Positions 1 through 64,000 of a stretch of DNA of 64,000 nucleotides are shown in pieces. Source of the stretch: Novosphingobium sp. (lineage in GTDB: Bacteria > Pseudomonadota > Alphaproteobacteria > Sphingomonadales > Sphingomonadaceae). The first letter of the stretch is position 1; every line of letters starts with the position of its first letter. A program made the translations under genes and the position numbers. Under the pieces are notes generated by a model, which saw nothing but the letters and a program-made list of their open reading frames with translations, had not been told where the DNA came from and made no database searches. Where the stretch lies: assembly GCF_020852455.1 (NCBI RefSeq), contig NZ_JADZAT010000032.1, positions 62,001 through 126,000 of the forward strand, in the 5' to 3' direction.

Positions 1-569
1 CACGGATGACGGTCAACAAGGCATTGACCGCGCTGGCCGCCGCCGGCCTGGTCGAGCGCCGCCGCCGCGCCGGGACCTTTGTCGCGCGTCCGCGCAGCCA
101 GGCCATGGTGCTGGAGATCACCGACTTGGCACGCGAGGTTGCCGCGCGCGGCGAAGACTATCGCTGGGATCTGGTCCGCCGCAGCACCGAACGGTCGGAC
201 GCGCTGGGACCCATGGCACCCCTGCTGCGGATCGAGGGCGTGCATCATGCCGCAGGGCATCCGCTGGCCTTCGAGAGCCGGCTGGTCAACCTGGCCGAAG
301 TGCCCGCGATCGCCGATGCGGACCTTGCCGCCGAAGCCCCCGGCACCTGGCTGCTGGCGCATGCTCCCTGGACCGAGGCCGAGCACCGGATCACCGCCGA
401 AGCGGCGAATGCCGCGCTGGCCGAGGCATTGGCCTGTCCGCTGGGGAGCGCCTGCCTGACAATCCATCGCCGGACCTGGCGCGGCGCGGCACCGGTGACG
501 CTGGTGACCCAGCATTTTGCCCCGGGCCGCCACGAACTGGTTGCGCGGTTCGGGGCCAGGACGGGCTAA
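1..569 (+). CDS. GntR/HutC-family transcriptional regulator with UTRA domain (5' truncated by window edge)
   Basis: Frame is open to the window start; RMTVNKALTALAAAGLVERRRRAGTFVA is the wing of a GntR HTH, followed by a UTRA-like ligand domain. Resembles the histidine utilisation repressor. Confidence 0.8.
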   Translation, partial: RMTVNKALTALAAAGLVERRRRAGTFVARPRSQAMVLEITDLAREVAARGEDYRWDLVRRSTERSDALGPMAPLLRIEGVHHAAGHPLAFESRLVNLAEVPAIADADLAAEAPGTWLLAHAPWTEAEHRITAEAANAALAEALACPLGSACLTIHRRTWRGAAPVTLVTQHFAPGRHELVARFGARTG

Positions 570-582
570 CCCCCCCTGCAGA

Positions 583-3500
583 TCAGAACCGCAGCCGCAC
601 TCCGGCGCGCACGGCGTTGTCGCCCAGCATGTCGGACCCGGTGCGGTAGGTGTACTCAAGATCGATCAGCAGGCTTGATCCCAACTCAAGCTCACCGCCC
701 GCCCCGACCAGGAACCGGTCACGGTCAAAGCCGTTGAGGGTGATGGTCGAGAACTGGGAAACCGCCTGGTTGGCATAGCCGACCCGGGCGAAGGAATCGC
801 CCTGCAGATCGCGCTGGTATTCCATCCGCACCTTGGGCGAGAACCGCCCGCGGCTGAGCGCGAAGTGGTGCTGGTAGACCCCGCCGACCGACAGCGCGGT
901 GAAATCGACGTTCTGGTCAAGGAAGCTCAGATCGAACAGCGAACCGCTGTATTCGACATAGGCCCCCAGATTGCCGCGCGCCAGATCGAGCCGCAGGTAG
1001 GGCGCGAACCGCCAGGTTTCACGATTGAAGTCCGCAGTGGCGCTGACCGAGGCGAACCACTGGTGACCCTTGCGGTTGGAATCGACCGTACCGCCGGTTG
1101 ACGTGATGTAACGGCGCAGGCCAAAGTCGATCCATTGGTATCCGGCCAGCCAGTCAACGAACACTTCGGGAGTGATCCGGTGGCTGGCATAGCCGACCAC
1201 CGACTGGCTCGAGGCGGAAATCCGCGAGCCGTTGTCGCCCAGATCCTGGCGTTCATGCCCGAAGCCCAGACCGACACCCGCCGTCAGGCTTTCGCCAAAG
1301 CGGCGGTCAACCCCCATCGACAGCCCCTGGGTCAGGAACTCGTACGAGGGGCGCCCGGTTGTCGCATCGCGGTCGCCGAAGCGGATCGTGCCTGCAGTCC
1401 AGACCCCGATCCGGCCTTCATCGCCCGGCGCGGTTGACCCGGTCGGACCGGCATGGGCCGCTCCGCCAGGTGCCGTGTCGTTGGTCTTGAGCAGCGGGCC
1501 GCGGCCATCGAAACCGCATTCCGGCATCGAGTTGCGGATCTGCATGTCGCGGCACAGCGATGTGGTCGCCGCCAGCCGCATCCCGTTCGAGACGCTCAGC
1601 GGGCCCGGCTTGTGGAGCTGCTGGAGCCGGTTCTGGAAGTTTTCGATCTGCACATCGGCAAAACGGCGGGCAATCACGGCCTGGCCCTCAACCATGCTGC
1701 GCACTTCGGGATCGTTTGCCGGATCCGGCCGCGCGATGACCGAGAAGGTATAGGCCCGCGACCCGGTCCCGGCGGTGCCGCCGGTGCTGTCGGTCGCGGT
1801 GATCGTCACGGCAAAGGTGCCGCTGACCGTCGGTGTGCCGGTGATCGCGCCGGTGGTGGTGTTAAGCCCCAGCCCGGCCGGCAGTGACCCGGCAGTCACC
1901 GCATAGCTGTAGGGCGCGTTGCCGCCACTGGCCACCACGGTCTGGCTATAGGCGATCCCCATGTTGGCCGCCGGCAAGGTGGCCGGGTTGATCGTCAGCA
2001 CCGGCGCCGCGACCTGCAGGGTATAGGCCTGCTGCCCGGACTGGCCGAAGTTGTCGGTGGCGCGGACGGTGAAGTTGAAGGTCCCCGAAGCCGTGGGCGC
2101 CCCGCCCAGCAGTCCGGTTGCGCCCAGGTTCATACCCGGCGGCAGCGCCCCTGAGGAGAGCGTGAAGCTGTAAGGACCAACCCCGCCACTGGCAGTCAGC
2201 TGCTGGCTGTAATTGCTTGCAGCCGTCGCCCCGGGAACGACCGCAGGCGTGACCACGATGGTCGGCGCGGCCACAGTCAGCGTATAGTTCTGGGCGATGG
2301 TGAACGGAGCCCCGACCCCGGTCAGACCCTGGTCGGTGGCGGTCACCGTGACCGGATAGACGCCGGGCGCGGTGGGCGTGCCTGACAGCGTTCCATTCGA
2401 TGCCATAGTCAGCCCAGTCGGCAAGGACCCCGTCAGCACATAGCTGTAGTTCCCGCTCCCGCCGACTGCGACAAAGGTCTGCGAATAGGCGGTGCCATAG
2501 CTGGGGTTCAGCGTCCCCGGAGCCGGGGTCATGCTGAGGGTCGGCCCCGCCACGGTCAGCGAGAAGGCCTGGCCCACCGTGAAGGGCCCGTTGCCGGTGC
2601 TCGAATCGGTGGCCGAGACATTGAGGTTGAAAGTGCCGACCTGGGTCGGCGTGCCTGAGATGGTCACCGAATTGGCAGTGGTGCCGGTAACCGTCAGCCC
2701 GGCGGGCAGGTTGGTGACCTGATAGCCGCTGAACGGCTGGGCGCCGCCGTTGAAGGTGAAGGTGTTGCTGTAGGGCGCCATCGCACTGGCTGCAAAACCG
2801 CCCGCCGGGGTGATGGTGATCACCGGGTTCTGCACTGTGACCGTCACTGTGGCGGGGGCCGAAGTGCCCGAGACGTTGCTGGCGGTGTAGGTAAAGCTGT
2901 CAGGCCCGGCATAGCCCGGGGTCGGCTGATAGGTGATGCTCGTGCCGCTGGCGATGGCAGTGCCGTGGCTGGGCGCGGTGGCAACCGCGACGCTGGTCGC
3001 CGCCCCGCCGCTGAGCGCCAGCGCGACATTGCTCGCGGCGGCGTTGTATGGAACCGTGATCGTTACGGCACTGGCAATCGGCGGCCCCAGGACCTCGATC
3101 GAATAGGCCTGCGAAGCGCTGTAAGGCCCGGTTCCGGTGCTGGAATCGGTGGCGGTGACGGTGAAGTTGAAGGTTCCGATCGCGCCCGGCGTCCCCGTGA
3201 TCGCTCCGGTGGCGGAGTTCAGGTTCAGGCCCGTCGGCAGCGCTCCGGCGGTGACCGCATAGCTGTAGGGCGCAGTGCCCCCGCTGGCGGCCGGGATCGA
3301 GGCCGAATAGGGCGTCGAGACCAGACCGTTCGCCAGCGCTGCTCCAGCCAGGCTGACGGCCGCCGGGCTGATTGTCAGCGTATAGGCCTGGCTACCGGTA
3401 TAGGGTCCGGGGGAGGCCGAGGCGTCATTGGCGGTGATCGTGAAGTTGAAGGTGCCGCCAGCCGTGGGAATGCCACCGAGCACGCCGTTTGCCTCCAGCG

Positions 3501-6500
3501 TGAACCCGGCCGGGAGCGCACCTGCGGTCACCATAAAGTTATAGCCGGGGGTTCCGCCCGATGCGGTCAGCGTCTGGCTATAGGCAGTGCCGACCTGGCC
3601 ATTGGGGATCGAGGCCGGAGAGACAGTGACCGGAACGTCATCGTTCTGGATCGTTACCAGGCCCTGATTGTCCGCCATCGTCGCATTGATGGCGGCAGAC
3701 AGGTTGACGAAGAAGGTCTCGTTGGCTTCCGGCAGAGTTTCACCCAGAACCGGTACCGTAATGGTCTGGGTGGTCTGCCCCGGTGCGAATGTCAGCAGAC
3801 CAGCGGTCTGGGTATAATCGTTCGGGTTCGAAGCCGTGCCATCCGCAGTGCCATAGTTGACTGTGATGGTTTGCCCGCTGGGGGCCGAGAGCGAAACGGT
3901 GAGCACCGCATTGGTGGTGCCGCTGTTGCCTTCCACCAGCGATACATCGTTGATCGACACCGTGGGCTGCGCATCGTCGTTAACGATCGTGCCGACCCCC
4001 TGGCCGTCAACCACAACCGCGTTGACCACCCCGGTCACGTTGACGAAATAGCTTTCGTTCGGCTCGGCCAGGGTGTCGCCGTTGATCTGAGCCGTGAAGG
4101 TATAGGTGCTCGACCCGGCGGGAATCGTCTGCCCGGTAAACGAGCTGGCCACATAGTCACCGCTCGCCGCGCTTGCCGAGCCATTGGCCGTGGCGATATT
4201 GAAGGTAACGCCGCCCGGACCGGCCGGAGCCGACAGGCTGACGGTGAAGACCGCATTGGTCACGCCGGAATTGCCTTCCGAGATCGTGACGTCGTTGATC
4301 GTCAGGTTCGGGAGATCGTCGTTGAGGATCGTGCCGGTGGCCGAATTGGGCACACCCACGGTGTAGCCGGTACCCGCCGCCAGCGTCAGGGTAACGGTTT
4401 CGTCAGCCTCGATCGCGGTATCGGCGGTGGGGTTGACGGTGATCGTCCCGGTGGTGTTACCGGCCGGGATGACCAGCGGCGAGGCGATCGTCGCATAGTC
4501 GGTCCCGTTCGCGGCCGTGCCGCCGATGGTATAGTTGAGCGAGATCGCGCCAAAGGCGGCCTGGTTGAGCGTGACCGTATAGATCAGGTTCGGCGCGCCG
4601 TCTTCGGCAACTGCGGCGGGCGAAGCGCTGATCGTCGCCGAGGGCACGTCGTCGTTGAGGATCGTGCCGGTCGCCGAAGACGTCCCGCCGACCACATATC
4701 CGCTGCCTGCGGCCACGATCAGGGTGACCGTCTCATCCGGTTCGACGGTGCCATCAACCGACGGGTTGATCACCACGGTGGCGGTGGTCGATCCCGCCGG
4801 GATCGTCACGCTGGCGACATTGCCGGTATAGTCGGTCCCCGCGGTTGCGGTTCCGGCAGTGGTCAGATTGACAGTCGTCGCCGACCCGGCCGCAGAGCTG
4901 AGCGTGACGGTATAGGTCAGGTTGGTAGCGCCGTCCTCGGACACCGAAGCCGGGGTGAGCGCGATCGACGCCGAAGGCGCATTGATCACATTGATCGTCA
5001 GCGTTTCGACTTCGAAATAGCTGCCCGGCCCCGAGCTGGCATCGGTCACCCGCAGCTGCACGGTGGATGACCCGGCGGTGGTTGGCGTGCCGGTGATCAG
5101 TCCGTTGCTGGCCAGGCTGAGGCCAAACGGCATCGGCGCACCGGGCGGTTCTGTGGCATAGACGTGGGGCGCCACGCCGCCATTGGTGACAAGCTGGCTT
5201 GAAGCCGGCTGGTTCACCACCAGGTTGATCGTACTGGTCGTCAGGGTCAGCGTGGGATTGGCAACCGTCCCGGTATAACCCTTGTCCACGAACTGTGCGG
5301 TGGGCGAGGTCGAATCCGTCGCCCGGACGCTAAAGCTGTAGGCTCCGCGCTGGGTCGGCGCGCCGCTAAGCGTGCCGCCGCTCGAAAGAGTGATGCCAGG
5401 AGGCAATGCTCCGGCCTGCAGGCTATAGGTATAAGGCGCCAGTCCACCCGACGACGTGAGTGTTTGAGAAAATGCCGCGCCGGCGGTCATCGCTGGCAGG
5501 GATCCTGGCGTCACCGTGATCGGCGATGCCGACGGGGTAATCGTGATCGTTACGCGAACGGTATTGCCGGCGATTGTTCCATCGGTAAATTCGAATACAT
5601 CGCTGGTCGCACTATCGCCATTGTGGCTGTAGTCGACGAGCCATTGTGAGCCTGAAATTCTTAGCGTCGCCGCCCCATGAGCCGGAAGAGTCGGGCCATC
5701 GACCGCACCAATCCCGGCGAACCCGATGCTGGTGGCGCAGTTGGTCACATCGATCGTAACGGTGCCGCCATTGCTTACGGTTCCCGTCTTGGCTGTGCAC
5801 AGCACCGATGTGTGCCCGGCCAGGACCGTCAACGTATAGCTCTCGAGTTCAAAATAGGATCCGGGGCCGGTGCTGGAATCGGTGACCCGGATGGTAACCG
5901 GATAATTGCCCGGAGCCGCGCTGGTGGTGCCAGCCAGCGTCCCGGACGGACTCAGCGTGATTCCGGCAGGCAAGCTGCCGGTTTCAAGCAGGTAGGAATA
6001 GGGTGCGACCCCGCCGTTGGTCGAAAGCGTTGCCGAAAAGGCTATGCCCTGGACGGCTGATCCCGCATTCGAAGCAAGGGATAAGGCGGGGGTCTGGACC
6101 GTGCCGGTATAACCCTTGTCCACGAACTGCGCGGTGGGCGAGGTCGAATCAGTTGACCGAACGGTGAACGCGTAGCTGCCACGCTGGGTTGGCGTGCCGC
6201 TAAGCGTGCCATTGCTTGCCAGGCCGATGCCCGGCGGCAAGGTGCCTGATTGCAGCGTGTAGGAATAGGGCCCGGTGCCGCCGCTCGAGGTCAGGGTTTG
6301 GCTGAAAAAGGTCCCGGCAGTCATCGCGTTAAGCGATCCGGGCGCAACGGTAATGGGCGAAGCGGCAGGCGTGATCGTCACGTTGATCGTGATGAAGTCA
6401 CTGTTGTCATCCAGCACGACAAAGGTATCGGACGTCGCGCTATCGCCATTGTGGGCATAGGCATATGAATGGGTCGGGGAACCCACTGGCGTTGCAGTGC

Positions 6501-6741
6501 CGTGGGCCGGGGCGGTTGATACGACACCCAGGCCAAAGAAGTGGCAGGTAGAAAGGTCAACCGTGACGGTTCCGCCATTCGCCACGGTGACATTGCGGGT
6601 CGCGCAGCCAGCATAGGTCGATGGCACCCCCACCGCCAGAGCAGGGCTTGCCATTGCCAGCATAGATGCCACGAGCAGCGCCAGCGCCAAAATTGCACGC
6701 TTCGCACCCGACGAAACCACTCGAGCAAATTGCATTCGCAT
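583..6741 (-). CDS. Giant autotransporter adhesin: Sec signal, tandem putative-Ig (He_PIG-like) and Calx-beta repeats, C-terminal autotransporter beta-barrel
   Basis: ORF 583..6801; likely start MRMQFARVVSSGAKRAILALALLVASMLAMASPALA at 6741. Repeats such as GGTGPYSY..LPPGI.L..NGTLSGTPT and TINDVTISEGNSG..NAVFTVSLSAP; terminal ...TYRTGSDMLGDNAVRAGVRLRF ends in an aromatic residue. Confidence 0.9.
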   Translation of the reverse strand: MRMQFARVVSSGAKRAILALALLVASMLAMASPALAVGVPSTYAGCATRNVTVANGGTVTVDLSTCHFFGLGVVSTAPAHGTATPVGSPTHSYAYAHNGDSATSDTFVVLDDNSDFITINVTITPAASPITVAPGSLNAMTAGTFFSQTLTSSGGTGPYSYTLQSGTLPPGIGLASNGTLSGTPTQRGSYAFTVRSTDSTSPTAQFVDKGYTGTVQTPALSLASNAGSAVQGIAFSATLSTNGGVAPYSYLLETGSLPAGITLSPSGTLAGTTSAAPGNYPVTIRVTDSSTGPGSYFELESYTLTVLAGHTSVLCTAKTGTVSNGGTVTIDVTNCATSIGFAGIGAVDGPTLPAHGAATLRISGSQWLVDYSHNGDSATSDVFEFTDGTIAGNTVRVTITITPSASPITVTPGSLPAMTAGAAFSQTLTSSGGLAPYTYSLQAGALPPGITLSSGGTLSGAPTQRGAYSFSVRATDSTSPTAQFVDKGYTGTVANPTLTLTTSTINLVVNQPASSQLVTNGGVAPHVYATEPPGAPMPFGLSLASNGLITGTPTTAGSSTVQLRVTDASSGPGSYFEVETLTINVINAPSASIALTPASVSEDGATNLTYTVTLSSAAGSATTVNLTTAGTATAGTDYTGNVASVTIPAGSTTATVVINPSVDGTVEPDETVTLIVAAGSGYVVGGTSSATGTILNDDVPSATISASPAAVAEDGAPNLIYTVTLNQAAFGAISLNYTIGGTAANGTDYATIASPLVIPAGNTTGTITVNPTADTAIEADETVTLTLAAGTGYTVGVPNSATGTILNDDLPNLTINDVTISEGNSGVTNAVFTVSLSAPAGPGGVTFNIATANGSASAASGDYVASSFTGQTIPAGSSTYTFTAQINGDTLAEPNESYFVNVTGVVNAVVVDGQGVGTIVNDDAQPTVSINDVSLVEGNSGTTNAVLTVSLSAPSGQTITVNYGTADGTASNPNDYTQTAGLLTFAPGQTTQTITVPVLGETLPEANETFFVNLSAAINATMADNQGLVTIQNDDVPVTVSPASIPNGQVGTAYSQTLTASGGTPGYNFMVTAGALPAGFTLEANGVLGGIPTAGGTFNFTITANDASASPGPYTGSQAYTLTISPAAVSLAGAALANGLVSTPYSASIPAASGGTAPYSYAVTAGALPTGLNLNSATGAITGTPGAIGTFNFTVTATDSSTGTGPYSASQAYSIEVLGPPIASAVTITVPYNAAASNVALALSGGAATSVAVATAPSHGTAIASGTSITYQPTPGYAGPDSFTYTASNVSGTSAPATVTVTVQNPVITITPAGGFAASAMAPYSNTFTFNGGAQPFSGYQVTNLPAGLTVTGTTANSVTISGTPTQVGTFNLNVSATDSSTGNGPFTVGQAFSLTVAGPTLSMTPAPGTLNPSYGTAYSQTFVAVGGSGNYSYVLTGSLPTGLTMASNGTLSGTPTAPGVYPVTVTATDQGLTGVGAPFTIAQNYTLTVAAPTIVVTPAVVPGATAASNYSQQLTASGGVGPYSFTLSSGALPPGMNLGATGLLGGAPTASGTFNFTVRATDNFGQSGQQAYTLQVAAPVLTINPATLPAANMGIAYSQTVVASGGNAPYSYAVTAGSLPAGLGLNTTTGAITGTPTVSGTFAVTITATDSTGGTAGTGSRAYTFSVIARPDPANDPEVRSMVEGQAVIARRFADVQIENFQNRLQQLHKPGPLSVSNGMRLAATTSLCRDMQIRNSMPECGFDGRGPLLKTNDTAPGGAAHAGPTGSTAPGDEGRIGVWTAGTIRFGDRDATTGRPSYEFLTQGLSMGVDRRFGESLTAGVGLGFGHERQDLGDNGSRISASSQSVVGYASHRITPEVFVDWLAGYQWIDFGLRRYITSTGGTVDSNRKGHQWFASVSATADFNRETWRFAPYLRLDLARGNLGAYVEYSGSLFDLSFLDQNVDFTALSVGGVYQHHFALSRGRFSPKVRMEYQRDLQGDSFARVGYANQAVSQFSTITLNGFDRDRFLVGAGGELELGSSLLIDLEYTYRTGSDMLGDNAVRAGVRLRF

Positions 6742-6974
6742 CCCCACCTGTTGCGATCTGCCCGCATCACCAAGGACGCCAGCAGGCCAACACTTCTGCA
6801 TTCGGCGCGATCAATGCGCCCAGGCCTCTATCCGGATGCGACCCCTTGCCCGGACAGCAGACTGGCACACAGTCAAGCAATCTGCAATTCCGTGGATGTA
6901 CCGGTTCTTCACCGGACTTGACGACGGAATCCCCACAAATTCAGGGGTTTCGACGGGATGGGGATGGGTAGGAA

Positions 6975-7049
<75 letters not shown>

Positions 7050-7159
7050 ACACCATTCCGTCTGGCCGCCACGGCGCTGGGCCGGGGGCAGGGGCGCGCT
7101 ATTGGCCGCACCCCCTTGCTTTGTCAAGCGGGACGCCTGATAGCGCGCAACAATTGCCA

Positions 7160-7306
7160 ATGCGTGAAAAAGTCCCGCCCCTGTCGCGCGAAGAGCGCCT
7201 GGCCGCAAAGCTGCGCGAGAACCTGAAGCGCCGCAAGGCCCAGTCGCGCGAGGCTGCTTCCCAAAGCGGCGGCAAGTCGCTAGGGGGCGATGCTCCTGAC
7301 AGCTGA
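7160..7306 (+). CDS. Small conserved basic protein (48 aa)
   Basis: [48 protein letters not shown], directly upstream of gpmA. Confidence 0.65.
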
Positions 7307-7317
7307 GGGAGCCTACC

Positions 7318-8004
7318 TTGCCGCGCCTGATTCTCGTTCGCCACGGCCAGAGCCAATGGAACCTGGAAAACCGCTTCACCGGCTGGTGGGATGTTGACCT
7401 GACCGACAAGGGCGTGGCCGAAGCGCGCGCCGCGGGCGAATTGCTGAAAGCCAAGGGCATGCTGCCCAGCCTGGCCTTCACCAGTTTCCAGACCCGTGCG
7501 ATCAAGACGCTGCACCATGCGCTGGAAACGGCCGGGCGGCTGTGGATCCCCGAGATCAAGGACTGGCGGCTCAACGAACGGCACTATGGCGGCCTGACCG
7601 GGCTCGACAAGGCCGAGACCGCGGCCAGGCATGGCGATGAACAGGTCAAGATCTGGCGCCGCAGCTTCGACACCCCGCCGCCGGTGCTGGAAGACGGGTC
7701 CGAATTCGATCTCAAGGCCGATCCGCGGTACGCCGGGATCGCGATCCCCAGCACCGAAAGCCTCAAGGACACCATCGCGCGGGTGCTGCCCTATTATGAA
7801 AGCACGATTGCCCCGGCGCTGAAGGCCGGCGAAGTGGTACTGGTCGCCGCGCATGGCAATTCGCTGCGCGCGCTGGTCAAGCATCTGTCGGGCATTTCCG
7901 ATGCCGAGATCACCGGGCTCGAGATCCCGACCGGCCAGCCGATCGTCTATGAGCTCGACGACAATCTCAACGCGCTTGAGCGTTACTATCTGGCGGAGCG
8001 CTGA
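7318..8004 (+). CDS. gpmA: 2,3-bisphosphoglycerate-dependent phosphoglycerate mutase
   Basis: [29 protein letters not shown] and [19 protein letters not shown] start. Confidence 0.95.
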
Positions 8005-8005
8005 G

Positions 8006-8485
8006 ATGGGCGCACCGGTCGCCATCATCATGGGCAGCCAGTCGGACTGGCCGACGATGAGCCGCGCCGCCGAAGCGCTCGACAAGCTGGGCGTGGCGCA
8101 CGATGCGCGGATCGTTTCGGCGCACCGCACCCCGCAGCGGCTGGTCGAATTCGCCGAAGGTGCGGCCGCTGAAGGCTTTCAGGTGATCATCGCCGGGGCC
8201 GGCGGCGCCGCCCACCTGCCGGGCATGGTCGCCAGCATGACCCACCTGCCGGTGCTGGGCGTGCCGGTGCAGTCGAAGGCGCTGAGCGGTCAGGACAGCC
8301 TGCTTTCGATCGTGCAGATGCCCGCCGGGGTTCCGGTTGGCACCCTGGCGATTGGCGAAGCCGGGGCGACCAATGCCGGGCTGCTGGCCGCTTCGATCCT
8401 GGCGCTGAACGATCCGGCGCTGACCCAGCGGATCAAGGAATTCCGCGCCGCGCAGACCGCCAGCGTCGCCCAGCGGCCAAGCTGA
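8006..8485 (+). CDS. purE: 5-(carboxyamino)imidazole ribonucleotide mutase
   Basis: [18 protein letters not shown]...AHRTP...[14 protein letters not shown]; followed by purK. Confidence 0.95.
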
Positions 8486-8495
8486 AGGAACCCAG

Positions 8496-9551
8496 ATGAT
8501 CCCTCCCGGCGAAACCATCGGCATTCTGGGCGGCGGGCAGCTGGGCCGGATGCTGGCCAAGGCGGCGGCGCAGCTGGGCTATCGCTGCCACGTCTATGCC
8601 CCCGAGGCCGATAGCGTTGCTGCCGAGGTCTGCGCCGCGCACACCCGCGCCGCCTGGGATGATGCCGCAGCCATGGCGCGCTTTGCTGCCGACTGCGCGG
8701 TGGTGACCTATGAGTTCGAGAATGTGCCGGTCGGCCCGCTCAAGGCGCTGGGCCAGGTGCCGCTTTTCCCCAGTGCCCGCGCGCTTGAAGTGGCGCAGGA
8801 CCGGCTGAACGAAAAGCAGTTCGTCGCGCAATTGGGTGGCCGCACCGCGCCGTTCCTGGCAGTCGATACAGCCGAGGATCTTGACGAGGCCCTGACCGTG
8901 ATCGGATCGCCCGGGATCCTCAAGACCCGCCGCGAAGGCTATGACGGCAAGGGCCAGCACCGGATCATGTACGATCACGAGGCCGAGGGGATCGCGCTGG
9001 GCGGCCAGCCGATGATCTTCGAAGGTTTCGTGCATTTTTCGGCCGAATTCAGCGTGATCCTGGCGCGCGGGCAGGACGGCCAGGTGGCGTTCTGGGACAG
9101 CGCCGAGAACGTCCACGAAAACGGTATCCTGGCCCTGTCGCGTGTCCCCGCCTCTGCAACAGTGCTGGCCCAGGTCGAGGAAGCGCGCGCGCTGGCCCGC
9201 AAGGTGGCCGATGCGCTGGGCTATGTCGGGGTGGCGGCGTTCGAATTCTTCGCCACCGAGGACGGCCCGGTGTTCAACGAAATGGCGCCCCGCGTGCACA
9301 ATTCGGGCCACTGGACGATCGAGGGCGCCATCACCAGCCAGTTCGAAAACCATGTGCGCGCGGTCTGCGGCCTGCCGCTGGGCGATACCCGGCTGGCGGC
9401 GCGGGCGGTCGAAATGCGCAATGTGGTTGGCGATGCGGCCGAAGACTGGTCGGCGATCCTGTCTGATCCGGCCAATCACCTGCACCTCTATGGCAAGGCC
9501 GCTGCCCGGCCCGGGCGCAAGATGGGCCACGTTACCCGGCTGATGCTGTGA
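8496..9551 (+). CDS. purK: 5-(carboxyamino)imidazole ribonucleotide synthase
   Basis: IGILGGGQLGRMLAKAAAQLGYRCHVY, ATP-grasp motifs, EMAPRVHNSGHWTIEG. Confidence 0.95.
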   Translation: MIPPGETIGILGGGQLGRMLAKAAAQLGYRCHVYAPEADSVAAEVCAAHTRAAWDDAAAMARFAADCAVVTYEFENVPVGPLKALGQVPLFPSARALEVAQDRLNEKQFVAQLGGRTAPFLAVDTAEDLDEALTVIGSPGILKTRREGYDGKGQHRIMYDHEAEGIALGGQPMIFEGFVHFSAEFSVILARGQDGQVAFWDSAENVHENGILALSRVPASATVLAQVEEARALARKVADALGYVGVAAFEFFATEDGPVFNEMAPRVHNSGHWTIEGAITSQFENHVRAVCGLPLGDTRLAARAVEMRNVVGDAAEDWSAILSDPANHLHLYGKAAARPGRKMGHVTRLML

Positions 9552-9564
9552 AGGGGCCCGGACT

Positions 9565-10062
9565 TTGACGCGATCTGAAGTGTTCCTTGCGGTTGCGATC
9601 GGGTCCAACGGTGTGATCGGCAGCAATGGCACCCTGCCCTGGCACATCCCGGCCGACCTCAGGCGGTTCAAGGCGCTGACCATGGGATACCCGATGGTGA
9701 TGGGGCGCAAGACTTTCGAATCGCTGCCGGGGCTGCTGCCGGGGCGGCGGCACATCGTTTTGACCCGCGATCGCGATTGGAGCGAGGAGGGGGCCGAGTT
9801 GGCCCACTCGCTGGAAGACGCGCTCAATCTTGCCAATTCACCGCACATCGCCGTGGTCGGCGGAGCCGAGATCTATCGCCTGTTCCTCCACCGCGCCAAC
9901 CGGATCGAGCTGACCGAAGTCCATGCCGCGCCCGCAGGCGACACGCGCTTTCCGCCGTTCGACCGTGCCGACTGGATCGAAACCTTTCGCGAGGCCCATC
10001 CCGCCGAGGGACGCAATCCGGCCTTTGATTTCGTCACTCTGGTGCGTAAACCGGCCGGGTAA
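9565..10062 (+). CDS. folA: Dihydrofolate reductase
   Basis: GSNGVIGSNGTLPWHIPADLRRFKALTMGYPMVMGRKTFESLP; TTG start. Confidence 0.93.
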   Translation: MTRSEVFLAVAIGSNGVIGSNGTLPWHIPADLRRFKALTMGYPMVMGRKTFESLPGLLPGRRHIVLTRDRDWSEEGAELAHSLEDALNLANSPHIAVVGGAEIYRLFLHRANRIELTEVHAAPAGDTRFPPFDRADWIETFREAHPAEGRNPAFDFVTLVRKPAG

Positions 10063-10074
10063 CGGGGGATAGTC

Positions 10075-11271
10075 ATGCGCAAGCGTTTTTGGATGCCGCT
10101 GGTCACGATCGCCTTCGCCGCGCTGGTTTTCTACCGCGTGGTGCCGGCCTATATGGAATCGGGCATGAACCGGATCGACGGCCAGCCGTTGATCGAGGTC
10201 AGTCCCGAAGCCCTGGCCCTGCACCAGAGCTTCAATGTGGTCGATCTGCATTCCGACACCCTGATGTGGGACCGCGAACTGACCGAAAAGAGCAATCGCG
10301 GCCATGAAGACCTGCCCCGGCTGGTCAAGGGCAATGTCGCGTTGCAGGTGTTCTCGTCGGTTTCGAAGACCCCCAAGGGGCTCAACTACGATGCCAATTC
10401 ATCGGATTCGGATGTCCTGCCCGCGCTGCTGATCGCGCAGGGCCAGCCGCGCAAGACCTGGTTCTCGCCGTTTGAGCGTTCGCTTTACCATTCGCACAAG
10501 CTCGACGTGTCGGTTTCGCTGTCGAACGGGATGCTGCGCAAGGTCACCAACCGCTATGGGCTGGACCAGTTGCTGGCCGCGCGCGCCGCGCCGGGCGGGC
10601 CGGTTGGCGCCTTGCTGTCGATCGAGGGGCTGCAGAACCTTGAAGGCAAGATCGGCAACCTCGACAAGCTGTACGAAGCCGGGTTCCGCATGGCCGGGCT
10701 GACCCATTTCTTCGACAACGAAGTGGCGGGTTCGATGCACGGCATGCAAAAGGGCGGGCTGACCCCGCTGGGCCGGCAGGTCGTTACCCGGATGGAAGAC
10801 CTGGGAATGATCGTCGATGTGGCCCATTGCAGCCGCCAGTGCGTTGCCGAAGTGCTCAAGATGGCGCGCCGTCCGGTGGTTTCCAGTCACGGCGGGGTCC
10901 AGGCGGTGTGCAAGGTCAACCGCAACCTCAATGACGATGAAATTCGCGGCATTTCGCGCACCGGCGGGGTGATCGCGATCGGCTATTGGGATGCGGCGGT
11001 CTGTGACACCAGCCCGCGCTCGATCGCGAGATCGATCAAGTACGTCCGCGATCTGGTCGGGATCGATTTCGTTGCGCTGGGCAGCGACTATGACGGCGCG
11101 ACCACGGTGCGTTTCGATACCAGCCATTTGGCCCAGATCACCCAGGCGCTGCTTGATGAAGGCTTCCGGCCCGAAGAGATCCGCGCGGTGATGGGCGGCA
11201 ATGCGCTGCGCGTGATCCGCCAGGGCATGCTGCCCTATGCCGAATGGCGCAAGGACTACAAGCGCGGCTGA
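10075..11271 (+). CDS. Membrane dipeptidase, peptidase M19 family
   Basis: VVDLHSDTLMW, IEGLQNLEG, GLTHFFDNEVAGS, DVAHCS, SSHGGV, ALGSDYDG motifs. Confidence 0.9.
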   Translation: MRKRFWMPLVTIAFAALVFYRVVPAYMESGMNRIDGQPLIEVSPEALALHQSFNVVDLHSDTLMWDRELTEKSNRGHEDLPRLVKGNVALQVFSSVSKTPKGLNYDANSSDSDVLPALLIAQGQPRKTWFSPFERSLYHSHKLDVSVSLSNGMLRKVTNRYGLDQLLAARAAPGGPVGALLSIEGLQNLEGKIGNLDKLYEAGFRMAGLTHFFDNEVAGSMHGMQKGGLTPLGRQVVTRMEDLGMIVDVAHCSRQCVAEVLKMARRPVVSSHGGVQAVCKVNRNLNDDEIRGISRTGGVIAIGYWDAAVCDTSPRSIARSIKYVRDLVGIDFVALGSDYDGATTVRFDTSHLAQITQALLDEGFRPEEIRAVMGGNALRVIRQGMLPYAEWRKDYKRG

Positions 11272-11286
11272 GATGGACCTGCGGTA

Positions 11287-12213
11287 ATGGGAATCGTCCG
11301 GCTTGATGCCCGCGAAGTCACGCCCGAAAGCCTGCGCGGCGCGATTGTCGCGCTGGGCAATTTCGATGGCTTCCACCGGGGCCACCAGGCGGTGGTGGGC
11401 GAAGCGCTGGACTGGGCCCGCAGCGAGGGGCGCCCAGGGATCGTCGCCACCTTTGATCCGCATCCGGTCCGCTTTTTCGCGCCGGAAAGCCCGCCGTTCC
11501 GGCTGACCACGCTCGACCAGCGGGAGGAATTGTTTGCCGGGGCCGGGGCCGATGCCATGCTGGTGTTCCGGTTCGACGCCGCGCTGGCCGCAACCACGGC
11601 CGAACAGTTCATTGACCTTTTGGCCGGGCAGCTGGGCGCGGCTGGGGTGGTGACCGGTGAAGACTTCACCTTTGGCAAGGGTCGCGCCGGCAATGTCGGC
11701 GTGCTCAAGACCCTGGGCGCGGAAAAGGGCCTGGCCGCGCGCGCGGTGGGTCCGGTCAGCGAGGACGGCGAAGTGGTTTCCTCAAGCCGGATCCGCGAGG
11801 CGCTGAAGGATGGCGATTGCGGCGCTGCCACGCACCTGCTGACCCGCCCCTTCGCGATCCGCGGCACGGTGCAGCACGGCGCCAAGCTGGGCCGCTCGAT
11901 CGGCTATCCCACCGCCAACCTTGACCTGGGCAGCTATCTGCGCCCGCGTTACGGGATCTATGCCGTCACTGCGGTGCTGCCCGGCGGTACGGTGGTGCAC
12001 GGCGCGGCCAACCTGGGAATCCGGCCCAGTTTCGATCCGCCGATCGAACTGCTCGAGCCCTATTTCTTTGACTGGTCGGGCGATCTTTACGGGCAGGAAA
12101 TCGAAGTCGCGCTGCATCATTACTTGCGGCCCGAGGCAAAGTTCGATTCACTCGAAGAACTGACCGCGCAGATGGAGCGCGATTGCCTCAAGGCCAGGGA
12201 GCTGCTGGGTTGA
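11287..12213 (+). CDS. ribF: Bifunctional riboflavin kinase/FAD synthetase
   Basis: ALGNFDGFHRGHQAVVGEAL, TFDPHPVRFF, SSSRIREAL, GRSIGYPTANLDL. Confidence 0.95.
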   Translation: MGIVRLDAREVTPESLRGAIVALGNFDGFHRGHQAVVGEALDWARSEGRPGIVATFDPHPVRFFAPESPPFRLTTLDQREELFAGAGADAMLVFRFDAALAATTAEQFIDLLAGQLGAAGVVTGEDFTFGKGRAGNVGVLKTLGAEKGLAARAVGPVSEDGEVVSSSRIREALKDGDCGAATHLLTRPFAIRGTVQHGAKLGRSIGYPTANLDLGSYLRPRYGIYAVTAVLPGGTVVHGAANLGIRPSFDPPIELLEPYFFDWSGDLYGQEIEVALHHYLRPEAKFDSLEELTAQMERDCLKARELLG

Positions 12214-13265
12214 AAATCTGGATCAAGCGCGTCGCGCTGGTGCTGGCGATAGCCTTTCTGGCCCTGTCGTTCGTCAACGCCTCGTGGCTGGCCGACAGTC
12301 CCCGGGGCTATATCAAGCTGATCGCGCATCGCGGCACCTACCAGCTGTTCAGCCACGACGGGCTGGAGCGCGATACCTGCACCGCCACGCGGATCGAGGC
12401 CCCCAGCCACGACTATCTGGAAAACACCCTGGCCGGGATGGGCCAGGCGGTCCGCAACGGCGCGCAGATGATCGAGCTCGACATCGCCCCGACCCGCGAT
12501 GGCAAGCTGGCAGTGTTCCACGACTGGACGCTCGATTGCCGCACAGATGGCAAGGGCAATGTCCGCGATGCGACCATGGCCGAGCTCAAGGCGCTCGACG
12601 CCGGCTATGGCTACAGCGCCGATGGCGGCAAGACCTTCCCGCTGCGCGGCAAGGGCGTGGGGCTGATCCCCGAACTGTCCGAAGTGCTGGCGGCCTTTCC
12701 CGATCGTCCGCTGCTGTTCAATTTCAAGAGCCAGGACCCGGCCGAAGCCGACCTGCTGTTCGCCGCGCTCAGGGCGGCGGGGCGCGATCCGGTGGCGCGC
12801 GGCGATGGCTTCTATGGCGGTACCGAACAGGGTCCGATCGCGCGGATCCGCCAGTTGCTGCCGCGCGCCTGGGTGTTCAGCAAGGAAAGCGCCAAGGCCT
12901 GCACCAAGGCCTATGCGCTGCAGGGCTGGCTGGCGCTGACCCCCGAGGCGTGCCGGGGCGGCACGCTGATCATCCCGCTCAACCGGCAATGGCTGTTCGC
13001 GGGCTGGCCCAACCGGCTGGTCAAACGCATGGACGCGGTCGGCGCGCGGATCATCATCGCCGGCCCGCAGGATGGGCCGGGCGGGCTGGGGCTCGATCTG
13101 CCCGAGCAGATCCGCCAGATCCCGGCCGGGTTCACCGGCTATGTCTGGGTGGAAGACATCCGCGCAGTCGGCCCGGCAGTCCGCCCCGCCTTCGGCAAGC
13201 GCAACCCGCGCGAGGAGAAGGAATTGCAGGACGCCCTGCAAAAGCGCCGCACGGCGCGGGAGTGA
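12210..13265 (+). CDS. Glycerophosphodiester phosphodiesterase-family protein with N-terminal TM segment
   Basis: IAHRGTY...ENTLAGMGQAVRNGAQMIELDIAPTRDGKLAVFHDWTLD; TTG start overlaps the ribF stop. Confidence 0.85.
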   Translation: MKIWIKRVALVLAIAFLALSFVNASWLADSPRGYIKLIAHRGTYQLFSHDGLERDTCTATRIEAPSHDYLENTLAGMGQAVRNGAQMIELDIAPTRDGKLAVFHDWTLDCRTDGKGNVRDATMAELKALDAGYGYSADGGKTFPLRGKGVGLIPELSEVLAAFPDRPLLFNFKSQDPAEADLLFAALRAAGRDPVARGDGFYGGTEQGPIARIRQLLPRAWVFSKESAKACTKAYALQGWLALTPEACRGGTLIIPLNRQWLFAGWPNRLVKRMDAVGARIIIAGPQDGPGGLGLDLPEQIRQIPAGFTGYVWVEDIRAVGPAVRPAFGKRNPREEKELQDALQKRRTARE

Positions 13266-13268
13266 TGG

Positions 13269-13412
13269 GGTTCACACGAAGACACGAAGACATGAAGATG
13301 TAGCGCAAGCGGCGAAGCCGCATTCGAACTGCTGCGTTGAACAGACCGCAAGGCTGAAGTCAGGCGATATGCCTGCGGCACACCACAACCTCTTGGTGTC
13401 TTCGTGTGAACC
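13269..13412. repeat. Imperfect palindromic intergenic repeat, family R1 copy 1
   Basis: GGTTCACACGAAGACACGAAGA...GGCGAAGCC...GCCTGCGGC...TTGGTGTCTTCGTGTGAACC; near-perfect terminal inverted repeats; begins 3 bp after the upstream stop. Confidence 0.85.
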
Positions 13413-13456
13413 AAAAAATTGCGCTAAGCCCGGTCCCCCGCTAAGGCCCGCGCGCT

Positions 13457-16342
13457 ATGACTGAAGCGCGCGACTATCGAGACACCGTCTTCCTGCCGAA
13501 GACCGAGTTCCCCATGAAGGCCGGCCTCCCCCAGAAGGAGCCGACGATTGCCGCGCGCTGGGAAGCGGAAAAGCTGTACGAACAGCTGCGCGATGCGCGC
13601 CGGGGGCGCGAGACCTTCATGTACCATGACGGCCCGCCCTATGCGAACGGCGACATGCACATCGGCCACGCGCTGAACCACACGATCAAGGACATGGTCT
13701 GCCGCACCCAGAACCTGCTGGGCAAGAACGCGCCCTATGTTCCGGGCTGGGATTGCCACGGCCTGCCGATCGAATGGAAGGTCGAGGAACAGTACCGCAA
13801 GGCCAAGAAGAACAAGGACGAGGTGCCGCTGCTCGAATTCCGCGCCGAATGCCGCGCCTATGCCCAGCACTGGGTCGATGTGCAGCGCGAACAGCTCAAG
13901 CGGCTGGGGGTGATGGCGGATTGGGACAACCCGTACCTGACCATGCAGGCCGAGAGCGAGGCGACGATCGTGGCCGAACTGCTGAAGTTCGCCACCAGCG
14001 GCCAGCTCTATCGCGGGGCCAAGCCGGTGATGTGGTCCCCGGTCGAAAAGACCGCGCTGGCCGAAGCCGAGGTCGAGTATGAGGATATTGTCTCGACGCA
14101 GATCGACGTGGCATTTGAGATTGTCGAGTGTCCCAACGATCCGAGCCTGGTTGGAGGCTACGCTGTCATATGGACAACGACCCCGTGGACGATTCCAACT
14201 AATCAGGCGATCGCTTATGGCCCGGACATTAAATATCGTCGGCTATATGTCGGCGATACGCCGTACATCGTCGCAGATGAATTGGTTGAAGCGTTTGCGG
14301 TGCGATGGCTCGGTCCAGACTGGCTCAAAGATCAGTCTGAACGGCAATTCGCGATTGTCGATCAAGAGCTTTACCTCAAGCCTGAGGCGCTACTGGGAGC
14401 CGTCGCCCGCCACCCGATGCACCACCTCGGCGGGTTCTTTGCCGAGCCGCGGCCGTTCCTGCCGGGGGACTTCGTCACCACCGACAGCGGCACGGGTCTG
14501 GTCCACATGGCGCCCGATCACGGCGAGGACGATTTCGAGCTGTGCAAGGCCAATGGCCTAAACCCCAAGTTCGCGGTCGAAGGCGATGGCAAGTACCGTG
14601 AGGACTGGCCATGGCTGGGCGGGCAAGGCTCGGTCATCAATCCCAAGTTCAACGCGCCCGACGGGCCGATCTGTACGGACCTGCGCGAAGCCGGGGGCCT
14701 GCTGGCGGCCAGCGCCGACTACCAGCACTCCTACCCGCATTCGTGGCGGTCCAAGGCCAAGGTGATCTATCGCTGCACCCCGCAGTGGTTCGTGCCGATG
14801 GACAAGCCGCTCGCCGATGGCCGCACCTTGCGCGACACTGCCCTCGCCGAAATCGAGCGGGTCCAGTTCACCCCCGACAAGGGCCGCAACCGGATCGGGT
14901 CGATGGTTGCCGGACGGCCCGACTGGGTGCTCAGCCGCCAGCGCGCCTGGGGCGTGCCGATCACGCTGTTCGTCAACCGCAAGAGCGGCGACTATCTGAT
15001 CGATCCCGAAGTCAACGCACGGATCGTCGCCGCCGTGCGCGAACAGGGCATCGACGCCTGGACACCCGAAACCGCGCACAGCTTCCTGGGCGACGCCTAC
15101 AACCCGGACGAATGGGAAGCGGTCAGCGACATTCTCGACGTCTGGTTCGATTCGGGCACCAGCCATGCCTATGTGCTGGAGAGCGACCGCTGGCCCGACC
15201 TGTCGTGGCCGGCCGACATCTATGTCGAAGGCTCTGACCAGCATCGCGGCTGGTTCCAGTCGTCACTGCTGGAAAGCTGCGCCACGCGCGGCCGCGCGCC
15301 CTATGACCGGATCCTGACCCACGGCTTCACCATGGATTCGAAGGGCATGAAAATGTCCAAGAGCCTGGGCAACACGGTCGACCCGATCAAGGTCATGGAA
15401 ACCTATGGCGCAGATATCATCCGGCTGTGGGCGCTGTCGGTCGATTTCACCGAAGACCACCGGATCGGTGACGAAATCCTGAAAGGGGTTTCGGACCAGT
15501 ATCGCAAGCTGCGCAACACCTTCCGCTATCTGCTGGGCGCATTGGACGGCTTCGGCGAAGCCGAACGCGTCGCGCCCGAGGCGATGCCCGAGCTGGAACG
15601 CTACATCCTGGCCTTGCTGGCCCGGATGGACGTGAGCCTGCGCGAAGCGGTCGAGACGTTCGACTTCAACACCTATGTCCGCACCCTGACCGACTTCTGC
15701 AACGAGGACCTTTCCGCGTTCTTCTTCGATGTGCGCAAGGACTGCCTCTATTGCGACGCGCCGACCGATCCCAAGCGGATGGCCTACCGCACGGTGCTCG
15801 ACACGCTGTTCCACGCACTGGTCCGCTGGGCCGCACCGGTGCTGGTGTTCACCAGTGAGGAAGTGTGGGGCACGCGCTTCCCCGATGCGGGGTCGGTGCA
15901 TTTGCTGGAATGGCCGGTGCTGCCCTCCTCCGCCCCTGACCGTCAGCCCGTGCTTGACACGGGCCTGGGCTCTTCTTCGGTGACGGCAGCGGAAGAAAGC
16001 CAAGCCCCGGATCAAGTCCGGGGCGACGAACTGGTTGAGAAGTGGACGCTACTCCGCAACACGCGTTCGCTGGTCAATGAACGCATTGAACCTTTGCGGC
16101 GCGAGAAGGTGCTTGGGTCCAGTCTGGAAGCGAATGTAACGCTGCCGGTCGATCTGGGTGATGTTGATTGGCAGGAACTGCTGATCGCATCCGATGTAAC
16201 GACGGGTCCGGACTGGAATGTCACCCGCACCACCCACCACAAATGCGGCCGCTGCTGGCGGCACCTGCCCGAGGTAGAGGAAGACGGCGCGCTTTGTTCA
16301 CGCTGCGATCAGGTTGTGAGCGGCATGGACGGCGCGGCATGA
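13457..16342 (+). CDS. ileS: Isoleucyl-tRNA synthetase (961 aa)
   Basis: DGPPYANGDMHIGHALNHTIKD, GWDCHGLPIEWKVE, WTTTPWTIPTN, KMSKSLGNTV, C-terminal Zn site CGRCWRHLPEVEEDGALCSRC. Confidence 0.97.
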   Translation: MTEARDYRDTVFLPKTEFPMKAGLPQKEPTIAARWEAEKLYEQLRDARRGRETFMYHDGPPYANGDMHIGHALNHTIKDMVCRTQNLLGKNAPYVPGWDCHGLPIEWKVEEQYRKAKKNKDEVPLLEFRAECRAYAQHWVDVQREQLKRLGVMADWDNPYLTMQAESEATIVAELLKFATSGQLYRGAKPVMWSPVEKTALAEAEVEYEDIVSTQIDVAFEIVECPNDPSLVGGYAVIWTTTPWTIPTNQAIAYGPDIKYRRLYVGDTPYIVADELVEAFAVRWLGPDWLKDQSERQFAIVDQELYLKPEALLGAVARHPMHHLGGFFAEPRPFLPGDFVTTDSGTGLVHMAPDHGEDDFELCKANGLNPKFAVEGDGKYREDWPWLGGQGSVINPKFNAPDGPICTDLREAGGLLAASADYQHSYPHSWRSKAKVIYRCTPQWFVPMDKPLADGRTLRDTALAEIERVQFTPDKGRNRIGSMVAGRPDWVLSRQRAWGVPITLFVNRKSGDYLIDPEVNARIVAAVREQGIDAWTPETAHSFLGDAYNPDEWEAVSDILDVWFDSGTSHAYVLESDRWPDLSWPADIYVEGSDQHRGWFQSSLLESCATRGRAPYDRILTHGFTMDSKGMKMSKSLGNTVDPIKVMETYGADIIRLWALSVDFTEDHRIGDEILKGVSDQYRKLRNTFRYLLGALDGFGEAERVAPEAMPELERYILALLARMDVSLREAVETFDFNTYVRTLTDFCNEDLSAFFFDVRKDCLYCDAPTDPKRMAYRTVLDTLFHALVRWAAPVLVFTSEEVWGTRFPDAGSVHLLEWPVLPSSAPDRQPVLDTGLGSSSVTAAEESQAPDQVRGDELVEKWTLLRNTRSLVNERIEPLRREKVLGSSLEANVTLPVDLGDVDWQELLIASDVTTGPDWNVTRTTHHKCGRCWRHLPEVEEDGALCSRCDQVVSGMDGAA
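15936..16028. repeat. REP-like palindromic element (family R2) embedded in-frame in ileS
   Basis: CTGACCGTCAGCCCGTGcttgaCACGGGC...GCCCCGGAtcaagTCCGGGGCGACG; matches the two-hairpin architecture and the 10-nt end of the intergenic copy at 53093-53190. Confidence 0.75.
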
Positions 16343-16863
16343 CCCTGACGTCCCGCAATCGCCTGATCGGCCTGGTGCTGGCCGCACTGCTCTTTGTCGC
16401 CGACCAGGCGGTGAAGTGGTGGGTGACCGTGCCGCTGGGGCTGAACAGCGATGGCGATCAGATCGTGATCAATTCGATCTTCAACCTCACCCGCACGTCC
16501 AACTATGGCGTGTCGCTGGGCATGCTCACCGCCGAATCGATGGAAATGCGCTGGGGTCTGGTGGCGCTGACTGCGGCAATCGCGCTGGTGGTATTCATCT
16601 GGCTGCTCAAGGAAAAGAAGCTGGGTGACATCGTGCCGCTGGGCATGGTGCTGGGCGGCGCGCTGGGCAATATCCGCGACCGGTTCAAGTTCGGCCACGT
16701 GATTGACTATGCCGACCTGCATTTTGGTGACTTCCGCCCGTTTCTGGTCTTCAACCTGGCCGATGCAGCGATCACCATCGGGGTGGTGATTATCCTTGCC
16801 CGCAGCTTCCTTATCCGCGAAAAGCAGGCCACAGATGCGGGCGCGCCCGCGACGGAGAATTAA
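16339..16863 (+). CDS. lspA: Lipoprotein signal peptidase
   Basis: LFVADQAVKWWV, NLTRTSNYGVSLG, GALGNIRDRFKFGHVIDYADLHFGDF, FNLADAAITIGV; overlaps the ileS stop. Confidence 0.94.
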   Translation: MTLTSRNRLIGLVLAALLFVADQAVKWWVTVPLGLNSDGDQIVINSIFNLTRTSNYGVSLGMLTAESMEMRWGLVALTAAIALVVFIWLLKEKKLGDIVPLGMVLGGALGNIRDRFKFGHVIDYADLHFGDFRPFLVFNLADAAITIGVVIILARSFLIREKQATDAGAPATEN

Positions 16864-17279
16864 TGATGCGTAAGATGACCGGTGTGATGCTTGTAACCAC
16901 TTCGGCCCTGCTCCTGGCGGGCTGCGGCGGTGGCGGGCTGTTCAACCGCCAGCGCCCCGATGAATTCGCGGTCCAGCGCCAGGCGCCGCTGGTGATCCCG
17001 CCCGATTTCAGCCTGGTCCCGCCCGCCCCCGGCGCGCCGCGGCCGACCGACACCAGCACCGCCCAGCAGGCGCAGAGCGCGCTGTTCGGTGCGCCGCAGC
17101 CGCGCTCGGGCGTGGAAACCAGCGTTGGCGGCAAGGCCGGTGCAGCCGCCCCGGCGATCCGTTCGACCGTGGGTGATCCGGCGACCAACACCGTCGACAA
17201 GGGCGAAGTCGCCCGCGACATCGTCGCCGCCCCGCAGGGTGACGGCCGCGAAGCCACCACTTCGGTCGGCGGCAACTGA
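16863..17279 (+). CDS. DUF3035-type lipoprotein
   Basis: Lipobox LLLAGCGG; RPDEFAVQRQAPLVIPPDFSLVPPAPGAPRP. Confidence 0.82.
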   Translation: MMRKMTGVMLVTTSALLLAGCGGGGLFNRQRPDEFAVQRQAPLVIPPDFSLVPPAPGAPRPTDTSTAQQAQSALFGAPQPRSGVETSVGGKAGAAAPAIRSTVGDPATNTVDKGEVARDIVAAPQGDGREATTSVGGN

Positions 17280-17299
17280 ACCCGCTTTCAGTGTGAAGT

Positions 17300-17336
17300 T
17301 CACAAGGGGGCTCACCAGTTGGCGGGCTCCCTTTTT
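17300..17336 (+). terminator. Rho-independent terminator
   Basis: AAGGGGGCTCACCAGTTGGCGGGCTCCCTTTTTT hairpin (with G.U pairs) plus T-tract after the DUF3035 gene. Confidence 0.7.
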
Positions 17337-17342
17337 TGATTT

Positions 17343-17478
17343 GGTTCACACGAAGACACGAAGATGTCTCGTCCGCGGCGAAGCCGCTTGCCGTTCTGCC
17401 GCCAGATTGCGCGGCAAGGTCGATGGATAAAGTTTCGCCTGCGGCGCAGCACGCCAGCTTCGGTTCTTCGGGTGAACC
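17343..17478. repeat. Imperfect palindromic intergenic repeat, family R1 copy 2
   Basis: GGTTCACACGAAGACACGAAGATG...GCGGCGAAGCCGC...GCCTGCGGC...CGGTTCTTCGGGTGAACC; ends immediately adjacent to the stop codon of the minus-strand gene at 17479. Confidence 0.82.
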
Positions 17479-18834
17479 TTACTCGCCTTCGCTGCTCGCC
17501 TCGCGGCTCGCCAGCAGTTTGTCGATCTTGCGGCCATCCATATCGACCACTTCGAACCGCCAGCCCTGGTCGTGGAAGTATTCGCCCTCGCAGGGCAGCT
17601 TCTTGAACACCGACAGGGCATAGCCGGCGGCAGTGGCAAAATCGCGGTCGTCGGCCAGGTCCAGCCCCAGCCGGTCGATCAGCGCATCAGCCGGCAGCGC
17701 GCCGGCCAGCAGCAGCGATCCGTCCTCGCGCTCGACCAGCAGCGGCGCATCGCCCTCGTCCTGGTAACTGGCGAAATTGCCGACGATCGCCGCCAGCAGG
17801 TCGGCCGGGGTAACCACGCCTTCAAGGTGGCCGTATTCGTCGTGGACCAGCGCCATCGACACTTCGCTTTGCTGCATCATCCGCAGCGCATCCATCGCAT
17901 CAAGCTGGTCGGGAATGATTTCGGCCTTGCGCATCAGCCGGGTCAGCTGGACCTTGCGACCGGCCAGCAGCGCGGCCAGCACGTCCTTGACCTTGACCAC
18001 GCCGACAATGTTGTCCGGGCTGCCATCGGCCACCGGCAGCAGCGAATGCGGCGAATGCTTGATCGCGGCGCGCACCTCGTCCTCGCTGGCCTTGCGGTCA
18101 ATCGTGTCGAGTTCGGTCCGGGGGGTCATCAGTTCGCGCACCGGGCGGTCGGCCAGCCGCATGATCCCGGTCATGATCTGGCGCTCGTCTTCCTCGATCA
18201 CGCCCGAACGGGTCGCTTCGGCGAAGACCATCTGCAATTCCTCGGCGGTCAGCGCGTGATCGCCGCTGTGGGTCACCCCGGTCAGCCGCAGCAGCAACTC
18301 GCTCGACCGGTCAAGCAGCCAGACGAAGGGAGCCGTGATCCGCGCCACCATGGAAATCGGAATTGCCGCGATCACCGCGATTCGCTCGGCGGCCCTGAGC
18401 GCCAGTTGCTTGGGCACCAGCTCACCCACCACCAGACTGAAATAGGTGGTCAGCGCGATCACCAGCGCGAACCCGGCCTCGGGCGCCCACCGCTGGGGCA
18501 CGCCCAGCATGGCCAGCCGCTCACCCGTCGGACCGCCCAGGCTGGCGCCCGAATAGGCACCCGCGATGATCCCGACCAGGGTGATCCCGATCTGCACTGC
18601 CGACAGGAACCGCCCCGGATCGGCGGCCAGCTCGATCGCCTTGCGGGCTCCGGCATTGCCCTGCTCGGCCAGCAGACGCAGCCGCGCGGTGCGCGCCGAA
18701 ACGATTGCCAGTTCCGACATCGAAAACAGGCCGTTAAGCAGGATCAGCGCCGCAATGATCAGCACGTCGGTAAGGGGGAACGGGTTCACGGCCCATCCGA
18801 TAGCAGAAACGTCCCACAAGGCCAAAGCAGACAT
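17479..18834 (-). CDS. Hemolysin-family/CNNM-type transporter (DUF21 + CBS pair + CorC/HlyC domain)
   Basis: SELAIVSARTARLRLLAEQGNAGARKAIEL, QIGITLVGIIAGAYSG, VMTPRTELDTID-like RELMTPRTELDTIDRKASEDEV, VVTPADLLAAIVG. Confidence 0.9.
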   Translation of the reverse strand: MSALALWDVSAIGWAVNPFPLTDVLIIAALILLNGLFSMSELAIVSARTARLRLLAEQGNAGARKAIELAADPGRFLSAVQIGITLVGIIAGAYSGASLGGPTGERLAMLGVPQRWAPEAGFALVIALTTYFSLVVGELVPKQLALRAAERIAVIAAIPISMVARITAPFVWLLDRSSELLLRLTGVTHSGDHALTAEELQMVFAEATRSGVIEEDERQIMTGIMRLADRPVRELMTPRTELDTIDRKASEDEVRAAIKHSPHSLLPVADGSPDNIVGVVKVKDVLAALLAGRKVQLTRLMRKAEIIPDQLDAMDALRMMQQSEVSMALVHDEYGHLEGVVTPADLLAAIVGNFASYQDEGDAPLLVEREDGSLLLAGALPADALIDRLGLDLADDRDFATAAGYALSVFKKLPCEGEYFHDQGWRFEVVDMDGRKIDKLLASREASSEGE

Positions 18835-18920
18835 TTGATTGACATCAGTGCGGTGAAGCTCCCATTCAGGTTCAAGGGTTTAGGGTTAATACAAACCAAA
18901 CCTGGAGAAGGGGACAGAAG

Positions 18921-19616
18921 ATGAAGACAAAGACCCGTTGGCTCACTTCGGCAATGGCCGCCACCGCGCTGCTCGCGACCTCGGCCTGCGTCACCGATCC
19001 GAACACCGGTGAAAAGAAAGTTTCGCGAACCGCAATCGGCGGCGTCGGCGGCGCTGTGGTTGGCGGCCTGCTGGGCGGGCTGATCGGTGGCAAGACCGGG
19101 CGCATCGTCGGCGCCGGGATCGGCGGCGTGGCCGGCGGCGTGGTCGGCTACAAGATGGACCAGCAGATCAAGACGCTTAAGGAAAAGACCGCCGGTTCGG
19201 GCGTTGACGTGACCGAAACCGATGGCGGCAAGGCGATCCTGGTCAACCTGCCCGACGGCGTCACCTTCGATGTCGGCTCCTACACGCTCAAGCCCGAATT
19301 CCGCACCACGCTGGATCAGGTTGCGCAGAGCCTGCTCGAATATCCCGACAGCCTGGTTGACGTCTATGGCCACACCGATTCGACCGGCAGCGATGCCTAC
19401 AACCAGACGCTGTCGGAAAACCGCGCGCGCACGGTGATGAACTACCTCGTCTCCAAGGGCGTGCCCGCCGCGCGGCTGCGCAGCCAGGGCTTTGGTGAAA
19501 CCATGCCGGTGACCACCAACGATACGCCCGAAGGCCGGGCCAAGAACCGCCGGGTGGAAATCAAGATCGTGCCGATCACCCAGGAAGAAGTGAACGCCGC
19601 GCGCGCCGGCAGCTGA
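18921..19616 (+). CDS. OmpA-family lipoprotein with glycine-zipper (YiaD-like)
   Basis: Lipobox LLATSAC; GGVGGAVVGGLLGGLIGG; OmpA motif VDVYGHTDSTGSDAYNQTLSENRARTV. Confidence 0.92.
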   Translation: MKTKTRWLTSAMAATALLATSACVTDPNTGEKKVSRTAIGGVGGAVVGGLLGGLIGGKTGRIVGAGIGGVAGGVVGYKMDQQIKTLKEKTAGSGVDVTETDGGKAILVNLPDGVTFDVGSYTLKPEFRTTLDQVAQSLLEYPDSLVDVYGHTDSTGSDAYNQTLSENRARTVMNYLVSKGVPAARLRSQGFGETMPVTTNDTPEGRAKNRRVEIKIVPITQEEVNAARAGS

Positions 19617-19633
19617 TCGTCCTCACGGGATCG

Positions 19634-19672
19634 ATGCCAAGGGGCTCGCCTGCAAGGGCGGGCCTCTTTTCG
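19634..19672 (+). terminator. Probable Rho-independent terminator
   Basis: GGGGCTCGCCTGCAAGGGCGGGCCTCTTTT after the OmpA-family gene. Confidence 0.6.
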
Positions 19673-19674
19673 TA

Positions 19675-20490
19675 TCAGCCCGCCAGTTCCCTGGCCCGGC
19701 CCGCCAGCCGCTCGACCGCCGCTGCATGGATCAGCGGCGAGCTTACCAGCACGCCAAAGGCGCGCGGATCGCGCTTGTTGTAGGCCAGCGGCTGGCCGAA
19801 GGCGTCGGTTACCGCCGCCCCCGCCTCGCGCGCGATCAGCGCGGCGGCGCCGATGTCCCATTCGTAACCCCAGCGCAGCGTCGCAACCAGATCGGCCTCG
19901 TCAGCCGCGACCAACGCCATGCGCAGCGCGATCGAATTGGGCTGATCGACCGGGGTGAGATCGGAGTCGGCCTTGGGCAGGGCATGGGCCGGCACCCGCG
20001 CACCCGGCAATTCGGCGCGGCGCGAGGCGACCAGCCGCTGGCCGTTGCGCCATGAACCCTGCCCGGCCTCGCCGCTCCAGAATTCACCGCGCGCCGGGGC
20101 GTCGAGTATTCCCAGCAGCGGCCGCCCGGCGCTGACCAGCGCAACCGACACCGCCCAGCCGGTGCGGCCGCGGATGAAGTCGCGCGTCCCGTCGATCGGA
20201 TCGACCAGCCAGATCAGCCCGCCATCGAGCCGTTCGGGCGCATCGACGGTTTCTTCCGACAGCCAGCCCGCCGCCGGCAGCAGCGCGCCCAGTTCGCGCT
20301 TGAGGAAGCTGTCCACCGCCAGGTCCGCCGCGCTGACCGGACTGTCGCCCCCCTTGTCCCAGCTTTCGAGCGCATGGCCATGCCCCGGCCAGGTATCGAG
20401 CGCGATCCGCCCGGCCGCGCGCACGATCGCTTCAAGGCGCGCACGATCGATCAAGCCCTGGCTTTTCCGGTAATTGAGAATGGCTCGCAA
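19675..20490 (-). CDS. Inositol monophosphatase family / 3'(2'),5'-bisphosphate nucleotidase-like
   Basis: [54 protein letters not shown]; start codon uncertain. Confidence 0.87.
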
Positions 20491-20614
20491 CTGGCGTTCA
20501 TATTTCTACCCTAGTGGGGCTTTCAGGGTCTTTTCAAGCCCTGCCCGCTGTGCTTATGCGGCACCGCACAATGGGCCGCACGCCCCTCCCCTCCCCCAGG
20601 CTGGAGACTTCCTG

Positions 20615-21811
<1,197 letters not shown>

Positions 21812-21857
21812 TCGGAAAACCGCTCCGGACGCGTCCGGATCGACTGCTTCTTGCAGA

Positions 21858-21884
21858 GGGCCGGCCCGGTGGGTCGGCCCTTTC
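21858..21884 (+). terminator. Rho-independent terminator downstream of sucC
   Basis: GGGCCGgcccggtgggtCGGCCCTTTC. Confidence 0.72.
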
Positions 21885-22008
21885 GCATTGCGCGGCGCGA
21901 TCTGTAGCATTTTTGCTGCAAAGCATGAGCAAACTCGACTTGACCGCAAGGACACGCGCGGCAATGGCGGTTGGCGCTACGCCGTCAGCCGGGACTCAAT
22001 TTGACCGG

Positions 22009-22032
22009 GTTGACGTTTACGTAAACGACAAC
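22009..22032. promoter_or_regulatory. 24-bp operator-like palindrome upstream of etfBA (MerR/LiuR-like motif)
   Basis: GTTGACGTTTACGTAAACGACAAC: inner 14-mer CGTTTACGTAAACG is a perfect palindrome, with a single mismatched pair over 24 bp; 58 bp upstream of etfB ATG. Confidence 0.65.
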
Positions 22033-22090
22033 TATGCCGCCCCCGAAATCCGTTCACTGGGCAGCATTTGCTGGGAAAGGTCTGGAACCG

Positions 22091-22843
22091 ATGAAAGCCC
22101 TGGTCTGCGTGAAGCGCGTGATCGATTATAACGTCAAGCCGCGGGTCAAGTCCGATGGCACCGGCGTCGATCTCGCCAACGTCAAGATGAGCATGAACCC
22201 CTTCGACGAAATCGCCGTCGAAGAAGCGATCCGCCTCAAGGAAAAGGGCATCGTGACCGAGATCGTCGCGCTCAGCGTCGGCCCGGCCAAGGCCCAGGAA
22301 ACGCTGCGTACCGCACTGGCCATGGGTGCTGACCGCGCCGTGCTCGTCCAGGTCGATGACGGCGTCGAAGTCGAGCCGCTGGCCGTCGCCAAGGTGGTCA
22401 AGGGCGTGGCCGAGGAAGAAGGCGCCAGCCTGATCATCACCGGCAAGCAGGCGATCGACGACGATTCGAACCAGGTCGGCCAGATGGTCGCCGCGCTGAT
22501 GGGCCGCCCGCAGGGCACCTTCGCCAACGAAGTCTCGGTCGAAGGCGATTCGGTGGTGGTGAAGCGCGAAGTCGATGGCGGTCTGGAAACGGTCAAGCTG
22601 GCGCTGCCGGCGGTGGTCACCACCGACCTGCGCCTTAACGAACCGCGCTATGCCTCGCTGCCGAACATCATGAAGGCCAAGTCCAAGCCGCTCGCCACCA
22701 AGGCGCCGGGTGACTACGGGGTCGATATTGCCCCGCGCCTCAAGACCCTCAAGGTCAGCGAACCGCCGTTGCGCAGCGCCGGGATCAAGGTGGCCGACGT
22801 GGACGCCCTCGTCGCCAAGCTCAAGGAAATGGGCGTAGCCTAA
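22091..22843 (+). CDS. etfB: Electron transfer flavoprotein subunit beta
   Basis: [51 protein letters not shown]. Confidence 0.96.
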
Positions 22844-22857
22844 GACCACTCACCCAC

Positions 22858-22925
22858 CTCCGTTCGTGTCGAGCGAAGTCGAGACACAGCGCGAGGCATC
22901 TCGACTTCGCTCGATGCGAACGGAG
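22858..22925. repeat. Intergenic palindromic repeat between etfB and etfA
   Basis: CTCCGTTCGTGTCGAGCGAAGTCGAGA / 14-nt loop / TCTCGACTTCGCTCGATGCGAACGGAG; 27-bp stem with two mismatched positions. Confidence 0.88.
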
Positions 22926-22946
22926 TCCGGTTGGAAGGAAGTTGAA

Positions 22947-23876
22947 ATGAAAACTCTCGTTTGGGTCGAACACGACAACGCCTCGGTCAAGGACGCCACC
23001 CTGGCCGCCGTCACTGCCGCCTCGCAGCTGGGTGAAGTGCATCTGCTGGTCGCTGGCGCGGGCTGCGCCGGGGTTGCCGCCGAAGCCGCCAAGATCGCCG
23101 GCGTGGGCAAGGTCCACCTGGCTGACGACGCCGCCTATGCCAATGCGCTGGCCGAAAACGTCGCGCCGCTGGTGGCCGGCCTGATGGCCGATCACGATGC
23201 CTTCGTGGCGCCCGCCACCACCACCGGCAAGAACGTCGCCCCGCGCGTCGCTGCGCTGCTCGATGTCATGCAGATCTCGGACATCCTTTCGGTCGAAGGT
23301 CCCAAGACCTTCACCCGTCCGATCTATGCCGGCAACGCCATCGCCACGGTTGAATCGAGCGATGCCAAGCTGGTGATCACCGTGCGCGGCACCGCCTTCG
23401 CCAAGGCCGAAGCCAGCGGCGGTTCGGGCGCAGTCGAGGCCGTTTCGGGCCCGGGCAATGCCGGGACCAGCAGCTTCGTCGGTTCGGAAATCGCCAAGAG
23501 TGAGCGTCCGGAACTGACCAGCGCCAAGATCATCGTCTCGGGCGGCCGCGCGCTCAAGGATGCCGATACCTTCAAGGCGACCATCTTCCCGCTGGCCGAC
23601 AAGCTGGGCGCGGCAGTCGGCGCGAGCCGTGCGGCGGTCGATGCGGGCTATGTCCCCAACGACTTCCAGGTCGGCCAGACCGGCAAGATCGTCGCCCCCG
23701 AAGTCTATGTCGCGGTCGGCATCTCAGGCGCGATCCAGCACCTTGCGGGGATGAAGGATTCGAAGACCATCATCGCGATCAACAAGGACGAGGACGCGCC
23801 GATCTTCCAGGTCGCCGACATCGGCCTGGTCGCCGACCTGTTCAACGCGGTGCCGGAACTGACCGGCAAGCTTTGA
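22947..23876 (+). CDS. etfA: Electron transfer flavoprotein subunit alpha
   Basis: [19 protein letters not shown]..., [79 protein letters not shown]. Confidence 0.96.
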
Positions 23877-23907
23877 TCAAGGCGCCAATCGCACATTGAG
23901 TTGAAGA

Positions 23908-23935
23908 GGGCCCCAAGCGATTGGGGCCCTTTTTG
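23908..23935 (+). terminator. Rho-independent terminator downstream of etfA
   Basis: GGGCCCCAAGCGATTGGGGCCCTTTTTG. Confidence 0.85.
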
Positions 23936-24061
23936 CAACCAACTGGCAAGCGGTTACTAACCCACCGGCGAGCCGCCAAGACGTCCCAGAGGCGCATTTT
24001 CCTACACCCCCCTGATCTGTCATCCTGACCGGCTGCACCCCCGACTCAGGAGTTTCGGACG

Positions 24062-24982
24062 ATGGATCTTGCCCCCGATCAGCAACTTGTCCCCCTGCGC
24101 CAGCGCGATGATGGCTGGACTGCGCAGCGCCAGCGGGATTTCCTTGAGGCGCTCGCCGCTTGCGGATCGGTCAGCAAGGCCGCGCTGAACGTGGGGATGA
24201 GCCGCGAGAGCGCCTATGCCTTGCGCCGCCGCGCCGATGCGCGCGGCTTTGCCCAGGCCTGGGACGCGGCGCGGGCCATGGCGGTTGAGCATCTGACCGA
24301 AGTGGCCTGGGACCGCGCGCTGGAGGGCGAGGTGCGGCAGGTCTATTACCACGGCGAGCTGGTGGGCGAGACGCGGCATTTCGACAACCGGCTGCTGCTG
24401 GCGCTGATCGCGCAGAACCGGGCGTTGCTGGCAGGCCACCGGGCCGGACCGGCGCTGGCTTCGCCCGCGCTGGTTGCCGAGGTTGCGGCGGACTGGGAAG
24501 CGGCATTGGACCGGGCCGAGCGCGGCGAGGCGCTGGTCGAGCCGGAAGCAGCCCGCGCTGCCGTGCCCGGGGCTGACAGCCGGACGAGCGATGAAGCCCA
24601 GCGGCTTGAGATCGGGCTGTTCGATCACTGGTGGGACGAGGCCGGCGAGCGCTGGCTGACAAACTGGCCCGCGCCCGAGGGCTTTACCGGAGCGGAATTC
24701 TGGATCAACCAGCAGGGCGAGGTGATCGCCGCCTATGATCCCGACGCCGACCCGGTCGAGGACAGCTATGGTCGCCCGATCGAGCGCGACTGGGCACGCG
24801 AGCTGAGCGATGAGGAACTGGCCGGGATCGAGCAGGCCGCAGAGGACGAGGAAGAGGTGCGCGCCGCGCGGATCGATCTGTATCGGCGCGCTGCCTTTGG
24901 ACTGGCCAGCAAGGCCGAACGAACCGCACTGGCCGCTGCCAATGGGGGCCGGATCGGGGTTCGCACGGCAGGGGGCGGGTGA
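24062..24982 (+). CDS. HTH-containing hypothetical protein (terminase-small-subunit-like N-terminus, acidic C-terminus)
   Basis: QRDFLEALAACGSVSKAALNVGMSRESAYALRRRADARGFAQAWDAA resembles the HTH of phage terminase small subunits; no adjacent phage genes. Confidence 0.65.
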   Translation: MDLAPDQQLVPLRQRDDGWTAQRQRDFLEALAACGSVSKAALNVGMSRESAYALRRRADARGFAQAWDAARAMAVEHLTEVAWDRALEGEVRQVYYHGELVGETRHFDNRLLLALIAQNRALLAGHRAGPALASPALVAEVAADWEAALDRAERGEALVEPEAARAAVPGADSRTSDEAQRLEIGLFDHWWDEAGERWLTNWPAPEGFTGAEFWINQQGEVIAAYDPDADPVEDSYGRPIERDWARELSDEELAGIEQAAEDEEEVRAARIDLYRRAAFGLASKAERTALAAANGGRIGVRTAGGG

Positions 24983-25043
24983 TGGCTTTTTTGTCGCCCC
25001 CGGACCCTGTGAACTTTGTCAGCTTTGTACCCGCAAGCGAACG

Positions 25044-25568
25044 CTAGACCCGCTCGTACAGCACCAGCGCGGCGCCACCGTCAGGCTGGTGCAGGCCATA
25101 GCGCACGAAGCCCAGCTTGCCTGCCAGCGCGTCCGAAGCCGCGTGCCCATGCTCGATCATGCAGGCGATTCGCTGGCGGCCGTGGACCTGGTCGAACCAG
25201 GCCAAGGCGGCTTCCATTGCCTCGCCGGCAATGCCCTGGCCCCAGTGGTCCTGGTGGACGATCCAGCCCGCTTCGGCGACATTGTCGAGGCCCTGGTCGG
25301 CGCCGAACCCCCGGTGGCTGCGGAACACACCGCAGTTGGCGACGATCCGGTCATGCCCCTTCAGACGGACCATGAAGGTGCCATAGCCGTGCAGCGCCCA
25401 GGACCCGGCATTGCGGTGCAGGCGGTTGAAGGCGTCCATCTCGGTGGGGACGAACGAGCCCAGAAAGCGGCGGGTCTCCTCGGCCAGGGTCAGGTCGAAC
25501 AGGCCCGGCAGGTCGCGCAGCGCGGGCTGCCACAGTTCAAGCCGGCGGGTGGTGAGCAGCGGGGTCAA
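25044..25568 (-). CDS. GNAT-family N-acetyltransferase (RimJ/RimL-like)
   Basis: TRRLELWQPALRDLPGLFDL..., NCGVFRSHRGFG, GWIVHQDHWGQGIAGEAMEAALAWF. Confidence 0.85.
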   Translation of the reverse strand: MTPLLTTRRLELWQPALRDLPGLFDLTLAEETRRFLGSFVPTEMDAFNRLHRNAGSWALHGYGTFMVRLKGHDRIVANCGVFRSHRGFGADQGLDNVAEAGWIVHQDHWGQGIAGEAMEAALAWFDQVHGRQRIACMIEHGHAASDALAGKLGFVRYGLHQPDGGAALVLYERV

Positions 25569-26845
25569 AGCAATTGATCCACCGCGTGAATCAGCACGCC
25601 CACCAGCCCGCCGACCAGCGTTCCGTTGATCCGGATGAATTGCAGGTCGCGGCCCACCGCGCCTTCGATCCGGTCGGTCACGGTTTCGGCATCCCAGCGC
25701 TTCACGGTTTCGGACACCAGCCGGACGATCTGGTCGCCATAGCGCACCGAAATGCCGACCAGGGTGCGCCGGGCAAAGCGGTTGATCTGGATCTGCAGTG
25801 CGGGATCGTCACGCAGATGCTTGCCCAGTTCGGTCAGCGCTTCGGCCAGCTGGCCGCTGCCTTCGCCGGCCGGACGGCGCAGGCGGGTAAGCATGCCGGT
25901 GCGCAGCCGTTCCCACACCCCCTGCCACCACTTCGACACCGCCGGGTTGGCGATCAGTTCGCCCTTGAGCCGCTCAACCCGGGTCCGCAGTTCTTCATCC
26001 TGCTGGAGGTCCTGGGCGAGCTTGGCGAGGCCTTCCTCGATCTTGCCGCGCAGGGGATGGTCGGGATCGACGATCACTTCGGCCAGCAGCTTGTAAAGCC
26101 CGTCGAGCACCGAATTGGCCACGGTCTCATCCAGCCCGGTCCAGCGCAGCACGGCATTGGCGCGGCGGTGGATCAGTTCGCGGATCAGTTCTTCGTTGTC
26201 TTCCAGCGTCAGCCCGGCCCAGCGCACCAGCGATTCGATCACCGGCATGTGGCGCTTGTCGGCAATCGTGGTGGTCAGCATCTGGCCAAGCAGCGGCGAT
26301 ACCTCAAGCTTCTCGACCTGGCGGAACAGGCCGCCGCGCACCTGGGTGCCAAGCCGTTCGGGATCGAGCGATTCGAGCACCTGCGCGGCGAGTTCCGCCG
26401 CCCCGTCGCGCAGCCGGGTCGAACCGCCCTTTGCCGGATCGGCCAGCCAGTCACCCGCCGCGCCAGCGAGGTTCATCGACCGCAGCCGCCGCGCGACCAC
26501 CGGCGGGATCAGGAAGTTGTCGCGCAGGAACTGCGCCATGGTTTCGGCGATCCGGTCCTTGTTCTCGGGGATGATCGCGGTGTGCGGGATCGGCAGGCCC
26601 AGCGGATGACGGAACAGCGCGGTCACCGCGAACCAGTCGGCCATGCCGCCAACCATACCGGCTTCGGCAAAGGCCAGGACATAGCCCATCGCGGGGTGCA
26701 GGTCCTGGAACTGGCGGGCCAGCAGGAACAGACCCGCCATGGCCACCAAGAGCCCGGTGGCGGTTCGGCGCATGGTCCTGGCCCGGTCGACCGGCAGAGC
26801 GCTGACCGGGCGGCGCCAGCGCAGCCGAGGCGCCTGCCCGCTCAC
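25565..26845 (-). CDS. DUF445 (YjiN-like) membrane protein
   Basis: MVGGMADWFAVTALFRHPLGLPIPHTAIIPENKDRIAETMAQFLRDNFL; C-terminal INGTLVGGLVGVLIHAVDQLL. Confidence 0.88.
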   Translation of the reverse strand: MSGQAPRLRWRRPVSALPVDRARTMRRTATGLLVAMAGLFLLARQFQDLHPAMGYVLAFAEAGMVGGMADWFAVTALFRHPLGLPIPHTAIIPENKDRIAETMAQFLRDNFLIPPVVARRLRSMNLAGAAGDWLADPAKGGSTRLRDGAAELAAQVLESLDPERLGTQVRGGLFRQVEKLEVSPLLGQMLTTTIADKRHMPVIESLVRWAGLTLEDNEELIRELIHRRANAVLRWTGLDETVANSVLDGLYKLLAEVIVDPDHPLRGKIEEGLAKLAQDLQQDEELRTRVERLKGELIANPAVSKWWQGVWERLRTGMLTRLRRPAGEGSGQLAEALTELGKHLRDDPALQIQINRFARRTLVGISVRYGDQIVRLVSETVKRWDAETVTDRIEGAVGRDLQFIRINGTLVGGLVGVLIHAVDQLL

Positions 26846-29800
26846 TCGGCCGGCAAGGCCCCGGCCTGCTGCTGCGCTTCGTGTGCTTCGTCCTCGGGTT
26901 TGTAGGTCAGGAAGGTCCGGCGCAGGCGCGGGCCCAGCCGCGCTTCAAGGCCATTGGCCAGGCTGAACCCGGCAGGCACGATCAGCAGGGTCAGCAGAGT
27001 GGACAAGATCAGCCCGCCCATCACCACGGTGCCCATCGGCGCACGCCAGGCGCTGTCTCCGGTCAGCGACAGCGCGGTGGGGATCATCCCGGCGGTCATC
27101 GCCACGGTGGTCATCACGATCGGCTGGGCGCGCTTGTGCCCGGCTTCGACAATCGCTTCGAACCGCGAGGTGCCCTTGGCCATCTCGTCGATCGCAAAGT
27201 CGATCAGCAGGATCGAGTTCTTGGCGACGATCCCGAACAGCATCAGCACCCCGATGAACACCGGCAGCGAGATCGGCTGACCGAGCACGAACAGGAACAG
27301 CAGCCCGCCCAGCGGAGCCAGCAGCAGCGAGCCCATGTTGACCAGCGGCGATACGAAGCGATGATAGAGCAGCACCAGCACGCCGAACACCAGCAGCACC
27401 GCCGAACCCAGCGCGACCGTGAAACTGTCGAGCAGTTCGGCCAGGATCTCGTCCTCGCCAAAGGCCTTGTCGCTGACGCCCTGCGGCAGGTTCTTGATGA
27501 TCGGCAGCTTCTCGATCTCGGCCATCACCGTGCCCTTGTTGACCCCCGGCGCCAGATCGGCGCCAATGAAGACGCGGCGTTCCTGGTTGTAGCGGCGGAT
27601 CGCAACCGGGCCCGAGCCAAAGCTGATGTCGGCCACCCGCGAAAGCGGAACCGATCCGCCCGTAGTGGTCTGCACCGGCAGGTTCTCGATCACCGAAATG
27701 TCGCGGCGGGCATCTTCGGACAGCCGCACCCGGATCGGGATCTGGCGGTCGGACAGCGAGAACTTGGCCGCGTTCTGATCGATATCGCCGATCGTGGCGA
27801 TACGGATCGTCTGGCTCAGCGCGGCGGTGGTCACCCCCAGGCTGGCGGCCAGTTCCTGGCGCGGCTTGATCAGCAGTTCGGGGCGGCGGGTGTCAGCCGA
27901 AACACGCGGCGCGACGATCCCCTTTATGCCCTTCATCTGTTCGACCAGCTGGGCTGCGGTCTTTTCAAGCACTTCGGTGTTCGATCCGGTCAGCATCTTG
28001 GAAATCGGCCGGCCGATCCCGCCAGGGCCCACCCCGCTGAACGACTGGAAGGTTACCCGCGCATCGGGGATCGCCTGAAGCAGCGGGGTCAGTTCGCGCT
28101 CGAACTCCTGACTGGTCTTCTCGCGATCTTCCTTGAGCGAGATGAACAGGCGGCCGTTGCCTTCACGCACGCGCTGCTGGATCCGTTCAACGTCGTCCTT
28201 GCGCTGGGCGACGATCGCCGAAACCGCATCGACCACGTCTTCCGTCTGCTTGAGCGTGGTGCCCGGAACCATCTCGATCGCGATCTGGCTGGTATCCTCG
28301 TTCACTTCGGGGAACAGCTGGGTGGGAATGGTTCCAGCCAGCACGCCCGAAAGCACCAGCGACAAGAAGCCGATCCCCAGCATCCAGATCCGGTGATCGC
28401 GCAGCCGCGCGCCCAGCCGCAGGATCCACATCCGGGACCAGGCGAAAAACCCGCTTTCGCTGCGCGGCATGGCCATGCCAACCAACCAGCCGAGCAGGGT
28501 GGTGACGAAGAAGCCGAGCAGGAAGACGATCGGCATGCCCAGGAACAGCACCGACAGCCAGGTCAGCGGTCCCGGTCCGGTGGCTACCTGGCCTTCGACC
28601 GGTGCCGCAGCCTTGAACAGCAGCAGATAGATCACCGCGGCCATCGCCACATAGCACAGCGCCAGGAAGGCCGGATGCCCGGGCACGCGCTCAACCTTCG
28701 CGCGCATCGCCTTGGCCTTGGTAGTGTCGAGCGACCAGTGCAGGACCTTGAGGTAGCGATCCATCCACGGCCCGCTGCCGTGTTCGGCAATCCCGTGAGC
28801 CTTGAGGAAATAGGCCGCGATCATCGGGGTGATCATGCGCGCCACCGCCAGGCTCATCAGCACCGAAGCGACCACGGTCCAGCCGAAGTTCTTGAAGAAC
28901 TGGCCCGGAATCCCCGGCATCAGCCCCACCGGCAGGAACACCGCGACGATCGAGAAGGTGGTGGCAACCACCGCCAGCCCGATTTCGTCGGCCGCGTCGA
29001 TCGAGGCCTGGTAGGCGCTCTTGCCCATGCGCATATGGCGCACGATGTTCTCGACCTCGACGATGGCGTCGTCGACCAGCACCCCGGCGACCAGGCCAAG
29101 CGCGAGCAGCGACATCTGGTTGAGCGTGAAGCCCAGCATCTGGATGAACCAGAAGCTGGGGATCGCAGACAGGGGAATCGCGATTGCCGAGATCATCGTC
29201 GCGCGCCAGTCGCGCAGGAAGAAGAACACCACGACCACGGCCAGGATCGCGCCTTCGACCATCGCCGCGATCGAGCTTTCGTACTGCGCCTTGACGTAGG
29301 TGACGGTGGTGAACAGCTTGTTGAAGTGGATCCCGGGGTTCTGCTTTTCGATCTGCTCAAGCTTGGCGACCGCATTGTCGTAAACCGAAACGTCGGATTC
29401 GCCGCGCGATCGTGCGATCGAGAAGGTCACCACCGGCTTGCCGTCGGTCTTGCCGAGCGAGGTGATTTCACCGAAGCTGTCGGACACCTTGGCGACATCG
29501 GCCAGCTTGACCGTACGCCCGCCGCCCAGCGGGATCTCGGTCTGCGACAGTTCGAAAGCGGTGGCGGCGTTGCCCAGCACGCGCACCGACTGGCGCGATC
29601 CGGCGATTTCCGAACGGCCGCCCGCCGCGTTCACATTGAACTGGCGCAGCGCCCCATTGATCTGGCTGGCGGTGACCCCCAGCGACTGCATCTTGGCCGG
29701 ATCGAGCACCACCAGGATTTCGCGCTCAACCCCGCCGGCGCGTTCGACCGAGGCCATGCCCTGCACGCCCAGCAGGCGCTTGGTCACGGTATCGTCGACG

Positions 29801-30276
29801 AACCACGAGAGCTGCTCGATCGTCATGTCATCAGCCGAAACGGAGAAATAGCCGATCGGATCGGACGAGGTTTCGATCTTGAAGACCTGCGGCTCAAGGA
29901 TCCCGTCGGGCAGGCTGCCCCGGGCCTGATCGACCTGGTTCTTCACATCGTTGAGCGCTTCGATGATGCTGGTGCCGATCTGGAATTCGACCACCGTCTC
30001 GCTGCCGCCTTCGCGCGCGGTCGACGAGATGTTCTGCACCCCCTGGATCGAGCGCAACGAAGCTTCGATCTTCTGGGTGATCTGGTTCTCGATTTCAGCC
30101 GGCGCGGCGCCGGGCTGGCTGATCACCACGACCACGCCGGGGAATTCGATATCCGGATCGTTCTGGACCTTCATCTGCGAGAAGGCGACCATCCCGGCCA
30201 GCATCAGGCCCAGGAACAGCACGATCGGCACCACCGGGTTGCGAATGCACCAGGCCGAGATATTGCGGAAGCTCAT
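26842..30276 (-). CDS. RND efflux transporter permease (AcrB/MexB-type, 1144 aa)
   Basis: FLGLMLAGMVAFSQMKVQNDPDIEFPGVVV, multi-TM with GLVAGVLVDDAIVEVENIVRHM and MLFGIVAKNSILLIDFAIDEM. Confidence 0.95.
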   Translation of the reverse strand: MSFRNISAWCIRNPVVPIVLFLGLMLAGMVAFSQMKVQNDPDIEFPGVVVVISQPGAAPAEIENQITQKIEASLRSIQGVQNISSTAREGGSETVVEFQIGTSIIEALNDVKNQVDQARGSLPDGILEPQVFKIETSSDPIGYFSVSADDMTIEQLSWFVDDTVTKRLLGVQGMASVERAGGVEREILVVLDPAKMQSLGVTASQINGALRQFNVNAAGGRSEIAGSRQSVRVLGNAATAFELSQTEIPLGGGRTVKLADVAKVSDSFGEITSLGKTDGKPVVTFSIARSRGESDVSVYDNAVAKLEQIEKQNPGIHFNKLFTTVTYVKAQYESSIAAMVEGAILAVVVVFFFLRDWRATMISAIAIPLSAIPSFWFIQMLGFTLNQMSLLALGLVAGVLVDDAIVEVENIVRHMRMGKSAYQASIDAADEIGLAVVATTFSIVAVFLPVGLMPGIPGQFFKNFGWTVVASVLMSLAVARMITPMIAAYFLKAHGIAEHGSGPWMDRYLKVLHWSLDTTKAKAMRAKVERVPGHPAFLALCYVAMAAVIYLLLFKAAAPVEGQVATGPGPLTWLSVLFLGMPIVFLLGFFVTTLLGWLVGMAMPRSESGFFAWSRMWILRLGARLRDHRIWMLGIGFLSLVLSGVLAGTIPTQLFPEVNEDTSQIAIEMVPGTTLKQTEDVVDAVSAIVAQRKDDVERIQQRVREGNGRLFISLKEDREKTSQEFERELTPLLQAIPDARVTFQSFSGVGPGGIGRPISKMLTGSNTEVLEKTAAQLVEQMKGIKGIVAPRVSADTRRPELLIKPRQELAASLGVTTAALSQTIRIATIGDIDQNAAKFSLSDRQIPIRVRLSEDARRDISVIENLPVQTTTGGSVPLSRVADISFGSGPVAIRRYNQERRVFIGADLAPGVNKGTVMAEIEKLPIIKNLPQGVSDKAFGEDEILAELLDSFTVALGSAVLLVFGVLVLLYHRFVSPLVNMGSLLLAPLGGLLFLFVLGQPISLPVFIGVLMLFGIVAKNSILLIDFAIDEMAKGTSRFEAIVEAGHKRAQPIVMTTVAMTAGMIPTALSLTGDSAWRAPMGTVVMGGLILSTLLTLLIVPAGFSLANGLEARLGPRLRRTFLTYKPEDEAHEAQQQAGALPAE

Positions 30277-30300
30277 GGTTAGACTCCTGCCGGTCCCGGC

Positions 30301-31482
30301 TCAGGGCTTGGGGGCGACGGGCTTGATCGTCTCGCCCGGCTGGAGGAAACCGCCGGCGCGCAGCACAACGCGCTCGCTGCCATTGAGGCCTTCGGCGATC
30401 ACGATGCCCTGCGGGGTGATCCGGCCCTGCTTGACCGCGCGGCGTTCAACCTTGTTGTCCTTGCCGACCACATAGACATAGCTGCCCTGGGCATCCGACA
30501 GCACCGCGCTTTCCGGCAACAGCGGGGCCACCATGGTGCCCGACTTGATCGTTGCCGTGGCGAACCCGCCGGGGCGCAGTTCAGGAGCATAGGCCAGTGC
30601 AATCCGTGCGGTGCCCTGGCGGCTGGCCGGGTCGATCACCGGGGCGATCTGCCAGACCTGACCGGTAAAGGCCTTGTCAGTGCCGACCGGAACCACCGAG
30701 GCGCTGACGCCCTGGCCCAGCGACGCAAGGTCAACTTCGCCCAGCTGGGCCTTCATTTCCATTTCACCGCCCTTGGCCAGGCGGAACAGCACGCCCGATC
30801 CGGCGCTGACCACCTGCCCGGGTTCAACCCGGCGTTCGAGCACCAGCCCGGCCGCCGGCGCGATCACGTTGAGGCGGCGGTTCTGCGCCTGCAGCACACC
30901 CAGCTGGGCGCCGGCAACGCGGACCTGGGCAGCTGCGGAATCGCGCTGCGCACGCAGGCGATCGACCTCGGCCTTCGAAATGAACCCGCGATCGACCAGC
31001 TTGAGCGCGCGCTGCAGATTGGCCTCGGCCAGATCGGCATTGGCGCGGGCGACCTGGATCTGGGCAGCCTGGCTCGACTGCTGCTGGATCTGGACCGAAC
31101 GGTCGATCACCGCCATGACCTGACCCTGGCGGACCCACTGGCCGGGTTCGACCAGCACCGAAATCACCTGGCCGCCTTCGCCCGGAATGCCAACCGGCAT
31201 TTCGCGCCGCGCCGCCAGGGTGCCGGTGGCAGTTATCGTGCCTTCGATCGTGGTCCGGCCCGGAGCCACCACGGTAACCGTCGGCGCCTGGTCCTTCTTG
31301 TCAGCCTCTGCCGTAGAGCCCGCAGCAGAGCGGTGAACCAGGAACCAGATCACGGCGACGGCCAGCAGCAGCAGCACACCCCCGGCGATCAGCCGCCGCT
31401 TGCTGGAAGCTTCGCCGGCATCGTCGAGCAACGGGTTCTCGGCTGCCATCGCCTTGCTTTCAATCCTTGCATCGAAATTCAT
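30301..31482 (-). CDS. RND efflux periplasmic adaptor (membrane fusion protein)
   Basis: TVVAPGRTTIEGTITATGTLAARREMPVGIPGEGGQVISVLVEPGQWVRQGQVMAVID; adjacent to the RND permease; MNFDAR start preferred to the ORF start at 31500. Confidence 0.92.
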   Translation of the reverse strand: MNFDARIESKAMAAENPLLDDAGEASSKRRLIAGGVLLLLAVAVIWFLVHRSAAGSTAEADKKDQAPTVTVVAPGRTTIEGTITATGTLAARREMPVGIPGEGGQVISVLVEPGQWVRQGQVMAVIDRSVQIQQQSSQAAQIQVARANADLAEANLQRALKLVDRGFISKAEVDRLRAQRDSAAAQVRVAGAQLGVLQAQNRRLNVIAPAAGLVLERRVEPGQVVSAGSGVLFRLAKGGEMEMKAQLGEVDLASLGQGVSASVVPVGTDKAFTGQVWQIAPVIDPASRQGTARIALAYAPELRPGGFATATIKSGTMVAPLLPESAVLSDAQGSYVYVVGKDNKVERRAVKQGRITPQGIVIAEGLNGSERVVLRAGGFLQPGETIKPVAPKP

Positions 31483-31708
31483 GGTTTTCAAAGCCTTCAC
31501 GCCGGATCACGGAATGGCGGACGGATTCTCCCCACCCGGGCCACCAACTGTATTACTGCGCTAAATCACCTCCGGCAAGCCCCGTTGCAAAAGACTGCGG
31601 ATGCCCGATTTGCACTTGTTGTCCATAGGCGCGCGCGCTGGTCGCCGCAACGGCTGGGTCTGCCAACCACCTTGGGCGTTCGGTAAACGGCAGGAGCGCA
31701 AAAGCAAA

Positions 31709-31737
31709 GGGCCGGCGCGGGATATCCCGGCCGGCCC
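31709..31737 (-). terminator. Probable terminator downstream of sciP
   Basis: GGGCCGG..CCGGCCC stem; minus strand continues GGCCCTTTGCTTTT. Confidence 0.6.
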
Positions 31738-31761
31738 TTCATAACGCGATCGCGCGCTGGT

Positions 31762-32064
31762 TCAGTACTTCAGCTGGCGCTCGTAAAGGTCGCGATAGTG
31801 CTGGATGCGGGTCACCCGCAGGCCCTGCATGCCCGAGCGATCGACCGCTCGTTGCCACGAAGCGAATTCCTCGAGCGTCAGGTTGTAACGCTCGCAAACT
31901 TCGTCGATCGACAGCAGGCCGCCATTGACCGCCGCGACAACTTCGGCCTTGCGGCGCACCACCCAACGGGTCGTGTCGGGCGAAGGCAGCGAATCGAGCG
32001 TCAGCGGCTCGCCGAGCGGGCCGATAACCATCGCAGGTCTGATTTTCTGGTTCTCGATCATCAT
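31762..32064 (-). CDS. sciP: CtrA inhibitor SciP (DUF1153)
   Basis: RPAMVIGPLGEPLTLDSLPSPDTTRWVVRRKAEVVAAVNGGLLSIDEVCERYNLTLEEFASWQRAVDRSGMQGLRVTRIQHYR. Confidence 0.93.
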   Translation of the reverse strand: MMIENQKIRPAMVIGPLGEPLTLDSLPSPDTTRWVVRRKAEVVAAVNGGLLSIDEVCERYNLTLEEFASWQRAVDRSGMQGLRVTRIQHYRDLYERQLKY

Positions 32065-32381
32065 TGTCCTCGGCCGCCGGCCTGGTGTTGTCCGGCGATG
32101 GACCCGTCTATGCCGTCGGGGCCTTTGCCATCTGTTGAATCAGCAGGGTTAACGCGGTGTGAGGGATTTGTTCCGGATCCCCCCACCAGCGCAAAGTCCG
32201 CAAAGCCGCCATCGAGCAGCACGGCGCGCGAATCGTCACGGGCCAGTTCGGCCCGGGCGGCATGCGCGGCGACCAGCCGGGCGTGCAGCCCGGACCAGTC
32301 GAATCCGGTGCTTCCCGCGCCTTCGGCAACGGGCGACACGCGGTCTCTCAGCGCAGACATAAGGTCTTTTGCAAACTCCAT
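32061..32381 (-). CDS. Hypothetical protein co-oriented with sciP (4-bp overlap)
   Basis: 106-aa ORF MEFAKDLMSALRDRVSPVAEG... ending in the TGA/ATG overlap with sciP. Confidence 0.6.
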   Translation of the reverse strand: MEFAKDLMSALRDRVSPVAEGAGSTGFDWSGLHARLVAAHAARAELARDDSRAVLLDGGFADFALVGGSGTNPSHRVNPADSTDGKGPDGIDGSIAGQHQAGGRGQ

Positions 32382-32534
32382 GACACGGCTTCTAGCGCAG
32401 ACATGGTCAAGATCGGGTAAAGCCCGGCTTTACCTGGTGTTGAGAATGCTTACCAAATTGCACCCCCGCCAATTGCCCGCGATCGGGATTCAACATGGCC
32501 CTATTCGCCGGGGGCGTGTAAGGCGCGCGGCACC

Positions 32535-33680
32535 ATGACCCAGCCTGCGCTTGTCCTTCCCGATCTTGCCGAGTTGTTCCAGCTCGATGCCCCGCTGGCA
32601 GGCAAGCGGATCGTCGTGGCGATGTCGGGCGGGGTCGATTCCTCGGTGGTGGCGGCGCTGGCCGCGCGCAGTGGCGCCGAAACCATCGGCGTCACCCTGC
32701 AGCTTTACGATTCGCCCGCCGGCAGCGGCCGCAAGGGCGCGTGCTGCGCCGGCGACGATATCCGCGATGCCCGTTCGGTTGCCGACCGGCTGGGCATTGC
32801 CCACTATGTGATCGACCATGAGAGCCAGTTCCGCGAGGAGGTGGTCGAACGCTTTGCCGACGATTACCTGGCCGGGCGCACCCCGATCCCCTGCATCCGC
32901 TGCAACATGGGCCCCAAGTTCACCGACCTGTTCGCCATGGCCCGCGAACTGGGCGCCGATTGCCTGGCAACCGGGCACTATGTCCGGCGGGTGCCTGGCC
33001 CGGCCGGACCCGAACTCCACCGTGCGCTCGATCCGGCGCGCGACCAAAGCTATTTCCTCTACGCCACCACCGAGGCTCAGCTCGACTATCTGCGCTTTCC
33101 GCTGGGCGGCCTGCCCAAGCCGGTGGTGCGCCAGATCGCCGAGGCCGAAGGGCTGCGCGTGGCGGCCAAGCCCGACAGCCAGGACATCTGCTTCGTGCCC
33201 GATGGCGACTATGCCAAGGTGGTCCGCGCGGTGCGTCCCGAAGGGGTTGAGGGCGGCGAGATCGTTCATGCCGAAACCGGCGCAGTGCTGGGCCGGCACA
33301 GGGGGATCATCCACTATACCGTCGGCCAGCGCCGCGGGATCGAGATCGGCGGCCAGCCCGAACCGCTCTATGTCATCGGAATCGATGCGGCGAGCCGCCG
33401 TGTGCTGGTCGGCCCGCGCCGCCTGCTGGCGGTCGGCGCGGCGCGGATTGTCGAAACCAACCGGATCGGCCCGCTGCCCGATACACCGCTTTGCGCCAAG
33501 GTCCGTTCGCTGGCCAGGCCGGTGCCGGTGCGGATCGAAGGTGCGCTGGGCCAGGGCGCGGCCTGCACCCTGCACTTCGCAAGCCCCGAATACGGGGTCG
33601 CGCCAGGCCAGGCGGCGGTGATCTATGCCGGGGACCGGGTGGTCGGCGGCGGCTGGATCGATTCGACCGAGCCGGCCTAA
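32535..33680 (+). CDS. mnmA: tRNA-specific 2-thiouridylase
   Basis: [65 protein letters not shown]. Confidence 0.96.
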
Positions 33681-34468
33681 CAGGACTGCGCGACCAGCGC
33701 GGTGCCGGTGCAGGTCACCCCATCGAGCGTTCCGGCCAGGGCGCATTCACCCGCCCGCACCAACCGGCCATCGATCTCAGCCTCACCGGTTAGCGGGATC
33801 ACCAGCAGCGGGCCGACGAAGCGCGCCTTCAGCTGCGAATCCGGCGCTCCCGAGATCCGGGCGAGCCGGAAGTGCGGGCCATCGACCAGCAGTACATCGC
33901 TGTGATCCGGCACATGGCGGTGCAGCGTGGCGGGATAGGGTTCACCCCGGGCTACTGCCATCCCGGCATCAAGGTGCAGTTCGCGCGGGCGGCCATAGTC
34001 ATAGAGCCGATAAGTAACATCGCTGTTCTGCTGAACTTCGACCAGCGACAGACCGGGCCCGATCGCGTGGACCGTCCCGGCCGGAATGTAGAAGAAGTCC
34101 CCGGCCCGCGCCGGGTGCCATTCCAGCAGCTGTTCAATGCTGCCATCAAGCGCCGCCACGCGCATCGCCCGCGCATCCAGGTTTTTCCGGAACCCGATCC
34201 CCAGCCGGGCATCAGGCTCGGCCGCGATCACGTACCAGCATTCTTCCTTGCCACGCTTGCCGGCCGGAGCCTGGGCATCGCCGGGATGGACCTGAACCGA
34301 CAGCGCCTCGCTGGTGAAGATGTATTTGACCAGCAACGCATCGAGCGCCGCGGGCGGTTCAAACCAGACTTCGCCGATTGTCTCACCCGCCGGGGCAACG
34401 AACGGCGCGGGCAGGCTGGTGCGCCCCCACGGCCGTTCGACCATCCGGGTGGGCAGGAGGTGGCTCAC
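33677..34468 (-). CDS. manA: Class I mannose-6-phosphate isomerase
   Basis: [78 protein letters not shown]. Confidence 0.9.
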
Positions 34469-35514
34469 TGATTGGCTGCGCCCGGCAGCTTGCCGACCAG
34501 CTGGGCCCCGGCGCGCGTTGTCACCAGCACATCCTGGCCATCGACCACGATCACCACGTCTTCCAGCCCGATCGCCGAAACCCGCGGGCCGTCGCTTTCA
34601 ACCAGCACATTGCGGCACTGGACCAGATCGGCCTGGCCGGTCACGCTGTTGCCCTGGTCATCGCGGTCGCGCGCGACCAGCAGGGCATCCCAGTTGCCGA
34701 TGTCAGACCAGCCCATGCTGGCCGGAACCATTGCGGCATGCGCGGTGTTTTCCATCACCGCGTAGTCAACCGATTCGCTTTCGATCCGGGCAAAGGCCTG
34801 GGCATCGGGGTGGAACCGCGCGCCATCGGCCCGGCCGCCGGCAACCGCCGCTTGCACTGCTGCCGCAATCGCCGGGCGGTGCGCCGCAAGTTCGGTCAGG
34901 AAGGTGCCGACCCGGAACGCGAAGATCCCGCCGTTCCAGGCATAGCCGCCATCGGCCAGGAAAGCCTCTGCCCGGGCCTGATCGGGCTTTTCGATGAAGC
35001 GCGCGACCTTGAAGCCCAGATCGCCGATCGGCGCGCCGCGCTGGAGATAGCCGAACCCGGTTTCGGGCGCAGTCGCGGCGATCCCGAAGGACACCAGCCA
35101 GCCCTGGCGCGCCAGCTGCGCGGCGGCCCGGGCGGCGGCCTGGAATGCCGGGGCATCGGCAATGTGATGATCGCTGGGGCAGACCAGCATGATATCGTCT
35201 TCGCCCAGCCGCAGTGCCGCCAATGCGATCGCAGCAGCGGTGTTGCGCGCCGCAGGCTCGACAATCACCTGCGCTCCGTCGCGATTGCCCAGCTGGGCTT
35301 CGACATGGGCCAGGTGCGCGGTGCCGGTCACCACGATCGGCGCGGCAAACCCGGCCGCCGGATCGCAGCGGGCCACCGTCGCTTCGAACAGCGTGCTATT
35401 GCCCACCAGCGGCAGGAACGGTTTGGGCATGCTGGCCCGGCTGCGCGGCCACAACCGCGTGCCGCTGCCGCCGCACAGGACAACCGGATGGATCGGAGAA
35501 TCGCTCATCGTCAC
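34465..35514 (-). CDS. manC: Mannose-1-phosphate guanylyltransferase
   Basis: HPVVLCGGSGTRLWPRSRASMPKPFLPLVGNSTLFEATV; PSDHHIAD; FIEKPD; WNGGIFAF. Confidence 0.92.
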   Translation of the reverse strand: MTMSDSPIHPVVLCGGSGTRLWPRSRASMPKPFLPLVGNSTLFEATVARCDPAAGFAAPIVVTGTAHLAHVEAQLGNRDGAQVIVEPAARNTAAAIALAALRLGEDDIMLVCPSDHHIADAPAFQAAARAAAQLARQGWLVSFGIAATAPETGFGYLQRGAPIGDLGFKVARFIEKPDQARAEAFLADGGYAWNGGIFAFRVGTFLTELAAHRPAIAAAVQAAVAGGRADGARFHPDAQAFARIESESVDYAVMENTAHAAMVPASMGWSDIGNWDALLVARDRDDQGNSVTGQADLVQCRNVLVESDGPRVSAIGLEDVVIVVDGQDVLVTTRAGAQLVGKLPGAANQ

Positions 35515-35543
35515 AGTCTTAGCACACCATTTTCGGCAAAGGG

Positions 35544-35891
35544 TTACCCCTGCCAGGGTTCAAGCTGGCAGCCCAGGCCCGGACGATAGCTGGCGGTCTG
35601 GCTGGCCAGCCCGGGAAACCTTGCGGTGACACTCTTGGCCTGGGCATCCTCGCTCAGCATCACAAGTTCCATGCCCGGTTCGAAATCCTTCTTGCAATCG
35701 CCCAGTTCGCGCCCACCCAGGAACCGGCAGGAACAGGCCACCCGCGCGCCATAGGCCGCGCCGGTGCGGGCATAGGCGTTGAGCGGACCCCAGAACCAGG
35801 CCAGCAAAGCCGCCAGCAGCACCAGCCCCAGCGTCAGGACGCGGCGGCGGAACGGGGATCTGGATCGAATAGCCGGGTTTTGAGTTGCCAT
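35544..35891 (-). CDS. Hypothetical single-TM protein (115 aa), divergent to the serine hydrolase gene
   Basis: TM segment LTLGLVLLAALLAWFWGPL then CSCRFLGGRELGDCKKDFEPGMELV. Confidence 0.65.
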   Translation of the reverse strand: MATQNPAIRSRSPFRRRVLTLGLVLLAALLAWFWGPLNAYARTGAAYGARVACSCRFLGGRELGDCKKDFEPGMELVMLSEDAQAKSVTARFPGLASQTASYRPGLGCQLEPWQG

Positions 35892-35920
35892 TGCGCTGCC
35901 TTTGGGCGAGTGACGACGCG

Positions 35921-37057
35921 ATGTTCGTGCGTCGCCCGTCCCTTATCCTGCCGCTGCTTGCGCTGCCAGCCCTGATCGGCTGCGGCAACGAAAAGGCGGC
36001 ACCGCCACCCCTGCCGCCGATTGGCGAAGCGGCGATGAAGGCGGTGATCGACAAGCCCGGGGTCAACCGCGAACGGCTGGCCCGCGCGGTTGATGCGCTG
36101 TTCAGCCGCGATGAAACCAGCGAAACCCGGGCCGTGGTCGTGGTTCGGAACGGCAAGGTCGTGGCCGAGCGCTATGGCCCGGGCTATCACGAGAACACCC
36201 GGTTCGTATCCTGGTCGATGGCCAAGACCGTGACTGCGGTGATGATCGGCATGCTGGCGGCCGATGGGCGGCTGCGGCTGGACGAAGGCGTGCCGATCCC
36301 GGCCTGGCAGCGCCCGGGCGATCCGCGCGGCGAGATTACCCTGCGCCATCTGCTGCAGATGCGTTCGGGCCTGAAGCATCTTGAAACCAGCGACCCGCCC
36401 TATGAAGCCGATACGGTGCGGATGCTGTTTCTTGACGGGCGCGACAACATGGCGGCCTATGCCGAGGCACAGCCGCTGGAAGCCGAACCGGGCAAGACCT
36501 GGGAATATTCGTCGGCCACCACAGTGATCCTGGCCGACCTGGCCGCGCGCGCGCTGACCCAGAGCCAGGACCCGGCCGAGCGGGCGCGGGTGGTCAGCGA
36601 TTACCTCAAGACCCGGATCTTCGAACCGCTGGGGATGAAGAGCATGGTCCCCGAGTTCGATCAGGCCGGCACCCTGATCGGTGGCAGCCTGATCCATGGC
36701 ACGGCGCGCGATTGGGCCAGGTTCGGCGAATTCCTGCGCGAAGGCGGCGCGATCAGGGGGGCGCAGCTGGTCCCATCGGCCTGGATCGATTTCATGACCG
36801 AGCCCAGCCCCGGCAACAAGGGCTATGGCGGGCAGACCTGGCTGAACCGGCCCCAGCCGGATGCCCCGCCGCTGTGGCAGGGGCTATCGCCGGGCACCTT
36901 TTCGATGAATGGCCATCTGGGTCAATTCGTGGTGGTTTCGCGCACGAATGCGGTCACCGTGGTGCGGCTGGGCAAGACCAACGACGGGCTGAACGATCCG
37001 GTGCGGGCCGGGATCGTGCAGATCATCAAACTGTTTCCAAGCGAAGGTGTAAAGTGA
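35921..37057 (+). CDS. Serine hydrolase (beta-lactamase/class C-like), lipoprotein
   Basis: Lipobox [20 protein letters not shown] (SxxK), [12 protein letters not shown] (YxS/N), GYGGQTW. Confidence 0.87.
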
Positions 37058-38106
37058 GCGGCAAGACGGCCTTGATTACCGGGGTGACCGGACAGGATGG
37101 TGCATATCTGGCGCGGCTGCTGCTGGCCAAGGGCTATCAGGTCCACGGCATCAAGCGGCGCAGTTCCTCGTTCAACACCGGGCGGATCGACGATATCTAT
37201 CAGGATCCGCACGTGCCCGCGCCGCAGTTCACGCTGCATTATGGCGATCTGACCGATGCGACCAACCTGATCCGCGTGGTCCAGGAGGTCCAGCCCGACG
37301 AGATCTACAACCTGGGTGCGCAAAGCCACGTTCAGGTGAGCTTCGAGACGCCCGAATACACTGCCAATTCCGACGCACTGGGCACGCTGCGCCTGCTTGA
37401 GGCGATCCGGATCCTCGGGCTGGAGCGCAAGACCCGGTTCTATCAGGCCTCAACCAGCGAGCTTTACGGTCTGGTCCAGGAAGTGCCGCAGCGCGAAAGC
37501 ACGCCGTTCTATCCGCGCAGCCCCTATGCTGCGGCCAAGCTCTATGCCTACTGGATCACGGTCAATTACCGCGAGGCCTATGGCCTGCATGCCTCGAACG
37601 GGATCCTGTTCAACCATGAAAGCCCGCTGCGCGGCGAAACCTTCGTGACCCGCAAGATCACCCGCGCCGCCGCCGCGATTTCGTTGGGCAAACAGGCTGT
37701 GCTCTATCTCGGCAACCTCGATGCGCAGCGCGACTGGGGCCACGCCCGCGAATATGTCGAAGGGATGTGGGCCATGCTCCAGCAGGACCGGGGCGACGAC
37801 TATGTGCTGGCCACCGGCGTGACCACCACGGTGCGCCAGTTCGTCGAATGGGCCTTTGCCGATGCCGGGATCGTGCTTGAATGGCGCGGGACGGGGGTGG
37901 ACGAGCAGGGCTTCTGCACGCGCACCGGCGCGCTGCGCGTGGCGATCGATCCGCGCTATTTTCGCCCGACCGAGGTTGACCTGCTGATCGGCGATGCCGG
38001 CAAGGCGCGCGATGTGCTGGGCTGGGAACCGAAGATCTCGGTCCGCGAGCTGGCCCGCGAAATGGTCGAGGCCGATCTGGCCGCGCTGGGCTCGGCGCCG
38101 GCATGA
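37054..38106 (+). CDS. gmd: GDP-mannose 4,6-dehydratase
   Basis: GTG start: [73 protein letters not shown]. Confidence 0.95.
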
Positions 38107-39044
38107 CCTATTCGCTGGCCGGAAAGCGGGTCTGGGTGGCGGGCCATCGCGGGATGGTTGGCTCGGCGATTGTCCGGCGGCTGGCGCAGGAAGACTGCGA
38201 GGTGCTGACCGCGGCGCGCGACGAGCTGGACCTGACCGACCAGCGCGCGGTGCTGGGCTGGATGCACAACCAGCGCCCGCAGGCGGTGTTCCTGGCCGCA
38301 GCGCGGGTTGGCGGGATCCTAGCCAACGACAGTCGCCCGGTCGAGTTCCTGCGCGACAACCTGCTGATCGAAACCGCAGTGCTGACCGGGGCCGAATCGG
38401 TCGGGGTCGAAAAGCTGCTGTTCCTGGGCTCCAGCTGCATCTACCCCAAGCATGCCGAGCAGCCGATCCGCGAAGAGGCGCTGCTGACCGGCTCGCTGGA
38501 GCCGACCAACGAATGGTACGCGATCGCCAAGATCGCCGGGATCAAGCTGGCCGAGGCCTATCGCCGCGAATACGGCTGCGATTTCATCAGCGCGATGCCG
38601 ACCAACCTCTATGGCCCGGGCGACAATTTCGACCTCAACGCCAGCCATGTGATGCCGGCACTGATCCGCAAGGTGCACGAAGCCAAGCTGGCTGGCGGCG
38701 CAGTGACGGTCTGGGGCACCGGCACCCCGCGCCGCGAATTCCTGTACGTCGATGATTGCGCCGATGCCTGCCTGCACCTGATGCAGCACTATTCCGATGC
38801 GCCGCACATCAACGTCGGTTCGGGCAGCGACATCTCGATCATGGAGCTGACCCGGCTGGTGATGGAGGTGCTGGACTATGACGGGCCGGTGGTAACCGAT
38901 TCCGCAAAGCCCGATGGCGCCCCGCGCAAGCTGATGGACAGCGCGCGCCTGGCCGCGCTGGGCTGGCAGCCCAAAACCGCGCTGCGCGACGGGATCGCGC
39001 TGGCCTACCAAGCGTTCCTGGCGGGCGAAGGGCGGGGGCTTTAG
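38103..39044 (+). CDS. fcl: GDP-L-fucose synthase
   Basis: [71 protein letters not shown]. Confidence 0.95.
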
Positions 39045-39979
39045 CCCGCGCGGTCGTGCACGGCCTGCACATCGGCCAGCAGATCGACCGCCGCTGCGCC
39101 GGTTTCATTGACCAGCCCGGCCGGATCGGGGTGAATCAGGATTTCCAGGTCCGGAAACTCGTTTGTCAGGATCGCTTCGACCTCGTCCATCACCACATGG
39201 GCCTGGCGGATCGTCATGTCGGGATCGACCGCCAGGTGGAACTGCACGAAATCGCGGTTGCCGGCGGTGCGGGTGCGCAGGTCATGCAGCCCCTTGATCT
39301 CGGGATGGCGGGAAACGGCGGCAAGAAAGGCGTCCTTGCGTTCTTCGGGCCATTCGTGGTCCATCAGTTGCTCGATCGCTTCCTGCGAGGCCTGCCACGC
39401 CCCCCAGCCCAGCCACAGCGCGATGGCAAAGCCGAACAGCGCATCAGCCCCGCCGAATCCGGCATAGCGATCAATCGCCAGCGCCGCGATCACCGCCAGG
39501 TTGAGCACAAGGTCACTCTTGTAATGCAGGTGATCGGTTGAGATCGCGATCGAATTGGTCCGCGCGATCACCCGGCGCTGCCAGACGAGCAAAGCCAGCG
39601 TGGCCGCCATCGCGATCAGCGAAACCACGATCCCGCCTTCCACCCCTTCGGGCCGCGCCCCGCCCAGCCATTGCTGGACCGATCGGAAGGCCAGGGTCAG
39701 CGCCGAGATCGAGATCAGCACCACCTGGAACATCGCCGCCAGCGCTTCGGCCTTGCCATGCCCGAAGCGGTGGTTGTCATCATCGGGCTGGGCGGCAACC
39801 CACACCCCCAGCAGGGTCGCCAGGCTGGCGATCAGATCAAGCGTGGTATCGGCCAGGCTGCCAAGCATCGCGGTCGATCCGGTTGACCAGACCGCCCAGG
39901 CCTTGAGCCCTAGCAGCAGGCTGGCCACCGCAATCGAGGCATAGGCCGCGCTGCGGTTCAGGGCACCGTGACCGCTCAT
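39041..39979 (-). CDS. Cation diffusion facilitator transporter
   Basis: STAMLGSLADTTLDLIASLATLLGVWVA, DDDNHRFGHGKAEALAA, ISTDHLHYKSDLVLN. Confidence 0.93.
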   Translation of the reverse strand: MSGHGALNRSAAYASIAVASLLLGLKAWAVWSTGSTAMLGSLADTTLDLIASLATLLGVWVAAQPDDDNHRFGHGKAEALAAMFQVVLISISALTLAFRSVQQWLGGARPEGVEGGIVVSLIAMAATLALLVWQRRVIARTNSIAISTDHLHYKSDLVLNLAVIAALAIDRYAGFGGADALFGFAIALWLGWGAWQASQEAIEQLMDHEWPEERKDAFLAAVSRHPEIKGLHDLRTRTAGNRDFVQFHLAVDPDMTIRQAHVVMDEVEAILTNEFPDLEILIHPDPAGLVNETGAAAVDLLADVQAVHDRAG

Positions 39980-40599
39980 GGATAAAGCAGCGAGCTGGTC
40001 CAGCCGCCCCCTGCCAGCCGTTCAAAGCGGCGGCGTTCATGCAGCCGGAACGGGCGATCCATCCAGAATTCGATCGCCTGCGGGATCAGCCGAAAGCCGG
40101 TCCAGTGCGGCGGGCGCGGCACCGATCCGACCAGATAGCGGGCACCGGTCCGGGCGATCCGGGCCAGGAATTCGGCGCGCGATCCCAATGGTGCCGACTG
40201 ATCGCTGGCATGGGCACCGATCTGCGAATCGCGGCTGCGACTGGCGAAATAGGCGTCAGCCATATCCGCCGGCACCTCCTCGATCCGGCCTTCGATCCGG
40301 ATCTGGCGGCGCAGGCTCTTCCAGTGGAACAGCATCGCCGCCTGGGGATTGGCGTGGAGTTCGCCGCCCTTGCGGCTGTGCCCGTTGGTGTAGAACACAA
40401 AGCCGCCGCCTTCGCCCAGCGCGGCGCCCCAGTCCTTCAGCAGCACCATCCGCACCGATGGCGCAGCCTCAGGCGTGGCAGTGGCCAGGGCCACGGCTTC
40501 GGGATCGTTGGGTTCCTTGCCGCGCGCCAGGGCGAACCATTCGCCAAACAGGTCGAACGGTTCGGCGTCGGGAATGGCATCGTGCTGCTGGTCGTCCAT
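39976..40599 (-). CDS. pdxH: Pyridoxamine 5'-phosphate oxidase
   Basis: PDAEPFDLFGEWFALA, VRMVLLKDW, FVFYTNGHSRKGGELHANPQAAMLFHWKSLRRQIRIEGRIEEV; C-terminal RLAGGGW; start MDDQQHD inferred. Confidence 0.93.
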   Translation of the reverse strand: MDDQQHDAIPDAEPFDLFGEWFALARGKEPNDPEAVALATATPEAAPSVRMVLLKDWGAALGEGGGFVFYTNGHSRKGGELHANPQAAMLFHWKSLRRQIRIEGRIEEVPADMADAYFASRSRDSQIGAHASDQSAPLGSRAEFLARIARTGARYLVGSVPRPPHWTGFRLIPQAIEFWMDRPFRLHERRRFERLAGGGWTSSLLYP

Positions 40600-40701
40600 C
40601 GGCAGCCGCATAGCCCCTGGCCGGGCCCGAGGGAAGCGCAAGCCGCTCGCAACAGTCCAAGATAGCTTGCCGTTTCGCCTCGTCATCCCTAGCTAACCGC
40701 T

Positions 40702-41637
40702 ATGGCCGATCCCTATTCGATCCTGGGCGTTGCCCGCGGCGCGAGCGAGAAGGACATCAAGTCCGCCTACCGCAAGCTGGCAAAAGAGTTCCACCCGGAC
40801 CGCAACCAGGACAATCCCAAGGCTGCGGAGCGCTTTTCCGAAGTGACCCGCGCCTATGACCTGCTGTCCGACAAGGACAAGCGCGCGCGCTTCGATCGCG
40901 GCGAGATCGACATCGACGGCAACCCGGCAATGGGCTTCGGATTTGGCGGTGGCGGCCCGGGCGGGTTCGGCGGCGCAGGGGCAGGAGGCGCCCCGCGCGG
41001 CGGGTTCGAAGGCTTCGGCAACGAAGGGATCGACCTGGGCGATATCTTCGATGGCCTGTTCGGCGGACGCGGCGGCATGGGCGGCGGGTTTGGTGGTGGC
41101 CGCCAGCGCCCCGCGCCCAAGGGCGCGAACGTCAATTACAAGCTGGGCGTATCGCTGGACGATGCAGCGACCCGGGCCACCCAGCGGATCACGCTGGCCG
41201 ATGGCAAGACGATCGACCTCAAGCTGCCGGCCGGGGTCGAGGATGGGACCCAGATGCGCCTGCCCGGCAAGGGTGAACCCGGCCCGGGCGGCAACGGCGA
41301 TGCGATGGTGACGATCCACCTGCAGCCGCATGCCTTTTTCCGCCGTGATGGCGACAACCTGCGGCTCGACCTGCCGATCACCCTTGATGAGGCGGTCAAC
41401 GGGGCCAAGGTCAAGGTGCCGACCGCCGATGGCGCGGTGATGCTGACGGTCGCACCGGGATCGAGCTCGGGCAAGACGCTGCGGCTCAAGGGCAAGGGCT
41501 TCAGCCGCAAGGACGGCAGCCATGGCGATCAGCTGGTGACGATCGAAGTGCAATTGCCCGAAGGCGACGAAGACCTGGTCAGGCGGCTCGAAGGCTGGCG
41601 CGATCCGCGCAACCTGCGCGCGCGGCTGGGCGTCTGA
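40702..41637 (+). CDS. DnaJ C-terminal domain protein (CbpA-type J-protein, no zinc finger)
   Basis: J-domain DPYSILGVARGASEKDIKSAYRKLAKEFHPDRNQDNPKAAERF, G/F-rich linker, no CxxCxGxG repeats. Confidence 0.92.
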   Translation: MADPYSILGVARGASEKDIKSAYRKLAKEFHPDRNQDNPKAAERFSEVTRAYDLLSDKDKRARFDRGEIDIDGNPAMGFGFGGGGPGGFGGAGAGGAPRGGFEGFGNEGIDLGDIFDGLFGGRGGMGGGFGGGRQRPAPKGANVNYKLGVSLDDAATRATQRITLADGKTIDLKLPAGVEDGTQMRLPGKGEPGPGGNGDAMVTIHLQPHAFFRRDGDNLRLDLPITLDEAVNGAKVKVPTADGAVMLTVAPGSSSGKTLRLKGKGFSRKDGSHGDQLVTIEVQLPEGDEDLVRRLEGWRDPRNLRARLGV

Positions 41638-41647
41638 GGGGCGGCCT

Positions 41648-42673
41648 GTGGAGGAACGTCAGGTCAACGGTGAGGCACTGCCGCCGCTGACCATTCCCGA
41701 CCTTTCGCCCGAGGCCCGGCGCCAGCGCGCCCGGCGGCTGCGCGATACCTATGACGAACACGTCGGACCGCAGGGGCGGTTCTGGCACACCCGCTTTTTC
41801 CGGGTGATCGCCCGGGTCTGGACCGGAGCCTGGCACGATGGCTTCATCCATGCCGGCAACCTTGCCTACATGGCGATCCTGGCCCTGTTCCCGTTCTTCA
41901 TCACTGTGGCCGCAGTGTTCAGCCTGGTGGGCGAACAGGCCCAGCGCGAAGCATCGGTCCACACCTTTCTGATGGCGCTGCCCCCGGTGGTGGCCAAGGC
42001 GCTGGAGCCGGTGGCGCGCGATGTGATCCTGGCGCGCAGCGGCTGGCTGTTGTGGGTTGGCGGGGTGGTCGGGCTGTGGACCGTGGGCAGTCTGGTCGAA
42101 ACGATCCGCGATATCCTGCGCCGCGCCTATGGCACCCGCCATGCCTATGCCTTCTGGCGCTACCGGCTGATCTCCAGCGCGGTGATCATCTGCGCGGTGA
42201 TTGCGCTGCTTTTCGCGCTGCTGGCACAAGTGCTGATCGGCACGGCGCAGGAAGTGGTCGGGGCCTGGTTTCCGCGCCTGCATGGGCTGGCCGATACCTT
42301 GACCACCTCCAGCCTGCTGCCGCCGGTGGTGATCTATGCCTCGCTCTATCTGCTGTTCTTCACTCTGACCCCCACCGCCTATCGCCAGCGCCAGTACCCC
42401 AAGTGGCCCGGCGCGCTGCTGGTTACCGTGTGGTGGGTGACGGTCAGCACCACCCTGCCATGGCTGCTGCACCGGTTTTTCACCTATGACCTGACCTATG
42501 GCAGTCTGGCCGGAGTGATGATCGCGCTTTTCTTTTTCTGGCTGGTCGGCTTAGGAATGGTGGTAGGTGCCGAGCTTAATGCCGCGCTGGCCGAAAGTCC
42601 CGAAGAGCGGGACATGCTGGGCCGGGAGGCGGCGGGCGAGGCCATCAAGGACACAACGGGAAAGAACGCATGA
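41648..42673 (+). CDS. YihY/BrkB-family membrane protein
   Basis: AGNLAYMAILALFPFFITVAAVFSLVG; GSLAGVMIALFFFWLVGLGMVVGAELNAAL. Confidence 0.9.
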   Translation: MEERQVNGEALPPLTIPDLSPEARRQRARRLRDTYDEHVGPQGRFWHTRFFRVIARVWTGAWHDGFIHAGNLAYMAILALFPFFITVAAVFSLVGEQAQREASVHTFLMALPPVVAKALEPVARDVILARSGWLLWVGGVVGLWTVGSLVETIRDILRRAYGTRHAYAFWRYRLISSAVIICAVIALLFALLAQVLIGTAQEVVGAWFPRLHGLADTLTTSSLLPPVVIYASLYLLFFTLTPTAYRQRQYPKWPGALLVTVWWVTVSTTLPWLLHRFFTYDLTYGSLAGVMIALFFFWLVGLGMVVGAELNAALAESPEERDMLGREAAGEAIKDTTGKNA

Positions 42674-43491
42674 CCGGATTGATGCAAGGCAAACGCGGGC
42701 TGATCATGGGCCTGGCGAACGACAAGTCGCTGGCCTGGGGGATCGCCCAGAAGTTGCACGAGGCCGGCGCAGAGCTGGCCTTTTCCTATCAGGGCGAAGC
42801 GCTGGAAAAGCGCGTGCGGCCGCTGGCGGCCAGCCTGGGCAGCGATTTCCTGATCGATTGCGACGTTTCCGACATGGCCGCGCTGGACGCCGCCTTTGCC
42901 ACCCTGGCGGCAAAATGGCCGACGATCGACTTCGTGGTTCATGCGATCGGCTTTTCCGACAAGAACGAATTGCGCGGCCGGTATTATGATACCAGCCTTG
43001 ATAACTTCCTGATGACAATGAATATTTCCGCCTATTCATTGGTCGCGGTGACCAAGCGGGCGATGGCGATGATGCCGGTGGGCGAAGACGGGACCGGCGG
43101 CGGCTCGATCCTGACGCTTTCGTATTATGGCGCGGAAAAGGTCGTCCCGCATTACAACGTGATGGGCGTGGCCAAGGCCGCGCTGGAAACCAGCGTCAAA
43201 TACCTGGCCAACGATCTTGGTCCGCAGAACGTGCGGGTCAATGCGATCTCGGCCGGTCCGATCCGCACTCTTGCAGCCAGCGGGATTGGCGACTTCCGCT
43301 ACATCCTGAAGTGGAACGAGCTCAATTCGCCGCTGCGCCGCAATGTGACGATCGAGGATGTCGGCGGCTCGGCGCTCTATTTCCTGTCCGACCTGTCATC
43401 GGGCGTAACCGGCGAGGTTCACCACGTCGATTGCGGGTATCATCTGGTCGGCATGAAGCAGGAAGACGCGCCGGACATCGCCCTGGGCTGA
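42670..43491 (+). CDS. fabI: Enoyl-ACP reductase (NADH), FabI
   Basis: GKRGLIMGLANDKSLAWGIAQKLHEAGAELAFSYQGEALEKRV; LSYYGAEKVVPHYNVMGVAKAALE. Confidence 0.95.
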   Translation: MTGLMQGKRGLIMGLANDKSLAWGIAQKLHEAGAELAFSYQGEALEKRVRPLAASLGSDFLIDCDVSDMAALDAAFATLAAKWPTIDFVVHAIGFSDKNELRGRYYDTSLDNFLMTMNISAYSLVAVTKRAMAMMPVGEDGTGGGSILTLSYYGAEKVVPHYNVMGVAKAALETSVKYLANDLGPQNVRVNAISAGPIRTLAASGIGDFRYILKWNELNSPLRRNVTIEDVGGSALYFLSDLSSGVTGEVHHVDCGYHLVGMKQEDAPDIALG

Positions 43492-43510
43492 GCCCGGCGC
43501 ACCGCAGGGC

Positions 43511-44092
43511 CTATTTCGGCTGCGGCTTTTCCGCTTCGGGCCTGGGCTCGGCTTCGCTAGACGGGGCCGGTTCACCCGAAGCCTGCTGTTCCAGCCGGCG
43601 CCGCGCCAGAATCTGTTCTTCCTGCATTTCGACCGCAGCCTGGGTTTCTGCCGCGTCCTGATCGATCGTCGAAAGCCGCTTGGCGCGTTCTTCGGCGATC
43701 AGCTGGCTGGCGCGCACGCCCGGTGCGGTCTTCTTTTCGGCATAGGCCTGATTGATCAGCTGGCCGGTGCACCCGGTGAAGCCGCCCGCGCCGACCGGCG
43801 AACAGCTCATCGTGCCCGAACGGCCAACCATTTCATAAGCCCGCACCTTCTGGTTCCAGGCTTCGTTCTGCGGGCTGGCGCTGGTGCGCAGCGATTCGGG
43901 GATGCGAAAGCGCTCACCCTCGTCATAGCGCTTACAGATCACGATCGTATCGTCCGACGATTCGGGGCACTTATCCTTGCCGAAGACGTCAACCATGTTG
44001 ACCTTGGGTTCAGCCGCTTCCTGCGCATGGGCCGGCACGGTGGAAACCAGGCCAAGGGCCAGCGTGGCAAAAGCGGCGCAAATCGGACGCAT
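43511..44092 (-). CDS. Hypothetical secreted protein (193 aa)
   Basis: Signal peptide MRPICAAFATLALGLVSTVPAHAQ; KCPESSDDTIVICKRYDEGERFRIPESLR. Confidence 0.75.
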   Translation of the reverse strand: MRPICAAFATLALGLVSTVPAHAQEAAEPKVNMVDVFGKDKCPESSDDTIVICKRYDEGERFRIPESLRTSASPQNEAWNQKVRAYEMVGRSGTMSCSPVGAGGFTGCTGQLINQAYAEKKTAPGVRASQLIAEERAKRLSTIDQDAAETQAAVEMQEEQILARRRLEQQASGEPAPSSEAEPRPEAEKPQPK

Positions 44093-44202
44093 CGTCGAAC
44101 TCCTGAACTCTTCGCTCCCGATATAGGGAGACCTGCGCTGAATAACAGCTGAAGCGGCGCCATGCCTTAACTTTGGTCAAATTCGCCAAATGGCGAAATT
44201 GC

Positions 44203-44288
44203 GCACCACCGGCCCGCTCCCCCCGGCCCGACCACCCGCGACAGGGTACCCTATGGGTGGTCGGGCAGGGGGAGCGGGCCGGTGGTGC
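44203..44288. repeat. Long stem-loop repeat, family R3 copy A
   Basis: GCACCACCGGCCCGCTCCCCCCGGCCCGACCACCC - GCGACAGGGTACCCTAT - GGGTGGTCGGGCAGGGGGAGCGGGCCGGTGGTGC; 21-bp perfect outer and 12-bp perfect inner arms. Confidence 0.92.
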
Positions 44289-44326
44289 AACGTCGATCGC
44301 CAGGCGATCGACCGAAACAAAAAGCG

Positions 44327-44845
44327 TCAGATCCGTTCGGCGAGACGGATTGCAAAGCGGCAGCCCAGGCGGATTGCGCCCGACAGCAGCGGGTAAGCCG
44401 GGGCCTGTTCGGCACCCGCCGCCAGTGCGGTGTCGCGGTGGGCGCGCTCATCCTCGCGAAATTCCTCGATCAGCGCGGAGAGTTCAGGATCCTGATCGCC
44501 CAGCTCGTCGAGCTGCTGGGTATAGTGACGGTCGATCTCTTCCTCGACCGCGGCGGTGCAGGCCATCGCCGCCTTGGGACCGATCAGCGCGGTGGCTGCG
44601 CCCAGCGCAAAACCGGCCACGTGCCAGAACGGCTGCAAGGCGGTGGGGCGGACCCCGCGTTCACCCAGCAGCGCGTCGAATTTGGCGCGGTGCGCGGCTT
44701 CCTGTTCGGCCATGTGGCGGATCTCGCCAGCCAGGGCCGCGCGATCGCCCATCACCGCCAGCTGCCCGGCATAGATCCGGGTCGCGCCGTATTCGCCGGC
44801 CTGATCGACCCGCAGCATCCGCTCGGTAGCGGCCCGCCCGCTCAT
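44327..44845 (-). CDS. coq7: Demethoxyubiquinone hydroxylase family protein
   Basis: LRVDQAGEYGATRIYAGQLAVMGD, HMAEQEAAHRAKFDALL, EEEIDRHYTQQLDEL, EFREDERAHRDTAL. Confidence 0.93.
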   Translation of the reverse strand: MSGRAATERMLRVDQAGEYGATRIYAGQLAVMGDRAALAGEIRHMAEQEAAHRAKFDALLGERGVRPTALQPFWHVAGFALGAATALIGPKAAMACTAAVEEEIDRHYTQQLDELGDQDPELSALIEEFREDERAHRDTALAAGAEQAPAYPLLSGAIRLGCRFAIRLAERI

Positions 44846-45333
44846 GCCGCGCGGCCCCTGGCCCGACCGGCAAGCACAAAGACCAACAGCGCGGCCGGAA
44901 CCGAGATCAGGAAGTTGTACCCGGCCAGCGAGATCCCGAACAGGTCCCACTGGACCTGATCACAGCGGACCATCGGGGCATCAAGGATCGCCTTCAGCGG
45001 ATCGTCACCCACCGCCACTTCGCTGGTGCAGGCGGTGAAGCCCTGCCACCAGCCGTATTCGACCCCGGCGTGGTAGGCCCCGATCAGCCCGCCGATCAGG
45101 ATCGCCAGGCCTGCCAGGCGCACCAGTACGGTCATCGCAGGGCGGGCCAGCGCCAGCAGGGCCAGGCCCAACGCGGCAAAGTGGGCGTAACGCTGCCACC
45201 AGCACATCTCACACGGCCACAGGCCAAAGACATATTCGCCGATATAGGCCCCGCCGAGCAGCGCAGCGGGAACGCCCAGCGCCAGCCACAGGGCAGCGCG
45301 ACCGGCCGCAGGTCCGGTGGGCAGCAGGCTCAC
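44842..45333 (-). CDS. dsbB: Disulfide bond formation protein B
   Basis: FGLWPCEMCWWQRYAHFAALGLALLAL (CxxC), GFTACTSE. Confidence 0.9.
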   Translation of the reverse strand: MSLLPTGPAAGRAALWLALGVPAALLGGAYIGEYVFGLWPCEMCWWQRYAHFAALGLALLALARPAMTVLVRLAGLAILIGGLIGAYHAGVEYGWWQGFTACTSEVAVGDDPLKAILDAPMVRCDQVQWDLFGISLAGYNFLISVPAALLVFVLAGRARGRAA

Positions 45334-46661
45334 TTGCGCGCCAGCCGGCCGGTGCGGTGGATCGTCTGCAGCGCATAGTGCAGCTGGAAGTCCTTGATCC
45401 CCTTGGCTTTCAGCTCTTCCGCGGTCATCTTGAAACGCGGATCGTCCTGACGGTCGCTTTCCAGCTTCTTGTCGTCCATCCCGGCTTCGTTGACCAGGTG
45501 GCGGCGCAGATCGCTTTCGCGCACGGTCAGTTCGCTGCGGCGACGGATATCGGGATCGGAGATCTGCGGCACGCGGATATCGGGTTCGATCCCGCCTTCC
45601 TGCACCGAGCGGCCAGCCGGTGTGTAATAGCGCGCAGTGGTGATCTTGACCGCGCTGGTCCGGGACCGATCGAGGAAGAACAGCGACTGGACCGAACCCT
45701 TGCCAAAGCTGCGGTCGCCCATGATCACCGCGCGACGCTGGTCCTGCAGCGCCCCGGCAACGATTTCCGAGGCCGAGGCCGAGCCGGCATCGATCAGCAC
45801 GATGATCGGCAGGCCCTTGGCCAGATCGCCGGGCACCATGCTTTCGGCCTTGAAGTATTCATCGTCAGCCGGATCGCGCCCGCGCTGCGAAACGATATCG
45901 CCCTTGGTCAGGAACAGGTCGGATAGCGCAACAGCTTCCTCCAGTTCGCCGCCCGGGTTCTGCCGCAGGTCGAGCACGATCCCTTCAAGCTTGCCGCCCG
46001 ATTTGGCGCGCAGTGCCTCGATCGCCTTGGCGACATCGCTGCCGACCGCGTTGGAGAACTCGTTGACCGAGATGACCCCGACGTTCTCGGTCAGCTCCCA
46101 GGTGACCGGTTCAAGCCGGATCACGCCGCGGGTGACGGTCACGTCGAACGGCTGGTCGCGGCCGGGGCGGAAGATCGTCAGGCGGATCTTGGTTCCGGCC
46201 TCGCCGCGCATCTGCGCCACGGCATCGTCAAGCTCGCCGCCATAGATCAGCTTGCCGTCGAGGTGGGTGATATAGTCCCCGGCCTTGACCCCGGCTTCGG
46301 CCGCCGGGCTGCCCTTCATCGGCGAGACCACCTTGACCGCGCCATCGTCCATCACCACCGACAGCCCCAGCCCCGAATAGTTGCCGTCGATCATGGTGTT
46401 GAGCCGCTGCATCGTCGCGCCCGAAAGGTACGAGCTGTGCGGGTCGAGCGAGGAGAGCATGCCCTCGATCGCGCCTTCTTCCAGCTTGTCGTCGTCGGCC
46501 TTTTCGACATAGCGCAGCTTGACCAGCTTGTAGACGGTCTCAAGCCGTTCGAACTGAGCCGAGGCGCGGCCATCGACCGCGGCAAGGCCGGCGGTGGTGG
46601 CCGGGATCAGCGAAACCGCACCGACCAGCAGGGTGGCACGCAGCAGGGACATGGTCTTCAT
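45330..46661 (-). CDS. Carboxy-terminal processing protease, S41 family
   Basis: AIEGMLSSLDPHSSYL, PDZ GLGLSVVMDDGAVKVVSPMKGSPAAEAGVKAGDYITHLDG, DLRQNPGGELEEAVALSDLFL, GSASASEIVAGALQDQRRAVIMGDRSFGKGSVQ. Confidence 0.95.
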   Translation of the reverse strand: MKTMSLLRATLLVGAVSLIPATTAGLAAVDGRASAQFERLETVYKLVKLRYVEKADDDKLEEGAIEGMLSSLDPHSSYLSGATMQRLNTMIDGNYSGLGLSVVMDDGAVKVVSPMKGSPAAEAGVKAGDYITHLDGKLIYGGELDDAVAQMRGEAGTKIRLTIFRPGRDQPFDVTVTRGVIRLEPVTWELTENVGVISVNEFSNAVGSDVAKAIEALRAKSGGKLEGIVLDLRQNPGGELEEAVALSDLFLTKGDIVSQRGRDPADDEYFKAESMVPGDLAKGLPIIVLIDAGSASASEIVAGALQDQRRAVIMGDRSFGKGSVQSLFFLDRSRTSAVKITTARYYTPAGRSVQEGGIEPDIRVPQISDPDIRRRSELTVRESDLRRHLVNEAGMDDKKLESDRQDDPRFKMTAEELKAKGIKDFQLHYALQTIHRTGRLARK

Positions 46662-46732
46662 CGGGCAGGGGCCTTTTGCATCATGGCGCACCTCTTATCG
46701 CGCCGGGCAGGTTAACACCAGATGGCGCGGGA

Positions 46733-47944
46733 TCAGCGAACAAAGTCGAGCGGATTGACCGGCTGGCCCTGGCGGCGCAACTCGAAGGTCAGCAGCGGCC
46801 GGCCCGGTCCCATCCGCCCCAGCGATCCGCCCGCAACCAGGGCCTCGCCAACCCGGCAATCAAGCTCGGCCAGACCCGTAACCAGCGAGGTCAGGCCCTG
46901 GCCGTGTTCGACAATGACGATCAGGCCGTGGCCGCGATAGGGCCCGGCAAAGGCTACCCGCCCCGCCGCCGGGGCAACCACCTGGGCGCCGCCGGCAACC
47001 AGGATCGAGAGCCCGCGCGACTGCGGCTGGCCGGGCCTGCTTTCACCGAACCCGGCGACTAGCCGCCCGGCGGCGGGCAGGATAAAACGCCCCGGCCCGG
47101 CGGCGGCGGGCATGGCCGGTTCGGGCGAGGGCAACTGCGCCGCCAGCGGCTGGGCCGGACGCAGCACCGGCCCCGGCAGCGCCGCCAGCTGTTCGCGAAC
47201 CGCCCCGGCCTTCGACAGGTCAACCACCAGCCCCGACAGGTCACGCGCCTGTTCGGCCAGCGCCAGGGCCCGCTCGCTCTCGCGGTCGGCCGAGACACTG
47301 GCCGCGCGGGAAGCGAGCCGCTGGCGCGCCTCGATCGCGGCCAGTTCGCTGCGGCGGCGGGTCAGTTCGGCCTGATTGGCGCGCAAGGCCTGGTTGGCCT
47401 GACCGGCCTGATCGGCCAGTGCCTTTGACCGGGCCAGGGCATCGCGCAGCCCCTTGGTGCGCCGCGCCACTTCGGGCAGCAGGCTGTTGAGCACCGCGCG
47501 CAGGTAAACCGTTTCGTTGAGCGAGCCCGGGCGCAGCAGCGACAGCAGCGGCGGGCGGCGCGACAGACGCTGCAAGGCGGCGGTCAGTTCGACCAGCGGG
47601 CGCTGCTTTTCCGCCAGTTCGGCGCGCAGCACCGCCTGTTCGCGGCCGATGATCCGGATCTGGGCCTCGTTCGCGGCGATCTGCGCTTCGGCTTCCTGGA
47701 CCCGCGCGGCGAGCGCGGCGGCTTCCTGGGCAGTGCGATCGGCCTCGGCGGTGGCCTTGACGGCCTGCGCCTCCAGCGCTTCGGCCCGGCTGCGCGCTTC
47801 GCCGCCCTGCTGCTTCGCACGGTCGAGCGCGGCCTGGGCATCCTCGGCACTTTCGACTTGCGGGGGTGTCTGCTGGGCAAAACCGGCGCCGACCGCGCCA
47901 AGCACGGCCAGCGGAGCAAGCAACAGGGGCCAGCGCAGCGTCAT
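46733..47944 (-). CDS. Murein hydrolase activator EnvC-like, M23-domain protein
   Basis: Signal peptide, long coiled coil, C-terminal degenerate LytM (GHGLIVIVEHGQGLTSLVTGL...). Confidence 0.87.
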   Translation of the reverse strand: MTLRWPLLLAPLAVLGAVGAGFAQQTPPQVESAEDAQAALDRAKQQGGEARSRAEALEAQAVKATAEADRTAQEAAALAARVQEAEAQIAANEAQIRIIGREQAVLRAELAEKQRPLVELTAALQRLSRRPPLLSLLRPGSLNETVYLRAVLNSLLPEVARRTKGLRDALARSKALADQAGQANQALRANQAELTRRRSELAAIEARQRLASRAASVSADRESERALALAEQARDLSGLVVDLSKAGAVREQLAALPGPVLRPAQPLAAQLPSPEPAMPAAAGPGRFILPAAGRLVAGFGESRPGQPQSRGLSILVAGGAQVVAPAAGRVAFAGPYRGHGLIVIVEHGQGLTSLVTGLAELDCRVGEALVAGGSLGRMGPGRPLLTFELRRQGQPVNPLDFVR

Positions 47945-47951
47945 CGCGCCC

Positions 47952-48374
47952 TTATCCCGAACGATGATAGGGATGGCCAGCACGAATGCTGGTGGCGCGC
48001 CACAATTGTTCGGCCAGCATGGCCCGCGCCAGCATATGCGGCCAGGTCATCGCCCCGAAGGCGATCAGCAGATCGGCCTCGCTGCGAGCCTTGTCGCCAT
48101 GGCCATCGGCCGCGCCAATCAGGAACCGGACCTCGCGCACGCCCTCATCGCGCCATTTGCCGAGCAGCTCCGCGAAATGCTCGCTCGACAGCTGCTTGCC
48201 GCGCTCATCAAGCAGCACGGTGCGCGAATGGGCCGGAGCCGGCGGCACGGTGCCGCCCTGATCGGGCAGCTCGGTCTGGCGGAACGGCCAGGCCAGCCGC
48301 TTCACGTACCGTTCGACCAGCTCGGCCTCGGGCGAGCGACCGATCTTGCCGCGAGCGATAACGTGCAGCTGCAT
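47952..48374 (-). CDS. rlmH: 23S rRNA (pseudouridine1915-N3)-methyltransferase
   Basis: MQLHVIARGKIGRSPEAELVERYVKRL; LLDERGKQLSSEHFAELLG; FLIGAADGHG. Confidence 0.93.
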   Translation of the reverse strand: MQLHVIARGKIGRSPEAELVERYVKRLAWPFRQTELPDQGGTVPPAPAHSRTVLLDERGKQLSSEHFAELLGKWRDEGVREVRFLIGAADGHGDKARSEADLLIAFGAMTWPHMLARAMLAEQLWRATSIRAGHPYHRSG

Positions 48375-48412
48375 CAGGTGCGTGGTTCGCGCGAGCTACC
48401 GCTCGCGCTCAC

Positions 48413-48580
48413 GCAACACCGGCCCGCTCCCGTGTCACGAGCGCGGAAACGTCCGGGGGACGTTTTCGTCGGGGCGCCCCGGCCACCCATAGGGTACCAT
48501 GAACGGGTGGTCGGGGCGCCCCGACAAAACGTCCCCCGGACGTTTTGCGATTTCGGAGCACGGGAGCGGGCCGGTGTTGC
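48413..48580. repeat. Very long stem-loop repeat, family R3 copy B
   Basis: GCAACACCGGCCCGCTCCCGTG / 12-13 nt internal loop / AAACGTCCGGGGGACGTTTT-GTCGGGGCGCCCCG-CCACCC with matching right arm; loop ATAGGGTACCATGAAC; ~60 bp paired in total. Confidence 0.93.
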
Positions 48581-48603
48581 ATCCAGCCGAAAGGCTGGAA
48601 AAG

Positions 48604-48999
48604 TCATGCGGTGCCCGAATCTCCGAACGCCCACATCCGCTCGAGGTTGTAGAAGCTGCGCACTTCGGGGCGGAACAGGTGGACCACCACGTCGCCGGCA
48701 TCGATCAGCACCCAGTCTGCTGCGGGCAGGCCTTCGATCCGGGCATGGCCAAAGCCGCCCTGCTTGATCCGCTCAGCCAGCTTCTGCGCCATGGCGGCGA
48801 CCTGGCGGGTCGAGCGACCGCTGGCGATCACCATGTGATCGGCGATCGAGCTCTTGCCTTCAAGCGGGATGGAAACCAGCTCCTGCGCCTGGTCATCGTC
48901 AAGCGACTTCAGCACCAGTTCGTGGAGCGAGCCCGGCTCTGATTCAGGGAGCGGGGTGGGGGTTGCGGCTGTGGCCGCAGTGGGTTGCGCAGGCGTCAT
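48604..48999 (-). CDS. rsfS: Ribosome silencing factor
   Basis: LHELVLKSLDDDQAQELVSIPLEGKSSIADHMVIASGRSTRQVAAMAQKLAERIKQ; WVLIDAGDVVVHLFRPEVRSFYNLERMW. Confidence 0.95.
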   Translation of the reverse strand: MTPAQPTAATAATPTPLPESEPGSLHELVLKSLDDDQAQELVSIPLEGKSSIADHMVIASGRSTRQVAAMAQKLAERIKQGGFGHARIEGLPAADWVLIDAGDVVVHLFRPEVRSFYNLERMWAFGDSGTA

Positions 49000-49040
49000 T
49001 TAAGCGGAAACGGCTCCTCTGGGCGGGCGTCGCGGGATCA

Positions 49041-49706
49041 TCATGCGATGTCAGGACTGACCGGATGGTGCGTCAGGCGATCACGCTGGACCTTGCCCGC
49101 AAAGCGGCGGGCCCAGTCAGGATCGGCGCGGCGAATGGCCGTGGCCGAGCGTGGATCGGGGTCGAAACGCAAATATATCAGCGCGGGTGCGCTCCATCCT
49201 GCCCGGTTGGTCAAGCTGGCAGACGACCGCCGGTATCGGCCGAGCCAGGCCCCCGCGGGGCTCGCGTAGGCAAGGCCTTCATAGCCCGGACGGGCGATTA
49301 CCGCAATCGGCATGGCACGGGCGATCGCGCGCCAGTCGCGCCAGCGGTGCAACTGGGCGAGATTGTCGCTGCCCATCAGCCAGACGAAGCGCTGTCTGGG
49401 ATAGCGCCGCTGCAATTTGCGCAAGGTATCGATGGTATAGCGCGTGCCCAGTTCCCGCTCGATCGCGGTGGGGACGATCCGGGTGCCGCGGGCCTGCCGC
49501 GTGGCCGAAGCCAGCCGCGCGGCGAGCGGCGCCATCCCGGCTTTTGGCTTGAGCGGATTGCCGGGCGAAACCAGCCACCAGACCTCATCCAGCCCCAGCG
49601 CCTGCAGCGCAAACAGGCTGATCCGGCGGTGTCCGCCATGCGCGGGATTGAACGACCCGCCCAGAAGGCCGATACGCCGCGCGGGCCGACCTGCCTCGCC
49701 CATCAC
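49041..49706 (-). CDS. nadD: Nicotinate-nucleotide adenylyltransferase
   Basis: RIGLLGGSFNPAHGGHRRISLFALQALGLDEVWWLVSPGNPLK; YTIDTLRKLQRRYP; MGSDNLAQLHRW. Confidence 0.93.
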   Translation of the reverse strand: MMGEAGRPARRIGLLGGSFNPAHGGHRRISLFALQALGLDEVWWLVSPGNPLKPKAGMAPLAARLASATRQARGTRIVPTAIERELGTRYTIDTLRKLQRRYPRQRFVWLMGSDNLAQLHRWRDWRAIARAMPIAVIARPGYEGLAYASPAGAWLGRYRRSSASLTNRAGWSAPALIYLRFDPDPRSATAIRRADPDWARRFAGKVQRDRLTHHPVSPDIA

Positions 49707-50068
49707 GGCAGGCTCGCGTAACAGGCGACCGAGCGGATCACCCGGCCGGCCTGATCGAATTCGCAGGTTTCGGCGACCCGCTGCCCGCGGTGGTTGCGAT
49801 AAAGCAGGGTGATCGCTCCCGATCCCATCAGGATCGTTTCAAGCTCGAACTGAAGGTCGGGGGAACGGTCCAGCCCCTTGGTCCAGTAAGCGCGCAAGGC
49901 AGCCTTGCCCTCGACAATTCCCGCTCCGGTCAGTTCCGCCGCGATTGGCGAGCGGAACATGGCATCTTCGGCATAGTGAGCGAGGATGCGGTCCAGATCG
50001 TGGGCATTCCAGGCGGCGATCCATTCGGCCGCAAAGCCTTCCGGAATCAGACCTTTGCTGGCGGTCAC
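49703..50068 (-). CDS. NTF2-like (SnoaL-type) nuclear transport factor 2 family protein
   Basis: [37 protein letters not shown] start overlaps proA stop. Confidence 0.8.
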
Positions 50069-51357
50069 GGCCTTACCTGACCCGAACCGCGCACCACCCA
50101 CTTATAAGTCGTCAGCCCCTCCAGCGCGACCGGTCCGCGCGCGTGGAGCCGTCCGGTGGCGATCCCGATTTCCGCCCCCAGCCCGAATTCGCCGCCATCG
50201 GCAAACTGGGTGCTGGCATTGGCCATGACGATCGCACTGTCGACTTCGGCAAGGAAGCGTTCGCATGTCGCCGGATCCTCGCTGACCACCGCATCGGTGT
50301 GGTGCGAACTGTGCGCGGCGATATGATCGAGCGCGGCATCAAGCCCGTCCACCACCGCTACCGACAGCACGGCATCAAGGTATTCGGTATCCCAGTCCTC
50401 GGCACTGGCCGCCAGGATACGCGGATCGAGCGCCCGGGCGCGGGCATCGCCGCGCAGCTCGCAGCCGGCGTCGAGCAAGCCGCCAACCACCGCCTGCCCG
50501 GCTGGAAACTGCGCGTCGAGCAGCAGCGTTTCCATCGAACCGCAGATGCCCGTTCGGCGCAGCTTGGCATTGAGCGCGATCGCCGCGGCCTTGGCCGGGT
50601 CAGCGGCCGAATGGACGTAGGTGTGGCAGATCCCGTCAAGGTGGGCGAGCACCGGCACCCGCGCATCGGCCTGGACCCGCGCAACCAGGCTCTTCCCGCC
50701 GCGCGGCACGATCATGTCGATCAGGCCGGATGCGGTCAGCATGGCGCCCACCGCCGCGCGGTCCTGCGTCGGCAGCAGCTGCACGGCATCGGCGGGCACC
50801 CCGGCGCTGGCCAGCCCGGCCGCCATGGCGGCATGGATCGCCCGGTTCGAATGAACCGCCTCGCTGCCTCCGCGCAGCAGCGCGGCATTGCCCGATCGCA
50901 CGCACAGCGCGGCGGCATCGGCGGTCACATTGGGGCGGCTTTCATAGATGATCCCGATCAGCCCGATCGGGATCCGCACCCGGCTGAGCGCCAGGCCGTT
51001 GGGGCGTTCGGTCGAATCGATCACCTGGCCGACCGGATCGGGCAGGTCGGCCACCTGATCGACCGCATCGGCAATCGCCGCCAGCCGGCCCGCATCAAGC
51101 CGCAACCGGTCTAGCAGGGCCGGGGTCAGGCCATTGGCTTCGCCAGCGGCCATATCCTGTGCGTTTGCCGCCAGAATCTCCGGTTCGGCGGCGCGCAAGG
51201 CTGCCGCTGCGGCATGCAGCGCCGCCGCCTTGGCCGGGGCATCGAGCCGCGCCAGCACGCGCTGCGCCGTGCGGCCGGCACGGGCCAGCCGCGCAACCAG
51301 GGCCTCGGCGGTTTCGGCGGGGGCGGTCATGCTGTTCATCGCCGCTGCGCCTATCAT
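50065..51357 (-). CDS. proA: Gamma-glutamyl phosphate reductase
   Basis: [65 protein letters not shown]; start may be at 51339. Confidence 0.95.
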
Positions 51358-51519
51358 CGCGGGACCGGCTTGTCACCGCTTGGCGGGGTCTGGCGGGGCC
51401 AAAACGCTTCATCGCGTGAGTCCTTCGATTCGGCGAGTCCATGCCAATGCGGATTCGCGCTGGCCCCACCAACCTGCTAGCGGCCCGCCACGAGGGTTAA
51501 AAAGGGACTCGGGGTCGTC

Positions 51520-52692
51520 TTGAAAAAACTATCCGTCGGCGGCGCTTCCGCCCGCCTGCGGAGCTGGTTTCCGGATCGCGAATTTTTCATGCGCTCCGAA
51601 GGCCAGGTCCGTTTCATCAAGATATCGTCGCGCACGCAGATGATTGCTGCAGGGGCCGCTGCTGGCCTGCTGCTGTTCTGGCTGCTGTCGGTCGCGACCA
51701 TGGCGGTGTCGAGCTACCTTTCGCAGCGCGACCGGCTTTCGCTGCTTGAGCGCGAGGCCAAGGTGGCCACTTCGGAAAGCCGCCTCAACGCCTATGGCGA
51801 CAATATCGGCAAGGTGGCCGACGATCTGAAGCGGCGCCAGGATTTCATCGAGAAGACCAGCCAGTCGGTGCTGGGCGATCTGCCCAAGGACGCCAAGGCT
51901 GGCGAAACCGTGTCCGACAGCACCAGCGAAGCCGCGCAGACGGTCAAGAAGGTCTCGCTGGCGGTGCCGCAGGCTGCCGAACTGGCCCGGATCGAGGCGC
52001 GCCAGCTGGCCTTTATCGAAGGGCTGACCCGCCTGGCCGATCGCCGCGCGGCTGCCGCCGAAGCCCGGCTTGCCAGTCTGGGGCTCAACCCCCAGACGAT
52101 GCTCGCCTCGCTCAATGACCGCAGCGCTCAGGGTGGTCCGCTGATCATGATGGCAACCTCGGCCGACGGGTCGATCGACCCGCGTTTCCAGCGCTTCGCG
52201 CTGTCGCTGGCGCGGATGGACGCGCTTGAACGGTCAGTGGCCGGTCTGCCGCAAGCACTTCCGGCTGACCTCCAGTATATCTCGTCGGGCTTTGGCTTTC
52301 GGGCCAATCCCTTCACTGGCGGTGGCGGCGAATTCCACCCCGGGCTCGATTTCAAGGGCCCCTATGGCGCCCCGATCTATGCCGCCGCGCGCGGCACGGT
52401 CAGCTTCGTCGGCCAGCGTTCGGGCTATGGCAACGTGGTCGAGATCGATCACGGCAATGGCCTGATCACCCGCTATGCCCACATGTCGGGCTTCCGCACC
52501 GTGGCGGGCAAGCAGGTGGTGCCGGGCGAACTGATCGGCGTGATCGGCAGCACCGGCCGCTCGACCGGGCCGCATCTCCATTTCGAAGTCCGGGTCGGTG
52601 ATCGCCCCGTGAACCCCCGCCCCTTCCTTGAGGCAGCAACCAATGTTCTCCAAAAAGCCGGGCCGGACGGCACCGCTCGCACCGCAGGGTAA
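51520..52692 (+). CDS. M23 family metallopeptidase with N-terminal TM/coiled coil
   Basis: YISSGFGFRANPFTGGGGEFHPGLDFKGPYGAPIYAAARGTVSFVGQRSGYGNVVEIDHGNGLITRYAHMSGF; HLHFEVRVGDRPVNPRPFL; TTG start. Confidence 0.93.
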   Translation: MKKLSVGGASARLRSWFPDREFFMRSEGQVRFIKISSRTQMIAAGAAAGLLLFWLLSVATMAVSSYLSQRDRLSLLEREAKVATSESRLNAYGDNIGKVADDLKRRQDFIEKTSQSVLGDLPKDAKAGETVSDSTSEAAQTVKKVSLAVPQAAELARIEARQLAFIEGLTRLADRRAAAAEARLASLGLNPQTMLASLNDRSAQGGPLIMMATSADGSIDPRFQRFALSLARMDALERSVAGLPQALPADLQYISSGFGFRANPFTGGGGEFHPGLDFKGPYGAPIYAAARGTVSFVGQRSGYGNVVEIDHGNGLITRYAHMSGFRTVAGKQVVPGELIGVIGSTGRSTGPHLHFEVRVGDRPVNPRPFLEAATNVLQKAGPDGTARTAG

Positions 52693-53062
52693 ATCGATGG
52701 CCAGCTCGACCTTTTCCGTTTTCGGCGCCGACATCCGCATCAAGGGCGATGTCACCGCTTCGGCCGATCTGCACATCGACGGCCGGGTTGAAGGCGATGT
52801 CGCCTGCACCGCGCTGGTCCAGGGCGAAAGCGGCGAAATCGTCGGCGCGGTCAAGGCTGAAAGCGCGCGCCTGGCCGGCACGGTGCGCGGCACGATCAAC
52901 GTGCGCGAATTGGTGGTGCTGAAAAGCGCGCGGATCCACGGCGACGTTCATTACGACGCGCTGACGATCGAGCAGGGCGCACAGGTTGACGGCCGCTTCG
53001 CCCCGCGTGCGGCCGGTGCCAGCGACGAAGGCGCCGAAGTGGTCGCGCTCGCGGCGAGCTGA
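52643..53062 (+). CDS. Bactofilin family (polymer-forming cytoskeletal) protein
   Basis: SVFGADIRIKGDVTASADLHIDGRVEGDVACTALVQGESGEIVGAVKAESARLAGTVRGTINVRELVVLKSARIHGDVHYDALTIEQGAQVDG. Confidence 0.93.
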   Translation: MFSKKPGRTAPLAPQGKSMASSTFSVFGADIRIKGDVTASADLHIDGRVEGDVACTALVQGESGEIVGAVKAESARLAGTVRGTINVRELVVLKSARIHGDVHYDALTIEQGAQVDGRFAPRAAGASDEGAEVVALAAS

Positions 53063-53092
53063 GCCGCTTCAATCAAGCTGCATTCAGAACTT

Positions 53093-53185
53093 CGTCACCC
53101 CGGACCTGATCCGGGGTCCCGCTGTTTGTCGGCAAGGCGGGCGCGGCGACGATGAGCGGGACCCCGGGTCAAGCCCGGGGTGACG
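53093..53185. repeat. Intergenic REP-like palindromic element, family R2
   Basis: CGTCACCCCGGACCTGATCCGGGGTCCCGCT...AGCGGGACCCCGGGTCAAGCCCGGGGTGACG, nested inverted repeats. Confidence 0.88.
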
Positions 53186-53209
53186 GTCAGGTCTGGGACA
53201 AGCCCACCC

Positions 53210-54895
53210 TTAAAGCCCCAGCTCGGCCCTGAGCGCCTTGCGATCAAGCTTGCCGACCATCGTCTTGGGCAGCTCTTCGCGCACCACCACCTGATCGACG
53301 CGTTCGTGCTTGCCGATCCGGCTGTTGAGCCAATCGCGCAATTCCTCGCCGCTCGCCGTTACCTCGTCATCCAGCGTGACAAAGGCGCGCGGGGCTTCGC
53401 CGCGGTAATCATCGGGGACGCCGATCACCAGGGCTTCCTTGACCGCGGGGTGCTGGACCAGCACCGCCTCGACCTGGCTGGGGAAGACCTTGAAGCCGCC
53501 AACCGCGATCATGTCCTTGATCCGGTCAACGATCTTCACATAGCCCTGGGCATCGAGCGTGGCGACATCGCCGGTGCGCAGCCAGCGCCCGTCGGGGCGT
53601 TCGGCAAAGGCGGTGGCGGCGGCTTCGGGGCGCTGCCAGTAGCCCTGCATGACCTGCGGCCCCTGCACCGCCAGTTCGCCCGGTTCGCCCGGCGCGGCAT
53701 CCCTGGTCGGATCCTCGCGGTCGAGCAGGCGGACCCGGGTAGCGGGCAGGACCTGGCCGATCGTGCCGATCCGCTCTTCGCCTTCGTAGGGGTTGGTCGA
53801 TACCACCCCGGCGCTTTCGGTCAGGCCATAACCTTCAACCACCCGCGCGCCCGAGGCCGCCTCGAACCGCGCCTTCATCGGCAGCGGCAGCGGCGCTCCG
53901 CCAGAAATGCAGATTCGCAGCGAGGAGAAATCGGTCTTCGCGCAATTCGGGTGATCGAGCAGCGCCTGGAACATCGTCGGCACCGCCGGCATCGCGGTCG
54001 CCTTGACCCGCTCGAGCGTCTTCAGCGCCTGCCCGGCCTCGAACCGGGGCAGCATCGCGATGCAGCCGCCGTTGGCCACCGTGCGGTTGAGCACGCAGGT
54101 GTTGGCGAAGACGTGGAACAGCGGCAGCACCCCCAGGATCATGTCGCGATCACCCTGGTGCGGGTCGATCGCTTCGACCTGACGGGCGTTGGCCGACATG
54201 TTCTGGTGGGTCAGCATCGCCCCCTTGGGCACACCGGTGGTGCCGCCGGTGTACTGGAGCAGCGCAAGGTCGCTCATCGGGTCGATCGGTGTGGCTTGAG
54301 GTGCGCTGGTGTGCAGGCTCTGGGCCCATGGCGTGACATCGCTCCGCCCCGGGATCTTGCTGAGCGCCTTGCGGCCCAGCAAGGCCAGCAGGATCCGCTT
54401 GCTCCACGGCAACATCGCCCCCAGCGAGCCGACCACCAGCCGTTCCAGCGCGGTTCCGTCAAGCACCTTGAGCGCGGTCGGCAGCAGCGCCGCCGAATCG
54501 ATCGTCACCAGCAGCCGCGCACCTGAATCCGCGACCTGCGCCGACAGCTCCTCAACCGTGTAGAGCGGGCTGAAATTGACCACCGTCGCTCCGGCCAGCA
54601 TCGCCCCGTAATAGGCCGAAACATAGATCGGGACATTGGGCAGGTAGAGCCCGATCCGGTCGCCTTTCCTGATGCCAAGTGTCTGCAAACCTGCGGCAAA
54701 TTGCTGCGCCTCGGCATGCAGCTGGGCATAGCTGTAGCGCCGGCCGACGAAATCGACCAGCGGCCGTTCCCCATGGCGGCGGACCGCTTCGGCAAACATG
54801 TCGGGCAGCGACAGCGGGGGCAGGTCAAGCTCCCAATCGCAGGCATGCGCATAGGCTGCGCGCCAGGGATCGGCGCTGTTGCTATTGACACTCAT
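53210..54895 (-). CDS. fadD: Long-chain fatty acid-CoA ligase
   Basis: LLQYTGGTTGVPKGAMLTHQNM, ISGGAPLPLPMKARFE, EGYGLTESAGV, WLRTGDVATLDAQGYVKIVDRIKDMIAVGGFKVFPSQVE. Confidence 0.94.
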   Translation of the reverse strand: MSVNSNSADPWRAAYAHACDWELDLPPLSLPDMFAEAVRRHGERPLVDFVGRRYSYAQLHAEAQQFAAGLQTLGIRKGDRIGLYLPNVPIYVSAYYGAMLAGATVVNFSPLYTVEELSAQVADSGARLLVTIDSAALLPTALKVLDGTALERLVVGSLGAMLPWSKRILLALLGRKALSKIPGRSDVTPWAQSLHTSAPQATPIDPMSDLALLQYTGGTTGVPKGAMLTHQNMSANARQVEAIDPHQGDRDMILGVLPLFHVFANTCVLNRTVANGGCIAMLPRFEAGQALKTLERVKATAMPAVPTMFQALLDHPNCAKTDFSSLRICISGGAPLPLPMKARFEAASGARVVEGYGLTESAGVVSTNPYEGEERIGTIGQVLPATRVRLLDREDPTRDAAPGEPGELAVQGPQVMQGYWQRPEAAATAFAERPDGRWLRTGDVATLDAQGYVKIVDRIKDMIAVGGFKVFPSQVEAVLVQHPAVKEALVIGVPDDYRGEAPRAFVTLDDEVTASGEELRDWLNSRIGKHERVDQVVVREELPKTMVGKLDRKALRAELGL

Positions 54896-54945
54896 GTAAA
54901 CGGCTTAGCCTTTCCGCAGTGAAAAGGCAGCCGGTTTTTAGGAAC

Positions 54946-55653
54946 TTAGTCCTCGCCCGCCGCTTCGGCAGCACGCTTCGCCTCAAGCCAGGCCGCCGCT
55001 TCGGCTTCCTGGGCGGCTTCGCTGGCCGCCTTGGCCTGGGCCTCACGTTCGGCGCGCAGTTCCTCGATCAGCGCTTCGCGATCATCGCCCAGCCGCGCAT
55101 CGTCACCGGCTTCGTCCTGCAGCCCGGCCTTCTTGGCGGCCTTGGCCACGATCGCATCGAGTTCGCGCTGGCTGCACAGGCCCAGGGTAACCGGGTCCTT
55201 GGGCTGGATGTTGGCGATGTTCCAGTGGCTGCGATCACGGATCGCAGCAATCGTGTTGCGGGTGGTGCCGATCAGCTTGCCGATCTGCGCGTCCGAGATT
55301 TCCGGATGGCTGCGCAAGATCCAGGCGATCCCGTCCGGCTTGTCCTGACGCTTCGACACCGGGGTGTAGCGCGGGCCCTTGGTGCGGCTGACCGTGACCG
55401 GGGCCTTCTGCATCTTGAGCGCATAGGCCGGATCGTTCTGGCCCTTTTCGATTTCGGCCATGGTCAGTTCGCCCGACCGCACCGGATCGCGCCCGGTGTA
55501 CTTCGAGCTGGCGAGATCATCGGCCATGGCCTGCACTTCAAGGATGTGCAGCCCGCAGAATTCGGCGATCTGTTCAAAGCTCAACGCAGTGTTGTCGACC
55601 AGCCAGGAAGCGGTCGCATGCGGCATCAGCGGGGTGGGTTGGGTCACGGCCAA
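54946..55653 (-). CDS. trcR: DUF1013 protein, TrcR-type cell-cycle transcriptional regulator
   Basis: MPHATASWLVDNTALSFEQIAEFCGLHILEVQAMADD; GIAWILRSHPEISDAQIGKLIGTTRNTIAAIRDRSHWN. Confidence 0.88.
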   Translation of the reverse strand: MAVTQPTPLMPHATASWLVDNTALSFEQIAEFCGLHILEVQAMADDLASSKYTGRDPVRSGELTMAEIEKGQNDPAYALKMQKAPVTVSRTKGPRYTPVSKRQDKPDGIAWILRSHPEISDAQIGKLIGTTRNTIAAIRDRSHWNIANIQPKDPVTLGLCSQRELDAIVAKAAKKAGLQDEAGDDARLGDDREALIEELRAEREAQAKAASEAAQEAEAAAWLEAKRAAEAAGED

Positions 55654-55819
55654 AACTCCGGCAAGGAGAACAGCGTCTCCGTCAGAAATAGATAGGGCCG
55701 CCCCTTGCGGAGCGGCCGTTCGCTGGCGCGTTTAGGGCAAAGCGGCCCAGCCGACAAGTGCAGTTTGTTAATCGCCCGCCGTTAGCAAGGCGAAAACGCC
55801 GGCAAGGATCGACTGAAAC

Positions 55820-56482
55820 ATGCGGATGGCATCACTCGGTGTGAGCTTTTTGATCAGCGTGGTGTTCGGCGGCTATGCGCTGAACAACCACAGTGACTTT
55901 ACAGTTGAAGTGCGCCGTCCCCTGCCTGAGGTCTATTCCGAATTCAGCGGGGTACGCACATTTGGCAGCGGGCTGCGCGAATACGGGTTCGATGCGCCCA
56001 GGGTGATCATCTCGCGCCCGTCCGATCACGAACTGGTGTTCAGGATCCCGGCCGGCCAGGACGGGCTGTTCTCGACGATCAGCTTTGCCTTCAGCCCGAG
56101 TCGCGATGGCCTTGCAACCAATGTCAGCGGCACATTGGATATCGCCCCGATCAAGGTCACGGCCGAGAAAAAGGCGGGCTATCTCTCGGCTGACAAGCTC
56201 CAGCCGATGTTCAAGGACGCGGTTGCCGATTTCGCCAAGCAGCTCAACAATGGCAATTCAACTGCCGCAGCCAGCAACAAGCTGGCAATGCTGATCGATG
56301 GCGTTGCGATCTTCACCAACCCTGAAAAGCTGGCCAAGTTCGAACGCCGCCTCAATGATCTGAAGGCTGGCGCGGATCGGGTCGGGGGACGGGGCACGGC
56401 CGATCGCCTGATCGAAGAACGCCGTCGCCGTACTGCCGGAGAAGAATCAGCCGAAGACGTCGAGCCGGATTATTACGAATAG
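55820..56482 (+). CDS. Hypothetical protein (220 aa)
   Basis: N-terminal hydrophobic segment SLGVSFLISVVFGGYAL; MEFDQA-like motif not recognised; intact ORF with downstream convergent gene. Confidence 0.7.
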   Translation: MRMASLGVSFLISVVFGGYALNNHSDFTVEVRRPLPEVYSEFSGVRTFGSGLREYGFDAPRVIISRPSDHELVFRIPAGQDGLFSTISFAFSPSRDGLATNVSGTLDIAPIKVTAEKKAGYLSADKLQPMFKDAVADFAKQLNNGNSTAAASNKLAMLIDGVAIFTNPEKLAKFERRLNDLKAGADRVGGRGTADRLIEERRRRTAGEESAEDVEPDYYE

Positions 56483-56502
56483 GCGCGCACGGCGCGCAGC
56501 CC

Positions 56503-57504
56503 TCAGACCGCCAACACGATCTTCCCGATATGCGCGCCCGCTTCCATCCGGGCATGGGCGGCGGCAGCCTCGGCCAGCGGAAAGACCTGGTCCATCACCG
56601 GGCGCAGTTCGCCTTCTTCGACCAGCGGCCAGGCGTTCTGGCGGATTTCCTGGGCGAGCAGCGCCTTGAACTGGTTCGAACGCGGACGCAGCGTCGATCC
56701 GGTCAGCGTCAGCCGCCGGCGCATCACTTCGGCCATGTTGATCGTCGCCTGCAACCCGCCCTGCACCGCGATCGTAACGTGCCGGCCATCTTCGGCGAGA
56801 CACTTGAGGTTGCGCGCCACATAATCACCCGCGACCATATCCAGCACCAGTTCAACCCCCTTGCCGCCGGTAATCCGGGCGACTTCCTCGACAAAGTCCT
56901 GCGCTTTGTAATCGATCGCATGGTCGGCGCCGATTTCCAGCGCCTGCGCACACTTGTCCGCACCGCCGCAGGTCACGATCACGGTCAGCCCGAACAGCTT
57001 GCCCAGCATCACCGCCATGGTGCCGATCCCGCTGGTCCCGCCATGGACCAGCAGCGTCTCACCGTCGCGGGCCCAGCCGCGTTCGAACACGTTGTGCCAG
57101 ACGGTAAACAGCGTTTCGGGCAGCGCAGCGGCGGAATCGAGCGGCAGGTTTTCGGGCACCGGCAGGCAATGGTCGGCCGGGACCAGGCAATATTCGGCAT
57201 AGCCGCCACCCGGGGTCAGCGCGCAGACCCGCTGGCCGGGAAGCCACGACGTCACGCCTTCGCCCAGCTTTGCAATCGTGCCGGAAACCTCAAGCCCCAG
57301 CAGCGGCGAAGCGCCGGGCGGGGGCGGATAGAACCCCTGGCGCTGGATCACGTCTGGCCGATTAACCCCGGCAAAGGCGACCTTGACCAGCACTTCGCCG
57401 GGACCGGGCTGCGGCACGGGCAGCGTCTGGAGCCGCAGCACGTCCGGGCCGCCCGGCGCATCGAAATGCACAGCCTGCATGGTTTGTGGAAGCGAATCAG
57501 CCAT
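56503..57504 (-). CDS. NAD(P)H-quinone oxidoreductase, PIG3-like zinc-independent MDR
   Basis: MQAVHFDAPGGPDVLRLQTLPVPQPGPGEVLVKVAFAGVNRPDVIQRQGFYPPPPGASPLLGLEVSG. Confidence 0.92.
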   Translation of the reverse strand: MADSLPQTMQAVHFDAPGGPDVLRLQTLPVPQPGPGEVLVKVAFAGVNRPDVIQRQGFYPPPPGASPLLGLEVSGTIAKLGEGVTSWLPGQRVCALTPGGGYAEYCLVPADHCLPVPENLPLDSAAALPETLFTVWHNVFERGWARDGETLLVHGGTSGIGTMAVMLGKLFGLTVIVTCGGADKCAQALEIGADHAIDYKAQDFVEEVARITGGKGVELVLDMVAGDYVARNLKCLAEDGRHVTIAVQGGLQATINMAEVMRRRLTLTGSTLRPRSNQFKALLAQEIRQNAWPLVEEGELRPVMDQVFPLAEAAAAHARMEAGAHIGKIVLAV

Positions 57505-57599
57505 TTAGCCCATCCCTGTTGCGCGTGCGCCACGTTTTGCCCGCCCTAGCTCGCACCCGTGTTGACAGCAAGGCCGCATCGTCCGATTCTGCATCGGCA

Positions 57600-57803
57600 A
57601 TGGATGAAGACCTGCCTCGGCCCAAGGGTGACGCCGCTGCTGCGCTGGCGAAGGAAAGCCTCGATTCCTATTCGCAGGACGAGCTGGCCGAACGCATTGC
57701 CCAGCTTGAAGCCGAGATCGAACGGGTCAAGGCGCACGCCAACAAGGCGGCCGCACATCGTCTGGCCGCCGACGCCCTGTTCAAGCCGCGATCCGACCAG
57801 TGA
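57600..57803 (+). CDS. DUF1192-type small protein
   Basis: MDEDLPRPK...LDSYSQDELAERIAQLEAEIERVKAHANKAAAHRLAADALFK. Confidence 0.88.
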   Translation: MDEDLPRPKGDAAAALAKESLDSYSQDELAERIAQLEAEIERVKAHANKAAAHRLAADALFKPRSDQ

Positions 57804-57931
57804 AACGCGCCGCCCCTTCCCTGGTGCCTGCGGCTTCCCATATAGGTTTGGTTAACCCTGTCTGTTCATACTCCCCGACAGTGCCAAATTCACTGTGCGG
57901 TGCGCTTATTCTCCCTTGGAGACCACGATAG

Positions 57932-60316
57932 ATGCCCAGTTTTGCCCAGAGCCTCGAAAAGACGCTGCACGCCGCGCTTGAGAACGCCAAGGAGCGCGCC
58001 CACGAATATGCCACGCTTGAGCATCTGCTGCTGGCGCTGATCGACGATGCCGATGCTGCCCAGGTGATGCAGGCCTGCGGGGTGGACCTGGCCGAACTGG
58101 CCGAAGTCGTGAAGCAGTACCTTGATCAGGAATACCAGTCGCTGAAGACCCAGGAGGCCGGCGATCCCTCGCCCACGGCAGGCTTCCAGCGGGTAATCCA
58201 GCGTGCGATCCTGCATGTCCAAAGCTCGGGCAAGGACACCGTCACCGGCGCCAACGTACTGGTTGCGCTGTTTTCCGAACGCGACAGCTATGCGGTCTAT
58301 TTCCTGCAGCAGCAGGACATGACCCGGCTCGACGCGGTCAGCTTCATCAGCCACGGGATCGGCAAGGGCGGCAAGCGGATCGAGGACCGCACTCCCAAGG
58401 GCAGCGAAAACCCCGAACAGCCACAGCAGGAAGACAAGGCTGCGGCGAAGGATGGCAAGAAGGATTCGGCGCTCGACCAGTTCTGCGTCAACCTCAACGA
58501 GAAGGCCCAGGCCGGCAAGGTCGATCCGCTGATCGGGCGCGGGCCTGAAGTGGATCGCACGATCCAGATCCTGTGCCGTCGCAGCAAGAACAACCCGCTC
58601 TATGTCGGCGATCCGGGCGTGGGCAAGACCGCGATTGCGGAAGGCCTGGCCCGCAAGATCATCGAGGGCGAAGTGCCCGAAGTGCTGCAGGACGCGGTGA
58701 TCTATTCGCTCGACATGGGTGCGCTGCTGGCCGGCACCCGCTATCGCGGCGATTTCGAGGAACGGCTCAAGCAGGTGGTGAACGAGCTTGAGAAGATGCC
58801 CGAAGCGGTGCTGTTCATCGACGAGATCCACACCGTGATCGGCGCCGGGGCGACCAGCGGCGGGGCGATGGATGCCTCGAACCTGTTGAAGCCGGCGCTG
58901 TCCTCGGGCGCGATCCGCTGCATCGGTTCGACCACCTACAAGGAATTCCGCAACCACTTCGAAAAGGATCGCGCGCTGCTGCGCCGGTTCCAGAAGATCG
59001 ACGTCAACGAGCCGACCGTCGAGGATACGATCAAGATCCTCAAGGGCCTGCGCACCGCCTTCGAAGAGCATCACAAGGTCAAGTACACGCCCGAGGCGAT
59101 CAAGACCGCGGTCGAGCTGTCGGCGCGCTACATCAATGATCGCAAGCTGCCCGACAAGGCGATCGACGTGATCGACGAAGTTGGCGCAATGCAGATGCTG
59201 GTTCCGCCCAGCCGCCGCAAGAAGACGATCGGCCCGCGCGAGATCGAGGCGGTGATCGCCACCATGGCGCGGATCCCGCCCAAGAATGTCTCGACCGATG
59301 ACCGGCAGGCGCTCGAACATCTCGAAAAGGACCTGAAGCGCGTCGTGTTCGGCCAGGATCAGGCGATCGAAGTGCTGGCGAGCGCAATGAAGCTGAGCCG
59401 CGCCGGGCTGCGCGATCCGGAAAAGCCGATCGGCTCGTTCCTGTTCTCGGGTCCGACCGGGGTCGGCAAGACCGAGGTGTCCAAGCAGCTGGCCACGATC
59501 CTGGGGATCCCGATCCAGCGCTTCGACATGTCGGAATACATGGAACGCCACTCGGTCAGCCGCCTGATCGGCGCGCCTCCGGGCTATGTCGGCTATGATC
59601 AGGGCGGTCTGCTGACCGACGCGATCGACCAGCAGCCGCATTGTGTGCTGCTGCTCGACGAAATCGAAAAGGCCCACCCCGACCTGTTCAACATCCTGCT
59701 GCAGGTGATGGACAACGGACGGTTGACCGATCACCACGGCAAGACGGTCGATTTCCGCAATGTCGTACTGATCATGACCACCAATGCCGGCGCGGCCGAC
59801 ATGGCCAGGCAGGGGATCGGCTTCGGCGACGTGTCCAAGGCCGATGCCGGCGACGAAGCGGTCAAGCGGATGTTCAGCCCCGAATTCCGCAACCGGCTTG
59901 ATGCGGTGGTGCCGTTTGCCTACCTGGGCAAGGACGTGGTCGGCCGGGTGGTCGAGAAGTTCGTTCTGCAGCTGGAGCTGCAGCTGGCCGAACAGAACGT
60001 CCACATCCAGTTCGACAGTGATGCGCGCGATTGGCTGGGGACACGCGGCTATGACCGGCTCTATGGCGCGCGGCCGATGGCCCGCCTGATCCAGGACAAG
60101 GTCAAGCAGCCGCTGGCCGAGGAACTGCTGTTCGGCAAGCTGCGCCACGGCGGCGAAGTCCACGTCTCGGTCAGGGATGATGCGCTGGCCTTCGAATTGA
60201 CCCCGGCCCCGCCCAAGCTCGACAAGAAGGCCCGCAAGGCGGCCGAGCAGGCCGAGACAGCCAAGCCGAAGCGCAAGCCCAAGGCAGCGCCCGAACCGAG
60301 CGGTGACGCGGACTGA
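57932..60316 (+). CDS. clpA: ATP-dependent Clp protease ATP-binding subunit ClpA
   Basis: MPSFAQSLEKTLHAALENAKERAHEYATLEHLLLALIDD; two Walker A (GDPGVGKTA, GPTGVGKTE); IGL/F-type ClpP loop region. Confidence 0.96.
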   Translation: MPSFAQSLEKTLHAALENAKERAHEYATLEHLLLALIDDADAAQVMQACGVDLAELAEVVKQYLDQEYQSLKTQEAGDPSPTAGFQRVIQRAILHVQSSGKDTVTGANVLVALFSERDSYAVYFLQQQDMTRLDAVSFISHGIGKGGKRIEDRTPKGSENPEQPQQEDKAAAKDGKKDSALDQFCVNLNEKAQAGKVDPLIGRGPEVDRTIQILCRRSKNNPLYVGDPGVGKTAIAEGLARKIIEGEVPEVLQDAVIYSLDMGALLAGTRYRGDFEERLKQVVNELEKMPEAVLFIDEIHTVIGAGATSGGAMDASNLLKPALSSGAIRCIGSTTYKEFRNHFEKDRALLRRFQKIDVNEPTVEDTIKILKGLRTAFEEHHKVKYTPEAIKTAVELSARYINDRKLPDKAIDVIDEVGAMQMLVPPSRRKKTIGPREIEAVIATMARIPPKNVSTDDRQALEHLEKDLKRVVFGQDQAIEVLASAMKLSRAGLRDPEKPIGSFLFSGPTGVGKTEVSKQLATILGIPIQRFDMSEYMERHSVSRLIGAPPGYVGYDQGGLLTDAIDQQPHCVLLLDEIEKAHPDLFNILLQVMDNGRLTDHHGKTVDFRNVVLIMTTNAGAADMARQGIGFGDVSKADAGDEAVKRMFSPEFRNRLDAVVPFAYLGKDVVGRVVEKFVLQLELQLAEQNVHIQFDSDARDWLGTRGYDRLYGARPMARLIQDKVKQPLAEELLFGKLRHGGEVHVSVRDDALAFELTPAPPKLDKKARKAAEQAETAKPKRKPKAAPEPSGDAD

Positions 60317-60330
60317 TTGACCCGAGTCAA
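60317..60330. promoter_or_regulatory. CRP/FNR-superfamily-like palindrome upstream of truncated haemoglobin
   Basis: TTGAC-CCGA-GTCAA, extended ATTGAC..GTCAAT; 63 bp before the GTG start. Confidence 0.6.
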
Positions 60331-60392
60331 TTGCACTTGCATTCGCCTGCGCTAGGGCAAGGCTGCATTGCCATGCCCGGGAGAAAGACCAA

Positions 60393-60800
60393 GTGACCCA
60401 AGCCGCCACCGCCGAAGCGCCCGCCAAGAGCCCGTTCGAGCGTGTCGGCGGGCATCCGGTACTGCAGGCGATCAGCAACCGCTTCTACGATCTGATGGAC
60501 CAGGACCCGGCCTATGCCGAACTGCGCGCGATGCATGCCGCAGACCTGACCTTCATGCGCGGCGCCCTGCCCGCATTCCTGGCCGGGTGGGCCGGCGGGC
60601 CGCGCGACTGGTTCGAAGCCAATCCCGGCAAATGCATGATGAGCATGCACGCCCCCTTCCCGATCGGCCGGCAAACCGCCGATCAGTGGGCCGAGGCGAT
60701 GACCCGCGCGATCGCCGATACCGAAGTGACGGATCGCGAAATCGCCGATGCCATGGCCGATGTGCTGGGCCGGATGGCGCGGGGCATGGCGCGCGACTGA
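60393..60800 (+). CDS. Group II truncated haemoglobin
   Basis: SPFERVGGHPVLQAISNRFYDLMDQDPAYAELRAMHAADL...FLAGWAGGPRDWFEANPGKCMMSMHAPFPIGRQTADQW; GTG start. Confidence 0.9.
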   Translation: MTQAATAEAPAKSPFERVGGHPVLQAISNRFYDLMDQDPAYAELRAMHAADLTFMRGALPAFLAGWAGGPRDWFEANPGKCMMSMHAPFPIGRQTADQWAEAMTRAIADTEVTDREIADAMADVLGRMARGMARD

Positions 60801-60819
60801 TTGCAAATTTTGCAATCAG
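60797..60819. promoter_or_regulatory. Perfect 23-bp palindrome between the haemoglobin and SulP genes
   Basis: CTGATTGCAAA-T-TTTGCAATCAG; 11-bp arms; overlaps globin stop; 18 bp before the SulP ATG. Confidence 0.65.
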
Positions 60820-60837
60820 GGGCTAGGCAAGGCGGCC

Positions 60838-62100
60838 ATGAAGCCCAAAATTCTGACGACCCTGCCCGGCTACACAGCTGGCCAGTTCGCTGGTGATGCC
60901 TTTGCAGGGATCACCGTGGCGATGGTTGCATTGCCGCTCAGCATTGCCATCGCCATCGCCTCTGGCGCGCAGCCCGCCGATGGCCTGATCACCGCGATCG
61001 TTGCCGGGTTCCTGATTTCGCTGCTGGGCGGCAGCCGGGTCCAGATCGGCGGCCCCACCGGCGCATTCATCGTCGTCGTCTATGGGGTGATTGCCCGGCA
61101 TGGCTATGACGGGCTGGTGCTGGCAACATTGATGGCCGGAGCCATTCTGATCCTGGCCGGGCTCTTGCGCGCCGGAAACCTGATCGCTTTCGTGCCGGAA
61201 GCAGTGGTCAACGGGTTCACGATCGGGATTGCGATCATCATCGCAGCCAGTCAGCTGAAGGATTTCCTTGGTTTGGAGGGAGCGGCCATGCCGGCCGAGT
61301 TCATTCCCAAACTGCAGGCGCTGTGGCAGGCGCGCGCATCGCTCAATTCCGCAGCCTTGGGTGTTGGTCTGGCTGCCTTGCTGCTGATCGTGCTGGCGCG
61401 GCGGCTTTTCCCCCGGTTCCCCGGCCTGATCGTGGTCATGGCAGCGGTTTCGGCAGCGGTGGCGATCTGGCATCTGCCGGTCGACACGATTGCATCGCGC
61501 TTTGGCGCGCTGCCCGCCACCCTGCCCCAGCCCGCCCTGCCCGCCGTGACCTTTGCCCGGCTCAGCGAACTGTTGCCTTCGGCGCTGGTGATCGCCTTTC
61601 TCGCCGCAATCGAATCGCTGCTTTCGGCGATGGTCGCCGATCGCATGATCGAGGGCCGGCATCGCCCCAATGCCGAGGTGCTGGCGCAAGGCTGGGCCAA
61701 TATCGGCTCAGCCCTGTTTGGCGGCCTGCCCGCGACTGGCGCGATCGCCCGGACCGCGACCAACATCCGCGCCGGTGGCACCACCCCGGTCGCCGGGCTG
61801 GTCCATGCGGCGGTCATTCTGCTGGTCATGCTGGTGGCGGCGCCGGTGGCGGGCTATCTGGCCATGCCGGCGCTGGCCGCGCTGCTGCTGACCACCGCCT
61901 GGAACATGAGCGAACCGCACAAGTGGGCAGGCTACTGGAACGCCTCGAAAGCCGACCGGGCGCTGCTGCTGATAACGCTGGTGCTGACCGTGCTGAGCGA
62001 TTTGACCGTTGCAATCGGCGTCGGGGTGGGTCTGGGCCTGGCAATACGTCTGCGTGACAAGCGGCTTGAAGCAGATACCTGGACCACGCCGGAGCGCTAG
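60838..62100 (+). CDS. SulP-family anion transporter, apparently lacking a STAS domain
   Basis: GDAFAGITVAMVALPLSIAIAIASGAQPADGLITAIVAGFLISLLGGSRVQIGGPTGAFIVVVYGV; ORF ends after the last TM segments (420 aa). Confidence 0.92.
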   Translation: MKPKILTTLPGYTAGQFAGDAFAGITVAMVALPLSIAIAIASGAQPADGLITAIVAGFLISLLGGSRVQIGGPTGAFIVVVYGVIARHGYDGLVLATLMAGAILILAGLLRAGNLIAFVPEAVVNGFTIGIAIIIAASQLKDFLGLEGAAMPAEFIPKLQALWQARASLNSAALGVGLAALLLIVLARRLFPRFPGLIVVMAAVSAAVAIWHLPVDTIASRFGALPATLPQPALPAVTFARLSELLPSALVIAFLAAIESLLSAMVADRMIEGRHRPNAEVLAQGWANIGSALFGGLPATGAIARTATNIRAGGTTPVAGLVHAAVILLVMLVAAPVAGYLAMPALAALLLTTAWNMSEPHKWAGYWNASKADRALLLITLVLTVLSDLTVAIGVGVGLGLAIRLRDKRLEADTWTTPER

Positions 62101-62103
62101 CAA

Positions 62104-62382
62104 TCAATCGATCTGGACCAGCTTGTCGCGCCCGGTTGCGCCGCGCAACAAGCGAAGCCGTGACGTCGCCAGACCCAGGGCCCGGGCCAGCAGTTCGAGC
62201 ACGGCATCGTTGGCCTTGCCATCCTGCGGCTTGACCCGAACCTTCACCAGCACCACGCCTTCGCCCAGTTCGATCCCTTCGTGCCGCGCGCCGGGAGTGA
62301 CGCGCAGCGCCAGCCGCCCTTCACCATCGGCCAGGGCGCGCAGCTCTTCGGGCGGGGGAAAGTCAGCCTTCGGGCGTGCCAT
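62104..62382 (-). CDS. DUF167 (YggU) family protein
   Basis: LALRVTPGARHEGIELGEGVVLVKVRVKPQDGKANDAVLELLARALGLATSRLRLLRGATGRDKLVQI. Confidence 0.9.
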   Translation of the reverse strand: MARPKADFPPPEELRALADGEGRLALRVTPGARHEGIELGEGVVLVKVRVKPQDGKANDAVLELLARALGLATSRLRLLRGATGRDKLVQID

Positions 62383-62947
62383 CCCCGGTACCAGCATAAA
62401 GCGCAGCATGGTGACGGGCGTTCTCGACATAGTGCGCCACGCCCATCTGCAGCCCGGCGATTGCCCGGTCATCAAGATCGCGCATGAACTGGGCTGGCCG
62501 ACCGGCCCAGAGCTGGCGCGCCGGGATCCGCTTGCCGGGTGACAGCAGTGCGCCCGCCGCCAGCATGCCTTCGCGTTCGATCACGCAGCCGTTCATGGTC
62601 TGCGCGGCAAAGCCGACGAAGCCCTTGTCCTCGATCACGGTGCCATGGATCATCGCCATGTGCCCGATCAGCACATCATCGCCGATCAGGGTGGGATAGC
62701 CATCCGGCGCGCCAGGCATTGCCGCGTCGCAGTGGATGACCGAGCCATCCTGAACATTGGTGCGCGCACCGATCACGATCCGGCTGACATCGCCGCGCAG
62801 CACGCAATTGTACCAGATCGAGGCGTCAGGGCCGATTTCGACATCGCCGATGATCCGGCAGCCGGGAGCAATGAAGGCGCTGTCATGGATCCGCGGCGCT
62901 TTGCCGTGAATTCCGATGATCGTGGTGTCGGGTCGGGAAATGGTCAT
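62363..62947 (-). CDS. Gamma carbonic anhydrase family protein
   Basis: Left-handed beta-helix: DSAFIAPGCRIIGDVEIGPDASIWYNCVLRGDVSRIVIGARTNVQDGSVIHCD; LIGHMAMIHGTVIEDKGFVGFAAQTMNGCVIE. Confidence 0.93.
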   Translation of the reverse strand: MTISRPDTTIIGIHGKAPRIHDSAFIAPGCRIIGDVEIGPDASIWYNCVLRGDVSRIVIGARTNVQDGSVIHCDAAMPGAPDGYPTLIGDDVLIGHMAMIHGTVIEDKGFVGFAAQTMNGCVIEREGMLAAGALLSPGKRIPARQLWAGRPAQFMRDLDDRAIAGLQMGVAHYVENARHHAALYAGTGDGTPEG

Positions 62948-64000
62948 TCGATCCCCATGAAATTGGTCCAGGTTACATAGGGCAGCACCGAGGCATGGTC
63001 ATCACGCCACACTGCCGAGGCCGGCTTGCCCAGTGCCTTCCATTCGAAGTTCGGCGCCAGGCGGCGAATTCTGGCGATCTGCGCCGGATCGCGGCTGACT
63101 GCAACCCACTGCGATGCGAATTGTTCAAGCGCACGGTCCGGATTGTCGAAACGCATGGCCGCATGGAGCCCGCGCGCGCGGATTTCGGCCGCGAGCGGCG
63201 GTTCAAGATCGATGTAGTTGTTCGAGATATGCACCATCATCACCCCGCGCGGCGCCAGGGCATCAAGATAGACCCCGAAAGCCTCGTGAGTGAACAGGTG
63301 CATCGGCACCGAATCCGATGAAAAGGCATCGATCGCCAGAAAATCGAAGGCACCGCGCGGCTGGCGGGTCAGCTCGATCCGCGCATCGCCCAGCACCACC
63401 TTTGCCTTTGGCGCGCAATCCTGCAGGTAGGTGAAGCTGCCATTGCGCGAGAGGTGCAGCACGGCCTGATCGATCTCGAAGAAGGTCCAGTCCTGACCGG
63501 GCCGGGCCAGGCAGGCCAGCGAGCCGGTGCCCAGACCGAGCACACCGATCCGGGCGCGATCGCCCAGCAGCTGCGGCGCCAGGCGCAGCACGATGCCCGC
63601 CCCCGAACCCTCGCCATAATAGGCCAGCGGCGTGCGGCGCAGCTTGGGATCGAGTGACTGTTCGCCATGCAGGGTGGTGCCGTGCAGCAGGGTGCGCAGG
63701 CGCTTCTCGTCATAGTCGCGCACGGTGTAGATGCCGAAATAGCTGCGCGTACGAACGCCGGCGCGGCTATCGACGATCGTGTCCCAACCGCCTTGCGCCA
63801 GCATGACCCCGGTGAGCGTGCCAAACGCCCACCAGCGCCACGGCACCATGGCCATGCCGATCAAGGTCAGCGCCGCCGTGAGTGACCAGCGTTCAGGGCG
63901 GGTTTCAACATAGCGATTGGCATCGAAGATCAGCCAGACCAGCCAGGCCGCTGCCAGCACAAGTCCACCCAGTGCCAGGCGGCGCAGCGCCGGATCGAGC
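62944..64000 (-). CDS. Spermidine synthase-like methyltransferase-domain membrane protein (N-terminus beyond the window)
   Basis: RIGVLGLGTGSLACLARPGQDWTFFEIDQAVLHLSR; DARIELTRQPRGAFDFLAIDAFSSDSVPMHLFTHEAFGVYLDAL; upstream TM segments; frame open to the window end. Confidence 0.85.
   Translation of the reverse strand, partial: LDPALRRLALGGLVLAAAWLVWLIFDANRYVETRPERWSLTAALTLIGMAMVPWRWWAFGTLTGVMLAQGGWDTIVDSRAGVRTRSYFGIYTVRDYDEKRLRTLLHGTTLHGEQSLDPKLRRTPLAYYGEGSGAGIVLRLAPQLLGDRARIGVLGLGTGSLACLARPGQDWTFFEIDQAVLHLSRNGSFTYLQDCAPKAKVVLGDARIELTRQPRGAFDFLAIDAFSSDSVPMHLFTHEAFGVYLDALAPRGVMMVHISNNYIDLEPPLAAEIRARGLHAAMRFDNPDRALEQFASQWVAVSRDPAQIARIRRLAPNFEWKALGKPASAVWRDDHASVLPYVTWTNFMGIE

Follow-up and report, generated by a model that had tools for sequence, protein, structure and literature searches.

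Intergenic hairpins of Novosphingobium as probable IS5-type mini-elements with a conserved palindromic core

Two palindromic units behind coq7 and rsfS

The window, a stretch of 64,000 nucleotides from Novosphingobium sp. (contig NZ_JADZAT010000032.1), carries two strong palindromes, A and B, each of which lies just 3' of a minus-strand gene: coq7, involved in ubiquinone biosynthesis (PF03232; 44327-44950), and rsfS (PF02410; 48604-48999). Palindrome A is a real stem-loop, formed by the inverted repeat 44203-44228/44263-44288 around an apex loop of 17 nt, and its apex GGTACCCT reads on the plus strand; the inverted repeat of B covers 168 nt on the minus strand (48413-48580). Both are far beyond chance: folded as DNA, the 142-nt region of A reaches z = -10.1 against dinucleotide shuffles, and B reaches z = -17.0. 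The original prediction had treated A and B as the shorter and the longer version of one stem-loop family, with this same placement behind the two genes, and this proved correct: the outer arms are alike at 18 of 19 positions (95%), and the reverse complement of A has CCACCCATAGGGTACC in common with B.

The 86 nt of 44203-44288 are the core only of a longer unit. On either side of each core stands a further hairpin (in A, at 44178-44201 on the left and at 44292-44312, GTCGATCGCC..GGCGATCGAC, on the right, as judged from the fold), giving inferred whole units of 147 bp for A (44180-44326), which fits the 141-154 bp of intact copies, and of 227 bp for B (48377-48603). Each unit is bordered by TCA on both sides, at 44177-44179 and 44327-44329 for A and at 48374-48376 and 48604-48606 for B, and in each case the right-hand TCA is the TGA stop codon of the minus-strand gene, coq7 or rsfS, which thus abuts the element; at the other end of B lies the start codon of a gene for an rlmH-like SPOUT methyltransferase (PF02590; 47952-48374, minus strand). 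These borders are putative target-site duplications which, at 3 nt, are weak alone and could be chance, and neither A nor B has a recognisable pair of terminal inverted repeats (TIRs). B corresponds to A except that each arm contains an additional hairpin module (48447-48466, AAACGTCCGGGGGACGTTTT, and 48526-48545); four other copies of the same genome have this module in one arm only.

Both sites are variable among relatives. Detailed examination of 29 relatives showed no core at site A, and at site B the nearest empty relatives have a gap of 11-31 nt. In four species of the genus the interval between rsfS and rlmH (48375-48603 in the window; L210, L226 and L230, our handles for loci) is occupied by different members of the family or by a remnant that has lost its core, and in others it is empty, a mixture that points to repeated insertion or loss.

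Distribution of the family

With a covariance model made from 76 cores, we identified about 21 cores in the 3.29-Mb draft genome that contains the window; adding the long and partial copies detected by BLAST brings the number to about 26, so A and B belong to a family of many members and not of two. The genome sequence used comprised the surroundings of the copies, together with a few sampled regions. In the genus Novosphingobium, matches occur in 51 of 60 genomes, with 0 to 75 hits per genome (both strands counted), corresponding to 0 to about 37 copies. Beyond the genus, the family is present in 17 of 289 genomes sampled across the class, distributed over about a dozen families, and in 12 of 399 genomes sampled across the phylum, all of them Alphaproteobacteria. 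Scanning all genome contigs for an exact pattern gave at least 120 loci; among the matches listed, the records with a name at class level or below were alphaproteobacterial. Copies are also found on Novosphingobium and Sphingomonas plasmids. Such a patchy spread is the pattern of a mobile element.

Several observations concern where the copies lie within genomes. All 17 copies on a 3.53-Mb contig of another genome (G046, contig C1) fall within 1.39-3.07 Mb (P = 1.4e-4), in a cluster surrounding the GC-skew minimum near 2.4-2.5 Mb, on the origin side; beside this minimum, the segment 2520001-2532000 has 41.6% G+C in a chromosome of 65% G+C and is probably a genomic island. In the genome of the window, 17 of the 26 copies are on contigs C32 and C28, which together make up 20.6% of it. 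Most of the 'viral' matches (L176-L204, from IMG/VR contigs) look like clusters related to gene transfer agents (GTAs), and in six GTA-like clusters the same gene, for a major tail protein of 135 aa, has a copy immediately upstream (for example L188:3363-3444 and L194:10906-10983), which could reflect a hot spot or common ancestry. Apart from the genes of these clusters, no recurrent gene was found beside the copies.

Ends, target duplications and stop codons

The nature of the family is best seen in other genomes, in which well-preserved copies measure 141-154 bp, carry the TIRs GAGNCCGTTTGAAA (also written GAGNCYGTTTGAAA) and are flanked by identical TNA triplets (TGA, TAA, TTA or TCA), as in the intact copy TGA-GAGACCGTTTGAAA...TTTCAAACGGTCTC-TGA. 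These intact units are short and contain no transposase gene. The sequence outward of the cores is enriched for transposon-like ends, and recognisable GAGNCYGTTTG.. TIR pairs were kept in 17 of 291 sampled cores, from several genomes, A and B not being among them. Although these 17 were picked without looking at their flanks, the flanking 3 nt are identical in 10 of them, and TNA or TA is found on both sides in 15. In some other alphaproteobacteria the ends read TA-GAGCGTTTTCC. The same hairpin core is associated with at least three kinds of termini: GAGNCYGTTTG with TNA, GAGNCYGATCCG with TNA, and GAGCGTTTTCC with TA.

Complete IS5 elements of the genus share these ends. One of them (L320) is 1243 bp long, ends in GAGCCCGTTTGATA/GAGTCCGTTTGAGA, with a match of 13/14 to the ends of the mini-element, and is bordered by TCA on both sides; another (L296), of 905 bp, has GAGGCCGTTTCGAAA (12/14), is likewise bordered by TCA on both sides and adjoins a copy. 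Both encode proteins of the NF033580 IS5 transposase type, with DUF4096 and DDE domains. A second end subtype (..GATCCGAA) is found on the IS5 element L318 as well as on one copy of the family, L357, and in genome G005 a matching transposase is present and an IS5 element abuts a copy. The matching ends and the TNA duplications lead us to infer that the associated transposase is of the IS5 family; DUF559, considered as a partner, found no support in the literature searched. The presence of DUF4096 does not predict copy number, being found in 12 of 17 copy-rich and 12 of 21 copy-poor genomes of the genus (P = 0.51). In the genome of the window no DUF4096 transposase was found, and its one divergent IS5-like gene lacks matching ends; with the ends of the copies also decayed, the element is probably immobile there and its copies are probably relics.

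The target also accounts for the placement. In the genome of the window, 22 of the 24 copies analysed lie beside the 3' end of a gene, with the core mostly 17-46 nt from the stop codon, and the wider set is alike; this distance equals the length of a TIR plus a side hairpin, meaning that the element itself abuts the stop codon. Of the 17 end-defined copies, 8 have as their duplication the stop codon that closes a coding-like frame, whereas among TNA sites in the vicinity this holds for 4 of 160 (P = 5e-7). Since TGA and TAA are themselves TNA, insertion into them recreates the stop, the protein is left intact, and the insertion is tolerated; what remains of the placement is explained by counter-selection of insertions that fall within genes.

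Taken together, these features indicate that the family very probably consists of MITE-like, non-autonomous IS5-type elements, in which two variable hairpins flank a conserved palindromic core. The proposed unit of about 150 bp would read TIR (GAGNCYGTTTG..), hairpin, long palindromic core with the apex GTAYCCT, hairpin, TIR. An IS5-family transposase acting in trans would bind the ends, move the unit and duplicate the TNA target (TA in some lineages); an insertion into TGA or TAA would duplicate the stop codon, leave the protein intact and so be tolerated; and the copies of the window's genome would descend from such insertions. After insertion, the arms may be kept complementary by template switching or by conversion, either from one arm to the other or from copy to copy.

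Upkeep of the palindrome and comparison with known systems

The two arms change together. Compensatory differences, first suspected from A and B, recur in many of the family's copies. Of the 33 stem pairs, 12 are altered on both sides and, in the alignment, cells with change on both sides number 190, versus 48 after shuffling and 7-35 in slid controls. The search pattern partly determined stem pairs 7-19, which means that conservation there is ascertained, and conservation of the apex was likewise set in part by this pattern and by the choice of orientation. The clearest cases come from orthologous sites. Between L021 and L038 a whole new outer arm is mirrored on the opposite side, and the left hairpin is wholly different; the arms likewise change in step between L012 and L247 and between L026 and L044/L081. 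At the site of L021 and L038, another species carries a chimaeric core (L168:1476-1563) whose left and right arms are of two different arm types. In genome G045, three units (L286, L293 and L295) have the same ends, inner stem and apex and different outer arms (CACCCACCACCCCGCACCCCCGG), so that the arm modules are exchangeable. Arm covariation this strong, extending to the same site in different species, argues that the stem is genuinely kept palindromic. In contrast, G.U pairs are not favoured over A.C pairs on the transcribed strand (49 versus 77, in a wobble analysis of tandem copies), and this gives no sign of selection on an RNA fold. The original proposal that the structure is maintained therefore holds at the level of DNA and finds no such sign at the level of RNA; the arms would be corrected as DNA.

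One feature goes beyond what a MITE requires: its TIRs alone should suffice, yet core and apex are conserved, without proven reason. A possible, although doubtful, answer is that the core leads an independent existence as a DNA parasite and swaps one set of ends for another, and the association of one hairpin core with at least three IS5-type termini would then mean that it hitches onto successive transposases. Template switching would keep its arms perfect, and the core itself would be needed, for instance as a replication- or cruciform-linked enhancer, instead of serving as passive filler.

That the hairpin is a functional RNA, a terminator or a stabiliser of mRNA 3' ends, selected as such and only incidentally mobile, is unlikely. 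The fold is indeed very stable, the cores mostly lie 8-46 nt behind stop codons, and the recurrence upstream of the GTA-like tail gene would suit a role in expression of this kind; however, the placement is accounted for by TNA targeting, the wobble pairs show no preference for G.U, the apex occurs in both orientations (17 same and 10 opposite in the wider set), there is no U-tract, and orthologous sites are mostly empty. Rfam contains no family that reaches its threshold with these sequences, the best matches being microRNA hairpin models far below the gathering score.

A partnership with a RAYT (TnpA_REP) transposase, raised in the original prediction, was not substantiated, and it is very improbable that these are REP- or REPIN-type palindromes moved by such a Y1 HUH enzyme. 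The family is palindromic, extragenic, dispersed and 3' of genes, and Y1_Tnp is found in 18 of the 60 Novosphingobium genomes, including 6 of 17 copy-rich and 2 of 21 copy-poor ones; but PF01797 has no match in the genome of the window nor in 11 of the 17 copy-rich genomes, the association with copy number failed the co-occurrence test (P = 0.11), no Y1 gene recurs beside copies, and units of 141-154 bp whose TIR ends make target duplications do not have REP features. Least probable of all is a host-owned DNA site, a protein-binding or chromosome-organising palindrome spread by selection near the origin, as the conservation of core and apex across families and the clustering of copies (origin-proximal in G046, on two contigs in the window's genome) are set against copy numbers that, inside a single genus, range between 0 and about 37, presence in only 17 of 289 genomes of the class, sites that are not conserved, and transposon ends with target duplications.

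If the family consists of IS5-type mini-elements, as we favour, widespread and very strong intergenic hairpins of the Alphaproteobacteria are explained as inserted elements, and hence ought not to be taken for native terminators or small RNAs. A simple rule for harmless insertion also emerges, by which an element that targets TNA duplicates the stop codon that it hits. Furthermore, arms whose changes are coupled, even at one and the same chromosomal site, offer a natural test system for the upkeep of long palindromes in bacteria.

How does this family compare with the small repeats already described? In the literature searched, from which ISfinder and subscription journals were out of reach, we found no described family of this kind in sphingomonads or other alphaproteobacteria. 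(i) RUP and BOX of Streptococcus pneumoniae are likewise small repeats between genes; movement of RUP is attributed to IS630-Spn1 acting in trans, and BOX is modular and strongly folded. Unlike them, the present family is related to a different IS family, has a TNA target that includes stop codons, and possesses a single long conserved core. (ii) RIME of Rhizobium and Bru-RS of Brucella are palindromic intergenic repeats of about 100 bp, also from Alphaproteobacteria; the likeness drawn here is one of description, and kinship is left aside. (iii) REPs and REPINs with their RAYTs share the position of extragenic palindromes behind genes and a copy number that is high and variable; in contrast, our family has no RAYT in the window's genome, ends in TIRs with target duplications, forms units of about 150 bp, and no GTAG/CGTC tag was seen in it. 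(iv) The closest likeness is with the IS5-family MITEs that have IS427/IS1031-like ends, which similarly have no coding capacity, TIRs matching IS5 elements, duplications of 2-3 bp (TA or TNA), many copies and intergenic positions; the alphaproteobacterium Paracoccus is known to harbour elements of the IS427 group that have 2-bp duplications (PMC3281130). Here, unlike in those MITEs, almost the whole unit is palindromic, with a core stem of about 35 bp and two side hairpins, and core and apex are conserved between bacterial families whereas the ends and side hairpins vary. The element is best described as a mini-element of the IS5 type whose unusual traits are its almost wholly palindromic make-up and its preference for stop codons.
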